Assembly (NCBI GenBank): GCA_026125795.1
Contig: JAHCKM010000002.1
Span: 1,116,001-1,180,000 of the forward strand
DNA: 64,000 nt
Reading direction: 5' to 3'
Source of the DNA: Burkholderiaceae bacterium
GTDB taxonomy: Bacteria; Pseudomonadota; Gammaproteobacteria; Burkholderiales; Burkholderiaceae_C
A program made the position numbers and the translations under genes. The notes under the pieces are model-generated. The model saw nothing but the letters and a program-made list of their open reading frames with translations. It searched no databases and had not been told where the DNA came from. Shown piece after piece: positions 1 through 64,000 of this stretch. Positions within the stretch are counted from its first letter, which is position 1. Each line of letters opens with the position of its first letter.

Positions 1-1
1 C

Positions 2-220
2 GAGGCGGTGAAGATCGTCGTCGTGCCGAAGGATCCGCAGCTCACCGCCGAAGAACTGCTGCAGCATTGCAGGCAGCACCTCACCGGCTACAAGGTGCCG
101 CGGTTCGTCGAGTTCCGCAACGAGCCGCTGCCCAAGACGCCGATCGGCAAGATCCTGCGCCGCGCGTTGCGCGATCAGCAGGCCGCGGCGGCACAGGCGG
201 CGCCGGCCGCCGCAGGATGA
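2..220 (+). CDS. fadD: Long-chain acyl-CoA synthetase, C-terminal end (partial)
   Basis: Only the last 72 codons are present; the gene enters from the left edge, so no start is visible. The piece matches the C-terminal lid of AMP-forming acyl-CoA ligases: [14 protein letters not shown] followed by [16 protein letters not shown]. The Lys in GKILRR is the conserved lid lysine that takes part in adenylate formation. FadD-type enzymes activate fatty acids to acyl-CoA at the inner membrane. The tail ends in an Ala-rich stretch, and its TGA stop overlaps the ATG of the following sensor kinase (ATGA), so the two are probably co-transcribed. Other AMP-forming ligases share this tail, so the fadD assignment, rather than a related medium-chain ligase, is likely but not proven. 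Confidence 0.7.
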
Positions 221-1761
221 GCGCGCACGGCGCAGACAAGGCGGAGCGCAGCACCGCGGACTACGTTCGGCTGCTGGTGGAGCGGTTGCCGTCGATGCTG
301 GCTTATTGGGATCGCGACCTCGTGTGTCGCTATGCCAACCCGGCCTACGCACGCTGGTTCGGCGTCGATCCTCAACGGCTGGTGGGCACGTCGCTCTCGG
401 GGTTGTTGGGGTCCGCACTCTTCGCGAAGAACGAGCCCTACATCCGCGCCGCGCTGCGCGGTGAGCAGCAGGTGTTCGAGCGCGTGGTGCCGGGCCCGGG
501 CGGTGTCAATCGGCACAGCCTCGCCACCTACATCCCCGACATCGTCGATGGCCGCACGCTCGGGTTCATCGCGCACGTGACCGAGGTGTCGCCGCTGAAG
601 GACACCGAGGAGCGGCTGCGCTCGGAGATCGCGCAACGCGAGCGCGCCAACGAGCTGCTGCGCCGCAGCGAGTCGGCGCTGCGCGAGGCCCAGCGGCTCG
701 GTCGCATCGGCAGCTGGGATTGGGCGTTCAAGCAGGAGCGCATGGAGTGGTCGGAGGAGATGTACCGCATCTACGGCCGCGACCCGGCGCAGCCGCCTCC
801 GACCTATCTCGAGCTGGAAGCGCTGTACACCCCGGAGAGCTGGACACGCCTGCTGGACGCGATCTCGATGTCGATCGAAAGCGGAAAACCGTTCCAGATC
901 GAGGCTGAGTACCGTCGACCCGACGGCGGCACCGGCTGGGTCGAGGCGCGCGGCGAGGCGGTGCGCGACGCCGACGGCAAGATCGAACGCTTTCGCGGCA
1001 CGGTGCTGGAGATCACGCCGCGGCGGCAGATGGAGCAGGCGCGCATCCGGCAGCAGGTGGCCGAGGCGGCCAACCGCAACAAGACCGCGCTGCTGTCGTG
1101 GGTCAGCCATGACATGCGCACGCCGCTCAACGGCATCCTGGGCGTCGCGCAGCTGTGCCTGGCGGACCCGTCGCTCGCGCCCAAACATCGGGAATGGTCC
1201 GAGATCGTCTTGCGCAGCGGCCAGCACATGCTCGAACTGGTCGACGAGTTTCTCGACCTGGCGGCCGCCGAGGCCGGGCAGATCGCGCTGCGTGCCAGCG
1301 AGTTCGACCTGCTGGCGTTGTTGCGTGACAGCCTGACGCAGGCCGGTCACGCGGCGCGTGAGCGCGGGCCCATCGAGTTGACCGGGCCACCGGCCGACGC
1401 ACCGCCGATCGTGATGGTGGGCGACCCCAAGCGGATCAAGCAGGTGATCGACAACCTCCTGTCCAATGCGGTGAAGTACACACCGGTCGGCGGCGCGGTG
1501 GCCGCCGGCGCGACGGTTCACGCCGAGACGGTGGAGCTCGTCGTGCGCGACACCGGCATCGGCATCTCGGCCGATCAGGCGCAGAACCTGTTCGTCGCCT
1601 TCGAACGGCTCGGTGCCGAGCGTCGCGGCATCGCCGGCACCGGCCTCGGTCTGGCGTTCACCAAGCGCATCGTGGAGTTGATGGGCGGGCGCATCGAGGT
1701 TCACAGCCGGCCCGGCGAGGGCAGCGAGTTCCGCGTCGAGCTGCCGCGCGTGCGCCGTTGA
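217..1761 (+). CDS. PAS-domain sensor histidine kinase
   Basis: 514 residues, starting at the ATG that overlaps the upstream stop codon. There is no membrane segment, so it is probably cytoplasmic. Domains in order: PAS at about 17-125 ([16 protein letters not shown]), a short coiled coil at about 128-160, a second PAS at about 165-265 (GSWDWAF), HisKA with the H-box [11 protein letters not shown] (phospho-accepting His about residue 298), and a HATPase domain with N-box [13 protein letters not shown]1 DTGIGIS and G2 GTGLGLAF. There is no receiver domain, and no response-regulator gene lies next to it, so its partner is unknown. The first PAS closely resembles the PAS of the hybrid kinase at 45583-48201, which suggests a related input module. 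The overlap with the acyl-CoA synthetase hints at a metabolic input, but that is inference. Confidence 0.9.
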
Positions 1762-1779
1762 CCGGTGCCCGCGCCCGCT

Positions 1780-2295
1780 TCAGCGGCCGCAGCCGCCGGG
1801 CACCACCGGGTGGCGCGCCGTCACGCAGCGATCGACCTTCACGTCCATCAACTTGGCACGCCCGTTCTCGACGCGCCAGGCAATCGTGAACGGCTTGACC
1901 TTGCCGGCCTTCGTCATCACGTACGCATAGGCGATCTGCCCGGTGCTGTCGTCCTCGAACGTGGCGCCGACCACGCGCCACGCGCGCTCGAGCCGATCGG
2001 CATCGGCGAAGAACGGCACCACCTCGGTCGCGAGGTAGTGCTTCAGCGCCATCTCGCCGTTGGCCTGCACCGGCACATCGCCGAAGGTCTTGTAGATCGC
2101 GTCGATGTTTTGGCCCCTGGCCAACTGCACGAACGATTCGATCGTCGGGGTGTGGTCGGCCGGCGGCGGCATCTTGCGCAGCTGCAGCACGTTGCCGGTG
2201 CGCGCCGCGTCGTCGGCAGTCCAGGCGGGCAGGGCGATGCACGCGGCGCCGAGCGCCAGCAGCAGGGGAGTGAGGCGTGTGTTCACGAGGCGCAC
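1780..2295 (-). CDS. Secreted hypothetical protein
   Basis: 171 residues with a clear N-terminal signal peptide (MRLVNTRLTPLLLALGAACIALPAWTA), so it is probably periplasmic. The mature part is a small alpha/beta domain with repeated aromatic positions (FVQLARGQNIDAIYKTFGD, YLATEVVPFF, AYAYVMTKAGKVKPFTIAW), compatible with an NTF2-like or SnoaL-like fold, but I do not recognise a named family. A Cys pair near the C-terminus (DRCV, GGCGR) could form a disulfide. It stands alone, convergent with the kinase gene; 18 bp separate the two stop codons. Function unknown. Confidence 0.7.
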   Translation of the reverse strand: MRLVNTRLTPLLLALGAACIALPAWTADDAARTGNVLQLRKMPPPADHTPTIESFVQLARGQNIDAIYKTFGDVPVQANGEMALKHYLATEVVPFFADADRLERAWRVVGATFEDDSTGQIAYAYVMTKAGKVKPFTIAWRVENGRAKLMDVKVDRCVTARHPVVPGGCGR

Positions 2296-2328
2296 TGTCC
2301 GCGTGCGACGCGGCGTGCGTCAATGCAG

Positions 2329-2415
2329 CGGCGGCGTCAACGCCGCCGATTGCGGTGCTTTTTGGCTCCGGCTGGCGCTTCGCGCGTGGGCTCCGAAACG
2401 GCCTGACGGCCGTTT
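2329..2415. repeat. Two GC-rich hairpins in the 5' intergenic region
   Basis: Between two divergent genes lie two perfect inverted repeats: an 8-bp stem with loop TCAA at 2329-2348, and AAACGGCC/GGCCGTTT with loop TGAC at 2396-2415. The sequence between them (TTTTTGGCTCCGGCTGGCGC) resembles the repeat units at 4212-4287 and 54990, so this looks like a degenerate member of the same extragenic palindromic family. Because the hairpins sit upstream of both genes, they are not ordinary terminators. Confidence 0.5.
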
Positions 2416-2469
2416 TGGCAGGTCCGGTCCTCGCGCCACAATCACAAGCCAGTTGCCATCGAGGACACC

Positions 2470-4206
2470 ATGGCCCAACCCGACGACCCCAGCGATACCG
2501 GCATGCGCCGCGGCCTCACCAGCTACGGCGACGCCGACTTCTCGCTGTTCCTGCGCAAGGCCTTCATCAAGGGCGCGGGCTACACCGATGCGGCGCTCGA
2601 CCGCCCGGTGATCGGCATCAGCGACACCGGCAGCGGCTACAACCCTTGCCACGGCAACATGGCGCAGCTCATCGAGGCGGTGCAGCGCGGCGTGATGCTG
2701 GCCGGCGGCCTGCCGGTGAAGTTCCCCACCATCTCGCTGCACGAGAGCTTTGCGCACCCGACCTCGATGTACCTGCGCAACCTGATGTCCATCGACACCG
2801 AGGAGATGATCCGCGCGCAGCCGATGGACGCGGTGGTGCTGATCGGCGGCTGCGACAAGACCGTGCCGGCGCAGCTGATGGGCGCGGCGTCGGCCGGCAT
2901 CCCGGCGCTGCAGCTGGTCACCGGATCGATGCTCACCGGCTCGCACCGCGGCGAGACGGTGGGCGCGTGCACCGACTGCCGGCGCTACTGGGGCCGCTAC
3001 CGCGCCGACCAGATCGATGCGCAGGAGATCGCCGCGGTCAACGATCAGCTGGTGGCCAGCGTCGGCACCTGCTCGGTGATGGGCACTGCGAGCACGATGG
3101 CCTGCATCGTCGAGGCCTTGGGCATCGGCGTGCCGGGTGTCGCGTCCCCGCCGGCGGTCACTGCCGGCCGTCTGCGCGTGGCCGAGCGCAGCGGCGCGGT
3201 GGCGGTGCAGCTGGCGCGCTCAAGGCTGACGATCGACAAGATCCTCACGGCAAAGGCGTTCGAGAACGCGATGCGCGTGCTGCTGGCCATCGGCGGCTCC
3301 ACCAATGCGATCGTGCATCTGACGGCGATCGCCGGGCGCTGCGGCTTCGACGTGGACCTCGCGGCGCTCGACCGTCTGGGGCGCGAGACGCCGGTGCTGC
3401 TGGACCTGAAGCCGTCGGGCGCGCACTACATGGAAGACTTCCACGCCGCCGGCGGCATGACCACGCTGCTGCGCGAGCTGAAGCCGTTGCTGCACCTCGA
3501 CGCACTCACGGTCACCGGCCGCACGCTCGGCGAGGAGCTCGAGGCGGCCGCGCCGCCGTTTCACCAGACCGTGGTGCACACGCTTGCACGGCCGCTGTAC
3601 CGCGAGGGCGGCATCGCGGTGCTGAAGGGCAATCTGGCCCCGGGCGGCGCGATCATCAAACAATCGGCGGCCGACCCGAAGTTGATGGAGCATGAAGGCC
3701 GTGCGGTGGTCTTCGAAGGCGCGGCCGACCTGGCGCGGCGCATCGATGCCGACGATCTCGACGTGCACGAGGGCGACGTGCTGGTGCTCAAGCACATCGG
3801 CCCCAAGGGCGCACCCGGCATGCCCGAGGCCGGCTACATCCCGATCCCGCGCAAGCTGGCGCGCGCCGGCGTGAAGGACATCGTGCGCATCTCCGACGGC
3901 CGCATGAGCGGCACCGCGTTCGGCACCATCGTGCTGCACGTGACGCCGGAAAGCGCGGTCGGCGGGCCGCTGGCGCACGTGCGCTCGGGCGACCGCATCC
4001 GGCTGTCGGTGTCCAGGCGGGAGATCAGCCTGCTGGTGCCCGATGCCGAGCTGGCGCGCCGCGCGCAGGAGCGGCCGGTGCAGCCGTCGAGTGCGGAGCG
4101 CGGCTACCGCAAGCTGTTCCTGCAGTCGGTGACACAGGCCGACCAGGGTGTCGATTTCGATTTTCTGCGCGCGCCGCGCACGATCGGCCGCGTGCCGAAA
4201 GACTGA
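2470..4206 (+). CDS. IlvD/Edd-family dehydratase (dihydroxy-acid or sugar-acid dehydratase)
   Basis: 578 residues, full length for the family. It dehydrates a 2,3-dihydroxy acid to the 2-keto acid with an Fe-S cluster. The three conserved cysteine motifs are visible: NPCHGN (Cys60), GGCDKT (Cys128) and GTCSVMGTAS (Cys201). The C-terminal half has SDGRMSGTAFG. The motif CTDCRRYW and the early start (MRRGLTSYGD) are more typical of the sugar-acid branch (arabonate, xylonate and similar) than of the biosynthetic IlvD, but the substrate cannot be read from sequence. No valine/isoleucine biosynthesis gene is nearby, which supports a catabolic role. The start is the ATG preceded by GAGGACACC; the gene stands alone. 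Confidence 0.85.
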   Translation: MAQPDDPSDTGMRRGLTSYGDADFSLFLRKAFIKGAGYTDAALDRPVIGISDTGSGYNPCHGNMAQLIEAVQRGVMLAGGLPVKFPTISLHESFAHPTSMYLRNLMSIDTEEMIRAQPMDAVVLIGGCDKTVPAQLMGAASAGIPALQLVTGSMLTGSHRGETVGACTDCRRYWGRYRADQIDAQEIAAVNDQLVASVGTCSVMGTASTMACIVEALGIGVPGVASPPAVTAGRLRVAERSGAVAVQLARSRLTIDKILTAKAFENAMRVLLAIGGSTNAIVHLTAIAGRCGFDVDLAALDRLGRETPVLLDLKPSGAHYMEDFHAAGGMTTLLRELKPLLHLDALTVTGRTLGEELEAAAPPFHQTVVHTLARPLYREGGIAVLKGNLAPGGAIIKQSAADPKLMEHEGRAVVFEGAADLARRIDADDLDVHEGDVLVLKHIGPKGAPGMPEAGYIPIPRKLARAGVKDIVRISDGRMSGTAFGTIVLHVTPESAVGGPLAHVRSGDRIRLSVSRREISLLVPDAELARRAQERPVQPSSAERGYRKLFLQSVTQADQGVDFDFLRAPRTIGRVPKD

Positions 4207-4211
4207 GCGTT

Positions 4212-4425
4212 TTGGATTCGGCCGGCGCTTGCGCGCCTTGGCTTCGGCCGGCGCTGCGCGCCTTGGCTTCGGCCGGCGCTGCGCGCCTTCACATCGCTGC
4301 GCGATGTGAGCCTACGCCGCAACCTTCGGTTGTCACATCGCTCTTGCGACGTGAGCCTACGCCGCAACCTGCGGTTGTCACATCGCTCTTGCGACGTGAG
4401 CCTGCGCCGAAACAACCTGCGGTCG
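4212..4425. repeat. Compound tandem array of palindromic repeats (REP-like)
   Basis: Two unit types lie head to tail between convergent genes. Type A occurs three times (4212-4237, 4238-4262, 4263-4287; 25-26 bp, core TTGGCTTCGGCCGGCGC). Type B occurs three times (4289-4332, 4333-4377, 4378-4425; 44-48 bp). Each B unit holds two inverted repeats, for example TCACATCG/CGATGTGA in the first copy and CAACC/GGTTG. The array begins 6 bp after the stop of the dehydratase gene and ends 4 bp before the stop of the beta-barrel gene. It may act as a bidirectional terminator or mRNA 3' stabiliser; that role is inference. Confidence 0.75.
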
Positions 4426-4428
4426 TTT

Positions 4429-5055
4429 TCAGAACAGCAGCGTCAGGCCGACCATGCCTTCCACCTGCGTCAGCGTGTCGCCCTTGATCTGCACCACGCA
4501 GCCGCCGGAACAGAAGAACGAGCCTTGGCTGTTGATCAGCGTGACATAGCCGCGCAACTCGGTGCGCAGCGCCAGTGCCGGCCCCAGCGGCAGGTGGTAG
4601 CCCAGCCCCAAGTTCATCGACGCGCGCACACGCGACGAGGTGCCCTGCAGGCGCGGGCTCAGGTGCGTGATGCCGAGGCCGCCGGCGACATAAGGTCCCT
4701 GGCTGAGCTGGCCTTCGAAGTAGTTGACGCCACCCAGGTGCAGATAACTCACCCGCAGCGGCAGCTCGGCGGGTGCGCCGGGCGTCACGGTGGGTGTCAG
4801 CTCCAATCGCGTGCGCTGGTGCGACACCAGCAGCTGCAGCTGCCGCGTCGCATCGTAGGGCCAGTCGAACGCCATCGACAGTGCGCCGCTGGAGCGCAGG
4901 TCGGCATCGGCGCTCGGCGTGGTGGCCTGCTCGAAGCCGCTGCCGGCGCGTGCGCCGCCGTACAGCGTGATGGCCTTCTGCGCGCAGGCCGGCCAGGCGG
5001 TGGCCAACAACCAGGCCCCCGCTGCACAACGTCGGATCCAGATCGATGTTTGCAT
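4429..5055 (-). CDS. Outer-membrane beta-barrel protein, hypothetical
   Basis: 208 residues. The ATG at 5055 gives a good signal peptide (MQTSIWIRRCAAGAWLLATAWPACAQ); an upstream open extension lacks one and was rejected. The mature chain alternates hydrophobic and polar residues in short strands (ITLYGGARAGSGF, LQLLVSHQRTRLEL, LRVSYLHLGGVNYFEG, GPYVAGGLGITHL, ALRTELRGYVTLI). It ends in a hydrophobic strand with terminal Phe (VEGMVGLTLLF), the usual BAM-recognised C-terminus. This fits an eight-strand OmpW/OmpA-like barrel, but no named family is recognised. Two cysteines in CSGGC may form a loop disulfide. Confidence 0.75.
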   Translation of the reverse strand: MQTSIWIRRCAAGAWLLATAWPACAQKAITLYGGARAGSGFEQATTPSADADLRSSGALSMAFDWPYDATRQLQLLVSHQRTRLELTPTVTPGAPAELPLRVSYLHLGGVNYFEGQLSQGPYVAGGLGITHLSPRLQGTSSRVRASMNLGLGYHLPLGPALALRTELRGYVTLINSQGSFFCSGGCVVQIKGDTLTQVEGMVGLTLLF

Positions 5056-5209
5056 GCGCGTGATGGTAGCGGCGCGGCGCGGCGTCCCCGAACGAAGCCG
5101 GCGTAGCATGGCTGCTCGGCCGGCATGCCACCACCGTGGGAGCCGGGCCGCGCACGGCCTTTCCACCTGACGGCGACAGGGCGATTCACTTGGCTGGACG
5201 CTTGGGCCC

Positions 5210-6115
5210 ATGAACGACGTTCAGATTCAGCGCCAGCGCCGCGCGTTGTTGTGCGCGGGCGTCTTGTTGAGCCTGCCCGCGCGCGCGCAGACCGCCACCC
5301 CCACGCTGTCCGGCGGCGGCGCGCTGCCGCGCGTGGGCCTGGGCAGCTGGATCACGTTCAACGTGGGCAACGACGCGGCGGCGCGCGCCCAGTGCGCCGA
5401 CGTGATGGCGGCTTTCTTCGCGGCCGGCGGCCGCCTGATCGATTCGTCGCCGATGTACGGCTCGTCGCAGAGCGTGATCGGCGAGGGCCTGAAGAAGCTC
5501 AACATGCTGCCGCGCGTGTTCTCCGCCGACAAGGTGTGGATCGCGCCGGCGTCGCGCGGCCCGGCGCAGATGGAAGCGTCGCGCGGCCTGTGGGGCGTGG
5601 AACGATTCGACCTGATGCAGGTGCACAACCTGCTGGCCTGGCAGGAGCACCTGCCGGTGCTGCTGGAGATGAAGGCCGCGGGGCGCCTGCGCTACGTGGG
5701 CATCACCACGTCGGAGGGGCGGCGCATGCGTGACATCGAGCAGATCATGCGCAGCCACCCGATCGACTTCGTGCAGGTGACCTACAGCCTGGCCGATCGC
5801 CGCGCCGAGGAGCGGATCTTCCCGCTGGCGCGTGAGCGCGGGATCGCGGTGATTGCCAACCGGCCCTTCGAGCAGGGCGACTTGCTGCGCGCCCTGGCGC
5901 GCCACGCATTGCCGCCGGTGGCCGCCGAGCTGCAGTGCACCAGCTGGGCCCAGTTCGCGCTCAAGTTCGTGGTGTCGCATCCGGCGGTGACCTGCGCCAT
6001 CCCGGCCACCACCCGCGTTGCGCATGTGCGCGAGAACATGGCTGCCGGGCTGTCGATGCTGCCCGACTCCGGACAGCGCAACCGCATGGCGGCACAGACG
6101 GCCAGCTACTTGTGA
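5210..6115 (+). CDS. Secreted aldo/keto reductase-like protein
   Basis: 301 residues of the aldo/keto reductase TIM-barrel family. The N-terminus is unusual: QRQRRALLCAGVLLSLPARAQ looks like an export signal (RR followed by a hydrophobic core), so the protein may act in the periplasm, possibly through Tat. The catalytic tetrad is conserved: Asp78 and Tyr83 in RLIDSSPMYGSS, Lys108 in FSADKVW, His139 in MQVHN. Family members reduce aldehydes or ketones with NAD(P)H. An exported NADPH enzyme would need folded export with cofactor, which favours Tat. It is followed within 10 bp by a membrane-protein gene. Confidence 0.8.
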   Translation: MNDVQIQRQRRALLCAGVLLSLPARAQTATPTLSGGGALPRVGLGSWITFNVGNDAAARAQCADVMAAFFAAGGRLIDSSPMYGSSQSVIGEGLKKLNMLPRVFSADKVWIAPASRGPAQMEASRGLWGVERFDLMQVHNLLAWQEHLPVLLEMKAAGRLRYVGITTSEGRRMRDIEQIMRSHPIDFVQVTYSLADRRAEERIFPLARERGIAVIANRPFEQGDLLRALARHALPPVAAELQCTSWAQFALKFVVSHPAVTCAIPATTRVAHVRENMAAGLSMLPDSGQRNRMAAQTASYL

Positions 6116-6135
6116 CCGAGTCCTTGTGACCGAGT
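6109..6135 (+). repeat. 14-bp tandem duplication at a gene junction
   Basis: CTTGTGACCGAGT occurs twice, at 6109-6121 and 6123-6135. The first copy contains the stop codon of the aldo/keto reductase. The second contains the GTG start of the next gene. A single copy would give a GTGA stop-start overlap, so the duplication looks like replication slippage that separated two originally coupled genes. Confidence 0.7.
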
Positions 6136-6806
6136 GGTGGACCTACCGCCTCGACAGCTTTCTGCTGTTCTCGGCGCGCACCTACCAGCGCCTGATCGAA
6201 AACTACAACGCCGACGTCTGGCCCTTGCAGATGGTGGCCTTGATGGCCGGCGTCGGGCTGTTGCTGTGGCTCGGGCGGCCGCACTCGCCGCGACGTGATC
6301 GTGTGGTGTTCGTGCTGCTGGCGTTCGCGTGGTGGTGGCTGGCCTGGGGCTTTCTGCACCGGCGCTTCGCGCCGATCAACTGGTCGGCCGACTACGCGGC
6401 GCTGCTGTTCGCGCTGCAGGGCGTTGCCTTGTTGTGGGTGGCCCTGGCGCGGCGCGGCATGGTGCGCAGGCGCCACCTGTCGCCGACCGATCCGATCGCG
6501 ATCACGCTGATCGTGATCGGCGTGATCGTCTACCCCTTCATCGCGACGATCCTGGGCCGGCCCTGGTCGCAGGCCGAGGTGTTTGCCGTGATGCCCGACC
6601 CGACCGTGATCACCACGCTGGGATTGTTGTTGCTCGCCGAGCCGCCGCGCCGGGTGCTGCTGATCGTCCCGGTGCTGTGGTGCTTGTACAGCGGCGCGAT
6701 GGGCTGGGGGCTGCGTGCCGGCCACGCCTGGGTGCCGCCCGCCGTGGCGCTGCTCGCGGCCGTGTGTCTGCAGTGGCGCCGCCGCCTCCTGGCGCAGTAC
6801 CGGTGA
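6126..6806 (+). CDS. DUF6064-type integral membrane protein
   Basis: 226 residues from a GTG start. The N-terminus (WWTYRLDSFLLFSARTYQRLIENYNADVWPLQ) matches the DUF6064 membrane family. About six hydrophobic segments follow: MVALMAGVGLLLWL, VVFVLLAFAWWWLAW, AALLFALQGVALLWVAL, IAITLIVIGVIVYPFIATIL, TTLGLLLLAE, and paired C-terminal helices. No catalytic residues are obvious and the family has no established function. It lies directly downstream of the exported aldo/keto reductase, probably in one transcript, so a joint envelope role is possible. Confidence 0.7.
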   Translation: MTEWWTYRLDSFLLFSARTYQRLIENYNADVWPLQMVALMAGVGLLLWLGRPHSPRRDRVVFVLLAFAWWWLAWGFLHRRFAPINWSADYAALLFALQGVALLWVALARRGMVRRRHLSPTDPIAITLIVIGVIVYPFIATILGRPWSQAEVFAVMPDPTVITTLGLLLLAEPPRRVLLIVPVLWCLYSGAMGWGLRAGHAWVPPAVALLAAVCLQWRRRLLAQYR

Positions 6807-6921
6807 CGGCCGGCGCGTCGGCGTGATCCGACAGCGGCTCGGGCCCACGTCCGGCTGCCTGCGGCCTGCCGCTTGGCGACCATGGTTGAACGCAACCCCA
6901 CCAACCCCACATGAGGCGGAC

Positions 6922-7347
6922 ATGCCCCAGGCGATCAACACCCCGGTCGACGATTTCGACGACTTCATGGAGCAGCGCGCCACGGCGGCCAGCGCCTATG
7001 TCAGCGGCGATGCATCGCCGCTGACCCGTTTGCTGGCCGTGGTGTCGCCGGCCAGTTTCTTTCCGCCGCGCGGCGGCGTGGTGCAAGGCGCCACCGAGGT
7101 CGGCGCGCGCTACGTCGCTGACGCGCTGAACTTCCGCTCGTTAGGCTCGAGCCGGTTTGAAGTGCTGCAGGTGGGCGCCAGCGGCGACCTTGCCTACTGG
7201 GTCGGCCTGCAGCGCGCCACCGCGCAGGTGGGCGACATGACCCAGCCCGCACCGATGGACTTGCGCGTCACCGAGATATTTCGCCGCGAAAGCGGCGAAT
7301 GGAAGCTGGTGCACCGCCATGCCGATGCGCACGCCAACCCGGCTTGA
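6922..7347 (+). CDS. SnoaL/NTF2-like protein (DUF4440-type)
   Basis: 141 residues. The ATG at 6922 has a good ribosome-binding site (GAGGCGGA); longer upstream readings lack one. The fold signature is that of SnoaL_3/DUF4440 proteins: an N-terminal helix (FDDFMEQRATAASAYVSGD), a pocket strand (DLAYWVGLQRATAQVG) and a C-terminal [19 protein letters not shown], the hallmark beta-strand pair of this family. Such proteins are small ketosteroid-isomerase-like domains, often without a known substrate. The 3' end overlaps the next gene by 29 bp. Confidence 0.8.
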   Translation: MPQAINTPVDDFDDFMEQRATAASAYVSGDASPLTRLLAVVSPASFFPPRGGVVQGATEVGARYVADALNFRSLGSSRFEVLQVGASGDLAYWVGLQRATAQVGDMTQPAPMDLRVTEIFRRESGEWKLVHRHADAHANPA

Positions 7348-8197
7348 TTGGCTGGCGTGGGGCTTGGCCCTCGCCACCGCGGGCGCGGCCGCCGCGCCGT
7401 CGCCCGATGCGCTCGTGCTGCGCGGCCGGCACGAGATGCTGCGCGATGCGTTTGCGCGCAGCCCGTTCCAGCGTCCGCTGGTGGTGCAGTCGTCCGAGGC
7501 CAACGGCGAGCTCAAGGGCGAGGTCTACGCCATCGTCGAGTACCCGTTCAGCACCACGGTGCAACTGTTGCAGGACAAGGGGCGGCTGTGCGAGGTGTTG
7601 ATGCTGCATCAGAACGTCAAGCGCTGCAGCGCGCAAGGCGACGCGGCCTCGGACGCGATGGCGTTGGTGGTGGGCCGCAAGGCGCAGCACACCGCGGATG
7701 AAGGCTACCGCATGGACTTCAGGTTCAACGTGGCCGCCAGCGCGCCCGACTTCGTGCGCATGCAGCTCGCGGCCGACACCGGGCCGCTCGGCACGCGCGA
7801 CCATCGCGTCACGGTGCAGGCCGCGCCGCTCGACGGATCGAGGAGCTTCCTGCACCTGTCGTACGCATACGCCTTCGGCGGCATCGCGCGCATGGTCACG
7901 CAGGCCTACATGACCACTGCCGGACGCGACAAGGTGGGCTTCACCGTCACCGGTCGGACCGAAGACGGCCAGCCGGTCTACATCAACGGCGTGCGCGGCA
8001 TGATCGAGCGCAATGCGATGCGCTACTTCCTCGGCATCGAAGCCTATTTCGGCTCGATGAAGGCCCCTCTCGCTCAGCAGCAGGAGAAGCGCCTGAGCGA
8101 CTGGTTTGCGCTCACCGAACAACACCCGCGCCAGCTGCACGAGCTGGAGCGCGACGAGTACCTGGCCATCAAGCGGCGCGAGTTGCAGATGCGCTGA
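7319..8197 (+). CDS. Secreted hypothetical protein
   Basis: 292 residues. Two ATGs (7319 and 7325) precede a signal peptide ([19 protein letters not shown]), so the product is probably periplasmic or outer-membrane associated. The mature region is polar with amphipathic strands ([61 protein letters not shown]). It then has a charged helical tail ([26 protein letters not shown]). The [19 protein letters not shown] segment may contact lipid. No family recognised. It overlaps the SnoaL-like gene by 29 bp and is probably co-transcribed with it. Confidence 0.7.
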
Positions 8198-8269
8198 CGC
8201 ATGGCGGGGCGCGCCGGCTGGAACAGCAGGGCCGCGAGCGCGGGCCGTTCGCCGCGCAGCGCCGGTGGG

Positions 8270-8953
8270 TCAGAGGGTGTCGGCCCGCGCTTCGATCCAG
8301 CGTTGGATCGTGTCGTACACCGCACCGAGCACCTGCGAAGGATCGCGGCCTGAACGCGCCGGCACGCGCAGCGAATGGTCGCCGTCGTGCACCCAATGCA
8401 GCGTGGCCCGGGGGCCGAGCGCGCCGACGGTGGCCTCGATCAGGCTCACATCGGCCATCTCGTCGCGTGTGCCCTGCACGAACAGCATCGGCACCTTCAC
8501 GGCAGCCAGGTGCTCGGCGCGTTCGATCGACGGCCTGCCCGCCGGGTGCAGCGGAAAGCCGAGGAACACGAGGCCCACCACGCCGGGCATCGGTGAGGCG
8601 GCCTGGGCCTGCGAAGTCATGCGGCCGCCGAAGGACTTGCCGCCGGCCACCAGGGGCAGGCCTGGCAGCAGCCGCGCCGCCTCGGCCACCGCCGCGCGTA
8701 CGGTGGCATGGGCCACCTTGGGCCCATCGGGACGCCTGGAGCCGCGCTCCATGTACGGAAACTGGTAGCGCAACGTCGCGATGCCACGTGCCGCGAGCGC
8801 GCCGGCCGCGTGCGCCATGAACGGATGCGTCATGCCGGCGCCGGCACCGTGCGCGAGCACATAGCCGGCGCTCGGTGCGTCGGGCCGCTCGAGCAGGCTC
8901 GAGACCGCAATGTCGCTGTTGACGGCGATATGGATGGCTTGAACGTCCGGCAT
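8270..8953 (-). CDS. Alpha/beta hydrolase of the KANL3/TEX30 type
   Basis: 227 residues. The catalytic triad can be placed: Ser107 in the nucleophile elbow GKSFG, Asp164 in GTRDEMAD, and His193 in [22 protein letters not shown] near residue 34 and [18 protein letters not shown] at 61-78 are characteristic of the small dienelactone-hydrolase-like KANL3/TEX30 group; the substrate is unknown. The ATG at 8953 is chosen because the family motif begins shortly after it. It lies 28 bp downstream of the HTH-TPR gene of the ku/ligD run and may be the last gene of that operon. Confidence 0.8.
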
Positions 8954-8981
8954 GCCGCCGACTCGGGATGGTGGCAGGGGC

Positions 8982-9821
8982 CTACCGCTGCAATCGGCGG
9001 TAGGCGCTGAAGTGGCGCAGCGCGAGCTGGTTGCGGCCGAGCTGCTCGTACAGCCGCGCGGCATTGAAGTGCGCGTCGGCAAAGTCGTCGGCCAGGGCGA
9101 TGCACGCTTCGTAGGCGGCCAGTGCGTCGTTGGCACGCCCGAGGTCTTCGAGCGCGAGGGCGCGGTTGTAGTGCAGGCGCGCCTCGCGCGGCGCCTTGGC
9201 CAGGCCCTGGTCGTACACCGCGAGCGCGCCGTCGAGGCGGCCCGCCTCGTACAGCAGCGCGCCGAGGTTCAGATAGGCATCGATGCGATCGGGCGCGTGG
9301 CGGATCACCTGGCGATAGGCCGCCTCGGCTGCGGCCGGGTCGCTCTGTTCCAGCGCCTCTGCATGGGCCAGTTCGGCCTCGGGTTCCGCAGGGGCGGCAG
9401 CAGGCGCAGTGGGCCGCGTGATGAAGGTGACCGCGCCCGCGCTGCCGCTGGGCGCCACCTCAAAGTCCATCAGCAGCTGCTGCGACTCGGCATCCCATTG
9501 CAGATCGCCCTGGCGCACGGCGACGTCGGGGCCGACGGCCGAGATGCGCAGGCCGGTCAGCGGCACTTCGCTCGGCAACTGGCGGCGCAGCTGCACCAGC
9601 GCCTTCACCACCTTGCGTGGCGGGATCTTGTTGGCCAGCAGCTGGTCCGCGGTGCGCAGCAGCACCACGTCCTGGAACGAGAAGCGGTATTCATTGCGCG
9701 GCCCGCGCGCCGGCGTGACGAAGCCGGCGTCGATGAGCCGCGTGAGCGTGCTGGCCGACAGGCCCAGCATCTCGCGCACGCTTTTCAAGGAATAGGTGTG
9801 CGGCGTCGCGCTCGCGATCAC
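8982..9821 (-). CDS. MerR-type HTH fused to TPR repeats, coupled to ku
   Basis: 279 residues from a GTG that overlaps the ku stop (GTGA), a sign of translational coupling. Residues about 8-80 form a MerR-like winged helix (YSLKSVREMLGLSASTLTRLIDAG, then a wing RGPRNEYRFSFQDVVLLRTAD). About 85-135 is a beta-rich linker. An acidic Ala/Pro hinge follows, then three or more TPR-like repeats at about 148-279 (AEAAYRQVIRHAPDRIDAYLNLGALLYEAG and similar). TPRs usually bind proteins and MerR domains bind DNA, so it could link DNA to a partner or regulate the repair genes. That role is inference from position. No catalytic residues seen. Confidence 0.8.
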   Translation of the reverse strand: MIASATPHTYSLKSVREMLGLSASTLTRLIDAGFVTPARGPRNEYRFSFQDVVLLRTADQLLANKIPPRKVVKALVQLRRQLPSEVPLTGLRISAVGPDVAVRQGDLQWDAESQQLLMDFEVAPSGSAGAVTFITRPTAPAAAPAEPEAELAHAEALEQSDPAAAEAAYRQVIRHAPDRIDAYLNLGALLYEAGRLDGALAVYDQGLAKAPREARLHYNRALALEDLGRANDALAAYEACIALADDFADAHFNAARLYEQLGRNQLALRHFSAYRRLQR

Positions 9822-10741
9822 TTCTTGGATGCTCGTGCGCGTGCCGGCGCGGGCGCCGCCGCCGGCGCACGCCGCACTCCTTTGCGTTCCTTCAAGGCGC
9901 CGGCGGGAATGGTCTCAGGCTCGGGGGCCCGGGCGGCCTTGCCGTTGGCGCTGGCCGCGGCGCCGCCTTTTTTGCCCAGGCTGGCGCGCAGCGCTTCCAT
10001 CAGGTCGATCACCTGGCCGCTGGCCGGCGACTCCACCTCTTCGTGCGCCACGATCTGCTGGCCGGCGATCTTGCGGTCGATCGCCTCGAGCACGCGCACC
10101 TTCTCTTCGTCTTTGTAAGCGCTGGGGTCGTAGCCGTCTTCGGCGATCTGGTCGATCAGCTGCATCGCGAGATCGAGCTCGGCCTGCGTGACGTCGACCT
10201 TCTCGATGTTCAGGTCCTTGAGCGAGCGCACCTCGTCGGCGAAGAACAGCTGCTGCAGCATCAGGCCGTCTTCGGCCGGGCGCACCTGCACCACGTAGCG
10301 CTTGGTCTTCCACGACCAGCGTGCCAGCGCGCAGCGGCCGCTCTTGCGCATGGCCTCGGCCAGCAGCGCGTACGGCTTGCCGCCGCGCTTGTCGGGCGCC
10401 AGCATGTAGGCCTTGTCGTAGTAGATCGGGTCGATCGACTTCTCGGGCACGAAGGCCACGATGTCCACCACGTGGCTCGAGCCTTCTTCGAGCGCCTTGA
10501 GCTCCGACGGCTCGAACAGCACGAACTTGTCTTTCTCGAACTCGTAGCCTTTCACCATCTCGGCGCGCTCGACGACCTTGCCGTCCTTCTCCGAGATGTA
10601 CTGCTGGCGCACGCGCGAGCCGTCCTTGGTGAGCAGGTTGAAGCGCACGTTGGCCGAACTCTCGGTGGCGGAAAAGAGCTTGACCGGGATCGACACCAAG
10701 CCGAAGCCCAGGGTCAATGACGCGATCGAACGGGCTGCCAT
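9818..10741 (-). CDS. ku: Ku protein, non-homologous end joining
   Basis: 307 residues. Bacterial Ku is a homodimeric ring that binds double-strand DNA ends and recruits LigD. The core is intact: MAARSIASLTLGFGLVSIPVKL at the N-terminus, RVRQQYISEKDGKVVERAEMVKGYE in the middle, and DGLMLQQLFFADEVR plus the C-terminal helices. The last 40 residues are a Lys/Arg/Pro/Ala-rich tail (KERKGVRRAPAAAPAPARARASKK), the basic extension known to modulate DNA binding in bacterial Ku. The ATG at 10741 is the conserved family start. ligD lies upstream in the same direction, with a 242-bp spacer that carries repeats. Confidence 0.97.
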   Translation of the reverse strand: MAARSIASLTLGFGLVSIPVKLFSATESSANVRFNLLTKDGSRVRQQYISEKDGKVVERAEMVKGYEFEKDKFVLFEPSELKALEEGSSHVVDIVAFVPEKSIDPIYYDKAYMLAPDKRGGKPYALLAEAMRKSGRCALARWSWKTKRYVVQVRPAEDGLMLQQLFFADEVRSLKDLNIEKVDVTQAELDLAMQLIDQIAEDGYDPSAYKDEEKVRVLEAIDRKIAGQQIVAHEEVESPASGQVIDLMEALRASLGKKGGAAASANGKAARAPEPETIPAGALKERKGVRRAPAAAPAPARARASKK

Positions 10742-10826
10742 GTCAGTGCCGCCCGGCCGCCCGAAGGCACTGACGGCCTTGCAGGCCGCGCCGGTCCTCA
10801 CGGACCAGCCGTTCGCCACGCGCGGC

Positions 10827-10926
10827 CAGTCCACTGGACTGACCGCGTCCGGGCTCACCCCCCTCGGGGGGCAGCGAACGAAGTGAGCGTGGGGGCTGTT
10901 TCATACTGGGGTCTCCACCCGGGTGG
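10827..10926. repeat. Extragenic palindromic repeat element between ligD and ku
   Basis: The ku leader contains a 15-bp odd palindrome at 10827-10841 (CAGTCCA, C, TGGACTG). A copy of a dispersed element follows at about 10857-10897 (CCCTCGGGGGGCAGCGAACG continuing to GAGCGTGGGGGC). A 12-bp perfect palindrome, CCACCCGGGTGG, is at 10915-10926. The same element occurs at 43793-43871 and 44882-44960. The palindrome nearest ligD could help end the ligD message; the rest separates ku from ligD. Confidence 0.7.
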
Positions 10927-10983
10927 GGCAACAAGGATAAGGCGAGACCATCCGGACTGGCCCCAAAGCCGCCACGAAAGCCC

Positions 10984-13545
10984 TCATGCCGTGGCCTCTG
11001 TGTTGTATCCCAGCCGCTTCATGGCCTTGGCCAGCGTCTGCCTGCTGCGCCAATAACCCGCCCAGGGGTCTTCCTTCTGGAACGACAAATGCTCGCGCGC
11101 GTTGGCGATGGTCCACTGCGCGCCCGACTTCAGGGACGCCAGCTGGCTCCAGTCCACCGGCATCGACACGCCGAGCCCCGGCCGCGCACGCGCTGAAAAC
11201 GCCGCCGCCGTGGTGGCGCCGTGCGAGTTGCGGATGTAGTCGACAAAGATCTTGCCCACGCGGTTGGCCGCTCCGCTCTTGGCGCTGAATCGGTCGGGCA
11301 GCACCTCGGCGAGTTGCTCCACCACCGCCTGCGAGAAGCCCTTGACCGTGTCCCAGTCGAGCCTGGGCACGATCGGCACCACCACGTGCAGGCCCTTGCC
11401 GCCGCTGGTCTTGAGCCAGCACTCGAGGCCGAGCTCACCGAGGAACGAATGCACCAGCGTCGCGGCCTCCTGCACGCGCGACCACGGCACACGCTCGCCG
11501 GGGTCGAGATCGAACACGATGCGGTCAGGCTTGTCGATGTTCTTCGCGGTCGCGTTCCAGGTGTGGAACTCGATCACGTTCATCTGTGCCGCTTCGGCAA
11601 TGCCTTTGGCCGTGCCCACCTCGAGCAGCGCCTCGTGCCCGGGCCACAGCTTGGGGTCGAGCGTGTTCACGCCCTTGAGCTGCATCTTGCCGAGGTGCTT
11701 CTGGAAGAACAGCTCCTTGCCGATGCCTTCCGGTCCGCGCACCAGCGAGCACGGCCGGCCCTTCAGGTGCGGCAGCATCCACTCGGCCACGCTCTCGTAG
11801 TAGCGCACCAGGTCGAGCTTGGTCGCGCCGGTGCTCGGATCGATCACGCGCTCGGGGTGCGTGACCTTGGTGGCGCCGTTGCCGGAGCGCTTGAGCGGCA
11901 TCGCGCCGGCCGGCGTCTCGTCGACTTCGCGCCGCACCTGCCTGGCCGGCTTGTCTTCGCGCAGCCCGATGAAGGTGGCGTGGCGGATCACGCCCTCGGG
12001 GGTCCAGTCGCTGAAGCTCACGTCGGCCACCAGCTGCGGCTTGACCCAACGATCGGCCACGCCGGCGCGCTTGGGCCAGCGCCGCTTGGCCTTGGGATCG
12101 AGCGGCACGAACGGCGAGGTCTGGGTCTCCAGCTTGACCAGCTTGTCCTTCAGCGCGCGCGCGGTCGCGGCCGACCAGCCGGTGCCGACGTTGCCCACCG
12201 AGTGCAGCTTGCCGTCTTCATCGAACACGCCGAGCAGCAGGCTGCCGATCTCGCTGGAGCCGGCGTCGCCCGTGCGATCGGTGAAGCCGCCGATCACGAA
12301 CTCCTGGCGCTGCTTGCCCTTGAGCTTGAGCCAGGTGTCGCTGCGCCGCGAGACGTACGGCGCGTCGGCGCGCTTGGCCAGCATGCCTTCGAGCTTGAGC
12401 TTCTCGGCCGATCGCATCAGGTGCACCGGGTCGGCGTCGAAGGCGGCGCTGAAATGCAGATGCTCGCCGCCATGCTGCTCCACGAACGCCTCGAGCAGCG
12501 CGCGCCGTTCGATGAGCGGCGCGGCGCGCAGGTCAAAACCTTCGAAGAACGGCAGGTCGAACACGAAGTAGCGGATCTCACGCGTGCGCTTGCCGTCGAA
12601 CGCGTTTTGCAGCGCGTTGAAGTCTGGCATGCCGTTGGGCCCCAGGACGACCACTTCACCATCGAGCCAGGTGCCTTTCAGCTTGAGCGCGGCGAGCTCC
12701 TCCACCAGCACCGGCATCTTGCTCGACCAGTCGTTGCCGTTGCGCGTGAACAGCCGCGGCTTGCCCGACCCATCGAAGCGCGCCAGCATCCGGTAGCCGT
12801 CGAACTTGATTTCGAAGATCCATCGCCCGTGCGCGGGCAATCCGCTTGCCTGCGTGGCGAGCTGCGGCGCCAGCAGGCCGGGGATCTCGGCCTTCACCGC
12901 GGCTTGCGGCAACGGCAACCCGAGCACCTTGCGCACGCGGGCCGAGCCGCCCAGGGCGGGCGCCGGCGGTGCCTCGGGCTCGGGACCCACGCTGTCGGGC
13001 AGTGCGCGCACCACGTCAAACTCCTGGTGCGGGCGCGCGTGGGCGTCGCGCTTCTTGAACAGGATCCACGGTTCGCCGCGCTCGCCTTCCTTGGGCTTGA
13101 TGCGCACCAGCTCCCACTGGCCCTTGAGCTTGAGGCCGTGCAGCGTGAACAGCAGCTTGCCTTCGGCCATGCCTTGTTCGGGGTCATCGGCCGGCTCCCA
13201 CGTGCCCCGGTCCCACACCAGCACGGTGCCCGCGCCGTAGTGGCCCTTGGGGATCGTGCCTTCGAAGCGGTTGTATTCGATGGGGTGGTCTTCGGTGCGC
13301 ATGGCGATGCGCTTGTCGCCCGGGTCGTAGCTCGGACCCTTGGGCACCGCCCAGGACCACATGACGCCACCGTGTTCGAGCCGCAGGTCGTAGTGCAGCC
13401 GCGTGGCGGCATGCTTCTGGATCACGTAGGTGCGGCCGCCGTCGCGCGCCGCCGCGCCGTCGCCGCTGGGCTCGGGCGAAACGGCGAAGTCGCGCTTGGC
13501 GCGGTACAGCTCCAAGGGCGGCGCGGGCAGGCGGCGCGTGGGCAT
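10984..13545 (-). CDS. ligD: Multifunctional DNA ligase D
   Basis: 853 residues with all three LigD modules in the order phosphoesterase-ligase-polymerase. The N-terminal 3'-phosphoesterase spans about 35-200 (VIQKHAATRLHYDLRLE, GTIPKGHYGAGTV). The ATP-dependent ligase has its nucleotidyl-transfer Lys near residue 247 in EIKFDGYRM, and its C-terminal OB-fold follows. The primase-like polymerase begins near residue 560 (HPERVIDPSTGATKLDLVRYY), with catalytic DLDPGE around 680. It seals Ku-bound ends with ATP and fills gaps, preferring ribonucleotides. The ATG at 13545 (MPTRRLPAPPLE) is preferred to an upstream in-frame codon because the family starts here. It is divergent from an aldo/keto reductase gene. 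Confidence 0.96.
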   Translation of the reverse strand: MPTRRLPAPPLELYRAKRDFAVSPEPSGDGAAARDGGRTYVIQKHAATRLHYDLRLEHGGVMWSWAVPKGPSYDPGDKRIAMRTEDHPIEYNRFEGTIPKGHYGAGTVLVWDRGTWEPADDPEQGMAEGKLLFTLHGLKLKGQWELVRIKPKEGERGEPWILFKKRDAHARPHQEFDVVRALPDSVGPEPEAPPAPALGGSARVRKVLGLPLPQAAVKAEIPGLLAPQLATQASGLPAHGRWIFEIKFDGYRMLARFDGSGKPRLFTRNGNDWSSKMPVLVEELAALKLKGTWLDGEVVVLGPNGMPDFNALQNAFDGKRTREIRYFVFDLPFFEGFDLRAAPLIERRALLEAFVEQHGGEHLHFSAAFDADPVHLMRSAEKLKLEGMLAKRADAPYVSRRSDTWLKLKGKQRQEFVIGGFTDRTGDAGSSEIGSLLLGVFDEDGKLHSVGNVGTGWSAATARALKDKLVKLETQTSPFVPLDPKAKRRWPKRAGVADRWVKPQLVADVSFSDWTPEGVIRHATFIGLREDKPARQVRREVDETPAGAMPLKRSGNGATKVTHPERVIDPSTGATKLDLVRYYESVAEWMLPHLKGRPCSLVRGPEGIGKELFFQKHLGKMQLKGVNTLDPKLWPGHEALLEVGTAKGIAEAAQMNVIEFHTWNATAKNIDKPDRIVFDLDPGERVPWSRVQEAATLVHSFLGELGLECWLKTSGGKGLHVVVPIVPRLDWDTVKGFSQAVVEQLAEVLPDRFSAKSGAANRVGKIFVDYIRNSHGATTAAAFSARARPGLGVSMPVDWSQLASLKSGAQWTIANAREHLSFQKEDPWAGYWRSRQTLAKAMKRLGYNTEATA

Positions 13546-13616
13546 GTCCCGATTGTCGGCCACGGCTTGCAGCCCCCGGCATACTGCGCTGCGCAAACCC
13601 TGCTCAAGGAGCCGCC

Positions 13617-14618
13617 ATGCAATACCGCCGCCTCGGCAAAAGCCAGCTCAAGGTGTCGACGTTGTGCCTCGGCACGATGATGTTCGCCGACCAGACCGAT
13701 GCCAAGGTGGCCGGCGAGATCGTCGCGCACGCACGCGAGCACGGCGTGAACTTTATCGACACCGCCGACGTCTACAGCACGGGCAAGTCCGAGCAGATGG
13801 TCGGCGCGCTGCTCAAGGGCCAGCGCCACGACTGGATCCTTGCGACCAAGCTCGGCAACAAGATGTCGGAGCGGCCCAACGAGATGGGCTATTCGCGCAC
13901 CTGGGTGCAGCGGGCCTGCGAAGCCAGCCTGCAGCGGCTGTCAACCGACCACATCGACATCTACTACCTGCACCGCGACTTCAACGGCATGGACCTCGAG
14001 GAGCCGCTGCGCGCCATCGGTGCGCTGCTGGCCGCGGGCAAGATCCGCTACTGGGGCATCAGCAACTTCCGCGGCTGGCGCATCGCCGAGGTCGTTGCCA
14101 CGGCGAAGGCGCTCAACATCGCGCCGCCCGTGGTCTGCCAGCCGTACTACAACCTGCTCAACCGCATGCCCGAGGTCGAGGTGCTGCCGGCGTGCGCCCA
14201 TTTCGGCATCGGCGTCGCGCCCTACAGCCCGGTCGCGCGCGGCGTGCTGTCGGGCAAGTACGCGCCCGGCGCCAAGCCGGCCGAAGGCACGCGCGCCGGG
14301 CGCGGCGACAAGCGCATCCTGGAGACCGAGTTCCGCGACGAGTCGCTGCGCGCCGCGCAGGAGCTCAAGGCGCATTGCGCGGCCAAGGGCGTGTCGCTGG
14401 CGCACTTTGCGGTCGCGTGGGTGCTGGCGCACCGGGCGGTCAGCTCGGTGATCGCCGGCCCGCGCACCTTCGAGCAGTGGACCGACTACCTGCCCGCCGT
14501 GGACGTGGAGATCGACGCGACCGACGAGGTGTTCGTCGATTCGCTGGTGCGGCCCGGGCATCCGTCGACGCCGGGGTACAACGATCCGGCCTATCCGATG
14601 GAAGCGCGCACGGCCTGA
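13617..14618 (+). CDS. Aldo/keto reductase
   Basis: 333 residues, a complete cytoplasmic NADPH-dependent aldo/keto reductase. The tetrad is Asp48 and Tyr53 in NFIDTADVYS, Lys78 in ILATKLG, and His119 in YYLHRD. The N-terminal MQYRRLGKSQLKVSTLCLGTM and the C-terminal VLAHRAVSSVIAGPRTFEQ (cofactor loop) fit the AKR11/12-like oxidoreductases. The substrate is unknown; relatives reduce aldehydes or sugars. The ATG at 13617 has a GGAG ribosome-binding site, and the gene diverges from ligD with a 71-bp promoter region. Confidence 0.92.
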   Translation: MQYRRLGKSQLKVSTLCLGTMMFADQTDAKVAGEIVAHAREHGVNFIDTADVYSTGKSEQMVGALLKGQRHDWILATKLGNKMSERPNEMGYSRTWVQRACEASLQRLSTDHIDIYYLHRDFNGMDLEEPLRAIGALLAAGKIRYWGISNFRGWRIAEVVATAKALNIAPPVVCQPYYNLLNRMPEVEVLPACAHFGIGVAPYSPVARGVLSGKYAPGAKPAEGTRAGRGDKRILETEFRDESLRAAQELKAHCAAKGVSLAHFAVAWVLAHRAVSSVIAGPRTFEQWTDYLPAVDVEIDATDEVFVDSLVRPGHPSTPGYNDPAYPMEARTA

Positions 14619-14648
14619 ACCGGGCCGATGCCGCGCCGCGGTGCGGCG

Positions 14649-15440
14649 TCAGGACGCGCCGCTGGCCGTGGCCACACGCTGCAGATAGGCCCGCACGCGC
14701 TTGGCATTGGCGCCGAGGTCGCTGCTGCCCACGCGGGACAGCGAGCGCACGTCGACCACGCTGCCGCTGCCCTGCGGCGTGATGCGCACGACGATGTCGT
14801 CCTTGAAGCCGAACACCGGCGTGGTGTCGATCGCCTCGATGCGCAGCTTGGCCGGCGATGCGTCGACCACCTGCCAGCCCATCGCGCGTGCGGCGCGCTC
14901 GGCGTTGTCGAACACCACCGCCGGTGCCAGCGGCAATTGCAGCGGCACGATGTCGGGATAGCCCTTGCGCTGTTCGGCCCCGGTGGCGGCCACGTAGTCC
15001 GCCGGGTTCTTCGCGCCGCGGCGCAGCGGCAGCACTGCATCGAAGGTGGGTGGGTTGGCGGTGTCGGTGCTGATGTCGTGGATCTTGGGCAGCGTCTGCC
15101 CCTGGTAGAGCATGTACAGCGGCCATGCGGCCACCGCCAGGTTGATCAACAGCGCCCAGCGCGCGCGCCGACGCCAGCGGCTGCGTGACGAGCTGCCCAG
15201 CGTGAGCAGCACTGCCACCAGTGCCAAACCGGCAGCGCCGAGCGCGATCGTGCCGCCCAAACGCACGCTTTGCAGCGCAATGCCCAGCGGCAGCAACTCC
15301 AAGCGGTGAGCGGGCCCGGGCAGCCACACGGCCACCGCGCACATCAGGCCGATGCCGAGCGTGAGATAGCCCAACGCGCGGCCCAGCCGGGCCGGTGGGG
15401 TCGAACGGTGCACGGGTGTGTGAAGAACGGCAACGACCAT
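14649..15440 (-). CDS. DUF1499 membrane-anchored protein
   Basis: 263 residues. Three N-terminal hydrophobic segments (GRALGYLTLGIGLMCAVAVWL, GTIALGAAGLALVAVLLTL, WALLINLAVAAWPLYMLY) are followed by a soluble DUF1499 domain at about 120-260 (IHDISTDTANPPTFDAV, GYPDIVPLQLPLAPAVVF, GFKDDIVVRITPQGSGSVVDVRS, DLGANAKRVRAYLQRV). The function of DUF1499 is not established. The ATG at 15440 is chosen because AGGAGAGGACC directly precedes it; an upstream ATG at 15455 would include that site in the coding region. Tail-to-tail with the aldo/keto reductase. Confidence 0.85.
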   Translation of the reverse strand: MVVAVLHTPVHRSTPPARLGRALGYLTLGIGLMCAVAVWLPGPAHRLELLPLGIALQSVRLGGTIALGAAGLALVAVLLTLGSSSRSRWRRRARWALLINLAVAAWPLYMLYQGQTLPKIHDISTDTANPPTFDAVLPLRRGAKNPADYVAATGAEQRKGYPDIVPLQLPLAPAVVFDNAERAARAMGWQVVDASPAKLRIEAIDTTPVFGFKDDIVVRITPQGSGSVVDVRSLSRVGSSDLGANAKRVRAYLQRVATASGAS

Positions 15441-15597
15441 GGTCCTCTCCTGCATGACCTGGATGGCGGATGCTGCCAGAAGGGGCCGCGGGCGGGCGTG
15501 CGTTGTCCGACGACCCGCTGCGAATGCTCGACGAATGTGTATCGCTCTGTGTTCGGCGGTGGAAGGCGCCGGCCAAACGCCTGGTTCGCCTGGGCAC

Positions 15598-16335
15598 TCA
15601 GCGCGCCGGCTTCGACACGTCGCGAAACGCCAGCATCTCCCACACCCGGGCCGATGCGCCGTCGTAGAAGCCCTGCGCCGGGCGCTCGGCACCGGACGGC
15701 GCGTTGCGGAAGGTGCCGAACACGATGTCCCACAGCGGCAGGTCGGCGTAGTTGTACGCATGCACGCCGCGCGCATGGTGGATGGCGTGGCTTTCCGGCC
15801 GCTGGATCAGGTAACCCAGCCAGCGTGGCGTGCGCACGTGCGCATGCTGGAACACACCGCAAAAGGTGATGAACGCGGCCGCCCAGGCACCCGCCTCGGG
15901 CGCGAGTCCGAGCACCGGGAACAGCAGCAGGTTCGGCAGGCTCGCGAACACCGCCGCATCGGCCGGGTGCAGGTAGTACGCGCCCCAGGCGTCAAGGCTC
16001 TCGGCGCTGTGGTGCATCTGGTGCCCCATGCGCCACAGCCCGTTGAAGCGGTGTGCGCTGCGGTGGTACCAGTAGTGGAAGAACTCATAGACCAGCATGC
16101 CGACGATCGCGCCGCCGGCGGTGCCGAGCACGCTGCCCTCAAGCAGGTGCGAGTCGCCGAACCACCTTGCGTACCACTGGCCGAGCATCAGCGAGAGCCA
16201 GAAGCTCAGTCCGGTGACGGCCGCGGCGCGCGTGCGCCACCAGCGGCTGCGCACGCCCTGGGGCGGCGGAAACAGCAGATCGAGGAGCAGGAACGCGGGC
16301 AGGAACGCCAGCGTGCAGAATTCAAGCCAGTTCAT
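15598..16335 (-). CDS. Sterol desaturase/fatty-acid hydroxylase family membrane protein
   Basis: 245 residues. The integral-membrane di-iron hydroxylase signature is complete: HYWYHRSAHR (HxxxH), HQMHH, and HAIHHARGVHAYNY near the C-terminus, with four hydrophobic helices. Family members use O2 and iron to hydroxylate or desaturate lipids, sterols or hopanoids; the bacterial substrate here is unknown. The ATG at 16335 begins the first hydrophobic segment (MNWLEFCTLAFLPAFLLLDLLF). It is followed at 157 bp by the DUF1499 gene in the same direction. Confidence 0.9.
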   Translation of the reverse strand: MNWLEFCTLAFLPAFLLLDLLFPPPQGVRSRWWRTRAAAVTGLSFWLSLMLGQWYARWFGDSHLLEGSVLGTAGGAIVGMLVYEFFHYWYHRSAHRFNGLWRMGHQMHHSAESLDAWGAYYLHPADAAVFASLPNLLLFPVLGLAPEAGAWAAAFITFCGVFQHAHVRTPRWLGYLIQRPESHAIHHARGVHAYNYADLPLWDIVFGTFRNAPSGAERPAQGFYDGASARVWEMLAFRDVSKPAR

Positions 16336-16501
16336 GGTGGATGCTTTCGTGTGCGGGGTGTCCGAGGTCGGCCGGCAGGCTATGCCGCCGGCGTCCGTTG
16401 TGCGTCCGCACCAGCGCGCGACGCACGGACACAAACGAGCGTCGACGCCGCAGCGACGCAGCGCCGGTGTTGCAGTTGAAATGTTGCGCCGGCGCGCGGC
16501 T

Positions 16502-18289
16502 CTATGCCGCCCCGAGCGTCAGCGCCTGGTACACCTTGGTCAGCTCGCCAGGCAGCGCGTGCACGTCAGCGATCACCAGGTAGCGCCGCGCATCGCACAT
16601 GCGGCGCAGATAGTCGTGCCCTGCCGGGTCGATCGACAGGTTGAAGGTGTGAATGCCGAGCGCCTCGGCTTCGCGCAACGCGTGCGCCGTGTCTTCGATC
16701 GCGTACCGGAGCTCGCGCGGCTCGGGGCCGTAGTCGATGTCTTCCGGGTAGCCATCGGACACCACGATCAGCACCTTGTGGCGCTGCGGCTGGCGCGCCA
16801 GCAGCGCGCTGGCATGGCGGATCGCCGCGCCGCTGCGCGTGGCACCCTGCGGACGCAGCGCAGCGAGTGACGCGGCGGTGCGCGCGGATACCGGGTCGTC
16901 GAAGCCCTTGACGACCTGAAACTCCACCTGCGTGCGGCCGTGGCCGGAGAACGCGTACACCGCAAAACGATCGCCGAGCGCCTGCAGCGCATCGCACATC
17001 AGCGCCAACGCCTCCTTGGCCACGTCGATCACGCGCCGCCGCGGCGCCGCCTGTGCAGACAGCGGAGCCGGCGAGGGCGCGTACAGATACGCATCGTCGT
17101 CGGCGACGACCGACGCCGCCGGCGCGGCGTTCGGATCGCGCAGCGCGTAGTCGGTGGACGCGCTGGTGTCCACCAGGAAGGCCGCGCACACGTCACGCTG
17201 CGTGCGGTCGCGCCGCAGGTACAACGCACGGTCTTGCGAGCGGCCGGCACGCCGTTCGACCAGCGCTTCGATCACGCGCTCGAGCTCCAGCTCGTCGCCG
17301 TCGTGCGCGCCGTGCACGCGCTGCAGCGCCTCGGGCCTGAGCGCGGCGAAGCGCCGGTGCACCTCTCGTGCCAGCGCCGCATGGCGGCGCCGCACGTTGT
17401 GGATGAAACGGGCGTCGCGGCCGCCCAGCCGTCGTTCGTACAGCGTGCACCAGCCGGGCAGGAAGCGCTGCGCGCGCCAGTCCCACTCGTCGATGGCGTG
17501 CGCGCGGCCCGCAGGCGTGCCGCCATCGGCACGCCGCGCTGCGCCCGGCAACGCGCGTGTCCGCGTGTGCGCCGGTGAGGGCTTTGCTGCGGCCGCGCGC
17601 CAGTTGTCGCTGCCTTCGAGATTGTCGGCCAGCGCGCCGGCGCCACCGGGGCCTGCCGCCGCGCGCGCCTCGGTCGGCAGGCCGGCCTCGGGCGCGGTCG
17701 CGGCGGATGCGCTTTCCGGCAAGTCGGCGCCGGTGGGGCGAACCGATGGCACGCCGTCGATGCGATGCCGCACGCGCCAGCGCGGACACAACACGTCGCA
17801 GATGCGGCTCGCGGTGCTTGCGCTGTCGAGCGGGCTGTGCCGCGCCAGGGCCACCACCGGGTGTGACGGCGAGGCACCGAGCGCCCACTGCAGCAAGGCT
17901 TCGAGCGCGTCCCGTGTGTCTTGCGGTGCGGCGCGCCGCGCCAGCGTCTGCGCGCGCAAGCGCGCGAGGTCGGCGCGCGCGCCGTGGAAGTCGCGCGCGA
18001 TTGTGGCGTCGACCCGTTGCAGCTCGAGCGTGCGGAACACGCGGCGCCACAACGGCGAACGCGCCTCCGCGGTGGGGCACGCGGCGCCGAGCGCTTGCCG
18101 CATCACCGCCAGCCGCCACAGCGCGCGCGGTGCACCGTGCGGCGCCACGATGGCCTCGTCGGCCAGCGCCGGTGCACGCAGGTGCGGCTTCAGCAGCAGT
18201 TGCGCGGCCGCCGGCGTCTCGCGCACCACCACGTGGCGCTCGACCAGCGCCGACGCAAAGCGCGACCAGGAGCCCTGCACATCGTTCAT
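16502..18289 (-). CDS. NorD/CbbO-type von Willebrand factor A protein
   Basis: 595 residues. The C-terminal third is a VWA domain with a metal-ion-dependent adhesion site: DTSAS at about residue 384 (FLVDTSASTDY), a downstream Thr in GATRSGAAIRHA, and VVSDGYPEDIDYGP. A long Arg/Ala-rich helical region precedes it (DEWDWRAQRFLPGWCTLYERRL). This architecture is that of NorD and CbbO, which work with a MoxR AAA+ ATPase (NorQ/CbbQ) to insert metal or remodel a target enzyme. The NorQ-like gene lies just upstream. No norCB or RubisCO gene is in this window, so the client enzyme is unknown. Confidence 0.85.
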   Translation of the reverse strand: MNDVQGSWSRFASALVERHVVVRETPAAAQLLLKPHLRAPALADEAIVAPHGAPRALWRLAVMRQALGAACPTAEARSPLWRRVFRTLELQRVDATIARDFHGARADLARLRAQTLARRAAPQDTRDALEALLQWALGASPSHPVVALARHSPLDSASTASRICDVLCPRWRVRHRIDGVPSVRPTGADLPESASAATAPEAGLPTEARAAAGPGGAGALADNLEGSDNWRAAAAKPSPAHTRTRALPGAARRADGGTPAGRAHAIDEWDWRAQRFLPGWCTLYERRLGGRDARFIHNVRRRHAALAREVHRRFAALRPEALQRVHGAHDGDELELERVIEALVERRAGRSQDRALYLRRDRTQRDVCAAFLVDTSASTDYALRDPNAAPAASVVADDDAYLYAPSPAPLSAQAAPRRRVIDVAKEALALMCDALQALGDRFAVYAFSGHGRTQVEFQVVKGFDDPVSARTAASLAALRPQGATRSGAAIRHASALLARQPQRHKVLIVVSDGYPEDIDYGPEPRELRYAIEDTAHALREAEALGIHTFNLSIDPAGHDYLRRMCDARRYLVIADVHALPGELTKVYQALTLGAA

Positions 18290-18363
18290 CGGACCCGCTC
18301 CGGGATGGGCTCCGACATCACAAGCGCTTCGCGCAGTTGTGAGTCTTCGCCGCAACTTCGTTG

Positions 18364-18452
18364 TCGCGCTTGGGAGCGGCCCGGCGCGCTCATTGGACCC
18401 TGCGCGCCGCGCGCTCCGGGATTCGCGCTTGGGAGCGGCCCGGCGCGCTCAT
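18364..18452. repeat. 30-bp direct repeat, second copy covering a stop codon
   Basis: A 30-bp sequence (core TTGGGAGCGGCCCGGCGCGC) occurs at 18364-18393 and again at 18423-18452. The second copy contains the TGA of the NorQ-like gene (18449-18451). Upstream, 18310-18360 holds a CACAA/TTGTG-type palindrome followed by TCTTCGCCGCAACTTCG, similar to the type B unit at 4289. The core is also the right half of the elements at 43793 and 44882. Confidence 0.75.
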
Positions 18453-19249
18453 GGCACGATCACGTCGATCAAGTCGGCGATCGCCTGCCGCAACTCGTCG
18501 TCGCTGCCCACGGCGCGCGTGATCGCCGCCTCGCAGGCACGGCGCGGCGCGATGCCTTGCGCGATCAGCTGCGCCGCATACACCAGCAGCCGTGTGCCGA
18601 CGCTGGCGTTCAGGTCTTCGAGCGCGCGCACCTTGTGGCCCAGCTCGGCCAGGCGCCTCGCGGTGTCTTCATCGACGCCGCCCTCGTGCGCCACGATCCG
18701 CGCCTCGGCATCGAGCGGCGGATGCTGGAACGGCAGCGTCACGAAGCGCTGGCGCGTCGACGGCTTGAGGTCCTTCAGCAGGCTCTGGTAGCCCGGGTTG
18801 TACGAGATCACCAGCAAAAAGTCGGGGTGCGCGACCAACTGCTCGCCGGTCTTCTCGATGGTCAGCAGGCGGCGGTGGTCGGTGAGCGCATGGATCACCA
18901 CCGTGGTGTCCTTGCGCGCCTCGACGATCTCGTCCAGGTACAGGATGGCGCCGTCGCGCACCGCGCGCGTCAGCGGCCCGTCGCTCCATACGGTGGCGTC
19001 GTCCACCAGCAGGTAACGGCCCACGAGGTCGGTGGCGGTGAGGTCCTCGTGGCAGGCCACCGTGATCAGCGGCCGGCCGCTCAGGCGCCACGCCATGTGC
19101 TCGACGAAGCGCGTCTTGCCGCAGCCGGTAGGCCCCTCGAGCAGCACCGGCAGGCGCGCGCGGTAGGCCGCTTCGAACAGCGACACCTCGTCGCCCTGCG
19201 GCAGGTACCACGGCGCGTTGTCGGCGCATCGTTCGGGCCTGTGGGTCAT
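18449..19249 (-). CDS. MoxR-family AAA+ ATPase, NorQ/CbbQ type
   Basis: 266 residues. Walker A is GPTGCGKT at 39-46 and Walker B is [34 protein letters not shown] between them is the typical CbbQ/NorQ pore-loop region, and the C-terminus holds the CbbQ_C helical domain. It is the ATPase half of a chaperone pair with the VWA protein encoded 160 bp downstream. Its ATG overlaps the stop of the MATE transporter gene (ATGA), placing the three in one operon. Its own stop codon is inside a 30-bp repeat, so its last residues may have been reshaped by that element. Confidence 0.92.
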
Positions 19250-20637
19250 GTGTCGGCCTTGTGCGGCGCCGCGGCGGCACGCCAGTCGGTGCGCGCGAGC
19301 GCTGCCGCGTTGAACAGTCCGTAGGCCAGCATCGCGACTGACACCAGCGCGAAATAGGCCCACGCTGGCGCCTCGCTGTGCGCCAGCAGCGCGCCGCCGA
19401 TCGCGATCACCGCCAGGCGCATGGTGGCGCCGAGCACCGGCCCGAGCACCCGGCCGGCGCCTTGCGACGCAAAGTACAGCGTGATGCCGAGACCGTAGAA
19501 CGCGAAGCCCGGGCCGGCCCAGCGAAGATAGGTTTCGGCCTGCGCGAGCACACCGGGCTGATCGGTGAAGAGGCCGGCCCAGGCTTGCGGCCAGAGGCAG
19601 GCTGCCAGGCCGATCGTGCCGACCACCGCGGCGGCGAGCAGGCCGCCGGTCCAGGCCACGCGGCGTGCGCGCGCGATGTCACCGCGGCCGATCGCCATGC
19701 CGATCATCGGCACCAACGTCACGCCGATGCCGAAGGACAGCGGAATCAGCAGGAACTCCAGCCGCGCGCCGATCCCGTAGCCGGCGAGCGCGTCGACGCC
19801 CAGGCGCGCGATCAGGCCGGTGAGCACCAGCACGGTCAGCACGTTCTGCACCGGCGACAGCGACGCGAGCAGCCCGACGCGCAGGATCTGCATGAACGAT
19901 TCGCGCTGCAACGCCATGCCGCGCCAAGCCAGTTGCACGCGCGGCAGCGGCGAGCGCAGGTACCAGAGCAGCACGAGCGTGGCCGAGGCCGCTGCGATCA
20001 CCTGGCCGAGCGCGACGCCGGCCATGCCCCAACGCGGCAACGGACCCAGCCCGAGTCCCAGGCCGGCGCCGAGCAGCACCTGGATCGTGGTGGCGCCGAC
20101 CATCAACAGCGCCGAGAAGCGGATGTTGCCGCTGCCGCGCACCACCGACAGCAGCGAGTTGTTGAGCCAGGTGAGCGGCGCGCCGACGAACAGCACGTTG
20201 GAGTACAAGAGCGCCTGCTGCAGCACTGCATCGTGCGCACCGAGCATGCGGTACAGCGCAGGCCCGAACAGCAGGAACACGGCGAGGAAGATCAGGCCGC
20301 CGGCGAGACCGATCACCGCCGCATGCAGCGCGAGGGAACGCGCCGCATCGTTGCGGTCGGCGCCGAGCGCGCGGCTCACCGCGGCCGAGATGGCGCCGCC
20401 CATCGCGCCGCCTGACACGGTCTGCATCAGCATCACGAACGGGAACACCACGGCCATCGCGGCCAGCGGGTCGCGTCCGAGCGCGCCGACGTAAGCCGTC
20501 TCGGCGATGCTCACCGCCGCGGCCGACACCATCGCCACCATGTTGGGCACGGCCAGCGACAGCATCACCGGCAGCACCGGCCCCTGCGTCAGCCGGTCGG
20601 CGGGCGAGGGCAATGCGGTGCTGGCCGCGGCGGGCAT
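19246..20637 (-). CDS. MATE-family efflux transporter
   Basis: 463 residues with twelve hydrophobic segments in two homologous halves of six, the full MATE topology. The first half opens with [35 protein letters not shown]; the second has [35 protein letters not shown] proteins export drugs or metabolites in exchange for Na+ or H+. The ATG at 20637 is the family start. Translation is coupled to the downstream NorQ-like gene by an ATGA overlap, an unexpected partner for a MATE protein. Confidence 0.92.
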
Positions 20638-20706
20638 GCAAAAAGTGTAGTGGCGGGCCGCTGCGCGGGCTTGTCCCGCCAGCGACAAGGGCCCATGCCA
20701 CCGGGA

Positions 20707-22356
20707 TCAAAAGCGGATCGCGATGTCGAGCAGCACCGGGCCGTTGGCGCCGCCGATCTGGTTGAGCGCCGCATTGCCGCTGGTGTTGCGGTACAACGTG
20801 GCCGCACCGCTGGCGAGCGACACCGAATACAGAGTGAACGGACCGCTCGCGCCGCTGCGCAACGCCGCCAGCGCAAGCCCGTTGGCGCCGCCGGCGATGT
20901 CGAAGCCAGCCATGCCGGAAATGTCCAGCCCCAGCGCGCCGACGTTGGCCAGCGTGCCGTCGTTCGGCGGTGCCTGCAGCGTCAGCACGTCGCTGGCGGC
21001 GTCGAGGTTGAACAACATGGTCGATGGCGCGCCGTCGAAGCTGTTGGTGTAGGCCGAGGCGATCACCATCGGCGCCGTGCCGGTGCGGCTGATCGTGCCG
21101 TCGGTGAACGTGTTGCCGGTGTCGACGTTGACGCGCAGGTTCTGCCCGCTGTCGCCGATCACGCGCATTCGATCGGCCTGCGGGTTGAAGTCGACGCTGA
21201 ACGCTGTGCCCGACAGCGCGGTGAAGGGGCTGGAGGTGTCGGCCGGATCGGCCACGAGCGTCGCCTTCAGTGTGGCGGCGCCGCTGGCCGGATCCACGGT
21301 GTACACCTTGCCGCCATCGGTCAGCGCGTACAGCGCGCCGTCCTTTGGCCGGACGTCGATACCGACCACGGTCTCGCCGGTGCCGAGCCCGCTGATCGGG
21401 GTGGTGCCGGTGAGGGTGTTGGGCGCCTTGGGGTCGAATGCGACCAGCTGGTTGGCGGCGGTGAGACCGAGCACGGTCGGCCCCGCCGGCTGCTGCAGCG
21501 CCAGGCCGCGCACCATCTCGCCGCCGGCAATGGCGCCGAGCGCGTTGGCCGCGCCCGATGTCACGTTCACGCGGTACAGGTTGGTTGTGCCACCGACCGT
21601 GAGCGCGGCGTAGCCGGTGTTGTTGCGCCCGTCAATGTCGAAGCCGTTGACCTGTGCGCCGGTCACGCCCAGTGCGAGGCCGGCCGCCAGCGTGCCGTTG
21701 TTCGGCGGATCCTGCAGGTGCAGCAGGCCGGCCGCGGCGTCGAGGTCGAACAGCTGCGTTGCCGTGGTGCCGAGGAACGCGTTGGTGTAGCCCGCTGCGG
21801 TCACGTGCGGCACGCCGCCGGCCAGGCTGATCAAGCCGTCGGTTATGGCGTCGCCCGTGTCGACGTTGATGCGCAGGTTCTGGCCCACGTTCGATACCAC
21901 GCGCAGGCGGTCGGCCACGGGGTTGAAGTCGAGCGCGAAGTCGCTGCCGGCGAGTGCGGCGAACGGATCGTCGTCACCGGCTGCCGCCTTGAGCGCCACC
22001 TTCAACGTGGCCACGCCGCTCGAGGGCTCGATCGTGTACACGTTGCCCGCGCTGCCGAGCGCATAGAGCTTGCCATCGGCCGGGCGGTGGTCGATGCCGA
22101 GCAGCGTCTCGTTGGCAGCCAAGCCGGAGACGCTGACGCTGCCCACCAGCGTGGCCGGCGTGGCGCGGTTGAACGAGATCAGCTTGCCGCTGTTGGTGAG
22201 CGCGATCGTGTCGCCCACCGGCACCGGGCTCGGTGCCGGCGCGGGAGCAGGCACTGGCGCGGGTGCCAGATCGTCATAGTCGCTGCCGCCACAAGCGGCC
22301 AGCAGTGCGGCGGCCGCGGCGGCAGCCGCGGACAGTTGAAGCATCGAACGGCGCAT
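20707..22356 (-). CDS. Lipoprotein with two DUF4394 domains
   Basis: 549 residues. An N-terminal signal with lipobox LLAAC predicts a lipid-anchored protein, followed by a Pro/Ala linker (APAPVPAPAPAPSPVP). Two tandem DUF4394 domains of about 230 residues follow. Each repeats the sequence LLGIDHRPADGKLYALG (VVGIDVRPKDGALYALT in copy 2), FALDFNPVADRLRVVSNVGQNLR (SVDFNPQADRMRVIGDSGQNLR), then AYTNAFLGTTATQLFDLD (AYTNSFDGAPSTMLFNLD). DUF4394 folds as a beta-propeller-like repeat with no established function. The ATG at 22356 follows GGAGAG. The conserved duplicated domains suggest an ancient internal duplication. Confidence 0.88.
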   Translation of the reverse strand: MRRSMLQLSAAAAAAAALLAACGGSDYDDLAPAPVPAPAPAPSPVPVGDTIALTNSGKLISFNRATPATLVGSVSVSGLAANETLLGIDHRPADGKLYALGSAGNVYTIEPSSGVATLKVALKAAAGDDDPFAALAGSDFALDFNPVADRLRVVSNVGQNLRINVDTGDAITDGLISLAGGVPHVTAAGYTNAFLGTTATQLFDLDAAAGLLHLQDPPNNGTLAAGLALGVTGAQVNGFDIDGRNNTGYAALTVGGTTNLYRVNVTSGAANALGAIAGGEMVRGLALQQPAGPTVLGLTAANQLVAFDPKAPNTLTGTTPISGLGTGETVVGIDVRPKDGALYALTDGGKVYTVDPASGAATLKATLVADPADTSSPFTALSGTAFSVDFNPQADRMRVIGDSGQNLRVNVDTGNTFTDGTISRTGTAPMVIASAYTNSFDGAPSTMLFNLDAASDVLTLQAPPNDGTLANVGALGLDISGMAGFDIAGGANGLALAALRSGASGPFTLYSVSLASGAATLYRNTSGNAALNQIGGANGPVLLDIAIRF

Positions 22357-22447
22357 GCATCTCTCCATCGGGTGGGGTGAACGCCGGCTGATACGCCGCG
22401 CCCCGATGAACTGGATGCAGGCCGACCGAAGGCAGGGTGCGCAAACC

Positions 22448-23017
22448 TCAGCGCTTGACCACCGCCACCAGGTAGCGACACGGCGCACGCCCCGGATTGC
22501 GGAACGCGCAGTCGGAGGCCGGGCCGAGCTCCAGGCAATCGCCCGGACGCAGCCGGTGCAGCAGTGCGCCCTCGACGAACTCCAGCGTGCCCGAGATCAC
22601 CCAGATCGCCTGGCGGATGAAGGCGAACGCGGCCGCCGGGTAGGCCACCTCGGCGCCGGGCGGAAACTCGACCTCGATCAGGTGCACGGGCAGGTCGGAC
22701 AGCGGCGACACCTGGCGCCGCAGGTAGCCGGTGGCCGGGTCGCGCCAGGTCGGTTGGTCGGCGCGCCGCACCAGGCGTGCGCCGGGCTCGTGGTCGGCGG
22801 CCAGCAGCGTCGACAGCGTCATGCCGAGCGCACCGCTGATGCGCCCCAGCAGCGCCGCGGTGGGGCTGGCCTCGCAGCGCTCGAGCTTGCTCAGCATCGC
22901 CTTCGACACGCCGGCGCGCTGCGCCAGGCGGTCCAGCGTCCAGCCGCGGCGCGCGCGCTCGTCGCGCAGGCGGCGCGCGATCAACGGCGTGGGGTCGTGG
23001 CCATCGTTTCTGTTCAC
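22448..23017 (-). CDS. XRE-family regulator with C-terminal cupin domain
   Basis: 189 residues from a GTG. An N-terminal HTH (IARRLRDERARRGWTLDRLAQRAGVSKAMLSKLERCEASPT, about 12-52) precedes a cupin (about 105-185, VHLIEVEFPPGAEVAYP, WVISGTLEFVEG, LRPGDCLELG, CRYLVAVVKR). This architecture is usual for small-molecule-sensing repressors of a neighbouring enzyme. It diverges from a GNAT acetyltransferase gene 58 bp away. The inverted repeat abutting its start codon is a good autoregulatory operator. RBS AAAGG lies inside that repeat. Confidence 0.88.
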   Translation of the reverse strand: MNRNDGHDPTPLIARRLRDERARRGWTLDRLAQRAGVSKAMLSKLERCEASPTAALLGRISGALGMTLSTLLAADHEPGARLVRRADQPTWRDPATGYLRRQVSPLSDLPVHLIEVEFPPGAEVAYPAAAFAFIRQAIWVISGTLEFVEGALLHRLRPGDCLELGPASDCAFRNPGRAPCRYLVAVVKR

Positions 23018-23041
23018 TATCGTTGACCTTTGTTGACGATA
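23018..23041. promoter_or_regulatory. Candidate XRE operator, 24-bp imperfect inverted repeat
   Basis: The half-sites TATCGT and ACGATA at the ends are perfect complements. The inner part holds TTGAC twice in direct orientation. The repeat sits immediately next to the GTG start of the XRE-cupin gene and 33 bp upstream of the divergent acetyltransferase ATG. Binding here would block the regulator's own ribosome-binding site and could affect both promoters. Confidence 0.6.
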
Positions 23042-23074
23042 ATGGAATGATGCCAGCAAACCCATGAGACATCC

Positions 23075-23605
23075 ATGATGGAAGCGATGCGCGTGCGCCC
23101 GGCCGGCGCCGACGACGTGCCGGCGATGATGGCGATCTACAACGAGGTCGTCGCCACCTCGACGGCGATCTACAGCTTCAAGCCGAGCACGCTCGACGAG
23201 CGCCGCGAGTGGTTTTGCGCACGCAGCGCCGGCGGCTGGCCGGTGCTGGCCGCGTTGCGCGGCGACGCGCTGGTGGGGTACGCGTCGTTCGCCGAGTTCC
23301 GCGGCGCCTGGCCGGGCTACCAGCACTCGGTGGAACATTCGGTCTACGTGCATGCCGATTGGCGGCGCCAGGGGGTCGGCAGCGCGCTGGTGAGCGCGCT
23401 GTTGCCGATCGCCGCCGAGATGGACAAGCACGTGATGATCGGCGGCATCGATGCCGCCAACCACGGTTCGCTGCGCATGCACGAGTGGCTGGGTTTTCAG
23501 CGTGTGGCGCACTTTCGCGAGGTGGGGCGCAAGTTCGGCCGCTGGCTCGATCTGGTGTTCGTGCAGCGCTTCATCGACAGCCCCGGCGCCGCGCGCGCTG
23601 GCTAA
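23075..23605 (+). CDS. GNAT N-acetyltransferase (phosphinothricin acetyltransferase-like)
   Basis: 176 residues. It resembles the Pat/Bar/YncA group: MRVRPAGADDVPAMMAIYNEVV, FRGAWPGYQHSVEHSVYVH, the acetyl-CoA-binding WRRQGVGSALVSALL (R/Q-x-x-G-x-G/A), then the family-typical GGIDAANHGSLRMHEWLGFQRVAHFREVGRKFGRWLDLVFVQR. Relatives acetylate phosphinothricin, methionine sulfoximine or methionine sulfone with acetyl-CoA. Divergent from a XRE-cupin regulator, its likely controller. The natural substrate is not shown by sequence. Confidence 0.88.
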   Translation: MMEAMRVRPAGADDVPAMMAIYNEVVATSTAIYSFKPSTLDERREWFCARSAGGWPVLAALRGDALVGYASFAEFRGAWPGYQHSVEHSVYVHADWRRQGVGSALVSALLPIAAEMDKHVMIGGIDAANHGSLRMHEWLGFQRVAHFREVGRKFGRWLDLVFVQRFIDSPGAARAG

Positions 23606-23753
23606 CGCGGTGTCGCCGCGCCGCGTCACGGTTGTTGCGGCGCCGTGAATGCCGCACGCCGGCGCACGAATTCTGGGTATCGCGCATTGCCGCGGTGCCG
23701 GGGTGCGCCAACACTGGCGGCCGCTTCCCGGGGGGCAAGGAGAACAGCACACC

Positions 23754-24878
23754 ATGAGATCCATCACGCGATGCGGCAACGCGCTCGGCCTGTGGGCCGC
23801 GCTGGCGCTGGGCGCACCCCTGGCGCAGGCGCAGATCGTCGTGGGGCAGACCTCGGGCTTCACCGGCCCGGTGGCGCCCGGCGTGAAAGAGAACACCGAA
23901 GGCGCCAAGCTGTACTTTGACCACGTCAACGCGCAGGGCGGCGTGCACGGCCAACGCATCGAGCTCGTGTCGCTGGACGACAAGTTCGATCCCAAGCTGA
24001 CCACCGAGAACGCGAAGAGACTGGTGCTCGAGCGCCACGCGATCGCGCTGTTCCTGGTGCGCGGCACGCCGCACTCCGAGGCGATCAAACCGCTGCTCGA
24101 CGAGCACAAGGTGCCGCTGGTGGCGCCGTCGACCGGCGCGATGGTGCTGCACAAGCCGGTGCACCCGTGGATCTTCAACGTGCGAGCCACCTATCAGCGC
24201 GAGGCCAGCAAGGCGGTGACCCACCTGGCGACGATCGGCATGACGCGCATCGCCGTGGTTCATGTCGACGATTCGTTCGGCGCCGATTGCGCCATCGGCG
24301 CGCAGGACGGATTCGACAAGGCCAAGATGAGCCCGTTGCTGATCGAGAAGTTCGACCGCGCCAAGCCCGACTTCACGACCATCGTGCAGAAGGTGCGGTC
24401 GGCCGACGCTCAGGCGGTGCTGATGTTCGGCTCGGCCGGCGCGGTGTCCGACGGCACCCGGCAGATCCGCGCGGCGGGCTCCAGGGCGCAGATCGTCACG
24501 GTGTCGAACAACGCCTCGGGCGGCTTCATCAAGCAGATGGGAGAGCACGCGCGCGGCACCATCGTGACGCAGGTGTTCCCCTATGAGCGCTCGCTGTCGG
24601 CGCCGATCGTCAAGGAGGCGAGCGACCTGGCGATCAAGGCCAACCTGGGCGAGGTGACGCCGGCCATGCTGGAGGGCTACGCCGGCGCCAAGGTGCTGGT
24701 GGAGGGCTTGCGCCGCGCCGGCCCGCAGCCCACGCGCGCCCGGCTGCAGCAGGCACTGGAGGGCTTCCGCAAGGTCGACATCGGCGGGCTCGAACTGACT
24801 TACGGCCCCACCGACCACACCGGCCTGGAATACGCCGACCTGTCGATCATCACCGCCGAAGGCAAGTTCAGGCGATAG
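23754..24878 (+). CDS. Branched-chain amino-acid-type ABC substrate-binding protein
   Basis: 374 residues. An N-terminal signal peptide (MRSITRCGNALGLWAALALGAPLAQAQ) precedes a type I periplasmic-binding fold of the LivJ/Leu-Ile-Val family (IVVGQTSGFTGPVAPGVKENTEGAKLYFDHVNAQGGVHGQRIELVSLDDKFDP). The ATG at 23754 follows AAGGAG. No permease or ATPase genes are adjacent, so it is an orphan binding protein, common in Burkholderiales, serving a remote transporter or sensing system. The ligand cannot be assigned; these proteins bind amino acids, aromatics or small acids. Confidence 0.92.
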   Translation: MRSITRCGNALGLWAALALGAPLAQAQIVVGQTSGFTGPVAPGVKENTEGAKLYFDHVNAQGGVHGQRIELVSLDDKFDPKLTTENAKRLVLERHAIALFLVRGTPHSEAIKPLLDEHKVPLVAPSTGAMVLHKPVHPWIFNVRATYQREASKAVTHLATIGMTRIAVVHVDDSFGADCAIGAQDGFDKAKMSPLLIEKFDRAKPDFTTIVQKVRSADAQAVLMFGSAGAVSDGTRQIRAAGSRAQIVTVSNNASGGFIKQMGEHARGTIVTQVFPYERSLSAPIVKEASDLAIKANLGEVTPAMLEGYAGAKVLVEGLRRAGPQPTRARLQQALEGFRKVDIGGLELTYGPTDHTGLEYADLSIITAEGKFRR

Positions 24879-24947
24879 GGCACCAAGCCCTGGCGTGTTT
24901 GCCCCCGCCGGGGACCGGCCGCCGCGCGGCCCGGAGGCTGGTATCCG

Positions 24948-25250
24948 TCAGCCGAAGCGGCTGTCGGCGATGAGTTCGGGGGCTCGGGCGACCGCGTCGT
25001 CCGGGTCGAACTCCGGCCACACGCGCTGGTCGTTCATGGTGCGAAGCACGTGCTCATCGAGGGCGCGCTGGTGGGCGTCAAGCTCGTATACCACCCACAC
25101 CGCTGCGGCCAGAGAGATTGCCACGGCCGCCTCGAAGATCAGCACCCCTGCCGCCACCAGGCCGAAGGCGCCGATCATCAGCACTGGGGCGACACGAAGG
25201 GCCAGCGTCGTGCGCTGGTCACCCGGGGCTGCGTCGTGGCGTGCTGACAT
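24948..25250 (-). CDS. Small two-helix membrane protein, hypothetical
   Basis: 100 residues. Two hydrophobic segments (LALRVAPVLMIGAFGLVAAG and LIFEAAVAISLAAAVWVVYEL) are followed by a charged cytoplasmic tail (HQRALDEHVLRTMNDQRVWPEFDPDDAVARAPELIADSRFG). No family recognised. It is tail-to-tail with the binding-protein gene across a 69-bp gap that contains an imperfect GGCCGC/GCGGCC hairpin. The start at 25250 is one of several candidates; upstream GTG codons are also open. Coding status is supported by the hydrophobic pattern and codon use. Confidence 0.55.
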   Translation of the reverse strand: MSARHDAAPGDQRTTLALRVAPVLMIGAFGLVAAGVLIFEAAVAISLAAAVWVVYELDAHQRALDEHVLRTMNDQRVWPEFDPDDAVARAPELIADSRFG

Positions 25251-25343
25251 GCACGACACCTTAATCCCACTGGCGCCGACGCGCGCCATGAACAGCGGCG
25301 CGATCTGTGTGGAATTGGCGCGATCGGGCGCTGGTGTGGCGTT

Positions 25344-26507
25344 TCAGCCGTGGGCGCGTGCCAGCGCCTGTTCGAGGTCGGCGATCAGGTCGTCGACGTG
25401 CTCGATGCCCACCGACAACCGCAGCAGGTCGGGCGGCGCCGGCGTGCCCGCGCCCTCGACGCTGGCGCGGTGCTCGATCAGGCTCTCCGTGCCGCCGAGC
25501 GACGTGGCGCGCTTCCACAGCTGCACGTGGGCCGCGGTGGCGATCGCGGCGGTTTCGCCGCCTGAAGCGCCGCCTTTGACGCGCAGCGAGAGCATGCCGC
25601 CGAAGCCGCCTTGCATCTGCCGGGCCGCCACCGCGTAGCCGGGCGCTTCGCGCAAGCCGGGGTAGAGCACCGCTTCGACGTGCCGGTGTCCGGCAAAGTG
25701 TTCCGCGATGCGCTGCGCCGACGCGCTCGCGGCGCGCACGCGCAGGTACAGCGTGCGCATGCCGCGCAGCAGCAGCCACGATTCGAACGAGCCCAGCGTG
25801 CCGCCGAGCTGCGCACGCACGGTCTTGATGCGCTTCCAGAAGTCGTCGTCCGTCCGGGTCACCAGCACGCCGGCGATCAGGTCGGAGTGGCCGTTGAGGT
25901 ACTTGGTGGCCGCGTGCATCACGATGTCGGCGCCCAACTCGAGCGGACGCGTCAGCACCGGCGTGGCCACGGTGGAGTCCACCGCGACGCGAGCGCCGGC
26001 GCCATGCGCCAGCGCCGCGGTGGCCGCGATGTCGGTGATGGTCCACAACGGATTGGCCGGCGTCTCGATCCACACCAGCCGGGTCTGGCCCGGCCGGAGC
26101 GCGGTGTGCACCGCGGCGGGATCGGTCATGTCGACCAGCTCGACTTTCAAGCCCCAGGCGGTCGCAAAGTTCATCAACCAGTTGCGCAGCGACCAGTACA
26201 TCACCTTCGGCGCCAGCACGTGGTCACCCGGCGCGAGCGACTGGAACACCGCCGTGGCCGCCGCCATGCCCGAGGCGAACAACGCGCCTTGCGCGCCGTG
26301 CTCGAGCTGCGCGATCAGCGCCTCGGCCTGGTCGAAGGCCGGGTTGTCGGCGCGTGCATAGCCGCGGCCGCTGCGGTACTGGTTGTCGGCGTCGCGGATG
26401 AAGGTGGTCGACGCGTGGATCGGCGGCGAGATCGCCTTGGTGACGGGATCGACCCAGCCGAGCGACTGCGCGGCCAGCGATTCGGGTTGCAGGTCTTTGG
26501 GGTCCAT
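25344..26507 (-). CDS. Trans-sulfuration PLP enzyme (Cys/Met metabolism family)
   Basis: 387 residues of the cystathionine gamma-synthase/beta-lyase family. The PLP-binding lysine is in HAATKYLNGHSDLIAG. Other signatures are YARADNPAFDQAEALIAQLE, ALFASGMAAATAVF (phosphate cup) and ETPANPLWTITDI. Family members form or cleave cystathionine or sulfhydrylate homoserine esters; WIETPANPLW plus FESWLLLRGMRTLYLR fits the beta-lyase/gamma-synthase group. Sequence alone does not separate the activities. The ATG at 26507 starts the conserved region. No other methionine gene is adjacent. Confidence 0.88.
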   Translation of the reverse strand: MDPKDLQPESLAAQSLGWVDPVTKAISPPIHASTTFIRDADNQYRSGRGYARADNPAFDQAEALIAQLEHGAQGALFASGMAAATAVFQSLAPGDHVLAPKVMYWSLRNWLMNFATAWGLKVELVDMTDPAAVHTALRPGQTRLVWIETPANPLWTITDIAATAALAHGAGARVAVDSTVATPVLTRPLELGADIVMHAATKYLNGHSDLIAGVLVTRTDDDFWKRIKTVRAQLGGTLGSFESWLLLRGMRTLYLRVRAASASAQRIAEHFAGHRHVEAVLYPGLREAPGYAVAARQMQGGFGGMLSLRVKGGASGGETAAIATAAHVQLWKRATSLGGTESLIEHRASVEGAGTPAPPDLLRLSVGIEHVDDLIADLEQALARAHG

Positions 26508-26529
26508 CGCGTGATTGTCGGCATGCGCG

Positions 26530-27267
26530 TCAGCGCGCGTTCTCCACCAGGGCAATGCGACGCCGCAGCGCATCGAGCGCGGCCGCGTCGCCGGCGGCCT
26601 GCGCGCGCTGCGCCTGCAGCTTGAGCCAGGCCAGCAACGGCCGGCGCCAGCCCTGCGCCGAGGCGTTGTCGATGGCCGTGGCGATCACGGCCGGATTGGC
26701 ACGGTTGGCCTGCAGCAGGACGCCGGCGGCGATCTGGCGCGCCAGCGGATCCTTGATGCCCTGCAGCGCGCTCTCCGGATTCGCCGCAGCCGCCACCGCA
26801 CGGTGGTGCTCGGGCAGCAGCGCCGCTTCGGCCGCGCCGGCGCGGCCCGCGAGATACGCCGCATAGGCGCGCTCGGCCGGCGCTGCATCGGCACGCAGCG
26901 CCTCGAACGCGGCGCACGGCTCGAACTGCAGGCTGGCCACCTGCGCGGCGCAGCGCGTGAGCTCGGCGCGCGCCAGCAGATCGAGTCGGCCGGTGCCGGC
27001 GATGGCCTGGCGTGCGACCGCGAACTCGCGCTCGGCGATCGACGTGCGGCCTTCGAGCCAGGCGCCGGAGCCACGCTCGAGCGCGCTCTGCGCGTTGATT
27101 TTCCAATCGGGCTGCGGCGGAGTGCTCGAACAGGCAGCGATGGACAACACGGTGGCCAGACCCAAGGTCACCCAAGCGAACACCGCGGATCCGGCTTTGC
27201 CGGTCCGCTGGTGTTGCCCCCTTGAGGGGGAGGCGACCGCCAGGTCGCTTCGGGGGTGGTCGGTCAT
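26530..27267 (-). CDS. Helical lipoprotein of an Mla-like operon, N-terminus altered by a repeat element
   Basis: 245 residues from the ATG that overlaps the MCE-gene stop (ATGA). The true signal begins about residue 29 (VFAWVTLGLATVLSIAACSST, lipobox IAAC). Residues about 4-27 are encoded by an extragenic repeat element. A GTG at 27183 would give a normal 217-residue lipoprotein without that segment and is a real alternative. The mature part is all-helical and Ala-rich with TPR-like periodicity (AEREFAVARQAIAGTGRLDLLARAELTRC). It is last in a permease-MCE-lipoprotein operon, so it may be the auxiliary outer-membrane component. Confidence 0.75.
   Translation of the reverse strand: MTDHPRSDLAVASPSRGQHQRTGKAGSAVFAWVTLGLATVLSIAACSSTPPQPDWKINAQSALERGSGAWLEGRTSIAEREFAVARQAIAGTGRLDLLARAELTRCAAQVASLQFEPCAAFEALRADAAPAERAYAAYLAGRAGAAEAALLPEHHRAVAAAANPESALQGIKDPLARQIAAGVLLQANRANPAVIATAIDNASAQGWRRPLLAWLKLQAQRAQAAGDAAALDALRRRIALVENAR
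27187..27258. repeat. Extragenic palindromic element inside the lipoprotein 5' end
   Basis: Three hairpins lie in series: CCGGC-TTT-GCCGG, CCCCC-TTGA-GGGGG and GCGACC-GCCA-GGTCGC, then TTCGGGGGTGG. This is the composite palindromic element common between genes in Burkholderiales. Here it is read in-frame as the N-terminal extension of the lipoprotein (residues about 4-27) if the ATG at 27267 is used. Confidence 0.7.
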
Positions 27268-28220
27268 GGCAGTTTGATCTCCACCTCGCGCGCGAACGGC
27301 CACTTGCGGTTCAGCTCGTTGACCATGCCCTCGATCTTGCGCAGGTTGGACTCCACCTCGGTGCGCAGCGCACCCAGGTCGTCGGTGGCCACCTTGGCGT
27401 TGCCGGCGATGGTCTGCGCGTCGGCCAGGATGGCGTCTACCTTCTGGAGGCTGGCACCGGTCTGGTCGAGCAGGCCGCGCAGCTGCACTACCGTCTCGCG
27501 CACCTCGGGCAACACGCCGCGTTGGCCGAACAGCTGCGTATCGGCCTTGGCGCTCATGCCGTCGAGGCGCGCCAACAGCGCATTGGTGCGTTCGATCGTG
27601 GTGACCAGGCGCTGCGCGTCGCGCTCGTTGCCGAACAGCATGCCGAGCACGCCGCGCTGGCCGTTGAGCCGTGCGCTGGCGGCATTGAGATTGGCCAGCG
27701 TCTGCGCCAGCTCGGAGTTCTCTGCGGTGAGCGTGGTGAGGTTGGCCACCAGCTCGCGCACCGAAGCCACCAGCTTGGGGATCTCCTCGGTGGAGTCGCC
27801 GCGCAGCACGGTGCGCACCGCGCCGTCATCCAACGTCGGATCGGTGAGGATGCCGGAATAGGCGCGCAGGTTGGTGCCGCCCACCAGACTGCGTGCCAGC
27901 ACGAACACGCTCGATTGTTTGAGCCAGTGCGCATCCTTCTTCGGCACGTCGATGTGGATGTGCGCCTTGCCGTCGTCGCCCAGCCGCACGCCGCGCACGC
28001 GGCCGATCGGGAAGCCGGCGAACGTCAGGTCCATGCCGACCACCACGCCCTCGGAATCGTCGGCCACCAGCGTGAGCTGCTGCGTCGGCTCGAACACGCC
28101 GCGCGCGTAGAGCAGGAACAGCACCGAGGCCACGACCAGCACCACCAGCGCCGCCAGCAGCAAGCCGGCCTTGAGGCCCACGTTGGCGATCGGTTGGGGC
28201 GGCGCGTCGCGTTCGTTCAT
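27264..28220 (-). CDS. MCE/MlaD-family lipid-transport protein
   Basis: 318 residues. One N-terminal transmembrane helix (about 17-40, LLLAALVVLVVASVLFLLYARGVF) is followed by one MCE domain at about 47-125 (QQLTLVADDSEGVVVGMDLTFAGFPIGRVRGVRLGDDGKAHIHIDVP) and a long coiled-coil region to the end. MlaD-type proteins form hexamers in the periplasm and pass lipids to the inner-membrane permease. It lies 4 bp downstream of an MlaE-type permease gene. The Gln/Asn/Leu-rich helices suggest a tunnel-forming tail as in YebT/PqiB, though shorter. Confidence 0.93.
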   Translation of the reverse strand: MNERDAPPQPIANVGLKAGLLLAALVVLVVASVLFLLYARGVFEPTQQLTLVADDSEGVVVGMDLTFAGFPIGRVRGVRLGDDGKAHIHIDVPKKDAHWLKQSSVFVLARSLVGGTNLRAYSGILTDPTLDDGAVRTVLRGDSTEEIPKLVASVRELVANLTTLTAENSELAQTLANLNAASARLNGQRGVLGMLFGNERDAQRLVTTIERTNALLARLDGMSAKADTQLFGQRGVLPEVRETVVQLRGLLDQTGASLQKVDAILADAQTIAGNAKVATDDLGALRTEVESNLRKIEGMVNELNRKWPFAREVEIKLP

Positions 28221-28224
28221 CAGA

Positions 28225-29031
28225 TCACAGGATGTTGACCGCCAGCGACGCGGCCTCGATCAGCAGCAGCAGCGCGAACAGCCGCACCAGCCCGCGCACC
28301 TCGGCACTCATGCGCGAACGCGTGGCGTCGTGCAGCGCCGACCCCATCGGGACCAGCACCGCGGCCAGGCTGAACAGCAGCGTCTTCAATCCGAACACCA
28401 CGACGACGGTCGGGCTGAACACGCGGCCCACGGTGCGCGTGTAGCCCTCCAGCGCCCACAGCGTGAAACCGTACGACGCGAGATAGGCCAGCACCAGCGC
28501 CACCACGCCGGCCAACATCGACAGCAGCGCCACGCTGAAGAGACCGGCCACGGCGCGCGGCAGCACCTCGTGGCGCAGCGGGTCGAGGCCGCGCTCGCGC
28601 AGGCGCGCCAACTGGCCGCCGAGGCGCAGCGCCGCCAGCTCCTCGCCGTGCGGCAGCGTGCAGCGCACCGCGACGAACAGCGCCGCGGTGAGCGGGATGA
28701 TCTCCACCACCAGCACGCGCACCACCATCTCGAGCGCGTACTGCGTGAGGCCGTAGCTCAGCGCGGTGACGACCACGATGCGCGCGATCACCAGGCTGAG
28801 CAGCGACGACAGCAGCGTGAACCACACCAGCACCGGCGCGGTGTCGAGCACGATGTGGCGGGCGATCTCGCGGCGCTGGCGGCGCGAGTAGCTGCCGGGT
28901 GCCAGCGCCATCACGCCGATCACCGCGCCGAAGTGCACGATGCGCCACCAGCCGACCATCCAGCGCCATGCGTTGCGGGCCAGCAGCGTGAACACGGCGT
29001 GCGCGGGAGCGTGCGCGAGCATGGGGCGCAT
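28225..29031 (-). CDS. MlaE-family ABC permease
   Basis: 268 residues with about six hydrophobic segments. MlaE-type features: ARHIVLDTAPVLVWFTLLSSLLSLVIARIVVVTALSYGLTQYALEMVVRVLVVEIIPLTAALFVAVRC, the SLIP-like region with GEELAALRLGG, and GVVALVLAYLASYGFTLW. It would be the inner-membrane half of a lipid (phospholipid or toluene-tolerance Ttg2-type) transporter. The ABC ATPase that normally precedes this gene is absent here; the upstream neighbour is a histidine phosphatase on the same strand. Start uncertain between 29031 and 29022. Confidence 0.88.
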   Translation of the reverse strand: MRPMLAHAPAHAVFTLLARNAWRWMVGWWRIVHFGAVIGVMALAPGSYSRRQRREIARHIVLDTAPVLVWFTLLSSLLSLVIARIVVVTALSYGLTQYALEMVVRVLVVEIIPLTAALFVAVRCTLPHGEELAALRLGGQLARLRERGLDPLRHEVLPRAVAGLFSVALLSMLAGVVALVLAYLASYGFTLWALEGYTRTVGRVFSPTVVVVFGLKTLLFSLAAVLVPMGSALHDATRSRMSAEVRGLVRLFALLLLIEAASLAVNIL

Positions 29032-29072
29032 GATAGGTGCAGCCCGCCGCCGGCCTGGCTGCCGAGTGTCGC

Positions 29073-29711
29073 TCAGCGCATCGGCAGCGCGGCCCAATCG
29101 GCCACCGCCAGGCGCGCCAGCACGACCCAGCCATCGCCCGTGGGCTTCAGCACGATCGCTTCACCCTCGGCCAGATGCGGCGCTCCGGCCACCGCGCGAA
29201 ACGGCGTGCCGTGGCCCACCATCCAGCGGTTGCTGCCGTCCGGCACACGCTCGCTGAGCAGGCGCTTCAGTCCAGGGTATTGGTTCGGTTCGGTCCGCTC
29301 GCGCATCGGCGCCGTCGGTGTGGCCGTGCCGAACATCAGCCGGGCGTGCTCCATCGTGCGGCACATCGGGCTGGCCAGTACGCTGCCGAGCGGCAGCTTC
29401 AGCGCCGTGATGCGCTGGCCGATCGCCTTGGCATCGGCGCGCCCCTGTTCGCTCAGCAAGCGCTGGTTGGCACAATCGTCGTAGCTGCGCATCGACTGGT
29501 CGTTGCGCGAGAAATCCGTGGCGGTGTGGCGAAAGTAGATGACCAGCCCGCCCGCGCGCAGCGCGCGCACCAGTGCGACGCCTTGCAGGCGCGCCTGTGC
29601 GTCGGGCGACGACGAGCGCTCGGCTTGCGGCGCCGAGGCGCCCGGCGCCTGCGCGAACGCGAGGCACGACCACAGCGACAGCACGCACGTGATGAATCCG
29701 ATCGCGCGCAT
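29073..29711 (-). CDS. Secreted histidine phosphatase family protein
   Basis: 212 residues. Signal peptide MRAIGFITCVLSLWSCLAFAQ. The phosphoglycerate-mutase/acid-phosphatase fold is shown by the catalytic His in YFRHTATD (RHG-motif position, with T instead of G) and VGHGTPFRAV near residue 165. SPMCRTMEHARLMFG has the conserved second Arg. The exact RHG is degenerate (RHT), as in a known periplasmic subset. The substrate is a phosphate ester, unknown. It is followed in the same direction by the MlaE gene 41 bp later but may have its own promoter. Confidence 0.85.
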   Translation of the reverse strand: MRAIGFITCVLSLWSCLAFAQAPGASAPQAERSSSPDAQARLQGVALVRALRAGGLVIYFRHTATDFSRNDQSMRSYDDCANQRLLSEQGRADAKAIGQRITALKLPLGSVLASPMCRTMEHARLMFGTATPTAPMRERTEPNQYPGLKRLLSERVPDGSNRWMVGHGTPFRAVAGAPHLAEGEAIVLKPTGDGWVVLARLAVADWAALPMR

Positions 29712-29720
29712 GCTGCGGCG

Positions 29721-30710
29721 TCAGTCGGTGTCCAGGCCGGCGACGATCTCGTACGAGCGCAGCCGTGCCGCATGGTCGTGGATGGCGCCGGCCACGATCA
29801 GCTCGTGCGCGCCGGTGCGCTCGACGATCGCCTGCAGCTCGCGCCGCACCTTGTCGGGCCCGCCGCTGGCGGTGGCGGCCAGCATGCGCTGCACGCCGGC
29901 GCGTTCGTCTGGACTCCACAGCCCGTCCATCGACTCCACCGGCCTGGGCAACGGCCCCCGCACGCCGCGCCGCATGCCGAGAAAGCGCTGCTGCAGCGAC
30001 GTGAGCAGCCGCGCGCCCTCGGCGTCGCTGTCGGCCGCGACCACGTTGACGCCCACCATCGTGTGCGGCTCCGGCCAGCGCGCCGACGGACGATAGGTCT
30101 CGCGGTAGACGTCGAGCGCCTGCTCCAGCAGATCGGGCGCGAAATGCGACGCAAAGGCATACGGCAGCCCCAGATAGGCGGCCAGCTGCGCGCCGTACAG
30201 GCTCGAGCCGAGGATCCACACCGGCACCTGCGTGCCCGCGCCGGGGATCGCACGCACCGCCTGGCCCGGCTGCGGCGCATCGAGGTAGTGGATCAACTCG
30301 ACCACGTCGCGCGGGAAGTCGTCGGCGTCGTTGGCATCGAGGTGGCGGCGCAATGCACGTGCGGTGAGCTGGTCGGTGCCGGGCGCACGGCCCAGGCCGA
30401 GATCGATGCGGCCGGGAAACAGCGTGGCCAGCGTGCCGAACTGTTCCGCGATCACCAGCGGCGCGTGGTTGGGCAGCATCACACCGCCCGAGCCGACGCG
30501 GATCGTCCGGGTGCCGCCGGCCACGTGGGCGATCAGCACCGCGGTGGCCGAGCTGGCCACGCCGTCCATGTTGTGGTGCTCGGCGAGCCAGAAGCGTTTG
30601 TAGCCCCAGCGCTCGGCATGCTGCGCGAGGTCGAGGCTGTTGCGCAACGCGCTGGCGGCATCGCCGCCTTCGACGATGGGGGCGAGATCGAGGATCGACA
30701 GTGGAACCAT
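29721..30710 (-). CDS. LLM-class flavin-dependent oxidoreductase (luciferase-like)
   Basis: 329 residues. A TIM-barrel of the bacterial luciferase-like monooxygenase family, single-chain type: [65 protein letters not shown], then [38 protein letters not shown], the FMN-binding signature. The MsnO8/LLM subgroup is the best fit. Such enzymes use reduced FMN (or F420) and O2; substrate unknown. The ATG at 30710 starts the conserved N-terminus. It is divergent from the metal-dependent hydrolase gene. Confidence 0.92.
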
Positions 30711-30766
30711 GGCCGCATCATGCATTGCGGCGCGCGCCGCTGCCGGCGCAGTGGTATGTTTGGCGC

Positions 30767-31594
30767 ATGAGCGCCACCGCCGAGCCGATCGTCCGCCGCC
30801 TGCGGGTGGATCTCGACACGCCGCCGCCGCGCCACTGGTGCGGCGGCGATGCGTTTCGCACCGCGTGGTTCAACGCGCTGTCGATGAGCTTTCCGGTCGG
30901 TGAGCAGTTCTTCATCGACGCGGTGCGCGCCGGCGTGGCCACGCTGACGCCCGAGCAGCGCAGCGCGTTCGAGCCGGCGATCAAGGCCTTCATCGGGCAG
31001 GAGGCCACGCACCGGCGCATCCACGCGCTGTTCAACGCGCACCTCGAGAAGCAGGGGCTGGTCGATCGCTGGAGCGCACGGGCGCTGCGGCGGCTGAAGA
31101 AGCTCGACGGCGCCGACCTGCGCATCTGGGTCGGTGCCACCGCGGCCACCGAGCACTTCACGGCGATCCTGGCCGAGCACCTGCTGTCGGATCGTTCATC
31201 ACTGGCCGGTGCCGAGCCGCGCCTGGCCACGCTGTGGCTGTGGCACGCGAGCGAGGAGACCGAGCACCGCAGCACCGCGTTCGACCTGTACCGCGCGATG
31301 GGCGGCAACGAGGAGTGGCGGCTGCGGCTGTTCCGCGTGGTGACCTGGAACTTCATCACCGACGCGCTGCGCCAGACGCTCAACAACCTGTGGCACGACG
31401 GCAGCTTCTGGCGCTGGCGCACGTGGGCCGAAGGCTGGCGCTTCCTGTTCGGCCGCGACGGCTTGGTGCGCGCGTTGAAGGAACCGTGGCGCCGCTACCT
31501 GCGCGAGGACTTCCATCCGTCGCAGCAGGACGAACACCTGGCCACCGCGTGGCTGCGCGAGCACGCGGCAGCGTGGGAGCCGGTCCGATCGTGA
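30767..31594 (+). CDS. Metal-dependent hydrolase (COG3687-type)
   Basis: 275 residues. The family is defined by a helical bundle with conserved acidic and His residues: [73 protein letters not shown]. Several E/H positions (E41, ExxxH, EETEH) look like a di-iron or other metal site, as in ferritin-like proteins. Product function is unproven despite the hydrolase label. It starts at ATG 30767 ([15 protein letters not shown]). The genes before and after are unrelated. Confidence 0.88.
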
Positions 31595-31598
31595 GCAT

Positions 31599-31628
31599 TA
31601 CAATGGCGCGCAACGTAAGGAGCGCGCC
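31599..31628 (+). promoter_or_regulatory. Toxin-antitoxin promoter with hairpin around the ribosome-binding site
   Basis: A -10-like TACAAT at 31599-31604 is followed by an inverted repeat GGCGCGC (31605-31611) / GCGCGCC (31622-31628) whose loop AACGTAAGGA contains most of the AAGGAG Shine-Dalgarno. The second arm ends directly before the antitoxin ATG. It may be the autoregulatory operator, a translation-controlling hairpin, or both. A matching -35 is weak. Confidence 0.5.
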
Positions 31629-31850
31629 ATGGCCGAATCCACCATCACCGCCAAGGGCCAGACGACCGTTCCCGCCGATATCCGGGCGCTCGTCGACGCC
31701 AAGCCGGGTACTCGTCTGGTGTGGTCGGCAATGGCGGACGGCACCATCATCGTCCGGGCCAAGACCAAGTCGATTCTCAGCATGGCTGGAATGCTGAAAG
31801 CCCCGAAGGGCAAGCATGTCAGCGTCGAAGATATGAACCCCTGGCGCTGA
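31629..31850 (+). CDS. AbrB/MazE-type antitoxin
   Basis: 73 residues. The N-terminal swapped-hairpin DNA-binding domain is clear (STITAKGQTTVPADIRALVDAKPGTRLVW, about 4-33), followed by VRAKTKSILSMAGMLKAPKGKHVSVEDMN, the disordered tail that wraps the toxin. This pairs with a PIN-domain toxin whose gene starts 3 bp after this stop. The antitoxin neutralises the RNase and represses its own operon. AAGGAG lies 7 bp upstream of the ATG. Confidence 0.92.
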   Translation: MAESTITAKGQTTVPADIRALVDAKPGTRLVWSAMADGTIIVRAKTKSILSMAGMLKAPKGKHVSVEDMNPWR

Positions 31851-31853
31851 CAG

Positions 31854-32258
31854 ATGGCGGCGCTGGACACCAACGTTCTGGTTCGCTACATCGTCCAGGA
31901 CGACGTGGCACAGCTGGCCGCTGCGCGGCGGCTCATCGGCCGGTGCGTCGCCGAAGGCCAGACACTGTTCGTCCCGGTCACAGTCGTGCTCGAGCTCGAA
32001 TGGGTGCTGCGGTCAAATTTCGGCGTCGCGAAGGACGACGTCCTGCTCACGCTGTCGAGCCTCTTCTCGGCGGCCGAGTTGGCCTTCGAGTCGGAGCGCG
32101 CACTGGAGGTTGCGCTGCAGCTCTTCCGCAAGGGCTCGGCAGACTTCGCTGACTGCCTTCACATCGCGTCGGCTACGTATGCCGGTGAGCAGCCGCTGTG
32201 GACCTTCGACAAGGGCGCCGCCAAAGTGAGCGGCGCGCGGTTCCTGTCGAAGGCATGA
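31854..32258 (+). CDS. PIN-domain ribonuclease toxin (VapC family)
   Basis: 134 residues. The four-acid PIN active site is visible: Asp5 in ALDTNVLVRY, Glu48 in VLELEWVL, an Asp in SADFADCLHIASA, and Asp near residue 122 in TFDKGAAKVSG. VapC toxins cleave tRNA or rRNA when the antitoxin is degraded. The small intercistronic gap to the AbrB-type antitoxin fits translational coupling. Module type: AbrB antitoxin with PIN toxin, type II toxin-antitoxin. Confidence 0.92.
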   Translation: MAALDTNVLVRYIVQDDVAQLAAARRLIGRCVAEGQTLFVPVTVVLELEWVLRSNFGVAKDDVLLTLSSLFSAAELAFESERALEVALQLFRKGSADFADCLHIASATYAGEQPLWTFDKGAAKVSGARFLSKA

Positions 32259-32279
32259 AGCGCTGACCGACCAGTCATG

Positions 32280-32834
32280 TCAGCGCGCCGGCGCGGTGTA
32301 GCGCGCCACCAGCGACGCGTCGAGCCGATAGCCGCTTACGCCCATCGACGAATCCTGGCGTGCGGTCTTCAGCACGCCGCTCACCCACACCGTGTCCATC
32401 GACGCGAAGCCCTTGACCGGCTTGGCGGCGACCACGTGCACGATCTGGTTGGCCGGCGGCGGCGGCGAGTGGATGCAGGCGCCGAAGTACGGCACCAGCA
32501 GGAACTCCTTCAGGCCGTCCTTGCCGTCTTCGAGCGGCACCAGGTAGCCCGGCAGCTTGACCGACTGTCCATCGAGCGCCGCGTTGGTGGGCGCGTTGTC
32601 CCACAGCTCGCGCAGCGCGCGCATCTGCTGCAGCGCCTGCGGGCTGCCGTCGACGAGCGCTCCGACGTTCTTGTCGCGCATCTCCTTGAACGGATCCCAG
32701 TCCTTGGGCACCAGATCGTCCCATCGGATCTCGCGGAAAGCCGGTTGCGCGATGCTGCCGACGGTGGCCAGCAGCATCAGCGGCAGCCACAGGGCGCGCA
32801 GCCAGGCACCGATGCCGGCGGACTTGATGTTCAT
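32280..32834 (-). CDS. DUF3299 protein (metal-uptake operon, last gene)
   Basis: 184 residues. Signal or anchor segment WLRALWLPLMLLATVGSIA, then the DUF3299 domain: LVPKDWDPFKEM at about 41-52, the LPGYLVPLE core strand, and the block FLLVPYFGACIHSPPPPANQ at about 111-130. Its Cys and His could bind a metal. The ATG at 32834 has GGAG 6 bp upstream. It lies 22 bp downstream of the FtsX-type permease and is a paralogue of the DUF3299 protein at 34116-34790, with which it shares an identical 76-bp stretch. Confidence 0.85.
   Translation of the reverse strand: MNIKSAGIGAWLRALWLPLMLLATVGSIAQPAFREIRWDDLVPKDWDPFKEMRDKNVGALVDGSPQALQQMRALRELWDNAPTNAALDGQSVKLPGYLVPLEDGKDGLKEFLLVPYFGACIHSPPPPANQIVHVVAAKPVKGFASMDTVWVSGVLKTARQDSSMGVSGYRLDASLVARYTAPAR
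32431..32506 (-). repeat. 76-bp exact duplicate between DUF3299 paralogues (copy 1)
   Basis: Identical base for base with 34270-34345. It encodes the block from LLVPYFGACIHS to ANQIVHVV in both proteins, while the rest of the two genes is diverged. The matching silent sites suggest gene conversion or a recently copied module. Confidence 0.85.
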
Positions 32835-32856
32835 GCTGAGCTCCATGTCGAAAAGG

Positions 32857-34119
32857 TCAAACCCGGGGTGAAAGCCCGTCGGCCAGCGACAGGCGATAGG
32901 CGCGGTATCCGGGCACCAGGCTGGCCAGCCAACCGCAGGCAAGCACCGCGCCCACCACCAGCCACTCGGTGGCGGTGGGCGCCTGCAGGCGCAAGGCCAC
33001 GCCCAGGTGCGATTGTGTCCAGCCGCCGAGCGCGGCGACCAGCAGCACGCAGACGAGCGCGCCGAGCGCCACGCCGATGGCGGTGACGAGGCCGCCTTCG
33101 GCCGCGAGCAGCAGCACGATATGGCGCGGCCCGGCGCCAACGGCGCGCAGGATGGCCAGCTCGCGCCGGCGCTCATTGAGGCCCGCCAGGATCACTGCCA
33201 CCAGCCCGGCCAGGCTCACCAGCGCGACCAGCACGCTCATCAACAGCAGCGCACGCTCGCCGGCGCCCACCACGTCCCACAGCTCGTCGAGCGCTACGCC
33301 GGGCAGGATGGCGAGCAGCGGCTCGGCCTCGAACTCGGCGATCGTGCGCTGCACCGAGAACACCGCGGCGCGGTTCTTCAGGCCGAGCAGCACGGCGGTC
33401 ACCGTCTTGGGGGTCAGATCGTGGCGACTCACCTGATCGGCCGGCACCGCCAAGCCCGGCAGCGGCGCACCGGCGATCCAGTCGAGGTGCAGCGCCTCGA
33501 TACCCTGCAGGCTCACGTGCACCGAATGGTCCACCGGCGTGCCGGTGCGCTGCAGCAATCCGACCACGGTGAACGGCTTGTCGGCGTGCTCGTTGGCGGC
33601 GAGCGCGCCGTCGCCATGGCTGAGCACGATGCGGTCGTCGAGCTTATAGCCCAGGCGGCGCGCGACCTCGGCGCCGAGCACCGCATCGAACACGCCGTGG
33701 AACGCACGGCCCTGCGCCAGCCGCAACGGCTGGCGCTCGCCGTAGTGAAAGTGCTCGAAGTACTCCGGCGTGGTGCCCACCACCGCAAAGCCGCGGTGCG
33801 AGTCGCCGAGCGAGATCGGCAGCATCCACGCCACCGCACGATGCCGGCCGATGGCCAACGCGCTGCTCCAGCGGATGTTGTGGGTGGCGTTGCCGATGCG
33901 GAACACCGAGTACAGCAGCAGCTGCACCGTGCCCGTGCGCGCGCCGACGATCAGGTCGGTGCCCGAGACCGACTGCGCGAAGTTCTCACGCACGTCGTGG
34001 CGGATGCGCTCGATCGCCAGCAGCAGAAAGGTCGCGAGCGCGATCGACAGCGCCACCAGCAGCAGCACGAAGCGCCGGTTCCACGCGCTCTGCACGGCCA
34101 GTGCAAACAGCGCCCTCAT
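32857..34119 (-). CDS. FtsX-type ABC transporter permease
   Basis: 420 residues. An N-terminal helix (FVLLLVALSIALATFLLLAIE) precedes a large periplasmic domain of about 240 residues (SVSGTDLIVGARTGTVQLLLYSVFRIGNATHNIRW). Three C-terminal helices follow (ALLLMSVLVALVSLAGLVAVILAG, HIVLLLAAEGGLVTAIGVALGALVCVLLVAALGG, WLVVGAVLACGWLASLVPGYRAYRLSLADGLSP), the MacB/FtsX/DevC fold. The start ATG overlaps the stop of the DUF3299 gene upstream. With the ATPase at 34787 it would form a transporter acting on an envelope substrate, not a classical nutrient importer; the link to metal uptake comes from neighbours. Confidence 0.92.
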   Translation of the reverse strand: MRALFALAVQSAWNRRFVLLLVALSIALATFLLLAIERIRHDVRENFAQSVSGTDLIVGARTGTVQLLLYSVFRIGNATHNIRWSSALAIGRHRAVAWMLPISLGDSHRGFAVVGTTPEYFEHFHYGERQPLRLAQGRAFHGVFDAVLGAEVARRLGYKLDDRIVLSHGDGALAANEHADKPFTVVGLLQRTGTPVDHSVHVSLQGIEALHLDWIAGAPLPGLAVPADQVSRHDLTPKTVTAVLLGLKNRAAVFSVQRTIAEFEAEPLLAILPGVALDELWDVVGAGERALLLMSVLVALVSLAGLVAVILAGLNERRRELAILRAVGAGPRHIVLLLAAEGGLVTAIGVALGALVCVLLVAALGGWTQSHLGVALRLQAPTATEWLVVGAVLACGWLASLVPGYRAYRLSLADGLSPRV

Positions 34120-34790
34120 TCGTGGGCCCCCGGCGTGACCGGACCGATCGCGCTGGCCGCGAGCCGGTAGCCGCTCACAGCCACGTGCGACTCGTGGCGC
34201 GCCACGTGCAGCGTGCCGCGCACCCACACGGCGTCCATGGCGCGCAGGCCCGCCCGCGGCTGGGCCAGCACCACGTGCACGATCTGGTTGGCCGGCGGCG
34301 GCGGCGAGTGGATGCAGGCGCCGAAGTACGGCACCAGCAGGAACTGCGTCGTGCCGTGCGGCGCGCTTTCGATCGGCACCACGTAGCCGGCAATGCGCGC
34401 GCTGCGGCCGTCGAGCGCCGGATCGGTGGGCGCCGCGTCCAGGGTGTCGCGCAGGCGGCGCAGCGCGGCGCGCGCCTGCGCGTCGGCGTCGGGCCGCGCG
34501 CCTTGCGTCTGCTGCAGCTCGCGGATCTGCTGCCCCGGGTCCCAGCCGGCCGGCACGAGCTCGGCCCAGCGCGTGACGCGCGCGCTGCCGTCCGCTGGTG
34601 CCGCGGCGTCGTGCGCCGGCGCGCGACGGAAGTCGAGCGCAGGCCGCAGCGGTGGGATGACCACGGTGGCCAGCACCACGATGAGCACGAACGCGAGCAC
34701 GGTGAGCGCGCCCCACCATCGCCCGCCGGGCCCTGACGGCGCGTTGCCCAGCTGGCGGCGCCTGTCGTCGAACCGGCGTGATGTCGTCAT
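34116..34790 (-). CDS. DUF3299 protein (metal-uptake operon)
   Basis: 224 residues. A transmembrane anchor near residue 30-48 (WWGALTVLAFVLIVVLATVVI) is followed by an Ala/Pro linker and the DUF3299 domain: LVPAGWDPGQQIRELQQ at about 83-99, the strand IAGYVVPIE, and a C-terminal half carrying the identical 76-bp module. The Cys in the FGACIHS block is conserved in both paralogues. It overlaps both neighbours by 4 bp (ABC ATPase before, permease after), so it is translationally coupled to both transporter subunits. Confidence 0.85.
   Translation of the reverse strand: MTTSRRFDDRRRQLGNAPSGPGGRWWGALTVLAFVLIVVLATVVIPPLRPALDFRRAPAHDAAAPADGSARVTRWAELVPAGWDPGQQIRELQQTQGARPDADAQARAALRRLRDTLDAAPTDPALDGRSARIAGYVVPIESAPHGTTQFLLVPYFGACIHSPPPPANQIVHVVLAQPRAGLRAMDAVWVRGTLHVARHESHVAVSGYRLAASAIGPVTPGAHE
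34270..34345 (-). repeat. 76-bp exact duplicate between DUF3299 paralogues (copy 2)
   Basis: Identical to 32431-32506, in the same orientation and same codon phase. Flanking bases differ immediately on both sides. Confidence 0.85.
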
Positions 34791-35488
34791 GCGATGGCCG
34801 GCGCGTACGCGGCGCGGTTGATCTCGGGCAGCGACAGCTGGCGCTCGAAGCGCGCGGCCAGCCGCTCGTCGTGGCTCACGAACACCAGCGCGCTGCCCGC
34901 AGCGCGGCATTGATCCAGCAACAGCTCCATGAAGCTCTCGCGCAGCGCGGCATCGAGCGCCGACGTGGGCTCGTCGGCGATCACCACGTCGGGACGGCCG
35001 ATCAGCGCACGTGCGGCGGCCACGCGCTGCTGCTGTCCCACCGACAACCGCGCCGCGGAACGCGACCACAGGCCGCGATCGAGCCCCACGCGATCGAGCA
35101 ACTCGCCGGCGGCCGCCGCGGCCGAAGCACCGCCCGCCGCCGCGCGCTGGCGGCGCAGCGCCGAGAAGCGGCATGGCAGCAGCACGTTGTCGAGCACGCT
35201 CAAGTAAGGCAGCAGGTTGAACTGCTGGAAGATGTAGCCCACGTGGTCTGCGCGGAGCGCATCGCGCCGCGCGCCCGACAGCGCGGCCCACGACGTGTCG
35301 CGCAGGCTCACCCGCCCGGCGTCGGGCAGCAGCACGCCGGCCAGCAGGCCGAGCAGCGTGCTCTTGCCGCTGCCGCTCGGCCCGTGCAGGAACAGGCTGC
35401 CGCCGGCCGCCACATGAAGCGCCGGGATCGCGACGCAGTCGTGCTCGGCGCCCGGCCAGCGAAAGCGCAGATCGGCCACGTCGATCAT
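34787..35488 (-). CDS. ABC transporter ATP-binding protein (LolD/MacB type)
   Basis: 233 residues. Walker A GPSGSGKST, Q-loop FQQFNLLPYLSV, signature LSVGQQQRVA, Walker B VVIADEPTSALD, and an H-loop VFVSHDER. The QFNLLPYL spacing places it among the LolD/MacB-type ATPases that pair with FtsX-like permeases, matching the permease gene in this operon. The ATG at 35488 follows the DUF2796 stop by 7 bp. It energises the envelope transporter encoded by the same run. Confidence 0.95.
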   Translation of the reverse strand: MIDVADLRFRWPGAEHDCVAIPALHVAAGGSLFLHGPSGSGKSTLLGLLAGVLLPDAGRVSLRDTSWAALSGARRDALRADHVGYIFQQFNLLPYLSVLDNVLLPCRFSALRRQRAAAGGASAAAAAGELLDRVGLDRGLWSRSAARLSVGQQQRVAAARALIGRPDVVIADEPTSALDAALRESFMELLLDQCRAAGSALVFVSHDERLAARFERQLSLPEINRAAYAPAIA

Positions 35489-35495
35489 CGCGCGC

Positions 35496-36044
35496 TCACC
35501 GGCTGCCGAGCGCGATGCGGCCGGCCGGCCGCTTGAGGCTGCGCTTGGACTGGCCTTTGGGAGTGGCCAGTTGAACCTCGAGCCGCTGCAGCCGTGCAAA
35601 CTGGAACAGGCCATGCTCAATGTAGGCCGCCTTCGCGGCGTCGGCGCAGTTGAACTCGAAGCTGCCGTCGATGTCGGCATGGCCGGCTTGCTCCGCTTTG
35701 CCCGAAGGCTGGCCGAGCTTCAACGCCGCAGATGTCAGCTCCGCGCGCGCGAGCTGGCACTGTGCGGCGGGATCGATCTGGAACAGCGCCTGTGCAGCTT
35801 GGAACTTGGCGACCATCGCGTCGGCCTGCTGGCGCTCCCGATCGGTGCGCGGCGCGCGCTCGAAGCCGAGCAGGTTGTCGAGTGGCGACTCGAAGGCGAT
35901 GCTGATCTTGGTCGGCTCGACGGCGATGTCGAGCTTGGCGTTGCCGTGCGAGTGTGGCTCGGCCGCAGCGACCTGCACGGCGGCCAGCAACAGGGCGGCC
36001 GGCAACATCAGCGGCGCGCGCAGCGTGGGTGGGGTACGAAGCAT
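35496..36044 (-). CDS. DUF2796 (ZrgA-like) periplasmic protein
   Basis: 182 residues with a signal peptide (LRAPLMLPAALLLAAVQVAAAEPHSHG). The mature part matches DUF2796: HGNAKLDIAVEPTKISIAFESPLDNLLGFERAPRTDRERQQADAM, FQIDPAAQCQLARAELTSA, and a C-terminal FEFNCADAAKAAYIEHGLFQFARLQRLEVQLATPKGQ. In Vibrio cholerae, as I recall, the DUF2796 protein ZrgA belongs to a zinc-regulated transport operon with an ABC transporter; here the His-rich loop is short (only HSHG). The Cys pair may be structural. Zinc is the best substrate guess, not proven. Confidence 0.8.
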   Translation of the reverse strand: MLRTPPTLRAPLMLPAALLLAAVQVAAAEPHSHGNAKLDIAVEPTKISIAFESPLDNLLGFERAPRTDRERQQADAMVAKFQAAQALFQIDPAAQCQLARAELTSAALKLGQPSGKAEQAGHADIDGSFEFNCADAAKAAYIEHGLFQFARLQRLEVQLATPKGQSKRSLKRPAGRIALGSR

Positions 36045-36123
36045 GTCGAACGAATCCTCTGAGCGTGGCGGAAAGCCCGGTCGCGCGCCTGTTGAGACGC
36101 GCGCGAGCCCACGGCTGGAACGG

Positions 36124-36435
36124 TCAGAGGACGGTGGGCGGGCCGCGGTTGTGTTGCGGCGGCGCTTCCAGCGTGTGGCGCGCCGCGGCCGGCGCTGCGT
36201 GCAACCGGAACGCCAGGCGCTCGCCCAGCCCGTGTGATACCGGTGCAGGCGCCGCGGCGGCACCCAGCTCGGCAAACGCCAGGCAGCCGATGCACGGGCC
36301 GCCGTGCGCGTGCCGGCCATCGTCACCCTCGGATTGTGTGGCGGCCGAGACGTGGCTCAGCGGGTGCAGCAACGCGCCTTGCTGCGCGAGCAGCAGAACC
36401 AGGGCGAGCAACAGATGGCGGACGAGAGGGCGCAT
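36124..36435 (-). CDS. DUF2946-like small secreted protein
   Basis: 103 residues. Signal peptide MRPLVRHLLLALVLLLAQQGALLHPLSH, then a His/Cys-rich patch: HVSAATQSEGDDGRHAHGGPCIGCLAFAELGAA. The pattern CxxC plus neighbouring His is typical of the DUF2946-type and other small metal-linked envelope proteins seen near TonB receptors and metal operons. It lies between the TonB receptor and the DUF2796 gene in the same direction. An inverted repeat GCATCG-TAGT-CGATGC lies at 36442-36457, just upstream of the start. Confidence 0.65.
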   Translation of the reverse strand: MRPLVRHLLLALVLLLAQQGALLHPLSHVSAATQSEGDDGRHAHGGPCIGCLAFAELGAAAAPAPVSHGLGERLAFRLHAAPAAARHTLEAPPQHNRGPPTVL

Positions 36436-36441
36436 CGGCGA

Positions 36442-36457
36442 CGCATCGTAGTCGATG
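36442..36457. promoter_or_regulatory. Inverted repeat upstream of the DUF2946-like gene
   Basis: GCATCG and CGATGC, each 6 bp, separated by TAGT, lie 7 bp before the start codon of the small Cys/His protein, in the gap after the TonB receptor gene. It could be an operator or a short hairpin. It does not resemble the usual AT-rich Zur box. Confidence 0.35.
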
Positions 36458-36489
36458 CGCCCGATGACCGCCACCGGGCTCGGTGAGGC

Positions 36490-38817
36490 CTACAGCTTCA
36501 TCTCCAGCCTCAACTGCCACTGCGTGAACGATGAAGTCACCGTGCGCGAGGTCTCGCGCGTGAAGGTGCCACTGCCGGGCGCGGTCTCGAAGTCGAGGCT
36601 GCCACCGGTGAGGTAGTCGCGCGGCAGCCAGTTGTTGACCGACAGCCGCAGCGCCAGGCCGGGCTTGAAGGTCCACAGCGCATAGAGGTCGAACACGCGC
36701 TTGGAGCCGGTGAGGGCGGTCTGCTCCTCCGACACCTGCGTGTCGTAGCCCGGCGTGTAGTTGATGTTGCCGCCGATCGTCAGCGGCGTGCCGCGAAAGC
36801 GGTAGTCGGCGCCGAGGTTGACCGTCATGTCGGGCTGCTGGTCGAGCCGGTTGTCGGGGCCAGGCACGCTCTTGACGCGCGAGCGGAAGAACGCCACGTT
36901 GCTGCGCAGCTCGAGTGGCGGTGCATCGCTCATCACCTCGCTCAGGCGGAACTTGGCCTCCAGCTCGAGCCCCTGCGTGACGGCGTCGCCGACGTTCTGC
37001 GGCCGCGAGACCCAGCGCGGGATCGGCGCATACGACACGGTCTCCAGCGTCGTCACGTTGCGCATGTAGTCGCTGATCTGGCGGTAGAACACGTTGGCGC
37101 TGAGCACGCCGCCGGCCTGGAGGTAGCGCTCGGCGGCGACGTCGATGCCGGTGGCCAGCTCCGGCTTCAGGTTGGGGTTGCCGGCGCGGTCGGGTGACGT
37201 CGGCGTGTTGGGGCACAGCGGATCGGTGCCGCAGTTCACCGTGGGAAAGCGCGCCGAGATCGACGGCCGTCCGATCAGGCTCTGCATGGTCGGTGCCTTG
37301 TAGCTGCGCGTCAGACTCATGCGGATCTGGTCTCTGCCCTTGGGGTCGGGCTTCCACACCGCGTGCAGCAGCGGCGTCCACACGCTGCTGCGGTTGCGCG
37401 GCCGCGCGCCGTCCGCACCGGTGCCCTGCGTGGTGATGCCTTCCCAACGCAGGCCGGCATGCGCGGCCCAGTGGGGGTTGATGTTCCACTCGTCCTGCAC
37501 GTAGGCGGCGCTGCGCGTGCTGGAGGCCTGAAGGTTCTCGCCGAAGTCGGTGAGCAGCAGGGTGCCGTTGCGCACCGAGGTGCGCGATTCGTTGCGGCGC
37601 ACCGCCTCGCCTTCGATGCCGCCGACCAGGCTGTGCTCGCTGTCGAGCAGCTTCGACGCCTTCAGGCCGCCGCTGCCCGAGCGATCGCGGATGTCGATGT
37701 TGTCGTCCACCGTGCCGATCGTCACGCCGGCGCCATCGCGCTCGTCGCGCACCGTGTGTTCCCGGTAGCGCGAGGCGCCGCCGTTGCCGCGCCACTCGAG
37801 CCGCGTGCCGTCGGGCAGACGATGACGCCACTGGCCGAGCACGCGCAGCAGCGAGAAGCTGAAGTCGGTGTCGGAAAACGCGTGGTCGAAGATGCGATCG
37901 TCAGGGCCGGCCAGCAGCGCCAGGCGCGTGAAGCGCGTGGCCTCGGCCCGGTTCAGCACGACGAACGGCGACACGAAGCCGAAGTTGCCCTGCTCGTCCT
38001 GGTATTGCGCCCGCGTCGACAGGTGCAGGTTGCGGCGACGCACGTTGCGCGTGCTGCTGTCCTCGGTCTGGCTCGTCACCGCGCCGGTGGCGAGGTCGGT
38101 GTCGGTGATGGTGGTGACGGTGCGCTCTTCCTGCTCGCCCGCCAGCCCCGAGAGCGACGTGTTCAGCGTCCACCGATCGTTGAGCTTGTCGTTGCGCGTC
38201 CAGTTGCCGCCGACGCCGAGGTGGTCGTTTTCCAGCTGCGTGCCGATGCGCACGTCGTTGACTTTGCGCGAGTAGCCCTCGCGCGTGATGATGTTGATGG
38301 TGCCGCCGATCGCACGCGCGCCGGTCTCGGCGGTGGGCGCGCGCAGGATCTCGATGCGCTCGATCTGTTCAGGGCTGATCGAATCGATCTGGAATCCCGG
38401 CGGCACGCGGTCGCCGTCGAGAAGGATCTGCGTGTAGCCGGCTCCCAGCCCGCGAAAGCGGATCTGCCCGCCGCGGCCGGGCGGGCCGCCCAGCGTCACG
38501 CCAGGCAGCCGCTTCAGGATCTCGCCGAGCGTGGAGTCGCCCTGGCGCTCGATTTCTTCGCGGCCGATCACGATCTTGGCCGCTGTCGACTGGCGGCGGA
38601 TCTCGCTGTCGCTGCGGCCGCCGGTGATCTCCACGCGCTGCGGGGTTGCGCCAGCCGGCGATCCGCCGCTGCCGGCGGAGTTGGTGGTGTTGTCACCCGA
38701 CGCGGGCGACGCCGGTGGGGCAGGAGCGGGCGCCGGTGCGGCCGGCGGTGGTGTCTGCGCATGCGCGCACACGCTGAACCACGCGCCGGCCAGCGCGATC
38801 GGCAGCCTGCGATTCAC
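36490..38817 (-). CDS. TonB-dependent outer-membrane receptor
   Basis: 775 residues from a GTG overlapping the rlhA stop (GTGA). A signal peptide and a Pro/Ala linker lead to the plug domain (about 65-180: KIVIGREEIERQGDSTLGEILKRLPGVTL, RGLGAGYTQILLDGDRVPPGFQID, IERIEILRAPTAETGARAIGGTINIITREG). A 22-strand barrel follows, ending in FTQWQLRLEMKL. The substrate is not evident; position directly upstream of a ZrgA-like operon suggests zinc or another metal. The start codon sits inside the previous gene, so expression probably follows rlhA. Confidence 0.92.
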   Translation of the reverse strand: MNRRLPIALAGAWFSVCAHAQTPPPAAPAPAPAPPASPASGDNTTNSAGSGGSPAGATPQRVEITGGRSDSEIRRQSTAAKIVIGREEIERQGDSTLGEILKRLPGVTLGGPPGRGGQIRFRGLGAGYTQILLDGDRVPPGFQIDSISPEQIERIEILRAPTAETGARAIGGTINIITREGYSRKVNDVRIGTQLENDHLGVGGNWTRNDKLNDRWTLNTSLSGLAGEQEERTVTTITDTDLATGAVTSQTEDSSTRNVRRRNLHLSTRAQYQDEQGNFGFVSPFVVLNRAEATRFTRLALLAGPDDRIFDHAFSDTDFSFSLLRVLGQWRHRLPDGTRLEWRGNGGASRYREHTVRDERDGAGVTIGTVDDNIDIRDRSGSGGLKASKLLDSEHSLVGGIEGEAVRRNESRTSVRNGTLLLTDFGENLQASSTRSAAYVQDEWNINPHWAAHAGLRWEGITTQGTGADGARPRNRSSVWTPLLHAVWKPDPKGRDQIRMSLTRSYKAPTMQSLIGRPSISARFPTVNCGTDPLCPNTPTSPDRAGNPNLKPELATGIDVAAERYLQAGGVLSANVFYRQISDYMRNVTTLETVSYAPIPRWVSRPQNVGDAVTQGLELEAKFRLSEVMSDAPPLELRSNVAFFRSRVKSVPGPDNRLDQQPDMTVNLGADYRFRGTPLTIGGNINYTPGYDTQVSEEQTALTGSKRVFDLYALWTFKPGLALRLSVNNWLPRDYLTGGSLDFETAPGSGTFTRETSRTVTSSFTQWQLRLEMKL

Positions 38818-40772
38818 GCCGCCACCGCTTTGCGCGTGCGATAGAACGTGATCGGTTGGGCCTTGGCCTCTTGCAGCACGTGGCGCTTGATGCGTCCCAC
38901 CACGTGCATCTCGCACGGTTTGCAGTCGAAGCGCAGCGTCAGCGTGTCGCCGCCGCTCGCCATCGTCAGCGGCTCGGCGCGGATCGTGCCCTGCACGCCG
39001 GTCACGCCCTTGGCCTGCTTGGGGCACAGGCTCAGGCTCCAGCGCACGCAGTGCTTGGTGATCATCAGGCTCACCTCGCCGAGCTCCTGGTGGCTCTCGT
39101 ACGCGGCCTCGACAATGCGCACGCCGTGCTTCACGTAGAACGCGTGCGCCTGCTGGTTGTACACGTTGGCGAGGTAGGTCAGCGCGTCGCCGGGGTAGGG
39201 CGCCGGCGGCTGCACCGGCGCGGCGCGCGGCGGGCGCTGCAGCGAGGCGGCGCGCGCGGCCTCGAGCGCGACGATCGCATCGCGCCGCAGCGCATTGAGG
39301 GCGCTGGCGGGCACGAACCAAGGCTGCGCCGACGCGATGTGCAGCCGTTCCAGCACGAACGGCGTCGTGCCGAGCTTGCCGAGGTGCTCGCGCAACGTCG
39401 GCTCCACCTTGGCGGCGTTCTGCGCCGGCTGCTTTTCCTGGGCCACGGTGGCACGGGCGTGGAAGCCGTCGGCATCGCGCACGTCGAGCGCAAAGCCGTC
39501 GGCGGTGTCCGTCATGCGCATCGTCACGCCGATGCGGCGCTCGGCGCTCTTCCTGGCCAGCAGCCGGTCCCACGCCAGATCGCGGTTGCGGCTGACGGCG
39601 GTGCCGGCGCGCAGATCCTTGAACTGCTCGACCGGCTCGTTGGGCACGATGCGCCACAACGCGCCACCCAGGTGCCGCGCGGTGTTGACCTGCAGGCCCA
39701 TCAGCTCGTTGTGCAGCGTGTACCAGGTGAGGCCGTCGCCGTTGGAGACCGAGGCCGCCGCGTCGGCGAGCTCGAGATCGACATCGGCCTTGCCGATGCG
39801 CACCACGTGTCCGAGCGGCAGGCCTGCGTGCTTGGGCGTGTCGAAGGCGCCCAGGTCGTCGGTGCGTCCGGTGACGAAGTAGTCGGTCGCGCCGCGGTTG
39901 AAGTTGCGCTGCGGGTCGGGCGTGAACGTGAACGTGGTGCGGCCTGACGACGCCGCACGGAAGGAGGGCCGGCCTTCGAGCAGCGCGTCGAACAGCCGCC
40001 GGTAGTGCGCGGTGACGTTCTTCACGTAGCCCATGTCCTTGTAGCGGCCCTCGACCTTGAAGCTGCGCACGCCGGCGTCCACCAGCGCCTCGAGGTTGGC
40101 GCTCTGGTCGTTGTCCTTGATCGACAGCACGTGCTTCTCGTGCGCGATCACGCGCCCCTGGGCGTCGGTGACGGTGTACGGCAGCCGGCACTCCTGCGAG
40201 CAGCTGCCGCGGTTGGCGCTGCGTCCGGTGTGCGCATGGCTGATGAAGCACTGGCCGGAGTAGGCGACGCACAACGCGCCGTGGATGAAGAACTCCAGCG
40301 TCGCACGGTCGACCTGCGCCTGGACCGCGCGGATCTGCTCGAGCGTCAGCTCGCGCGCCAGGATGATCTTGGAGAAGCCCGCGTCCTGCAGGAAGCGCGC
40401 CTTCTCCGGCGAGCGCGTGTCGCACTGCGTGCTGGCGTGCAGCTGGATCGGCGGCAGGTCGATCTGCAGCAGCCCCATGTCCTGCACGATCAGCGCATCG
40501 ACACCCACGTTGTACAGATCCCAGGCCTGGCGGCGCGCGGTCTCCAGCTCGTCGTCGCGCAGGATGGTGTTGAGCGTGACGTAGACGCGTGCGTGGAATC
40601 GGTGCGCGTGCTGCACCAGCCGCGCCAGGTCGGCGATGCTATTGGGCGCCTTGTCGCGCGCGCCGAACGCCGGCCCACCGATGTAGACGGCATCCGCACC
40701 ATGGTTGACGGCCTCGATGCCGATCTCTGCATCGCGCGCCGGGGCCAGCAGCTCGAGCGTTTGGGCGGCCAT
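38814..40772 (-). CDS. rlhA: 23S rRNA C2501 hydroxylation enzyme (U32 peptidase family)
   Basis: 652 residues, close to E. coli RlhA (YdcP, 653), which hydroxylates C2501 of 23S rRNA. The U32 core is intact: LELLAPARDAEIGIEAVNHGADAVYIGGPAFGAR, QLHASTQCDTRSPEKARFL, then EFFIHGALCVAYSGQCFIS with the conserved Cys cluster GSCSQECRLPYTV. The C-terminal extension distinguishes it from the shorter tRNA enzyme TrhP. thrH precedes it by one base and the TonB receptor gene overlaps its stop, a curious combination of rRNA modification and transport. Confidence 0.93.
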   Translation of the reverse strand: MAAQTLELLAPARDAEIGIEAVNHGADAVYIGGPAFGARDKAPNSIADLARLVQHAHRFHARVYVTLNTILRDDELETARRQAWDLYNVGVDALIVQDMGLLQIDLPPIQLHASTQCDTRSPEKARFLQDAGFSKIILARELTLEQIRAVQAQVDRATLEFFIHGALCVAYSGQCFISHAHTGRSANRGSCSQECRLPYTVTDAQGRVIAHEKHVLSIKDNDQSANLEALVDAGVRSFKVEGRYKDMGYVKNVTAHYRRLFDALLEGRPSFRAASSGRTTFTFTPDPQRNFNRGATDYFVTGRTDDLGAFDTPKHAGLPLGHVVRIGKADVDLELADAAASVSNGDGLTWYTLHNELMGLQVNTARHLGGALWRIVPNEPVEQFKDLRAGTAVSRNRDLAWDRLLARKSAERRIGVTMRMTDTADGFALDVRDADGFHARATVAQEKQPAQNAAKVEPTLREHLGKLGTTPFVLERLHIASAQPWFVPASALNALRRDAIVALEAARAASLQRPPRAAPVQPPAPYPGDALTYLANVYNQQAHAFYVKHGVRIVEAAYESHQELGEVSLMITKHCVRWSLSLCPKQAKGVTGVQGTIRAEPLTMASGGDTLTLRFDCKPCEMHVVGRIKRHVLQEAKAQPITFYRTRKAVAA

Positions 40773-40773
40773 C

Positions 40774-41391
40774 TCAGCCTTGCGCCAGGCGCGCCGATGC
40801 GCCGTCGAACGCGGCCTTCAGCTCGTCATACGAGCGCGTCACCGGAAACTGCGGAAACTGGCCGACGATGCTCTCCGGCGGATGGATGAAGAAGCCCGCG
40901 TGCGCCGCACTCAGCATCCCGGTGTCGTTGTAGGAATCGCCGGCTGCCATCACCTGGAAGTTCAGGCTTTTGAGCGCGTTGACCGCGTGGCGCTTCTGGT
41001 CGGGCTGGCGCAGCTTGTAGTCGACGATGCGGCCATCGGTGTCGGCCAGCAGCCGGTGACAGAACAGCGTGGGGCGCCCAAGCTGCTGCATCAGCGGATC
41101 GGCGAACTCGTAGAACGTGTCCGACAGGATCACCACCTGGAAGCGCGCGCGCAGATCGTCGAGGAAGGCGCGCGCGCCATCCAGCGGCTGCATCGTCGCC
41201 ACCACGCGCTGGATGTCGGGCAGCTTCAAGCCGTGCTGTTCCAGCAGCCCGATGCGCTCGCGCATCAGCTTGTCGTAGTCGGGCTCGTCGCGCGTCGTGC
41301 GCTTGAACGCCGCGATGCCGGTGCGCTTGGAAAACTCGATCCAGATCTCGGGCACGAGCACGCCTTCGAGATCGAGGCAGATCACCTGCAC
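40774..41391 (-). CDS. thrH: Phosphoserine phosphatase/homoserine phosphotransferase ThrH
   Basis: 205 residues from a GTG, the same length as Pseudomonas ThrH. It is a HAD hydrolase: DLEGVLVPEIWI with nucleophile Asp7, the LSDTFYEFADPLMQQLG motif, the Lys motif in DYKLRQPDQKRHAVNALKSL, and AAGDSYNDTGML acidic motif. ThrH dephosphorylates phosphoserine and can transfer the phosphate to homoserine. GGAG lies 9 bp upstream of the GTG. A longer upstream reading is only an open extension. It ends 1 bp before rlhA. Confidence 0.92.
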   Translation of the reverse strand: MQVICLDLEGVLVPEIWIEFSKRTGIAAFKRTTRDEPDYDKLMRERIGLLEQHGLKLPDIQRVVATMQPLDGARAFLDDLRARFQVVILSDTFYEFADPLMQQLGRPTLFCHRLLADTDGRIVDYKLRQPDQKRHAVNALKSLNFQVMAAGDSYNDTGMLSAAHAGFFIHPPESIVGQFPQFPVTRSYDELKAAFDGASARLAQG

Positions 41392-41512
41392 GGTTGTGAA
41401 GCTCCAGGAGGCGGCCGCCCCCGCTGCCGCATTGGGTGGCGATGGTAGCGCAGCGATCGTCAGGAAGTATGTAGCCCCGTGCGCGCGCACCCGAGCCCGG
41501 TGCGTGCCCGCG

Positions 41513-42100
41513 TCAGGCCGCCTGGCGCCCCAGCTCGCGCATCCGCTCGAGCCATTTGGCGCGCGCCTTGTCGTCCATCGCCTCGACCATGCCGATCAGC
41601 GTTTCGTGGACCGGCGCGATGCCGACGAACCCGAGGATGTTGCGCTCCAGCGCCTTGAGGCTGTGCGCGCGAAAGTAGTAGCGGTACACCAGGGACGGCA
41701 TGCCCATCGTCACCACCAGCCGCGCAGAGCGGCCCGTGAGCAGCTTCTTGCCCAGCGGATTGCCCTTTTCGACGTCGAACGCAAAACCCGGGCGCGCCAC
41801 CTGCTCGAGAAAGCCCTTGAGCAGCGCCGGCATGCCGCCGAGCCACAACGGAAAGAAGAACACCAGGTGGTTGGCCCAGCGGATCGCCTGCTGCGCCGGC
41901 TCCAGCGCCGGCGGCAGCGCGCCCTCGCTCCAATCCTTCTGGCTGCGCAGCAACGGAAAGTCCAGCTCCGTGACGGCCAGCGTGCGCACCTCGTGGCCCG
42001 CTTGGCGCGCACCGGTGGCGTAGGCGTCGGCCAGCGCGTGGCCGAGGTGGCCGCCCGCGGGGTCGGGGTGGCCCTGGATCAACAGGACCCGGGTCGACAT
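41513..42100 (-). CDS. NAD(P)H-dependent oxidoreductase (flavodoxin-like fold)
   Basis: 195 residues of the NQO1/YwrO/KefF-type family: RVLLIQGHPDPAGGHLGHALADAYATGARQAGHEVRTLAVTELDFPLL, then WANHLVFFFPLWLGGMPALLKGFLEQV (the flavin/nicotinamide pocket), and PLGKKLLTGRSARLVVTMGMP. FMN or FAD-dependent two-electron reduction of quinones or similar is likely. It shares a divergent promoter region, with a 16-bp perfect palindrome, with the beta-propeller gene. Confidence 0.92.
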   Translation of the reverse strand: MSTRVLLIQGHPDPAGGHLGHALADAYATGARQAGHEVRTLAVTELDFPLLRSQKDWSEGALPPALEPAQQAIRWANHLVFFFPLWLGGMPALLKGFLEQVARPGFAFDVEKGNPLGKKLLTGRSARLVVTMGMPSLVYRYYFRAHSLKALERNILGFVGIAPVHETLIGMVEAMDDKARAKWLERMRELGRQAA

Positions 42101-42131
42101 CCGGCCATCGTGGTCGGTGCCGCGCGCCGCA

Positions 42132-42147
42132 GCCTTGACGGCCGTCA
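42132..42147. promoter_or_regulatory. 16-bp perfect palindrome in a divergent promoter
   Basis: CTTGACGGCCGTCAAG reads the same on both strands and contains a TTGACG -35-like hexamer in each direction. It lies 32 bp upstream of the oxidoreductase start (minus) and 121 bp upstream of the beta-propeller start (plus). Good operator candidate; no regulator gene lies next to it. Confidence 0.5.
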
Positions 42148-42267
42148 AGCGAACCGCCGGATACACATCGGCGCGCCGACTTCAACCCCGCTGCCGGCGT
42201 TGCGCCGTTCAACGCAACGGACGGCTCGCCGCGGGGGGCGCGCCGCATGGCAACCGGGAGACCTCTG

Positions 42268-44373
42268 ATGCTGATCCATCGCCGCCAACTGCTGGCCCGC
42301 GGCGCACTGTTTGCGGCGGCCGCGCCCTATGCGCTGCACGCCGGCGCCTTCGTCGACAGCGCTGCACGCACGCTCACCGCCTATACCAGCGAAGCCGAGC
42401 TGCGGCAGGCCCTCGTCCGCTGGCACGAGCAGTCGCGCCAGCATCGATCGGAGCGCCGGCGCGACGCGGCGGCCGCGGACACGCTGGCGATGCAGGCGGC
42501 GCCGGCCACCGCACCGGCGCCGATGGCGGCCAAGAGCGAGGCGGCCGGCGCGGTGGCTCGCGCGGCCGAGGCCGAATCGATCACCAACGTGCAGACCGCC
42601 GGCGTCGACGAAGGCGGCATTGTCAAGCGCGCGGGCGACTTTCTGATCATCCTGAGGCGCGGGCGCTTGTTCACCGTGCGCGTCGGCGGCGATGCGCTGG
42701 CGCCGGTGGCGGCAGTGGATGCGTATGCGCCAGGCTCCAATCCGGGCGGCGCCTGGTACGACGAGCTGCTGGTGTCCAACCGCGACGTGGTGGTGATCGG
42801 CTACTCGTACGCGCGCGGCGGCACCGAGATCGGCTTGTTCGAGCTCGGCAACGACGGCTCGTTGGCCTACCGTGCCACGCATCACCTGCGCTCGTTTGAC
42901 TACTACAGCTCGCGCAACTATGCGAGCCGGCTGATCGGCCGCAAGCTGGTGTTCTACACGCCGACGCTGCTGTCCCCATGGCATGCGCAGCCGTGGGAGC
43001 TGTTTCCGGCGCTGCGGCGCTGGCATGGCCAGAGCGATGCGCAGGGCTTCAAGCGCATCCTGCCGGCCACGCGCGTGTACCGCACCGACGACGAGTTCGA
43101 GCCCGGCGAGGCGCTGGCGCTGCACACCATCACCTCGTGCGAACTGGGCGGCGACGAGCTCAAGGTCGAGTCCACCGCGGTGCTCGGCCCGGCGGGTCGC
43201 GTGTTCTACGTGTCGCAAGGCTCCGTCTATGTGTGGGCCAGCAGCTGGCGGCGTCGGTGGCAGTCGCCGACACCGCGCCCGCAGCCAACCGAGCCGCGAT
43301 CGCTGTCCGCGGTGTTCCGCATCCCGCTCGATGGCACGGCGCCGAGCGCGATCAAGACCGCCGGCGTGCCGATCGACCAGATGTCGTTCCTCGAAGACGG
43401 CGGGCATCTGAACGTGCTGCTGCGCGAATCGGGCCGCGGCGAAGGGATGTGGGGCAGCGAACACACCGGTGGTTCGATGGCGCTGCTGCGCGTGCCGCTG
43501 AGCGCATTCGGCGACGGACGCGGCTCGGCGCAGCCCGAGCACTACCGGCGCCTGCCCGCGCCGCCAGGGCATGCGGTGCAGAACCGCTTCGTCGGCGACT
43601 GGCTGCTGTACGGTGGTGCACACCACGGTCGCGGGTTCGATGCCGGGCCGTCGGCGTATGCGTTGCGTTTTGCATCCGGCGGCGATGCGATGGCGCTGGC
43701 GCCGGGCCATGCGGTGGAACGCATCGAGGCGCTCGGCCGCGACGCGCTGCTGGTGGGCTCGCGCGACGGCGACCTGGTGTTCAGCGCGGTGCGCCTCGGT
43801 CGGCGCTGGGCCGCTCCCGAGCCGACCGAAGCCTCCTCGGGGGGCAGCGACCAAGGGGAGCGTGGGGGTCGCAGTACGCGTCGTGACCCGCAGCTGGCCG
43901 GACGCCACGTGCAACGCGGCGTGGCACAAGGCGAGACGCGCACGCACGGCTTCTTCTACCGCCCCCACGACGACGACGGCGGCTTGCTCGGCCTGCCCGT
44001 GCTGGGCCCGGGGGTGCGTGGCCGGCACGGGGTGTATGCCGGTGGCAGCGGCGCCGCATCGGTGCTGTTCCTGCGCAACCGCGGCCTGCAGTTCACCGGG
44101 CTCGGCCAGCTGCGTGCCGGCGATGGCGGCGCACGCGATGATGCGTGCAAGGCGAGCTGCGTCGACTGGTACGGCAACGCGCGTCCGATCTTCCTCGGCG
44201 AGCGCGTGCTCGCGCTGATGGGCTACGAGATCGTCGAAGGCCGCGTGCAGCCCGCCGGCTGGCGCTTCGACGAGCCGAACGCAGCGCCGGCGGAGCAGAT
44301 CGTCGAGCGGCGGCGCATCAGCTTTGCACCCAACGCCGCGTGGAAGGAGGGGCGTTATTCACCATTTAACTGA
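42268..44373 (+). CDS. Secreted beta-propeller-domain protein containing an in-frame repeat element
   Basis: 701 residues. Twin-arginine-like N-terminus HRRQLLARGALFAAAAPYALHAG suggests Tat export. Residues about 95-690 match the beta-propeller-domain (COG4880-like) proteins: TNVQTAGVDEGGIVKRAGDFLIILRRGRLFTVRV, VVVIGYSYARGGTEIGLFELG, VFRIPLDGTAPSAIKTAGVPIDQMSFLEDGGHLNVLLRE. Between residues about 510 and 536 the chain is encoded by a dispersed palindromic element (RWAAPEPTEASSGGSDQGERGG). It would sit in a surface loop. The start ATG at 42268 follows GGGAG; function of the family is unknown. Its 3' end overlaps the convergent thioesterase gene by 8 bp. Confidence 0.88.
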   Translation: MLIHRRQLLARGALFAAAAPYALHAGAFVDSAARTLTAYTSEAELRQALVRWHEQSRQHRSERRRDAAAADTLAMQAAPATAPAPMAAKSEAAGAVARAAEAESITNVQTAGVDEGGIVKRAGDFLIILRRGRLFTVRVGGDALAPVAAVDAYAPGSNPGGAWYDELLVSNRDVVVIGYSYARGGTEIGLFELGNDGSLAYRATHHLRSFDYYSSRNYASRLIGRKLVFYTPTLLSPWHAQPWELFPALRRWHGQSDAQGFKRILPATRVYRTDDEFEPGEALALHTITSCELGGDELKVESTAVLGPAGRVFYVSQGSVYVWASSWRRRWQSPTPRPQPTEPRSLSAVFRIPLDGTAPSAIKTAGVPIDQMSFLEDGGHLNVLLRESGRGEGMWGSEHTGGSMALLRVPLSAFGDGRGSAQPEHYRRLPAPPGHAVQNRFVGDWLLYGGAHHGRGFDAGPSAYALRFASGGDAMALAPGHAVERIEALGRDALLVGSRDGDLVFSAVRLGRRWAAPEPTEASSGGSDQGERGGRSTRRDPQLAGRHVQRGVAQGETRTHGFFYRPHDDDGGLLGLPVLGPGVRGRHGVYAGGSGAASVLFLRNRGLQFTGLGQLRAGDGGARDDACKASCVDWYGNARPIFLGERVLALMGYEIVEGRVQPAGWRFDEPNAAPAEQIVERRRISFAPNAAWKEGRYSPFN
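43793..43871. repeat. Dispersed palindromic element inside a coding sequence
   Basis: About 79 bp, reverse complement of the element at 44882-44960, with the shared cores GTCGCTGCCCCCCGAGG and GGGAGCGGCCCAGCGCCGAC. It is read through in-frame by the beta-propeller gene. The copies differ at scattered positions, so the insertion is not recent. Confidence 0.8.
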
Positions 44374-44854
44374 CGATGTAGGCCGCGGCGGCGGTGGAGA
44401 TGAGCGTGCCCTCGTCGTTGAGCAGACGCATCTGCGTCGTGCCCACGCGGCCGCCCAGCCGCATCACCTCGCCTTGTGCGACGAAGTGCTTGCCCAGACC
44501 GGGGCGCAGGTAATCGACGCGCAGGTCGATGGTGCCGAGCTTGGCAAAGCGGTGCATCACCTGCAGGGCAGCCTCGTCGGCGTGTTTCTCGGCGATGGCC
44601 CACATCACCGCCAGTCCGCCCATCGCGTCGAGCGTGGCCGAGATCACGCCGCCATGCAGCCGGCCGTACAGGTGGTGGCCCACCAGCTCGGGGCGCATCT
44701 CGAAGCGCAGCGTCGGTCCGTTGGCGCCGTGGCCGGTGAACTTCAGGCCCAGCACCTGGTTGAACGAGATCTGCTGCTCGAACAGCGTGGCCATTGCCGC
44801 CTCGAGGCGGGCCTGCTCGGCCGCGCTGCGGCGCATTGAAGTGGATTGCGTCAT
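44366..44854 (-). CDS. Acyl-CoA thioesterase, hotdog fold (YigI/PaaI-like)
   Basis: 162 residues. The hotdog thioesterase signature is HHLYGRLHGGVISATLDAMGGLAVMWA, with the catalytic region GRLHGGVIS (acid/His at the helix start), followed by MHRFAKLGTIDLRVDYLRPGLGKHFVAQGEV. The N-terminal helix and VEE-less pattern match YigI-type proteins that hydrolyse medium- to long-chain acyl-CoA. The ATG at 44854 precedes MTQSTSMRRSAAEQ; an upstream TTG is less likely. Convergent with the beta-propeller gene. Confidence 0.85.
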   Translation of the reverse strand: MTQSTSMRRSAAEQARLEAAMATLFEQQISFNQVLGLKFTGHGANGPTLRFEMRPELVGHHLYGRLHGGVISATLDAMGGLAVMWAIAEKHADEAALQVMHRFAKLGTIDLRVDYLRPGLGKHFVAQGEVMRLGGRVGTTQMRLLNDEGTLISTAAAAYIVS

Positions 44855-44881
44855 CGCCGCCAAGCATAGCGGCGGACCTCA

Positions 44882-44960
44882 GGCCCCCACGCTCACGCGT
44901 TCGCTGCCCCCCGAGGGGCCCGGTCGGCTTGGGAGCGGCCCGGCGCCGACCGGGGCGCTG
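44882..44960. repeat. Dispersed palindromic element, intergenic copy
   Basis: Between the thioesterase gene and a small secreted-protein gene. Contains CCCCCACGCTCACGCGTTCG, TGCCCCCCGAGGGG and GGCTTGGGAGCGGCCCGGCG, followed by GCCGACCGGGGCGC. It is the closest match to the copy inside the beta-propeller gene and shares its core with 10857-10897 and 18364-18452. Confidence 0.8.
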
Positions 44961-44961
44961 G

Positions 44962-45387
44962 TTATCGCTTTGAGCGCAGGCCGCTCGACGGCACGCCCGG
45001 TGCCGGCAGCCGGCTCACCAGGTTGCCGGTCCACGATCGGCCGCTCGCGCCGTCGTGCGACGCGATACGAAACACCATCGACGACAGGCTGCCTTCGCAG
45101 TGGATCGAGCCGCTCACCGGCGTGAGCGTGATCGTGCCCTGGCCCAAGCCGCGTGCGCGCATCCAACGGTAGGCATCGGACAGGCCGCGCTCGCGCAGTG
45201 CGTTCATCAGCTCCTTCGGGTCCTGGCTGCCGGGCAGATCGTCGAGCGAGCGGCAACTGGTGAAGCCGAAATGTTCGTTGTCGACCCACACCACACCGGA
45301 TTCGGCGGACGCTGCCTGTGTGACGGCCATCGCCAGCAGCGCGAGCGCTGCCCGGCGGCAAGTCTGCGTCGGTCGCTTGCGTTCCAT
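44962..45387 (-). CDS. Secreted hypothetical protein
   Basis: 141 residues. Signal peptide MERKRPTQTCRRAALALLAMAVTQAASA, then a compact domain with two cysteines (FTSCRSLDDLPG and SIHCEGSLSSMVFRI), probably a disulfide-bonded periplasmic protein. The sequence LMNALRERGLSDAYRWMRARGLGQGTITLTP has no family I recognise. A repeat element ends 2 bp after its stop codon. Coding is supported by the signal peptide and codon bias. Confidence 0.65.
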   Translation of the reverse strand: MERKRPTQTCRRAALALLAMAVTQAASAESGVVWVDNEHFGFTSCRSLDDLPGSQDPKELMNALRERGLSDAYRWMRARGLGQGTITLTPVSGSIHCEGSLSSMVFRIASHDGASGRSWTGNLVSRLPAPGVPSSGLRSKR

Positions 45388-45582
45388 CGTGGCCTCCCGA
45401 ACCCGCGGTGCGATGACCCGAAGGTAGGCCTTGCCGGCGCGTTTGCGTGTGCCTGCGGCGCGCTGCGTGCGTTACCGACGCGGCCTGCGTTGAATCCACA
45501 CGCGGGCGCGTGCAGGCGCGCCACAGCGCTTACAAACCGGGTTGCCGAGTGCACGTGAAGGAATGCCTTGGCGCGCGGCGAG

Positions 45583-48197
<2,615 letters not shown>

Positions 48198-48201
<4 letters not shown>

Positions 48202-49361
48202 GGCCTGGACGGTGACGGGCCGCGTGTCGACGTGCCGCCCACGATGCGCAGGCCGGCGTGTCTGCTGTAGGCCGCCTCGTCGCGGTCGGCATGGCGCTGC
48301 GCAATGTCGCAGAAAGCGGCGAAGTCGCTCACGAAGGCATCGACCACCACCGGGTCCAGGTGCTTGCCGCGACTGGCGGCGATCATGTCGCGCGCCTGCG
48401 CGTGCGGGAACGCGGCCTTGTACACGCGTCTGGAGATCAGCGCATCGAACACGTCGGCCAGCGCCATCAGGCGTGCCGGCAGCGGGATGGCGTCGCGCGC
48501 CAGGCCCTCGGGGTAGCCGAGCCCGTCCCAGCGCTCATGGTGGTAGCGCGCGATCAGCTTGGCCACCGCCAGGAATTCGATCGGACGCTCGGCATCGCGT
48601 TCGGCGCGCTCGATCGACTGCGCGCCGATCTGCGCATGCGTCTTCATGATCTCCCACTCGGCGCTGTCGAGCCGCCCCGGCTTGAGCAGGATGTAGTCCG
48701 GGATGCCGACCTTGCCGATGTCGTGCAGCGGCGCCGACTTGGCCAGCAACTCGATCGCATGGTCGTCCAGCTCCGCGGCAAAGCGCGGGTGGTGGCGCAG
48801 CAACTGGCCCAGCCGGCGCACGTACTCCTGCGTGCGCAGCAGGTGGTTGCCGGTTTCGTTGTCGCGGGTTTCGGCCAGGCGCGCCAGCGCGTGGATGCTG
48901 GCGTCCTGCACCAGCTGGTTCTCGCGCATGCGGCGCGCCACCTCGGCCTCGAGAAACGCGTTCTGGTTGGCCAGGCGGTCGCGCGCGTGCTTCAGCTCGA
49001 TCTGCGAGCGCACCCGCGCCAACACCACGCGCGGCTTGAGCGGCTTGGTGATGTAGTCGGCCGCGCCGAGCAGCAGGCCGCGCTCCTCTTCTTGGCTGTC
49101 GGCCAGCGCGGTGACGCAGATCACCGGAATGTGCCGCGTGGCCGGGTCGGCGCGCAGGCGCTCCATCACCTGGTAGCCGTCCATGCCCGGCATCATCACG
49201 TCGAGCAGGATCAGGTCGGGCTGCGGGTTGACGTGCGCCAGGTGCAGCGCCGCGGGGCCGGAGGTTGCGGCGCGCACGGTGTACTCGTCGCACAGCAACT
49301 CCCCGAGCACGGTGAGGTTCTCGGGCACGTCGTCGACAACAAGCACGGTCGGTTGCGGCAT
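48198..49361 (-). CDS. HD-GYP response regulator (c-di-GMP phosphodiesterase)
   Basis: 387 residues. An N-terminal receiver (VLVVDDVPENLTVLGELL, phospho-Asp54 in LILLDVMMPGMDG, Lys106 in ITKPLKPR) is joined by a helix to an HD-GYP domain. HD is at 213-214 in PLHDIGKVGIPD, a further His pair is in YHHERWDGLGYPEGL, and GYP is at 282-284. HD-GYP proteins hydrolyse cyclic-di-GMP to GMP, so phosphorylation by a sensor kinase would control second-messenger level. It is first in an operon with the hybrid kinase. GGAAGG precedes the ATG. Confidence 0.95.
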
Positions 49362-49780
49362 CGATCGATCCTTCCTTAGCGGATGGTTCGTATCGCCCCC
49401 TCGACGTGGCACGCGCCGTTCCCGACACCTGCCTTGGTGCCCATTCTGCGCCCGGCGGCACGGGTCACCACGAAATCCCTGGTCGATCAGCCCATTTTCG
49501 CGTTGTGCACCACTCATATGAGGGTATGCGGTGGCGATCCGCCTGGCACGCATCGCATGCGGCGGCGCAGCAGCCAAGACTCGCAATCGGTGGACAAACG
49601 GCGCTCGGGTTTGCGCCCGCGCAAGCACGCCGCAAGGGGCCAACGTCCGGTTACCAGCAAGGTGTTTGGTCACCGGGCAATCGTTCACGACCGCTCCAAA
49701 GCCCTTGGCGGCGAGCGATGTAACCGTGTCACGCTCAAAGCGCGTCATACCTCCAACAAACCGACGCGCGGCCCCACGCC
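49362..49780. other. Intergenic region without recognised gene
   Basis: 419 bp between the HD-GYP operon (minus) and a lipoprotein gene (plus). It is less GC-rich than the flanks. It must hold the HD-GYP promoter. I see TGGCACG twice but no matching -12 element for a sigma-54 promoter, and no clear sigma-70 pair. A minus-strand open frame extends through it without a ribosome-binding site or recognisable protein; I do not call it coding. Confidence 0.6.
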
Positions 49781-50911
49781 ATGAACATCGCTCCGCGTTC
49801 TCCCAATGCCTCCAGGGCCGGGCCGCAGCCCGTTCGGTGCTTGCAGCTCCACGTGAAGCGTCTTGCGCTGCTGGGCGTGGCGGCCTTGCTCGGGGCCTGC
49901 TCGGGCCCGGCGGCGGTGGTGGGGTTGATCGGCATGGCGACGGACACCAGTGCGAGCTGGTCCATCGTGAAGCACTTTCACGACAAGTGGGTCGAGGGCG
50001 GCCCGGTGCCGTGTTATCGACTCGACTCGCTGGAGCGCGCGCTGACGCCGCACTGCCAGCCGTATGCGGCCGGAACCATCAAGGCCGCCGACCTTGCGGC
50101 GCCGCACAAGCTGCCGCTGTGCCCGTTGGCAATGGCGGCGCGCGATCTGCGCCTGTGGCACGTGCTGCCCGAGCTGATCGAGAAAGGTGCCATGCCCGAG
50201 GCCTGTGCCCGCGCGCCGCTGGCCGAGCTGGCGCAGGTCGACCCCTGCCCCGACTTTGCCGTGGCACCGCCGCAGGTGCGCGAGTCCATGGTGTGGCTGG
50301 CGCAGGCCGATGCACGCGCGGTGCACCACGACGTAGTGCGCATGCTGAGCTGCCCCAAGGCGCGCGAGGTCGGCTTCGATGCGGTGATCGCACGCTGGGC
50401 CGAGGCCGGACAGCTGCAGCCGGGCCGACTGAGCTTCAGCCCGTTGTCGGCGCTGCATCCCGACATGCTGGCTTCGCCGCTGGCCGTGCGTTTGGAGGCC
50501 GACGGCCACAGCGCGCGCGCCGGGCTCGATCCCTACCAGGGCACGCTGCGCTCTGGCTTTGAAGAGGCGTTTCGCAGCGGACATTTTCAGGCGCTCGAGT
50601 GGTGGCTGGTGCGCGCGCCCGAGCTGGCCAATCGGGTGCCGCCGCCGCAGGGCAACCAGTTGCCGTGGGTGCCGCTGGCCAAGACCCTGTCCAACGATTG
50701 GCTCGACCAGCCGGCCCATCGCGAGCCGATGGTGGCGTTCCTGCTCGCGCGCGGTGCCAACCCGGCTGCGCGCCTGCCGCACCAGCCCGACATGACGGTG
50801 CTGCGTCTCGCCCGCCAGATGAACAGCCCGCTGCTGCCGATGCTTGAAAGCGCGTCCGCGCCTTCGCGCGCACGCGTGGCGTCCGGCCGCGGCACGCCCG
50901 GCGCGCCTTGA
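49781..50911 (+). CDS. Lipoprotein with possible ankyrin-like C-terminus
   Basis: 376 residues. The region VKRLALLGVAALLGACSG is a lipoprotein signal (lipobox LGAC), so a start at the GTG 49853 (352 residues) is as plausible as the ATG at 49781, which adds 24 residues. The rest is helical, Ala/Leu-rich, with Cys pairs (PCYRLDS, PHCQPY, LCPLAMAARDLRLWHVLPELIEKGAMPEACARAPL). Spacing such as HREPMVAFLLARGANPAARLPHQPDMTVLRLARQMNSPLLPMLE resembles degenerate ankyrin repeats. Envelope-located, function unknown. Confidence 0.7.
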   Translation: MNIAPRSPNASRAGPQPVRCLQLHVKRLALLGVAALLGACSGPAAVVGLIGMATDTSASWSIVKHFHDKWVEGGPVPCYRLDSLERALTPHCQPYAAGTIKAADLAAPHKLPLCPLAMAARDLRLWHVLPELIEKGAMPEACARAPLAELAQVDPCPDFAVAPPQVRESMVWLAQADARAVHHDVVRMLSCPKAREVGFDAVIARWAEAGQLQPGRLSFSPLSALHPDMLASPLAVRLEADGHSARAGLDPYQGTLRSGFEEAFRSGHFQALEWWLVRAPELANRVPPPQGNQLPWVPLAKTLSNDWLDQPAHREPMVAFLLARGANPAARLPHQPDMTVLRLARQMNSPLLPMLESASAPSRARVASGRGTPGAP

Positions 50912-50916
50912 ATCAG

Positions 50917-50950
50917 CCCTTTTGGCTGCGCTCGTTCTTCCCCAAAAGGG
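50917..50950. terminator. Bidirectional hairpin between convergent genes
   Basis: CCCTTTTGG (50917-50925) and CCAAAAGGG (50942-50950) form a perfect 9-bp stem around a 16-nt loop, with A/T-rich runs on both sides of the stem top, suitable as a terminator for the plus-strand lipoprotein gene and the minus-strand protease gene. The 11-bp direct repeat GAATCAGCCCT flanks it (50910 and 50950). Confidence 0.65.
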
Positions 50951-50952
50951 AA

Positions 50953-52062
50953 TCAGCCCTGTGACGCCGCCAGCGTCACCGTCTGCTTGCGCGTCTTGCC
51001 ATCGCGCCACAGCGTCAGCGTGACGGTGTCGTTGGGGCCGTGACGCTCCAGCTGCGTCAGCAGGTCGTCCAGGTTGGCCACCGGCTCGTCGTTGATCGCG
51101 GTGATCACGTCGCCTTGCACCACGCCGCCGTTGTCGGCACGGCGAAACGGCTGCACGCCGGCCCGCGCCGCAGGCCCGCCCGGCGTGACCTGCACGACAC
51201 CCACGCCCTTGGGCAGCTTGAGCGCCTCGTTCACCTGCATCGGCAGCGCCGAGATGCCGAGCACCGGACGCACGACGCGGCCGTCGCGGATCAGCCGCGG
51301 CACGACGCGGTTGACTTCGTCGACCGGGATCGCAAAACCGATGCCGGCGTTGGCGCCGCTCGGGCTGGCGATCTGCGTGTTCACGCCGATCAAGCGCCCG
51401 GCCGAATCGAGCAGCGGGCCGCCGGAGTTGCCCGGGTTGATTGCCGCATCGGTCTGCACCACGCCGCGGATGACGCGGTCGTTGAACGACTCGATCTCGC
51501 GGTTGAGCGCGCTGACGATGCCCATCGTGAGCGTCTGGTCCAGGCCGAACGGGTTGCCGATGGCGTAGACGCGCTGGCCCACGATCAGGTCGCGGCTGGT
51601 GCCCACGGGAATCGGCGGCAGCTTGCCCTTGGCCTCGATGCGCAGCACCGCGAGGTCGCGGTCGGGAAACACGCCCACGAGCTGCGCCGGGTAGGTGCTC
51701 TGGTCGTTCAGCGTCACGCGCGCCGCGTTGCCGCCCTGGATCACGTGGAAGTTGGTGACGATGTGGCCCAGCTCGTCCCAGACGAAGCCGGTGCCGGTGC
51801 CGCGCGGCACCTGCTGCACCGTGGTGGAGAAGATCTCGCGCTGGCTGGTGAGCGTGGTGATGTGCACCACCGACGGGCTCACGCGCTTGAAGATCTCGAT
51901 GTTGGCCACCTCGTCGGCGCCCAGCGCGCCGCGCGGCGCCACCGAGCGCGGCGACGCATCGGTGCGGCCGTTGGATTGGCTGAACGGCCACAGCAGCGCG
52001 GCGGCCAGTGCCAGCAATGCGGCACCGAGCAGCGCGACTCGCATCGGATGGCGGTCTCTCAT
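50953..52062 (-). CDS. Periplasmic serine protease, DegQ/HtrA-like (S1C)
   Basis: 369 residues. A signal anchor (VALLGAALLALAAALLWPF) precedes the chymotrypsin-like domain with triad His106 (IVTNFHVIQG), Asp136 (FPDRDLAVL) and Ser213 (NPGNSGGPLLDS). One PDZ domain is at about 275-365 (VLGISALPMQVNEAL, GVGVVQVTPGGPAARAGVQPFRR, GDVITAINDEPVANLDDLLTQLERHGPNDTVTL). One PDZ suggests DegS-like rather than DegP, but the anchor does not rule out DegQ. It degrades or senses misfolded envelope proteins. Convergent with the lipoprotein gene; hairpin between them. Confidence 0.9.
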   Translation of the reverse strand: MRDRHPMRVALLGAALLALAAALLWPFSQSNGRTDASPRSVAPRGALGADEVANIEIFKRVSPSVVHITTLTSQREIFSTTVQQVPRGTGTGFVWDELGHIVTNFHVIQGGNAARVTLNDQSTYPAQLVGVFPDRDLAVLRIEAKGKLPPIPVGTSRDLIVGQRVYAIGNPFGLDQTLTMGIVSALNREIESFNDRVIRGVVQTDAAINPGNSGGPLLDSAGRLIGVNTQIASPSGANAGIGFAIPVDEVNRVVPRLIRDGRVVRPVLGISALPMQVNEALKLPKGVGVVQVTPGGPAARAGVQPFRRADNGGVVQGDVITAINDEPVANLDDLLTQLERHGPNDTVTLTLWRDGKTRKQTVTLAASQG

Positions 52063-52085
52063 CGCAGTCACCCCAACCGTGAACC

Positions 52086-52967
52086 TCAGGCCGAAACGGC
52101 GGCGCGCAAGCCCAGCAGCGCGCGCGCCTCTTCGGGGCTGGCCACCGCGCGGCCGGCGCGCTCGGCGCAGGCGGCGAGTGCCTGGATCATCGCGCCGTTG
52201 CCCGGTGCGCGTTCGCCGCTGGGCAGGTAGAAGCTGTCTTCGAGCCCGGTGCGCAGCATGCCGCCCAACTCGGCGGTCTTCTGGTGCACCGGCCAGATCT
52301 CCTTGCGGCCGATCAGCGTGGTCTGCCACACCGCATCGGGCGGCGCGTAGCGCGGCAGCAGCGCGAGCAGATCGGCATCGCACGGCATACCGGAGGCCAC
52401 GCCCATCACGAAGTTGAGCTCGGGCACCCCACTGAACATGCCGGCCTTCTGGTACATCGCCACCGAGCGCACGATGCCGACATCGAAACACTCAAACTCC
52501 GGATGCGTGCCGGTCTCGTGCATCGCATCGAGCATCTTCTGGATCTTGTCCACCGGATTGTCGAAGGTGTGTGGCGGCCAGGCCCACTGGCCGTTGTCCT
52601 TGATCTTCAGGTAGTTCAGGCTGCCGGCGTTGCAGGCCGCGATCTCCGGCTTGATGCGCCGGATGCAGGCGACCGGGCCCGACACATCGGGGCCGATCAC
52701 GCCGGTGGTCAGGTTGATGATCACGCCGGGGCAGGCGGCCTTGATCGCGTCGATCACCGTCTCCACCACGTCGGGGTCCCAGCTCGGCAGGTGGCCCTTG
52801 CCGGGGCGCTGGTCGCGGATGTGCACGTGCATGATGGCGGCGCCGGCGTTGAACGCGTCGCGCGCCTCGCCGGCCATCTGCGCGGGTGTCACCGGCACCG
52901 GGTGCTGCTGCGGATCGGTGAGCACGCCGGTCAGCGCGCAGGTGAGGATGGCCTTGTCTTGTGTCAT
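52086..52967 (-). CDS. Beta-keto acid cleavage enzyme (BKACE, DUF849)
   Basis: 293 residues. Full-length BKACE: MTQDKAILTCALTGVLTDPQQHPVPVTPAQMAGEARDAFNAGAAIMHVHIRD (metal-binding HVHIRD), GVIINLTTGV, EIAACNAGSLNYLKI, PEFECFDVGIVRSVAMY, PELNFVMGVASGMPCDADLL. BKACEs cleave beta-keto acids with acetyl-CoA to acetoacetate and a CoA ester. The ATG overlaps the stop of the biotin-carboxylase gene (ATGA), so it belongs to the acyl-CoA carboxylase operon. A possible substitute for the missing HMG-CoA lyase; inference. Confidence 0.9.
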   Translation of the reverse strand: MTQDKAILTCALTGVLTDPQQHPVPVTPAQMAGEARDAFNAGAAIMHVHIRDQRPGKGHLPSWDPDVVETVIDAIKAACPGVIINLTTGVIGPDVSGPVACIRRIKPEIAACNAGSLNYLKIKDNGQWAWPPHTFDNPVDKIQKMLDAMHETGTHPEFECFDVGIVRSVAMYQKAGMFSGVPELNFVMGVASGMPCDADLLALLPRYAPPDAVWQTTLIGRKEIWPVHQKTAELGGMLRTGLEDSFYLPSGERAPGNGAMIQALAACAERAGRAVASPEEARALLGLRAAVSA

Positions 52968-54949
52968 CTTGCCTCCGGGATGTCGAGTTCGACCAGCACC
53001 GCGCCGCTTGCCACCGTTGCCTTCGGCAGCGCGTGCACGGCACGAACCGTGCCCGCCGCGGCGGCGTTGAGCCACATTTCCATCTTCATCGCCTCCACGC
53101 TGACCAGCGGCTGGCCCGCGGTCACCGCATCGCCGGCGCGCACCAGCACCTGCGCCACCGTGCCGGCCACCGGGGCGCGTGCGCGCCGCGGGTCCGCCGA
53201 CACATCGCGCCGCGGCCACGGCGACAGCTCGGTGAACGCAAACATGTGGCCGCCGTGCGCCAGGTGCAGCGTATGCCCGTCGTCGGCCACCAGCGCGCGG
53301 CGCAACACGCCGTCGAGCTCCAGCGTGAGCCAGCGATCCTCGCGCGCGATGGTGCGCAGCGAATGGCCCGTGCCGTCGAGCTGGATGTCGACACTTCCGT
53401 TGTCGGCGCGCACACGCAGCACGCGCTGGATGCCCTCGCACTGCAGCGCCATGTCGTAGCGCGACACGCTGGCGGGCCGCCACCCGTGGCCGTCGCGCGT
53501 GGCACGCGCAGCGGCGGCCATCAGCCAGGCCGCGTCGTCGGGCAACGGGCGCCGCAGGATCGGCTGGTGCTCGGCCGACCACTCGTCGAGCGAGGCCGTC
53601 GTCACCGTGGCGGTCGAGAACGCCTCGCTTTGCAGCAGGTCGCGCAGAAAGCGGCCGTTGTTGCGCGGTCCCAGCAGCGGCGACGCATCGAGTGCGGCGA
53701 CGAGCTGCCGCACCGCGTCGGCGCGATCCGGGCCGTGCGCGATCAGCTTGGCCACCATCGCGTCGTAGTAGGGCGTGATGGTGGCGCCTTCGGCGATGCC
53801 GTCGTCCACGCGCACGCCATGGCGTGCGCCTGCGTTCAATGCGGGCGTGCCTTGGGCCATTGCGGCCGCGGGCCGCCAATGCACGATGCGCCCCGTTTGC
53901 GGACGCCACTGCGCATACGGATCTTCGGTGTACAGCCGCACCTCGATCGCATGGCCGTCAAAGCGCACTTGCTCCTGCGCCAGCGGAAGCGGCTCGCCGG
54001 CGGCCACGCGCAGCTGCCACTCGACCAGATCGATGCCGGTGATGCACTCGGTGACCGGGTGCTCCACCTGCAGCCGCGTGTTCATCTCGAGAAAGCAGTG
54101 CTGGAGGTGGTCGTCGACGATGAACTCCACGGTGCCGGCGCCCACGTAGCCCACTGCGCGCGCCGCGGCCACCGCGTCGCGGCCCATCGCGCTGCGCAGC
54201 GCCGCGCTCACCACCGGCGAGGGCGCCTCTTCAATCACCTTCTGCCGGCGGCGCTGCGCGCTGCAATCGCGCTCGCCGAGGTGGATCACGTGGCCGTGCG
54301 TGTCGGCGAACACCTGGATCTCGATGTGCCTGCCGCGCTCGATCAGGCGCTCGAGCATCAGCGTGCCGTCGCCGAACGCGCTCTCGGCTTCGCGGCGCGC
54401 CGCGGTGAGCGCGGCGGCGATCTCGCTGGCATCGCGCACCAGCCGCATGCCGCGGCCGCCGCCGCCGGCCACCGCTTTCACCAGCAGCGGAAAGCCCAGC
54501 TTCTGCGCCTCTTGCGTCAGACGCTCGTCACTCTGGTCCTCACCCAGATAACCCGGTGCGCACGGCACGCCGGCTTCGAGCATGCGCCGCTTGGCCAGCG
54601 CCTTGTCCCCCATGGCTCGGATCGCGGAAGGCGGCGGGCCGATGAAGACCAGTTCGGCATCGACACACGCCTGCGCGAAGTCGGCACGCTCCGACAGGAA
54701 GCCATAACCCGGATGCACCGCGCTCGCGCCGGTCTTGCTGGCCGCGTCGAGCAACGCCGGGATCGACAGGTACGACAGCGCCGCCGGCGCGGGCCCGATG
54801 CACACCGCCTCGTCGGCGAGCGCCACGTGCGGCGATTGCGCATCGGCCTCGCTGTACACCGCAACGCTGCGGTAGCCCATGCGGCGCGCGGTGCGGATCA
54901 CCCTGCAGGCGATTTCAGCGCGGTTGGCGATCAGGATCTTGTCAAACAT
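52964..54949 (-). CDS. Acyl-CoA carboxylase alpha subunit (biotin carboxylase and carrier)
   Basis: 661 residues. Biotin carboxylase at about 1-450: MFDKILIANRAEIACRVIRTAR, GYGFLSERADFAQAC, the ATP-grasp LLVKAVAGGGGRGMRLVRD, and GTVEFIVDDHLQHCFLEMNTRLQVEHPVTE. The biotin carrier domain has EAMKME with biotinyl-Lys near residue 622. Together with the carboxyltransferase at 59002 it would form a geranyl-CoA, methylcrotonyl-CoA or related carboxylase. The start codon has a weak ribosome-binding site. A copy of its first ten codons lies upstream at 55068-55097. Confidence 0.93.
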   Translation of the reverse strand: MFDKILIANRAEIACRVIRTARRMGYRSVAVYSEADAQSPHVALADEAVCIGPAPAALSYLSIPALLDAASKTGASAVHPGYGFLSERADFAQACVDAELVFIGPPPSAIRAMGDKALAKRRMLEAGVPCAPGYLGEDQSDERLTQEAQKLGFPLLVKAVAGGGGRGMRLVRDASEIAAALTAARREAESAFGDGTLMLERLIERGRHIEIQVFADTHGHVIHLGERDCSAQRRRQKVIEEAPSPVVSAALRSAMGRDAVAAARAVGYVGAGTVEFIVDDHLQHCFLEMNTRLQVEHPVTECITGIDLVEWQLRVAAGEPLPLAQEQVRFDGHAIEVRLYTEDPYAQWRPQTGRIVHWRPAAAMAQGTPALNAGARHGVRVDDGIAEGATITPYYDAMVAKLIAHGPDRADAVRQLVAALDASPLLGPRNNGRFLRDLLQSEAFSTATVTTASLDEWSAEHQPILRRPLPDDAAWLMAAAARATRDGHGWRPASVSRYDMALQCEGIQRVLRVRADNGSVDIQLDGTGHSLRTIAREDRWLTLELDGVLRRALVADDGHTLHLAHGGHMFAFTELSPWPRRDVSADPRRARAPVAGTVAQVLVRAGDAVTAGQPLVSVEAMKMEMWLNAAAAGTVRAVHALPKATVASGAVLVELDIPEAR

Positions 54950-54962
54950 GGGTGCCCGCGCT

Positions 54963-55097
54963 TCAATCGCCGCGCGCTTCGCGCGCCAGGCGGTTTTGGC
55001 TTCGGCTCACGTCGGCTGCGCCGACATGACCCTGCGCCGCAGCCTTCGCTGCGCTACGGCTGTCGCCTCGGTTGGCGATCAGGATTTTGTCGAACAT
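54963..55097 (-). pseudogene. Duplicated biotin-carboxylase 5' end, remnant
   Basis: An ATG at 55097 opens the same ten residues (MFDKILIANR) as the carboxylase gene. The DNA differs from the true start (54920-54949) at three sites, all third codon positions, so the protein is unchanged. After ten codons it continues into GDSRSAAKAAAQG and stops after 44 residues within palindromic repeat sequence. No ribosome-binding site is visible. It looks like a broken copy of the start of this or a paralogous carboxylase gene. Confidence 0.65.
54975..55065. repeat. Palindromic repeat element beside the carboxylase gene
   Basis: Contains GCGCGCTTCGCGCGC, TTTTGGCTTCGGCTCACGTC, GTCGGCTGCGCCGAC and GCAGCCTTCGCTGC, each self-complementary or nearly so. 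Related to the array at 4212-4425 and the hairpin at 18310-18360. It lies between the true start and the duplicated start of the carboxylase gene. Confidence 0.65.
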
Positions 55098-55136
55098 GGT
55101 TCAGCGATACTGCGCCGCACTGACAGGAGGCATTCG

Positions 55137-56165
55137 ATGGCGTTCACCGTGACCGAGCACGTGACCCAGACGCCGCGGCACACCACGTTTTACCTGGCGT
55201 GCGGTCCGGCCGACGGGCCGCCGATCATCTTTGTGCACGGCTGGCCCGAGCTGTCGCTGAGTTGGCGCCACCAGCTGCCGTGCTTCGGTGCGCTCGGATT
55301 TCGCGCCATCGCGCCCGACATGCGCGGCTACGGCCACTCCAGCGTCTACCCGCGGCACGAGGACTACGCGCTCGAACACTCGGTGGCCGACATGCTGGAG
55401 CTGCTGGCCTCGCTCGGCCACGACCGGGCGGTGTGGGTGGGCCACGACTGGGGCAGCCCTGTGGTGTGGGCGCTGGCGAGCCACCATCCCGAGCGCTGCG
55501 TGGGCATCGCCAACCTGTGCGTGCCGTACTTCGCGCGCGGGTTCTGCCCGCAGGAGGTGGTGCCGTATGTCGACCGCAGCCTCTATCCCGAGGCCGAGTA
55601 TCCGGTGGGTCAGTGGGACTACCAGCTGTTCTACGAAGAGAACTTTGACAAGGCGCTGTCTTCGCACGAGGCCGACGTGCGCGCTTTCGTGCGTGCGAGC
55701 TTCCGCAAGGGCAACCCGGGCGGTCGTGGCAAGCCGGCGCGCCTCTCGACGATCCGGCGCGACGGTGGATGGTTCGGCGGCGCCGGGCGCGCGCCCGACA
55801 TGCCGATCGACCTCGACGTGATCACTGAAGAAGATCTGGAGACCTACACCGCGGCCCTGCAGCGCAACGGCTTCTTCGGGCCCAACGCCTGGTACATGAA
55901 CCATGTGCGCAACCAGGCCTATGCGGCGCAGGCGCGCGACGGCGGAAAGCTGAGCTTGCCGGTGCTGTTTCTGCACGCCGAGCTCGATTTCACCTGCGAG
56001 ACGATGACCTCGCGGCTCGCCGAGCCGATGCGGCGCGATTGCGCGCGCCTCACCGAAGGCGTGGTGCGCTCGGGCCATTGGATGGCGCAGGAGCGGCCGG
56101 CCCAGGTGAATGCCGCGCTGGCGCGCTGGCTGGTGCGCGAACTGCCCGACCACTGGCCCCGGTAA
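55137..56165 (+). CDS. Alpha/beta hydrolase, epoxide hydrolase type
   Basis: 342 residues. HGWPE at 34-38, nucleophile Asp104 in VGHDWGS, cap domain with aromatic residues (LYPEAEYPVGQWDYQLFYEENFDKAL), and the catalytic His in SGHWMAQE near the C-terminus. Asp in the nucleophile elbow plus HGWPE place it with epoxide hydrolases/haloalkane dehalogenase relatives. GGAGG lies upstream of the ATG. It is inverted relative to the acyl-CoA operon and lies between the enoyl-CoA hydratase and carboxylase-alpha genes, so it separates two parts of that operon. Confidence 0.9.
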   Translation: MAFTVTEHVTQTPRHTTFYLACGPADGPPIIFVHGWPELSLSWRHQLPCFGALGFRAIAPDMRGYGHSSVYPRHEDYALEHSVADMLELLASLGHDRAVWVGHDWGSPVVWALASHHPERCVGIANLCVPYFARGFCPQEVVPYVDRSLYPEAEYPVGQWDYQLFYEENFDKALSSHEADVRAFVRASFRKGNPGGRGKPARLSTIRRDGGWFGGAGRAPDMPIDLDVITEEDLETYTAALQRNGFFGPNAWYMNHVRNQAYAAQARDGGKLSLPVLFLHAELDFTCETMTSRLAEPMRRDCARLTEGVVRSGHWMAQERPAQVNAALARWLVRELPDHWPR

Positions 56166-56176
56166 CCTGGCCGCGC

Positions 56177-56953
56177 TCACTGCGGCGCCCACTTGGGCTT
56201 GCGCTTGCCCACGAAGGCGCTCGCGCCCTCGACGCCTTCGGGGCCGAGCGCGGCTCGCGCAAATACGAGCGAGGCTTCCTGCACCAGCGACGCCGGCGCC
56301 GCGAAGCGCGCCTTGGCCATCAACGCCTTGGTCGCCGCCACCGCACCGGGCGCGCACTGCAGCAACTCGTGCACCACACGCGACACCGATGCATCGAGCA
56401 CCGCCGTCGCGTGCACCTCGTGAACCAGCCGGATCGCGAGCGCGGCTTGTGCATCGAGCTTGCCGCCGCTCACCGCCAGCCGCTTGGCCTCCGAGTAGCC
56501 GAGCCGCTCCACCAGGAATGCCGCGATCTGGGCCGGCACCACGCCGATCGACGTCTCGGGCAAGCGGAACAGCGCGGTGTCGCTCGCGATCGCCACGTCG
56601 GCGACGCACGCCAGGCCGAAGCCGCCGCCCATCACCGTGCCTTCGAGCACCGCCACGGTGGCGATCGGCGTGTGCGCGAACGCAACGCACAGCTCGCCGA
56701 AGCGGGCATTGGACTCGGCCATCGCTGCCGGATCGCGCGGGCGGTTGGCCATGTCCTTCAGGTCGGCGCCGGCACTGAAATGCCCGCCGGCGCCGCGCAG
56801 CACCACCACGCGCACGTCGGCATCGCCTTCGGCCTGCGCGAGCGCATCGCGCAGCTCGGTCACCATCTGCGCCGACATCGCGTTGCGCACCTCGGGCCGG
56901 TTCAGCGTGAGGTGCAGCACCGGGCCTTCGCGGCGCGTGAGCACATGGGTCAT
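56177..56953 (-). CDS. Enoyl-CoA hydratase/isomerase (AtuE/LiuC-like)
   Basis: 258 residues of the crotonase family. The oxyanion-hole region GAGGHFSAGADLKDM (about 55-69) and the second motif VMGGGFGLACVADVAIASDTALFRLPETSIGVVPAQI carry the catalytic loop and Glu positions. In the atu/liu pathways this step hydrates isohexenyl-glutaconyl-CoA or methylglutaconyl-CoA. The ATG overlaps the stop of the TPR gene (ATGA). Substrate inferred from the operon with AtuD-like dehydrogenase and carboxylase. Confidence 0.88.
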   Translation of the reverse strand: MTHVLTRREGPVLHLTLNRPEVRNAMSAQMVTELRDALAQAEGDADVRVVVLRGAGGHFSAGADLKDMANRPRDPAAMAESNARFGELCVAFAHTPIATVAVLEGTVMGGGFGLACVADVAIASDTALFRLPETSIGVVPAQIAAFLVERLGYSEAKRLAVSGGKLDAQAALAIRLVHEVHATAVLDASVSRVVHELLQCAPGAVAATKALMAKARFAAPASLVQEASLVFARAALGPEGVEGASAFVGKRKPKWAPQ

Positions 56954-57819
56954 TTTTTGTCCCGCACGGCCTTCAGGCGCGCCGCATAGTGGGCCGCGCG
57001 CTCGGCGTTGCCCTGTGTCTTGTAGATCGCCTCGAGCTCTTCGAACACGTAGGGGTCGGGTTCCTTGTCGGCATCGAACGCGCGCTCCAGGCGAAGCTGG
57101 ATGTCGCGCGCCTCGTCGAGGCGGCCCATCAGTCGCAGCGTGTTGGCGATCATCCAGTGCGCGACGCGGGTCTCGTAGACCTTGCCGTCGGCCTCGATCA
57201 GCTGCAGCGCTGTCTTCAGCTCGGTCAACGCCTCGTCGTGGCGTTTCAGTTGATTGAGCGCAACGCCGCGGTTGTTGCGCAGCGTCGCTTCCCAACGGCG
57301 CGCGGCCGGTTGGGTGGATGCCTTGGCGAGCCGGAGCCCTTCGTCGGCCCACTTGATGCCGTCTTCGGGCGCGGTGTCGATGAACGCAAACATGTGCACC
57401 GTGTCGATCGCCAGGCCATCGAGCTTGGCGGCCTTGGCCGTCGCCAGCGCCCGGTCGTACGCGCTGCGCGCCTGCGTCTTGGCCTCGGATGTGAGCTGCT
57501 CGGGCTTATGCGTGGCCGAAGCCCATGTGCGGCCCAGCTCGAGCCAGTAGCGCACCTGCGCCTCGGCGCCGGCGCGATCGATCTGCGGCTGCACCTCGGC
57601 GAGGATCTGCCGCGCGCGCTCGAATTCGCGCCGCAGACCCCAGGTGCGCGCGATCTGCGTCTTCAGGATCAGCGCGTCGTCGCCTTGCGCGTTGGCAAGG
57701 GCCGCGCGAAAGCGCTCTTCGCTGAGCGCCGGCTTGGAGAAATCCCACAACGGGCGCAGATCGATTGCCATCGCAGAAGTGGCTGCCAGCAGCAGCGCAA
57801 GGCCAAAGACGCGAATCAT
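56950..57819 (-). CDS. Secreted TPR-like helical protein in the acyl-CoA operon
   Basis: 289 residues. Signal peptide MIRVFGLALLLAATSAMA, then tetratricopeptide-like helices (RFRAALANAQGDDALILKTQIARTWGLRREFERARQILAEVQPQIDRAG, NQLKRHDEALTELKTALQLIEADGKVYETRVAHWMIANTLRLMGRLDEARDIQ, AERAAHYAARLKAVRDKK). Its presence in a catabolic operon, translationally coupled with the hydratase, is unusual; a transport or assembly role for a hydrophobic substrate is only a guess. A periplasmic location would separate it from the enzymes. Confidence 0.82.
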   Translation of the reverse strand: MIRVFGLALLLAATSAMAIDLRPLWDFSKPALSEERFRAALANAQGDDALILKTQIARTWGLRREFERARQILAEVQPQIDRAGAEAQVRYWLELGRTWASATHKPEQLTSEAKTQARSAYDRALATAKAAKLDGLAIDTVHMFAFIDTAPEDGIKWADEGLRLAKASTQPAARRWEATLRNNRGVALNQLKRHDEALTELKTALQLIEADGKVYETRVAHWMIANTLRLMGRLDEARDIQLRLERAFDADKEPDPYVFEELEAIYKTQGNAERAAHYAARLKAVRDKK

Positions 57820-57823
57820 GCGG

Positions 57824-58981
57824 TCACTGCATGCTCTTTGGAAACGTCCCTTCGATCTTGCAGATGATGCCCAGCATCACCTCGTCGGCGCCGCCGCCGA
57901 TCGAGCCCAGCCGACCGTCGCGGAAGCCTTGCGAGACCGGGTTGTCCCAGGTGAAGCCCATGCCGCCCCAATATTGCAGGCAGGCGTCGTTCACCTCGCG
58001 TGCCAGCCGCCCGCACTTGAGCTTGGCCATCGACGCGAGCTTGGTCACGTCCTTGCCGCCCACGTAGAGCTCCACGGCGCGGTAGGTGAGGGCGCGCAGC
58101 GCCTCCACCTCAGTGCGCAGCTCGGCCAGGCGAAAGTGCACCACCTGGTTGTCGAGGATGCTCTTGCCAAAGATCTGCCGCTGGCGCGTGTAGTCGATGG
58201 TCTGGTCGATCGTCAGGTCCATGCCGGTGATGCCGGAGGCGGCGGCCCACAGCCGCTCCTCCTGGAACTGCATCATCTGGTAGATGAAGCCCATGTTCTC
58301 CTGGCCGATCAGGTAGCGCCGCGGCACGCGCACGTTGTCAAAGAACAGCTGCGCGGTGTCGCTCGACCACATGCCGATCTTGTGGATCTTCTGCTTGGTG
58401 ATGCCCGGCGCGTCCATCGGCACCACGATCAGGCTCTTGTTCTTGTGCGGGCCGCCCTCGGCGGACGTGTTGGCGAGCAGGCAGCACCAATCGGCCTGCA
58501 GGCCGTTGGTGATCCACATCTTGGTGCCGTTGATGACGTAGTCGTCGCCGTCCTTGCGCGCGCTGGTCCTGATGGCGCTCACGTCGGAGCCGCCGCCCGG
58601 CTCGCTGACGCCGATGCAGCTCACATAGTCGCCGGCGATCGTCGGCTTGAGCCACTCGTTGCGCAGCTCGTCGGAGCCAAAACGCGCCAGCGCCGGCGTG
58701 GCCATGTCGGTCTGCACGCCGATCGACATCGGCACGCCGCCGCAATCGCACCAGCCGAGCGCCTCGGCCATGACCATGGAGTAGCTGAAGTCGAGGCCCG
58801 CGCCACCGTAGGCCTCGGGGTACTTCAGGCCCAGCAGGCCCAGGTCACCGAGGCGCTTCATCACCTGGTGCGCCGGGTACTGCTGCGCCGCCTCCCACTC
58901 CTTGACGTGCGGATTGATCTCGTTGACGACGAAGCGCTTGACGGTGTCGCGGATCTGCTCGTGCTCGGTGGTGAACTTCAT
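57824..58981 (-). CDS. Acyl-CoA dehydrogenase (citronellyl-CoA dehydrogenase-like)
   Basis: 385 residues. It closely resembles AtuD: MKFTTEHEQIRDTVKRFVVNEINPHVKEWE, GGVPMSIGVQTDMATPALARFGSDELR, GGGSDVSAIRTSARKDGDDYVINGTKMWITNGLQADWCCLLANTS, GMWSSDTAQLFFDNVRVP. The catalytic base seems to be Glu241/242 in FQEERLW, because the C-terminal motif reads IGGGADEVM without the usual Glu. FAD-dependent alpha,beta-dehydrogenation of a branched acyl-CoA. Its stop is 4 bp before the TPR gene start; the carboxyltransferase gene is 20 bp upstream. Confidence 0.92.
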   Translation of the reverse strand: MKFTTEHEQIRDTVKRFVVNEINPHVKEWEAAQQYPAHQVMKRLGDLGLLGLKYPEAYGGAGLDFSYSMVMAEALGWCDCGGVPMSIGVQTDMATPALARFGSDELRNEWLKPTIAGDYVSCIGVSEPGGGSDVSAIRTSARKDGDDYVINGTKMWITNGLQADWCCLLANTSAEGGPHKNKSLIVVPMDAPGITKQKIHKIGMWSSDTAQLFFDNVRVPRRYLIGQENMGFIYQMMQFQEERLWAAASGITGMDLTIDQTIDYTRQRQIFGKSILDNQVVHFRLAELRTEVEALRALTYRAVELYVGGKDVTKLASMAKLKCGRLAREVNDACLQYWGGMGFTWDNPVSQGFRDGRLGSIGGGADEVMLGIICKIEGTFPKSMQ

Positions 58982-59001
58982 GGGGTCTCCGAAGAATCTC
59001 T

Positions 59002-60624
59002 CTACATCCGGGCGATGCCGAAGGTGTTCGGTCGCAATGTTCGTGCGGCGGCTTCGGCGCAGACGGTCAGGCAAAGTGCCAGCACGCGCCGCGTGTCGCG
59101 CGGATCGATGATGCCGTCGTCCCACAGCCGCGCGGTGCCGAAGAGGGCCGTGGACTCCTTGTCCACCTGCGCCTTCAGGTGCGCGCTCAGCGCCTCGAGC
59201 GCGCGCTCGTCCACCTTCTGGCCGGCGCGCTGCAGCTTGGCGCGGTTGACGATCTCCATCACCTTGGCGATCTGCGCGCCGCCCATCACCGCCACGCGCG
59301 CGCTGGGCCAGCTGAAGATGAAGCGCGGATCGAAGCCGCGCCCGCACATGCCGTAGTTGCCGGCGCCGTAGCTGCCGCCCACCACGATGGTGATCTTGGG
59401 TACGCGTGCGTTGGCCACCGCCTGGATCATCTTGCTGCCGTGCTTGATGGCGCCGGCGCGCTCGGCCTCGCGGCCCACCATGTAGCCGGTGGTGTTCTGC
59501 AGGAAGACGAGCGCGGTGCCCGACTGATCGCACAGCTGGATGAACTGCGCCGCCTTCACCGAGCCGTTGGGCTGGATCGGCCCGTTGTTGCCGATGAAGC
59601 CGACGCGGTGGCCCTCGATCATCGCGTGGCCGCAGATCGTGTCGGTGGCGTACGGCGCCTTGAACTCCAGGAAGCGCGAGCCGTCGACGATGCGCGCGAT
59701 GATCTCACGCACGTCGTACGGTTCGCGGTCGTCCGCCGGCACCACGCCCATCAGCTCTTCGGGGTCGAACAGAGGCGGCTCGAAGCCAGTGGGCGCGCTC
59801 GCCAGATCCCACGGCAGCTGGTGCATCAGCTCGCGCGTGATGGCGATGGCATGCGCATCGTTCTCGGCCAGGTATTCGCCCAGGCCGGTGATCTCGGCGT
59901 GCGTCATTGCGCCGCCCAGCTCTTCGTCAGTGGCGTCTTCGCCGATCGCGGCCTTCACCAGCGGCGGGCCGGCCAGGTAGATGCTGGAGCGCCCGCGCAC
60001 CAGCACGATGTAGTCCGAGAGGCCCGGCAGGTAGGCGCCGCCCGCGGTGGACGAGCCGTGCACCACCGCGATCTGCGGGATGCCGGCGGCCGACATGCGG
60101 GCCTGGTTGGCAAAGCCGCGCCCGCCCTCGACGAACATCTCGCTCTGGTACATGAGATTCGCGCCGCCGCTTTCCACCAGGTGGATGAACGGCAGCTTGT
60201 TCTCCATCACGATCTGATGCACGCGCAGGTTCTTCTTGACACCCATGGGCGCCACGGTGCCGCCCTTGATGCCGGAATCGCTGGCGCCGATCACGCAGCG
60301 CTTGCCGCTGACCACGCCGATGCCGGCGATCGAGCCGCCGCCCATCACCGTCTTCTTGCCGTCGTCGTCGTGCATGCCCAGGCCGGCCAGCGTGCTCAGC
60401 TCCAGGAACGTGGAGCCGCGGTCGATCAGCCGCGCCACGCGCTCGCGCGGCAGCAGCTGGCCGCGCTCCTCGAACCGGGCGCGCTTGCTCTCCGACTCGG
60501 CCACCACCAGCGCCTCGAGCGCGCGCACCTCGGCCAGCTTCTCGTGCATGCGCGAGGTGTTGTGCTTGAACGCGTCTGCCTTGGCGTTGAGCGCCGAAGG
60601 CAGCGCCGGCATGCCGACGGTCAC
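59002..60624 (-). CDS. Acyl-CoA carboxylase beta subunit (carboxyltransferase)
   Basis: 540 residues from a GTG overlapping the SDR stop (GTGA); the ATG at 60612 is an alternative. Two crotonase-fold halves: GSIAGIGVVSGKRCVIGASDSGIKGGTVAPMGVKKNLR and VVHGSSTAGGAYLPGLSDYIVLVRGRSSIYLAGPPLVKAAIGEDATDEELGGAMTHAEITGLGEYLAEND, then GHRVGFIGNNGPIQPNGSVKAAQFIQLCDQSGTALVFLQNTTGYMVGREAERAGAIKHGSKMI. It transfers carboxylate from biotin to an acyl-CoA (geranyl-, methylcrotonyl- or similar). Partner alpha subunit is at 52964. The two subunit genes are separated here by five other genes. Confidence 0.92.
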   Translation of the reverse strand: MTVGMPALPSALNAKADAFKHNTSRMHEKLAEVRALEALVVAESESKRARFEERGQLLPRERVARLIDRGSTFLELSTLAGLGMHDDDGKKTVMGGGSIAGIGVVSGKRCVIGASDSGIKGGTVAPMGVKKNLRVHQIVMENKLPFIHLVESGGANLMYQSEMFVEGGRGFANQARMSAAGIPQIAVVHGSSTAGGAYLPGLSDYIVLVRGRSSIYLAGPPLVKAAIGEDATDEELGGAMTHAEITGLGEYLAENDAHAIAITRELMHQLPWDLASAPTGFEPPLFDPEELMGVVPADDREPYDVREIIARIVDGSRFLEFKAPYATDTICGHAMIEGHRVGFIGNNGPIQPNGSVKAAQFIQLCDQSGTALVFLQNTTGYMVGREAERAGAIKHGSKMIQAVANARVPKITIVVGGSYGAGNYGMCGRGFDPRFIFSWPSARVAVMGGAQIAKVMEIVNRAKLQRAGQKVDERALEALSAHLKAQVDKESTALFGTARLWDDGIIDPRDTRRVLALCLTVCAEAAARTLRPNTFGIARM

Positions 60625-61499
60625 TTCAGCACCTCGGGCGTCGTGGCGCGATGGAAGCCATCGAACGGCTTGCTCTTGTCGTGCCTGGCCAGCGGCCAGA
60701 CGCTGGCCTTGCCGAGCGAGGCGGCGCCATCGATCTGCAGCGTGACGCCGCTGACGAACGCCGCGGCCGGCGACAGCAGGAACACGATCACCGCGCTCAC
60801 CTCGGCCTCGGTGCCCAGGCGCTGCAGCGGCACGCTGGCCTTGAGCTGCGGGATCACCGACTTCATCGCGCCCTCGTAGGTGTCCAGGCCGCTGGAGGCG
60901 ATCCAGCCCGGCGCCACCGCGTTGACGCGCACGCCGGCCGAGGCCCACTCGTAGGCCGCGGTCATCGTGAGGTTGCTCATGCCGGCGCGCGCGGCGCCGG
61001 AGTGCGCCATGCCCGGCATGCCGTTGCGGAAGTCGGCCGTCATGTTGACCACCGCGCCGCCGTGCTTGCCCATGCTCTGGTTGAACACCTCGCGCATCAT
61101 CAGGAAGCCGCCGGTCAGGTTGTTGGCGACCACGGCATCGAAGCCCTTCTTGCTGATGGTGGCCATCGGCGCGGGAAACTGTCCGCCGGCGTTGTTGACG
61201 AGACCATGAATCGGCCCCACCTCGCCGACCACGCTCGCGACGTTGGCTTTCACCGCCTCTTCATCGCGGATGTCAAACGCGCGCTGGATGCAGCGGCCGC
61301 CGTCCTCGCTGATCTCGGCGCGCACACGGTCGAGCTTTTCAACGCTGCGGCCGCTGATGACCACCAACGCCCCGAGCGCGGCCAGCTCGTGCGCCACGCA
61401 GCGGCCGATGCCCGAGCCCCCGCCCGTGACCCACACGGTCTGGCCGGCGAACAGGCCGGGGGTGAACACGCTGCGGTAGCCGGGGCGGACGTCAGGCAT
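60621..61499 (-). CDS. SDR-family enoyl-CoA reductase-like protein
   Basis: 292 residues. The cofactor motif TGGGSGIG (25-32) and NNAG (102-105) are intact. The usual catalytic YxxxK is absent; the region reads HSGAARAGMSNLTMTAAYEWA, with Ser167 at the Tyr position and Arg171 at the Lys position. This is the active-site pattern of peroxisomal trans-2-enoyl-CoA reductase (PECR) and dienoyl-CoA reductases. It is therefore likely an NADPH-dependent enoyl-CoA reductase rather than an alcohol dehydrogenase. First gene of the minus-strand arm, controlled by the MerR box upstream. Confidence 0.88.
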   Translation of the reverse strand: MPDVRPGYRSVFTPGLFAGQTVWVTGGGSGIGRCVAHELAALGALVVISGRSVEKLDRVRAEISEDGGRCIQRAFDIRDEEAVKANVASVVGEVGPIHGLVNNAGGQFPAPMATISKKGFDAVVANNLTGGFLMMREVFNQSMGKHGGAVVNMTADFRNGMPGMAHSGAARAGMSNLTMTAAYEWASAGVRVNAVAPGWIASSGLDTYEGAMKSVIPQLKASVPLQRLGTEAEVSAVIVFLLSPAAAFVSGVTLQIDGAASLGKASVWPLARHDKSKPFDGFHRATTPEVLK

Positions 61500-61544
61500 G
61501 GATGCGGAAGGGAATTGGCGTCGGGGCTTGATTGGGCACGAGGC

Positions 61545-61559
61545 TTACGTTAACGTCAA
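61545..61559. promoter_or_regulatory. MerR-type palindromic box between divergent arms
   Basis: TTACGTTAACGTCAA includes the perfect 10-bp palindrome ACGTTAACGT (61547-61556). The minus strand reads TTGACG at its edge, a -35-like hexamer for the SDR promoter, so the palindrome lies in the promoter spacer as MerR proteins prefer. It resembles the LiuR-type boxes described for branched-chain catabolism genes. The MerR gene is on the plus arm. Confidence 0.65.
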
Positions 61560-61644
61560 CCAAGTCACGCATAGGTGATTACGAGGGTGCATCGGCGGCC
61601 GGCGCCCGATAGCATGGCCCGCACACCCCGAGACCGGAGACGCC

Positions 61645-61941
61645 ATGGATCTGCAGAGTGCCACCGACTTCTTCCGCAACAAGGTGGGCGACAGCAGCGG
61701 CCTGGGCGCCACGCTCAAGTTTGACTGCGGCGCCGACGGCGTGATCGTGATCGACGGCGCGTCGACGCCCAACACGGTGGATAACGACAACCGCGACACC
61801 GACTGCACCATCACGATCGCCACCGACACGCTGGGCCAGCTGATCAGCGGCGAGCTCAACGCGATGAACGCCTTCATGACCGGCAAGATGCAGGTCGCCG
61901 GTGACATGGGCGTGGCATTGAAGCTGCAAAAGATCTTCTGA
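61645..61941 (+). CDS. SCP2 sterol-carrier-domain protein
   Basis: 98 residues, a single SCP2 domain: MDLQSATDFFRNKVGDSSGLGATLKFDCGADGVIVIDG, DTDCTITIATDTLGQLISGELNAMNAFMTGKMQVAGDMGVALKLQKIF. SCP2 proteins bind acyl-CoA or other lipids in a hydrophobic tunnel and often help beta-oxidation enzymes. It opens the plus-strand arm, followed by the MerR regulator and an acyl-CoA dehydrogenase, which suggests a hydrophobic CoA ester is handled by this cluster. Confidence 0.9.
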   Translation: MDLQSATDFFRNKVGDSSGLGATLKFDCGADGVIVIDGASTPNTVDNDNRDTDCTITIATDTLGQLISGELNAMNAFMTGKMQVAGDMGVALKLQKIF

Positions 61942-61956
61942 GAACAAGGAACCCGC

Positions 61957-62427
61957 GTGGCCGAGACCCTGGTGCGCAAGCGCGCGCCCTCTCAACGATC
62001 CGGGCATGACGCGCATGCCGCGGTGGCCGAGCATCGCGAGAACGGTTCCGACCAGCTGTACGGCATCGGCGACCTGTGCGCCGAGTTCGGCGTCACCGCG
62101 CGCGCGGTGCGCTTCTATGAAGACAAGGGCCTGCTCACGCCGCGCCGCATCAACAACACGCGCATCTACACGCGGCGCGACCGCACCCGCCTGGCGCTGA
62201 TCCTGCGCAGCAAGGCCATCGGCGCACCGCTATCGGAGATCAAGACCTTTCTCGAGCTGTACGGCGCGCACGGCGAGGGCCGCGAGAAGCAGGCGCGCTG
62301 GGTGCTGGCGCGCACCGACAAGGCCATTGCGCAGCTCGAAGCCAAGCGCGCGCACATCGATGCCACGCTGGCCGAGCTGCGCGTCATCAACGACGCGTGC
62401 CGGCGCACGCTGCAAAGCAAATCATGA
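61957..62427 (+). CDS. MerR-family regulator of acyl-CoA catabolism (LiuR/AtuR-like)
   Basis: 156 residues from a GTG with AAGGA upstream. After a 30-residue polar extension comes the MerR HTH (YGIGDLCAEFGVTARAVRFYEDKGLLTPRRINNTRIYTRRDRTRLALILRSKAIGAPLSEI) and a helical dimer region (about 115-150). No Cys metal site, so the ligand is organic, probably an acyl-CoA. LiuR-type regulators of leucine/isovalerate and terpene degradation match this length and N-terminus. It ends in an ATGA overlap with the acyl-CoA dehydrogenase. The box at 61545-61559 is the likely operator. Confidence 0.87.
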   Translation: MAETLVRKRAPSQRSGHDAHAAVAEHRENGSDQLYGIGDLCAEFGVTARAVRFYEDKGLLTPRRINNTRIYTRRDRTRLALILRSKAIGAPLSEIKTFLELYGAHGEGREKQARWVLARTDKAIAQLEAKRAHIDATLAELRVINDACRRTLQSKS

Positions 62428-63578
62428 GCCTCCCCAGTTTTCCGTCCACCTGGATGACCGACGAGCACCGCATGCTCGAGGACAGCGCCACGCGTTTCTT
62501 CCGCGAGCGCTGGGTGCCGCATGCCACCAAGTGGCGTGAAGAGGGCCAGATGCCGCTGGAGACCTGGCGCGAGGCCGGCGCCAACGGGCTGCTGTGCACC
62601 AGCACGCCGGCTGAGTACGGCGGCGCCGGCGGCGACTTTGGCCACGACGCGGTGGTGTTCATGGCTGCCACGCGCGCGGTGCTCAGCGGTTTTGGCGGCG
62701 GGCTGCACACCAGCATCGTGGCGCCGTACTTCTTCCACTGCGGCACCGAGGAGCAGAAGCGCCGCTGGCTGCCCAAGATGGTGACCGGCGAGCTGGTGGG
62801 CGCCATCGCGATGACCGAGCCCGGCACCGGCAGCGACCTGCAATCGGTGCGCACGAGCGCCGTGCGCGAGGGCGATCACTACGTCATCAACGGCAGCAAG
62901 ACCTTCATCACCAACGGCCAGAACGCCAACCTGATCATCGTGGTGTGCAAGACCGACCGTTCGCTCGGCGCCAAGGGGACGTCATTGATCGTTGTCGAGA
63001 CTGACAACGCGCCGGGTTTCCGCCGCGGCCGCCGGCTCGACAAGGTGGGCCTCAAGGCGCAGGACACCAGCGAGCTCTTCTTCGACAACGTGCGCGTGCC
63101 GGCCGAGAACCTGATCGGCGGCCACGAAGGGCAGGGCTTCATCCAGCTGATGCAGCAGCTGCCGCAGGAGCGCTTGCAGATCTGCGCGCAAGGCGTGGCG
63201 GCGATGGAACGCGCGCTCGAGGAGACGCTGGCCTACGTGAAGGAGCGCAAGGCCTTCGGCAAGGCGATCTGGGATTTCCAGAACACGCGCTTCAAGCTCG
63301 CCGAAGTGCAGGCCACCGTGCTGGCCGCGCGCGCCTTCGTCGATGCCTGCATCGCGGCCCACCTCAAGGGCGAGCTCGACGCCGCGCGCGCCGCGCTGGC
63401 CAAGGCCTGGATCACCGAGCAGGAAGGCAAGGTGATGGACGAGTGCCTGCAGCTCTTTGGCGGCTATGGCTACATGCTGGAGTACCCGATCGCCGAGCTG
63501 TACGTCAACGCGCGCGTGCAGCGCATCTACGGCGGCACCAACGAGATCATGAAGGAGCTTGCCTCCCGTTCGATGTAG
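62424..63578 (+). CDS. Acyl-CoA dehydrogenase (second, plus arm)
   Basis: 384 residues from the ATG overlapping the MerR stop. Family blocks: AEYGGAGGDFGHDAVVFMAATRAVLSGFGGGLHTSIVAPYFFHCGTEEQKRRWLPKMVTGELVGAIAMTEPGTGSDLQS, VINGSKTFITNGQNANLIIVV, and LPQERLQICAQGVAAMERALEETLAYVKERKAFG. The C-terminal motif is IYGGTNEIMKEL, without the usual Glu, so Glu249 in PQERL is the probable catalytic base, as in isovaleryl-CoA dehydrogenase. Substrate unknown. The next gene starts 21 bp downstream. Confidence 0.92.
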   Translation: MSLPSFPSTWMTDEHRMLEDSATRFFRERWVPHATKWREEGQMPLETWREAGANGLLCTSTPAEYGGAGGDFGHDAVVFMAATRAVLSGFGGGLHTSIVAPYFFHCGTEEQKRRWLPKMVTGELVGAIAMTEPGTGSDLQSVRTSAVREGDHYVINGSKTFITNGQNANLIIVVCKTDRSLGAKGTSLIVVETDNAPGFRRGRRLDKVGLKAQDTSELFFDNVRVPAENLIGGHEGQGFIQLMQQLPQERLQICAQGVAAMERALEETLAYVKERKAFGKAIWDFQNTRFKLAEVQATVLAARAFVDACIAAHLKGELDAARAALAKAWITEQEGKVMDECLQLFGGYGYMLEYPIAELYVNARVQRIYGGTNEIMKELASRSM

Positions 63579-63599
63579 GCTCGATCCGAGGAGCCCACC

Positions 63600-64000
63600 A
63601 TGGACAGTTCTGACCTGCCCCTGACCGAGCGCCTGCAGGCCGCGCTGGCGCTGCAGCGCGCGGCCTACCACGCGCACCCGGTGCCCAGCTACGCCGATCG
63701 GCGCGACGACCTGGAGCGCCTGCGCTCGCTGCTGCGTGACCACCAGGAGGCGATTGCCGACGCGATCAGCGCCGACTACGGCCACCGCTCGCGCCACGAG
63801 ACGCGCTTGGCCGAGATCGCGCCGGCGGTTGATGGCATCGGCCACGCGCTGAAGCACCTCAAGTCATGGATGCGCGTGCAGCGCCGCGCGGTCGACTGGA
63901 TCAGCTTTCCGTTTGCGCGCAACCGCGTGATCCCGCAGCCGCTGGGCGTGGTGGGCGTGATCGTGCCGTGGAACTTTCCGATCAACCTGAGCTTCGTGCC
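63600..64000 (+). CDS. Coniferyl-aldehyde dehydrogenase-like protein, N-terminus (partial)
   Basis: The first 133 residues (MDSSDLPLTERLQAALALQRAAYHAHPVPSYADRRDDLERLRSLLRDHQEAIADAISADYGHRSRHETRLAEIAPAVDGIGHALKHLKSWM) and the NAD-binding start PLGVVGVIVPWNFPINLS are present. The N-terminal pattern is that of CalB coniferyl-aldehyde dehydrogenases of the ALDH superfamily. The catalytic Cys and Glu lie beyond the edge. It may oxidise an aldehyde formed in the terpene or aromatic route. Start chosen at ATG 63600 after GGAG. Confidence 0.8.
   Translation, partial: MDSSDLPLTERLQAALALQRAAYHAHPVPSYADRRDDLERLRSLLRDHQEAIADAISADYGHRSRHETRLAEIAPAVDGIGHALKHLKSWMRVQRRAVDWISFPFARNRVIPQPLGVVGVIVPWNFPINLSFV

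Follow-up and report, generated by a model that had tools for sequence, protein, structure and literature searches.

A dispersed hairpin element of Burkholderiales within the reading frame of a beta-propeller gene

The propeller gene and its insert

The locus lies in a window of 64,000 nucleotides (the whole stretch of DNA that was analysed) from a Burkholderiaceae genome, and its features are collected in Table 1. A first-pass annotation had described a palindromic repeat read in frame inside a beta-propeller gene. The Pfam match supports this identity for the 708-residue product, and the open reading frame is uninterrupted throughout, including across the repeat; according to a home-made gene finder, 42268 may be an alternative start codon.

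Table 1. Coordinates of the element copies and neighbouring features in the window
Feature	Position	Strand	Basis
Host gene, beta-propeller protein (708 aa)	42247..44373	+	ORF list; Pfam Beta_propel PF09826, E 3.9e-12
Genic copy of the element, full length (model positions 1-76)	43794..43868	-	cmsearch, 53.4 bits, E 1.6e-8
26 in-frame codons (residues 521-546)	43807..43884	+	MAFFT alignments of 38 and of 82 orthologues
Intergenic copy of the element	44884..44953	+	cmsearch, 46.4 bits
Neighbour of intergenic copy, thioesterase-superfamily gene	44366-44863	-	Pfam 4HBT
Neighbour of intergenic copy, ORF	44962-45387	-	
Long form of the element	10739..10895	-	cmsearch, two pieces (10838-10895 and 10739-10785), 43.1 and 41.6 bits

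About 79 bp of the gene had been reported as an inverted match to an intergenic element some 1 kb distant, and 66 of 77 aligned positions are indeed identical. The local alignment of the two copies scores 92, whereas 2000 dinucleotide shuffles reach at most 35 and the rest of the window (three known copies excluded) at most 36. The inverted arms 43791-43828/44921-44958 (38 nt) are 92% complementary and the arms 43835-43850/44901-44916 (16 nt) 100%. The genic copy, recognised by a covariance model trained on 17 other copies, is antisense to its host gene, with the CCCCCACGC end at 43868 and the end with the variable-arm hairpin at 43794; its G+C content is 79%. The interval first proposed, 43793-43871, was right to within about 14 bp, the inserted codons being shifted slightly downstream relative to it (Table 1). 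The long form is flanked by two minus-strand genes, and an ATG forms its last three bases. That ATG sits within ORF 9818-10858 (minus strand), which as listed reaches upstream, in frame, through part of the long form and which is probably a Ku-type gene.

Orthologues of the host protein do without the insert. Residues 521-546 are absent as a block from all 38 members of a hand-picked alignment (36 of the 80 propeller loci plus two from relatives' genomes), one of which, L157, has five scattered residues in this region. When all 80 loci and the same two additions from relatives' genomes were aligned, the interval between residues 516 and 552 measured 8-13 residues in 82 of 82 orthologues (8 in 56, 9 in 24, 10 in one, and 13 in one) versus 35 here. 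The same peptide encoded by unrelated DNA was not seen in orthologues of distant genera. Four genomes of the same genus are represented among the aligned sequences: L074 belongs to G002 and L075 to G003, and L083 and L084 were taken as the G001 and G004 orthologues on the basis of identical scores. In the fifth, G005, the propeller site is empty (read by eye). The G005 orthologue (L076/L079/L082) is split over two frames, with no element at the propeller site. The propeller gene was found in all five other same-genus genomes and in 0 of 54 other relatives searched, and relatives of it were found in many more distant bacteria. A search of 36 orthologue loci with the covariance model at default filters gave two matches, both in L085. 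These are two adjacent element copies (L085, 335-491) upstream of the propeller-aligned part, and a stop-free frame runs through both.

The inserted peptide, WAAPEPTEASSGGSDQGERGGRSTRR, fits the earlier description as Gly/Ser/Glu-rich and is additionally rich in Arg. It had been expected to form a surface loop. In an AlphaFold2 model (56 sequences, mean pLDDT 79.5) residues 517-548 are predicted as coil between strands 509-516 and 549-556, with ten-residue pLDDT means over 521-550 of 56, 50, and 73 and flanking blocks at 90-92; the loop presumably lies at the protein surface. A Foldseek search against the PDB, with multi-propeller DDB1 entries as top matches, adds little because the query-length TM-score is at most 0.25 among the best 50 matches.

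The element family and its position between genes

The 6.57 Mb genome holds 53 exact copies of the core word CGCTGCCCCCCGAGG and 89 when one mismatch is allowed (51 forward, 38 reverse), as compared with a single occurrence of the reversed control. The element to which the core word belongs is a dispersed unit of about 76 bp with three hairpins. A covariance-model search of the genome, in which the 150 best candidates were scored, gave at least 144 matches at E up to 0.01, and the total is at least 145 because the propeller copy, which scores 53.4 bits in the window, is missing from the genome list. Neighbouring matches less than 60 bases apart form nine pairs; at least three of these resemble halves of one long copy, and the others tandem copies.

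In all, 61 copies were aligned (atypical loci dropped by hand), 42 of which were used for folding. Two subtypes were also aligned apart, with 17 copies of one and 13 of the second. A structure of three hairpins and 22 pairs, drawn on the 17 copies, has 97.3% of cells paired, a figure biased towards the structure because it was drawn from the same sequences. Both-sided changes are found in 6 pairs (21 cells). None of 500 shuffles reached the pairing fraction or either of these two counts, further pair types were equalled in 8 of 500, and sliding the partners lowers pairing to 33-56%. RNAalifold found only 10 pairs on the 42 copies, 5 with both-sided changes, because that alignment mixes subtypes. 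The 3' hairpin has a 9-bp outer stem enclosing 15 nt; CGTC stands at its base in only 31 of 127 copies, and GTC lies inside the stem (in the a-type structure). The folding energy of the element strand, which is not the mRNA strand, is -36.1 kcal/mol. Stop codons are absent from 82, 116, and 96 of 127 copies (66-84 bases long) in the three sense frames and from 98, 84, and 59 in the antisense ones; by a rough estimate, GC content alone would yield similar openness.

Under stricter filters the element is matched in 30 of 60 genomes, namely in this one, in 28 of the 35 further members of its family, and in one of 24 from other families of the order. An E-value cut-off of 1e-5 leaves 14 of 72,556 plasmid records with a match: five from Burkholderia, four from Paraburkholderia, three from Variovorax, and one each from Azoarcus and Rhodoferax. 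An Rfam scan of 10 element loci gave no family match, the sole match at E up to 1 being a tRNA. A literature search, in which preprints were absent and subscription papers few, found no published description of the family.

The element had been called one that normally lies between genes, and 136 of the 145 matches listed are not inside a gene predicted by the home-made finder, which was re-seeded by codon-position GC. Twelve of the 136 are overlapped by more than 10 bp by a predicted gene (9 downstream, 3 upstream). Relative to the element, both neighbours are co-directional in 89 cases, divergent in 22, both opposite in 18, and convergent in 7. Copies at five loci (L039, L038, L018, L064, and L046) stand directly before genes that are presumably guaA-, nuoN-, dnaE-, polA-, and glpK-like, respectively. 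A co-directional gene follows the element at 111 matches. Its predicted start codon coincides with the last three bases of the element in 42 of them, and its predicted start falls within -3 to +1 of the element end in 60.

This coincidence was compared with the annotation of four plasmid records, one of which has no annotation at the site. On two Variovorax plasmids the annotation agrees, the last three bases of the element match opening a CDS (zwf, downstream of gnd, in one and an ABC permease in the other), and on a Paraburkholderia largidicola plasmid the CDS of succinate dehydrogenase assembly factor 2 starts 8 bases before the match and spans it. As annotated, roughly the first 29 codons of this CDS (L430, 1193-1549) are the element. 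Two gene junctions that carry the element here have short spacers of 0 to about 25 bases, judged by eye, in G001, G002, G003, and G005, that is, in four of the five same-genus genomes, G004 having no flanking match.

A conserved leader ORF was considered and rejected. An ATG is found at most 24 nt 5' of 89 of the 111 co-directional copies, as compared with 12 of 25 reverse copies, 0 of 6 genic copies, and 25.7% of random windows, yet the signal is weak because the element is open in several frames. Of the 89 frames so begun, 57 have their stop codon between -12 and +15 relative to the next start; the stop comes earlier in 20 and later in 5, and 7 are fused to the gene. Shine-Dalgarno-like words are not enriched before either ATG (16/89 and 20/89 versus 130/484 predicted starts).

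A second subtype, for example at G000:C1:1256017-1256087, is reversed relative to both flanking genes. By eye, it occupies the space from the stop codon to a G-rich run that lies four bases ahead of the next ATG, and it may bring a ribosome-binding site.

Copies within other genes

Nine of the 145 matches listed fall within a predicted gene; three of these were discounted, since in each the gene model had extended upstream through a long copy and the match is that copy's second half. The remaining six, all antisense, lie on four contigs. Their hosts are the propeller gene, a NAD diphosphatase of the NudC type and HutH (both above the NCBIfam cut-off), an ABC ATPase, a protein without a Pfam match, and a large subunit with salicylate 5-hydroxylase as its closest relative of solved structure. 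Four inserts map between adjacent or near-adjacent residues of solved homologues: 318 and 319 of 7c8z, 322 and 321 of 1gkm, 138 and 141 of 5iw4, and 201 and 206 of 8wm7 (second half a weak match, 20.6 bits). Comparison with these homologous sequences shows insertion as clean blocks. The six copies yield different peptides, and at least two frames of the element are used. That all of them are in frame is partly by construction, because the gene finder calls a copy genic only if the frame is open; frame-breaking copies would therefore be counted as intergenic.

In the sister genome G005, seven copies are genic among the 30 examined of 37 listed. Three of the seven were compared with solved chains: one lies in an RND transporter at a point where the MdtB chain runs on without a break, and for two the homologues are less clear-cut. 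No genic copy was found among the 30 examined of 50 listed in G035, which represents another genus. The antisense share of genic copies is 6/6 here and 5/7 in G005 (the other two being sense), both small numbers.

This genome and G005 have the HutH insert in common, with identical site and frame; it is missing from HutH in the 12 other genomes where that protein was matched. Relative to 1gkm the protein here gains about 51 residues, more than a 70-nt element match would encode. Read by eye, the two species differ on both arms of one stem pair, with Ala here and Pro in G005 at one position and the converse at another. Structure-guided correction or selection on the hairpin would be expected to leave such a pattern, of which this is a single, descriptive case.

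Origin and relation to known repeats

We consider it very probable that the stretch is a dispersed non-autonomous hairpin element of Burkholderiales, inserted antisense, and that the genic copies that survive are tolerated loops. The element would have entered the propeller gene in this lineage at a turn between two beta-strands. A net gain of 78 bp amounts to 26 codons, so the frame would stay open and the protein would gain a flexible loop. The insert would simply be translated by the ribosome, with a probably near-neutral effect of the peptide on the host protein. Genic survivors would generally be those copies that add a multiple of three, are open in the frame hit, and land where a loop can grow.

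Movement would presumably depend on trans-acting machinery. No transposase for the element was identified. Mobilisation as a REP by a RAYT was considered and set aside: Y1_Tnp (PF01797) has 0 matches in this genome, the control being positive in 5 of 14 genomes including E. coli. This is not decisive, since according to the accessible part of a paper on REPs such genes may be lost (PMC3733652). No convincing target-site duplication was seen by eye at the propeller gene or the two gene junctions, where boundaries are ambiguous. Because neither a transposase nor a target-site duplication was identified, we infer mobility from the copies and the empty sites.

A different emphasis would make the element a stop/start-junction module of Burkholderiales that fills co-directional gaps, often supplies the next start codon, and seeds enzyme loops of about 25 residues, its arms continuing to coevolve within coding sequence. 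As the element is open in several frames, ribosomes could run through it and enzyme loops would be seeded repeatedly. We regard this as a tentative proposal, possible but doubtful.

It is considerably less probable that the loop has been exapted, that is, that it serves the host protein and that selection keeps the frame for this reason. The HutH insert, retained in frame in two species and still in frame in its longer version here, could be read in this way. However, an enzyme that has to function would keep its frame in any case; different genes carry different peptides, taken from different frames of the element, and the 82 propeller orthologues manage without the insert. Even less credit is due to the idea that the insert is missing from the mature protein, because the hairpin is either skipped by the ribosome or cut out of the RNA. 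The stable fold calculated for the element strand, and the fact that frame-breaking genic copies would have escaped the gene finder, speak for it, but the genic copies detected keep an open frame and lengthen it by whole codons, which would be needless for skipping or removal, even though this count is partly by construction. Chance likeness of GC-rich and hence stop-poor sequence, or an assembly error, is negligibly probable in view of the alignment score against shuffles, the distribution of the six genic copies over four contigs, and the insert held in common with another genome.

The preferred reading, a tolerated insertion, places the element beside several known kinds of repeat. REPs are palindromic, mostly intergenic, and unidirectional, and intragenic REPs of the GTAG and CGTC families have been described in several free-living species, in some cases entirely inside ORFs of known proteins (PMC3733652). 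More than half of these intragenic inserts code for 20-30 residues; the authors propose neutrality in linkers or loops and leave their importance for the protein open (PMC3733652). The CGTC families are described, in the accessible part of that paper, as having no dedicated transposase, and none was identified for the element. REP units measure 20-40 bp, however, versus about 76 bp and three hairpins in the element. The CGTC hairpin has a stem of 8-9 bp and a loop of 4-5 nt (Table 1 of PMC3733652), and its tag is unpaired, whereas the GTC of the element lies within the stem and the full CGTC is confined to a minority of copies. The ends of GTAG REPs often give a flanking stop codon, much as the end of the element is often a start codon. 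Six Burkholderiales names have 0 occurrences in the accessible text of the same paper.

Rickettsia palindromic elements (RPEs) are dispersed palindromes found in frame in unrelated genes (PMC10969869). In-frame insertion in conserved genes is shared with the element (the propeller gene and five more). As far as the accessible part of that paper goes, RPEs are about 150 bp long and comprise ten families, each with a conserved peptide, whereas the peptides of the shorter element are not conserved; their hosts belong to another bacterial class, and the element is set apart from RPEs by description. In-frame fusions by intragenic MITEs are not unusual either, with examples from ERIC, BOX, QMITE1, and Anabaena (PMC10969869). 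ERIC, BOX, and other MITE-like repeats are, like the element, non-autonomous palindromic intergenic repeats with some intragenic copies; reading of flanks and empty sites by eye demonstrated neither terminal inverted repeats nor target-site duplications for the element. Motif pairs in Polaromonas naphthalenivorans and Acidovorax ebreus, which belong to related genera, are likewise dispersed, mostly intergenic, near genes, and sometimes genic, but are, in the accessible description, other sequences than the element (PMC5217627). Because it differs from the GTAG and CGTC families in size and tag, and its peptides are not conserved, the element is best regarded as another family doing a known thing.

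In-frame genic palindromes are thus already known from Rickettsia and from free-living bacteria, to judge from the accessible parts of both papers (PMC3733652; PMC10969869). The repeat family itself, with the start codon of the next gene at its end, appears to be undescribed. Its genic copies recur in enzymes with solved homologues, and one insert is in frame in two species; together with the insert-free orthologues, this allows a direct measurement of what an insert costs its host or does for it. The coincidence of the element with start codons is a separate lead on translation in operons.
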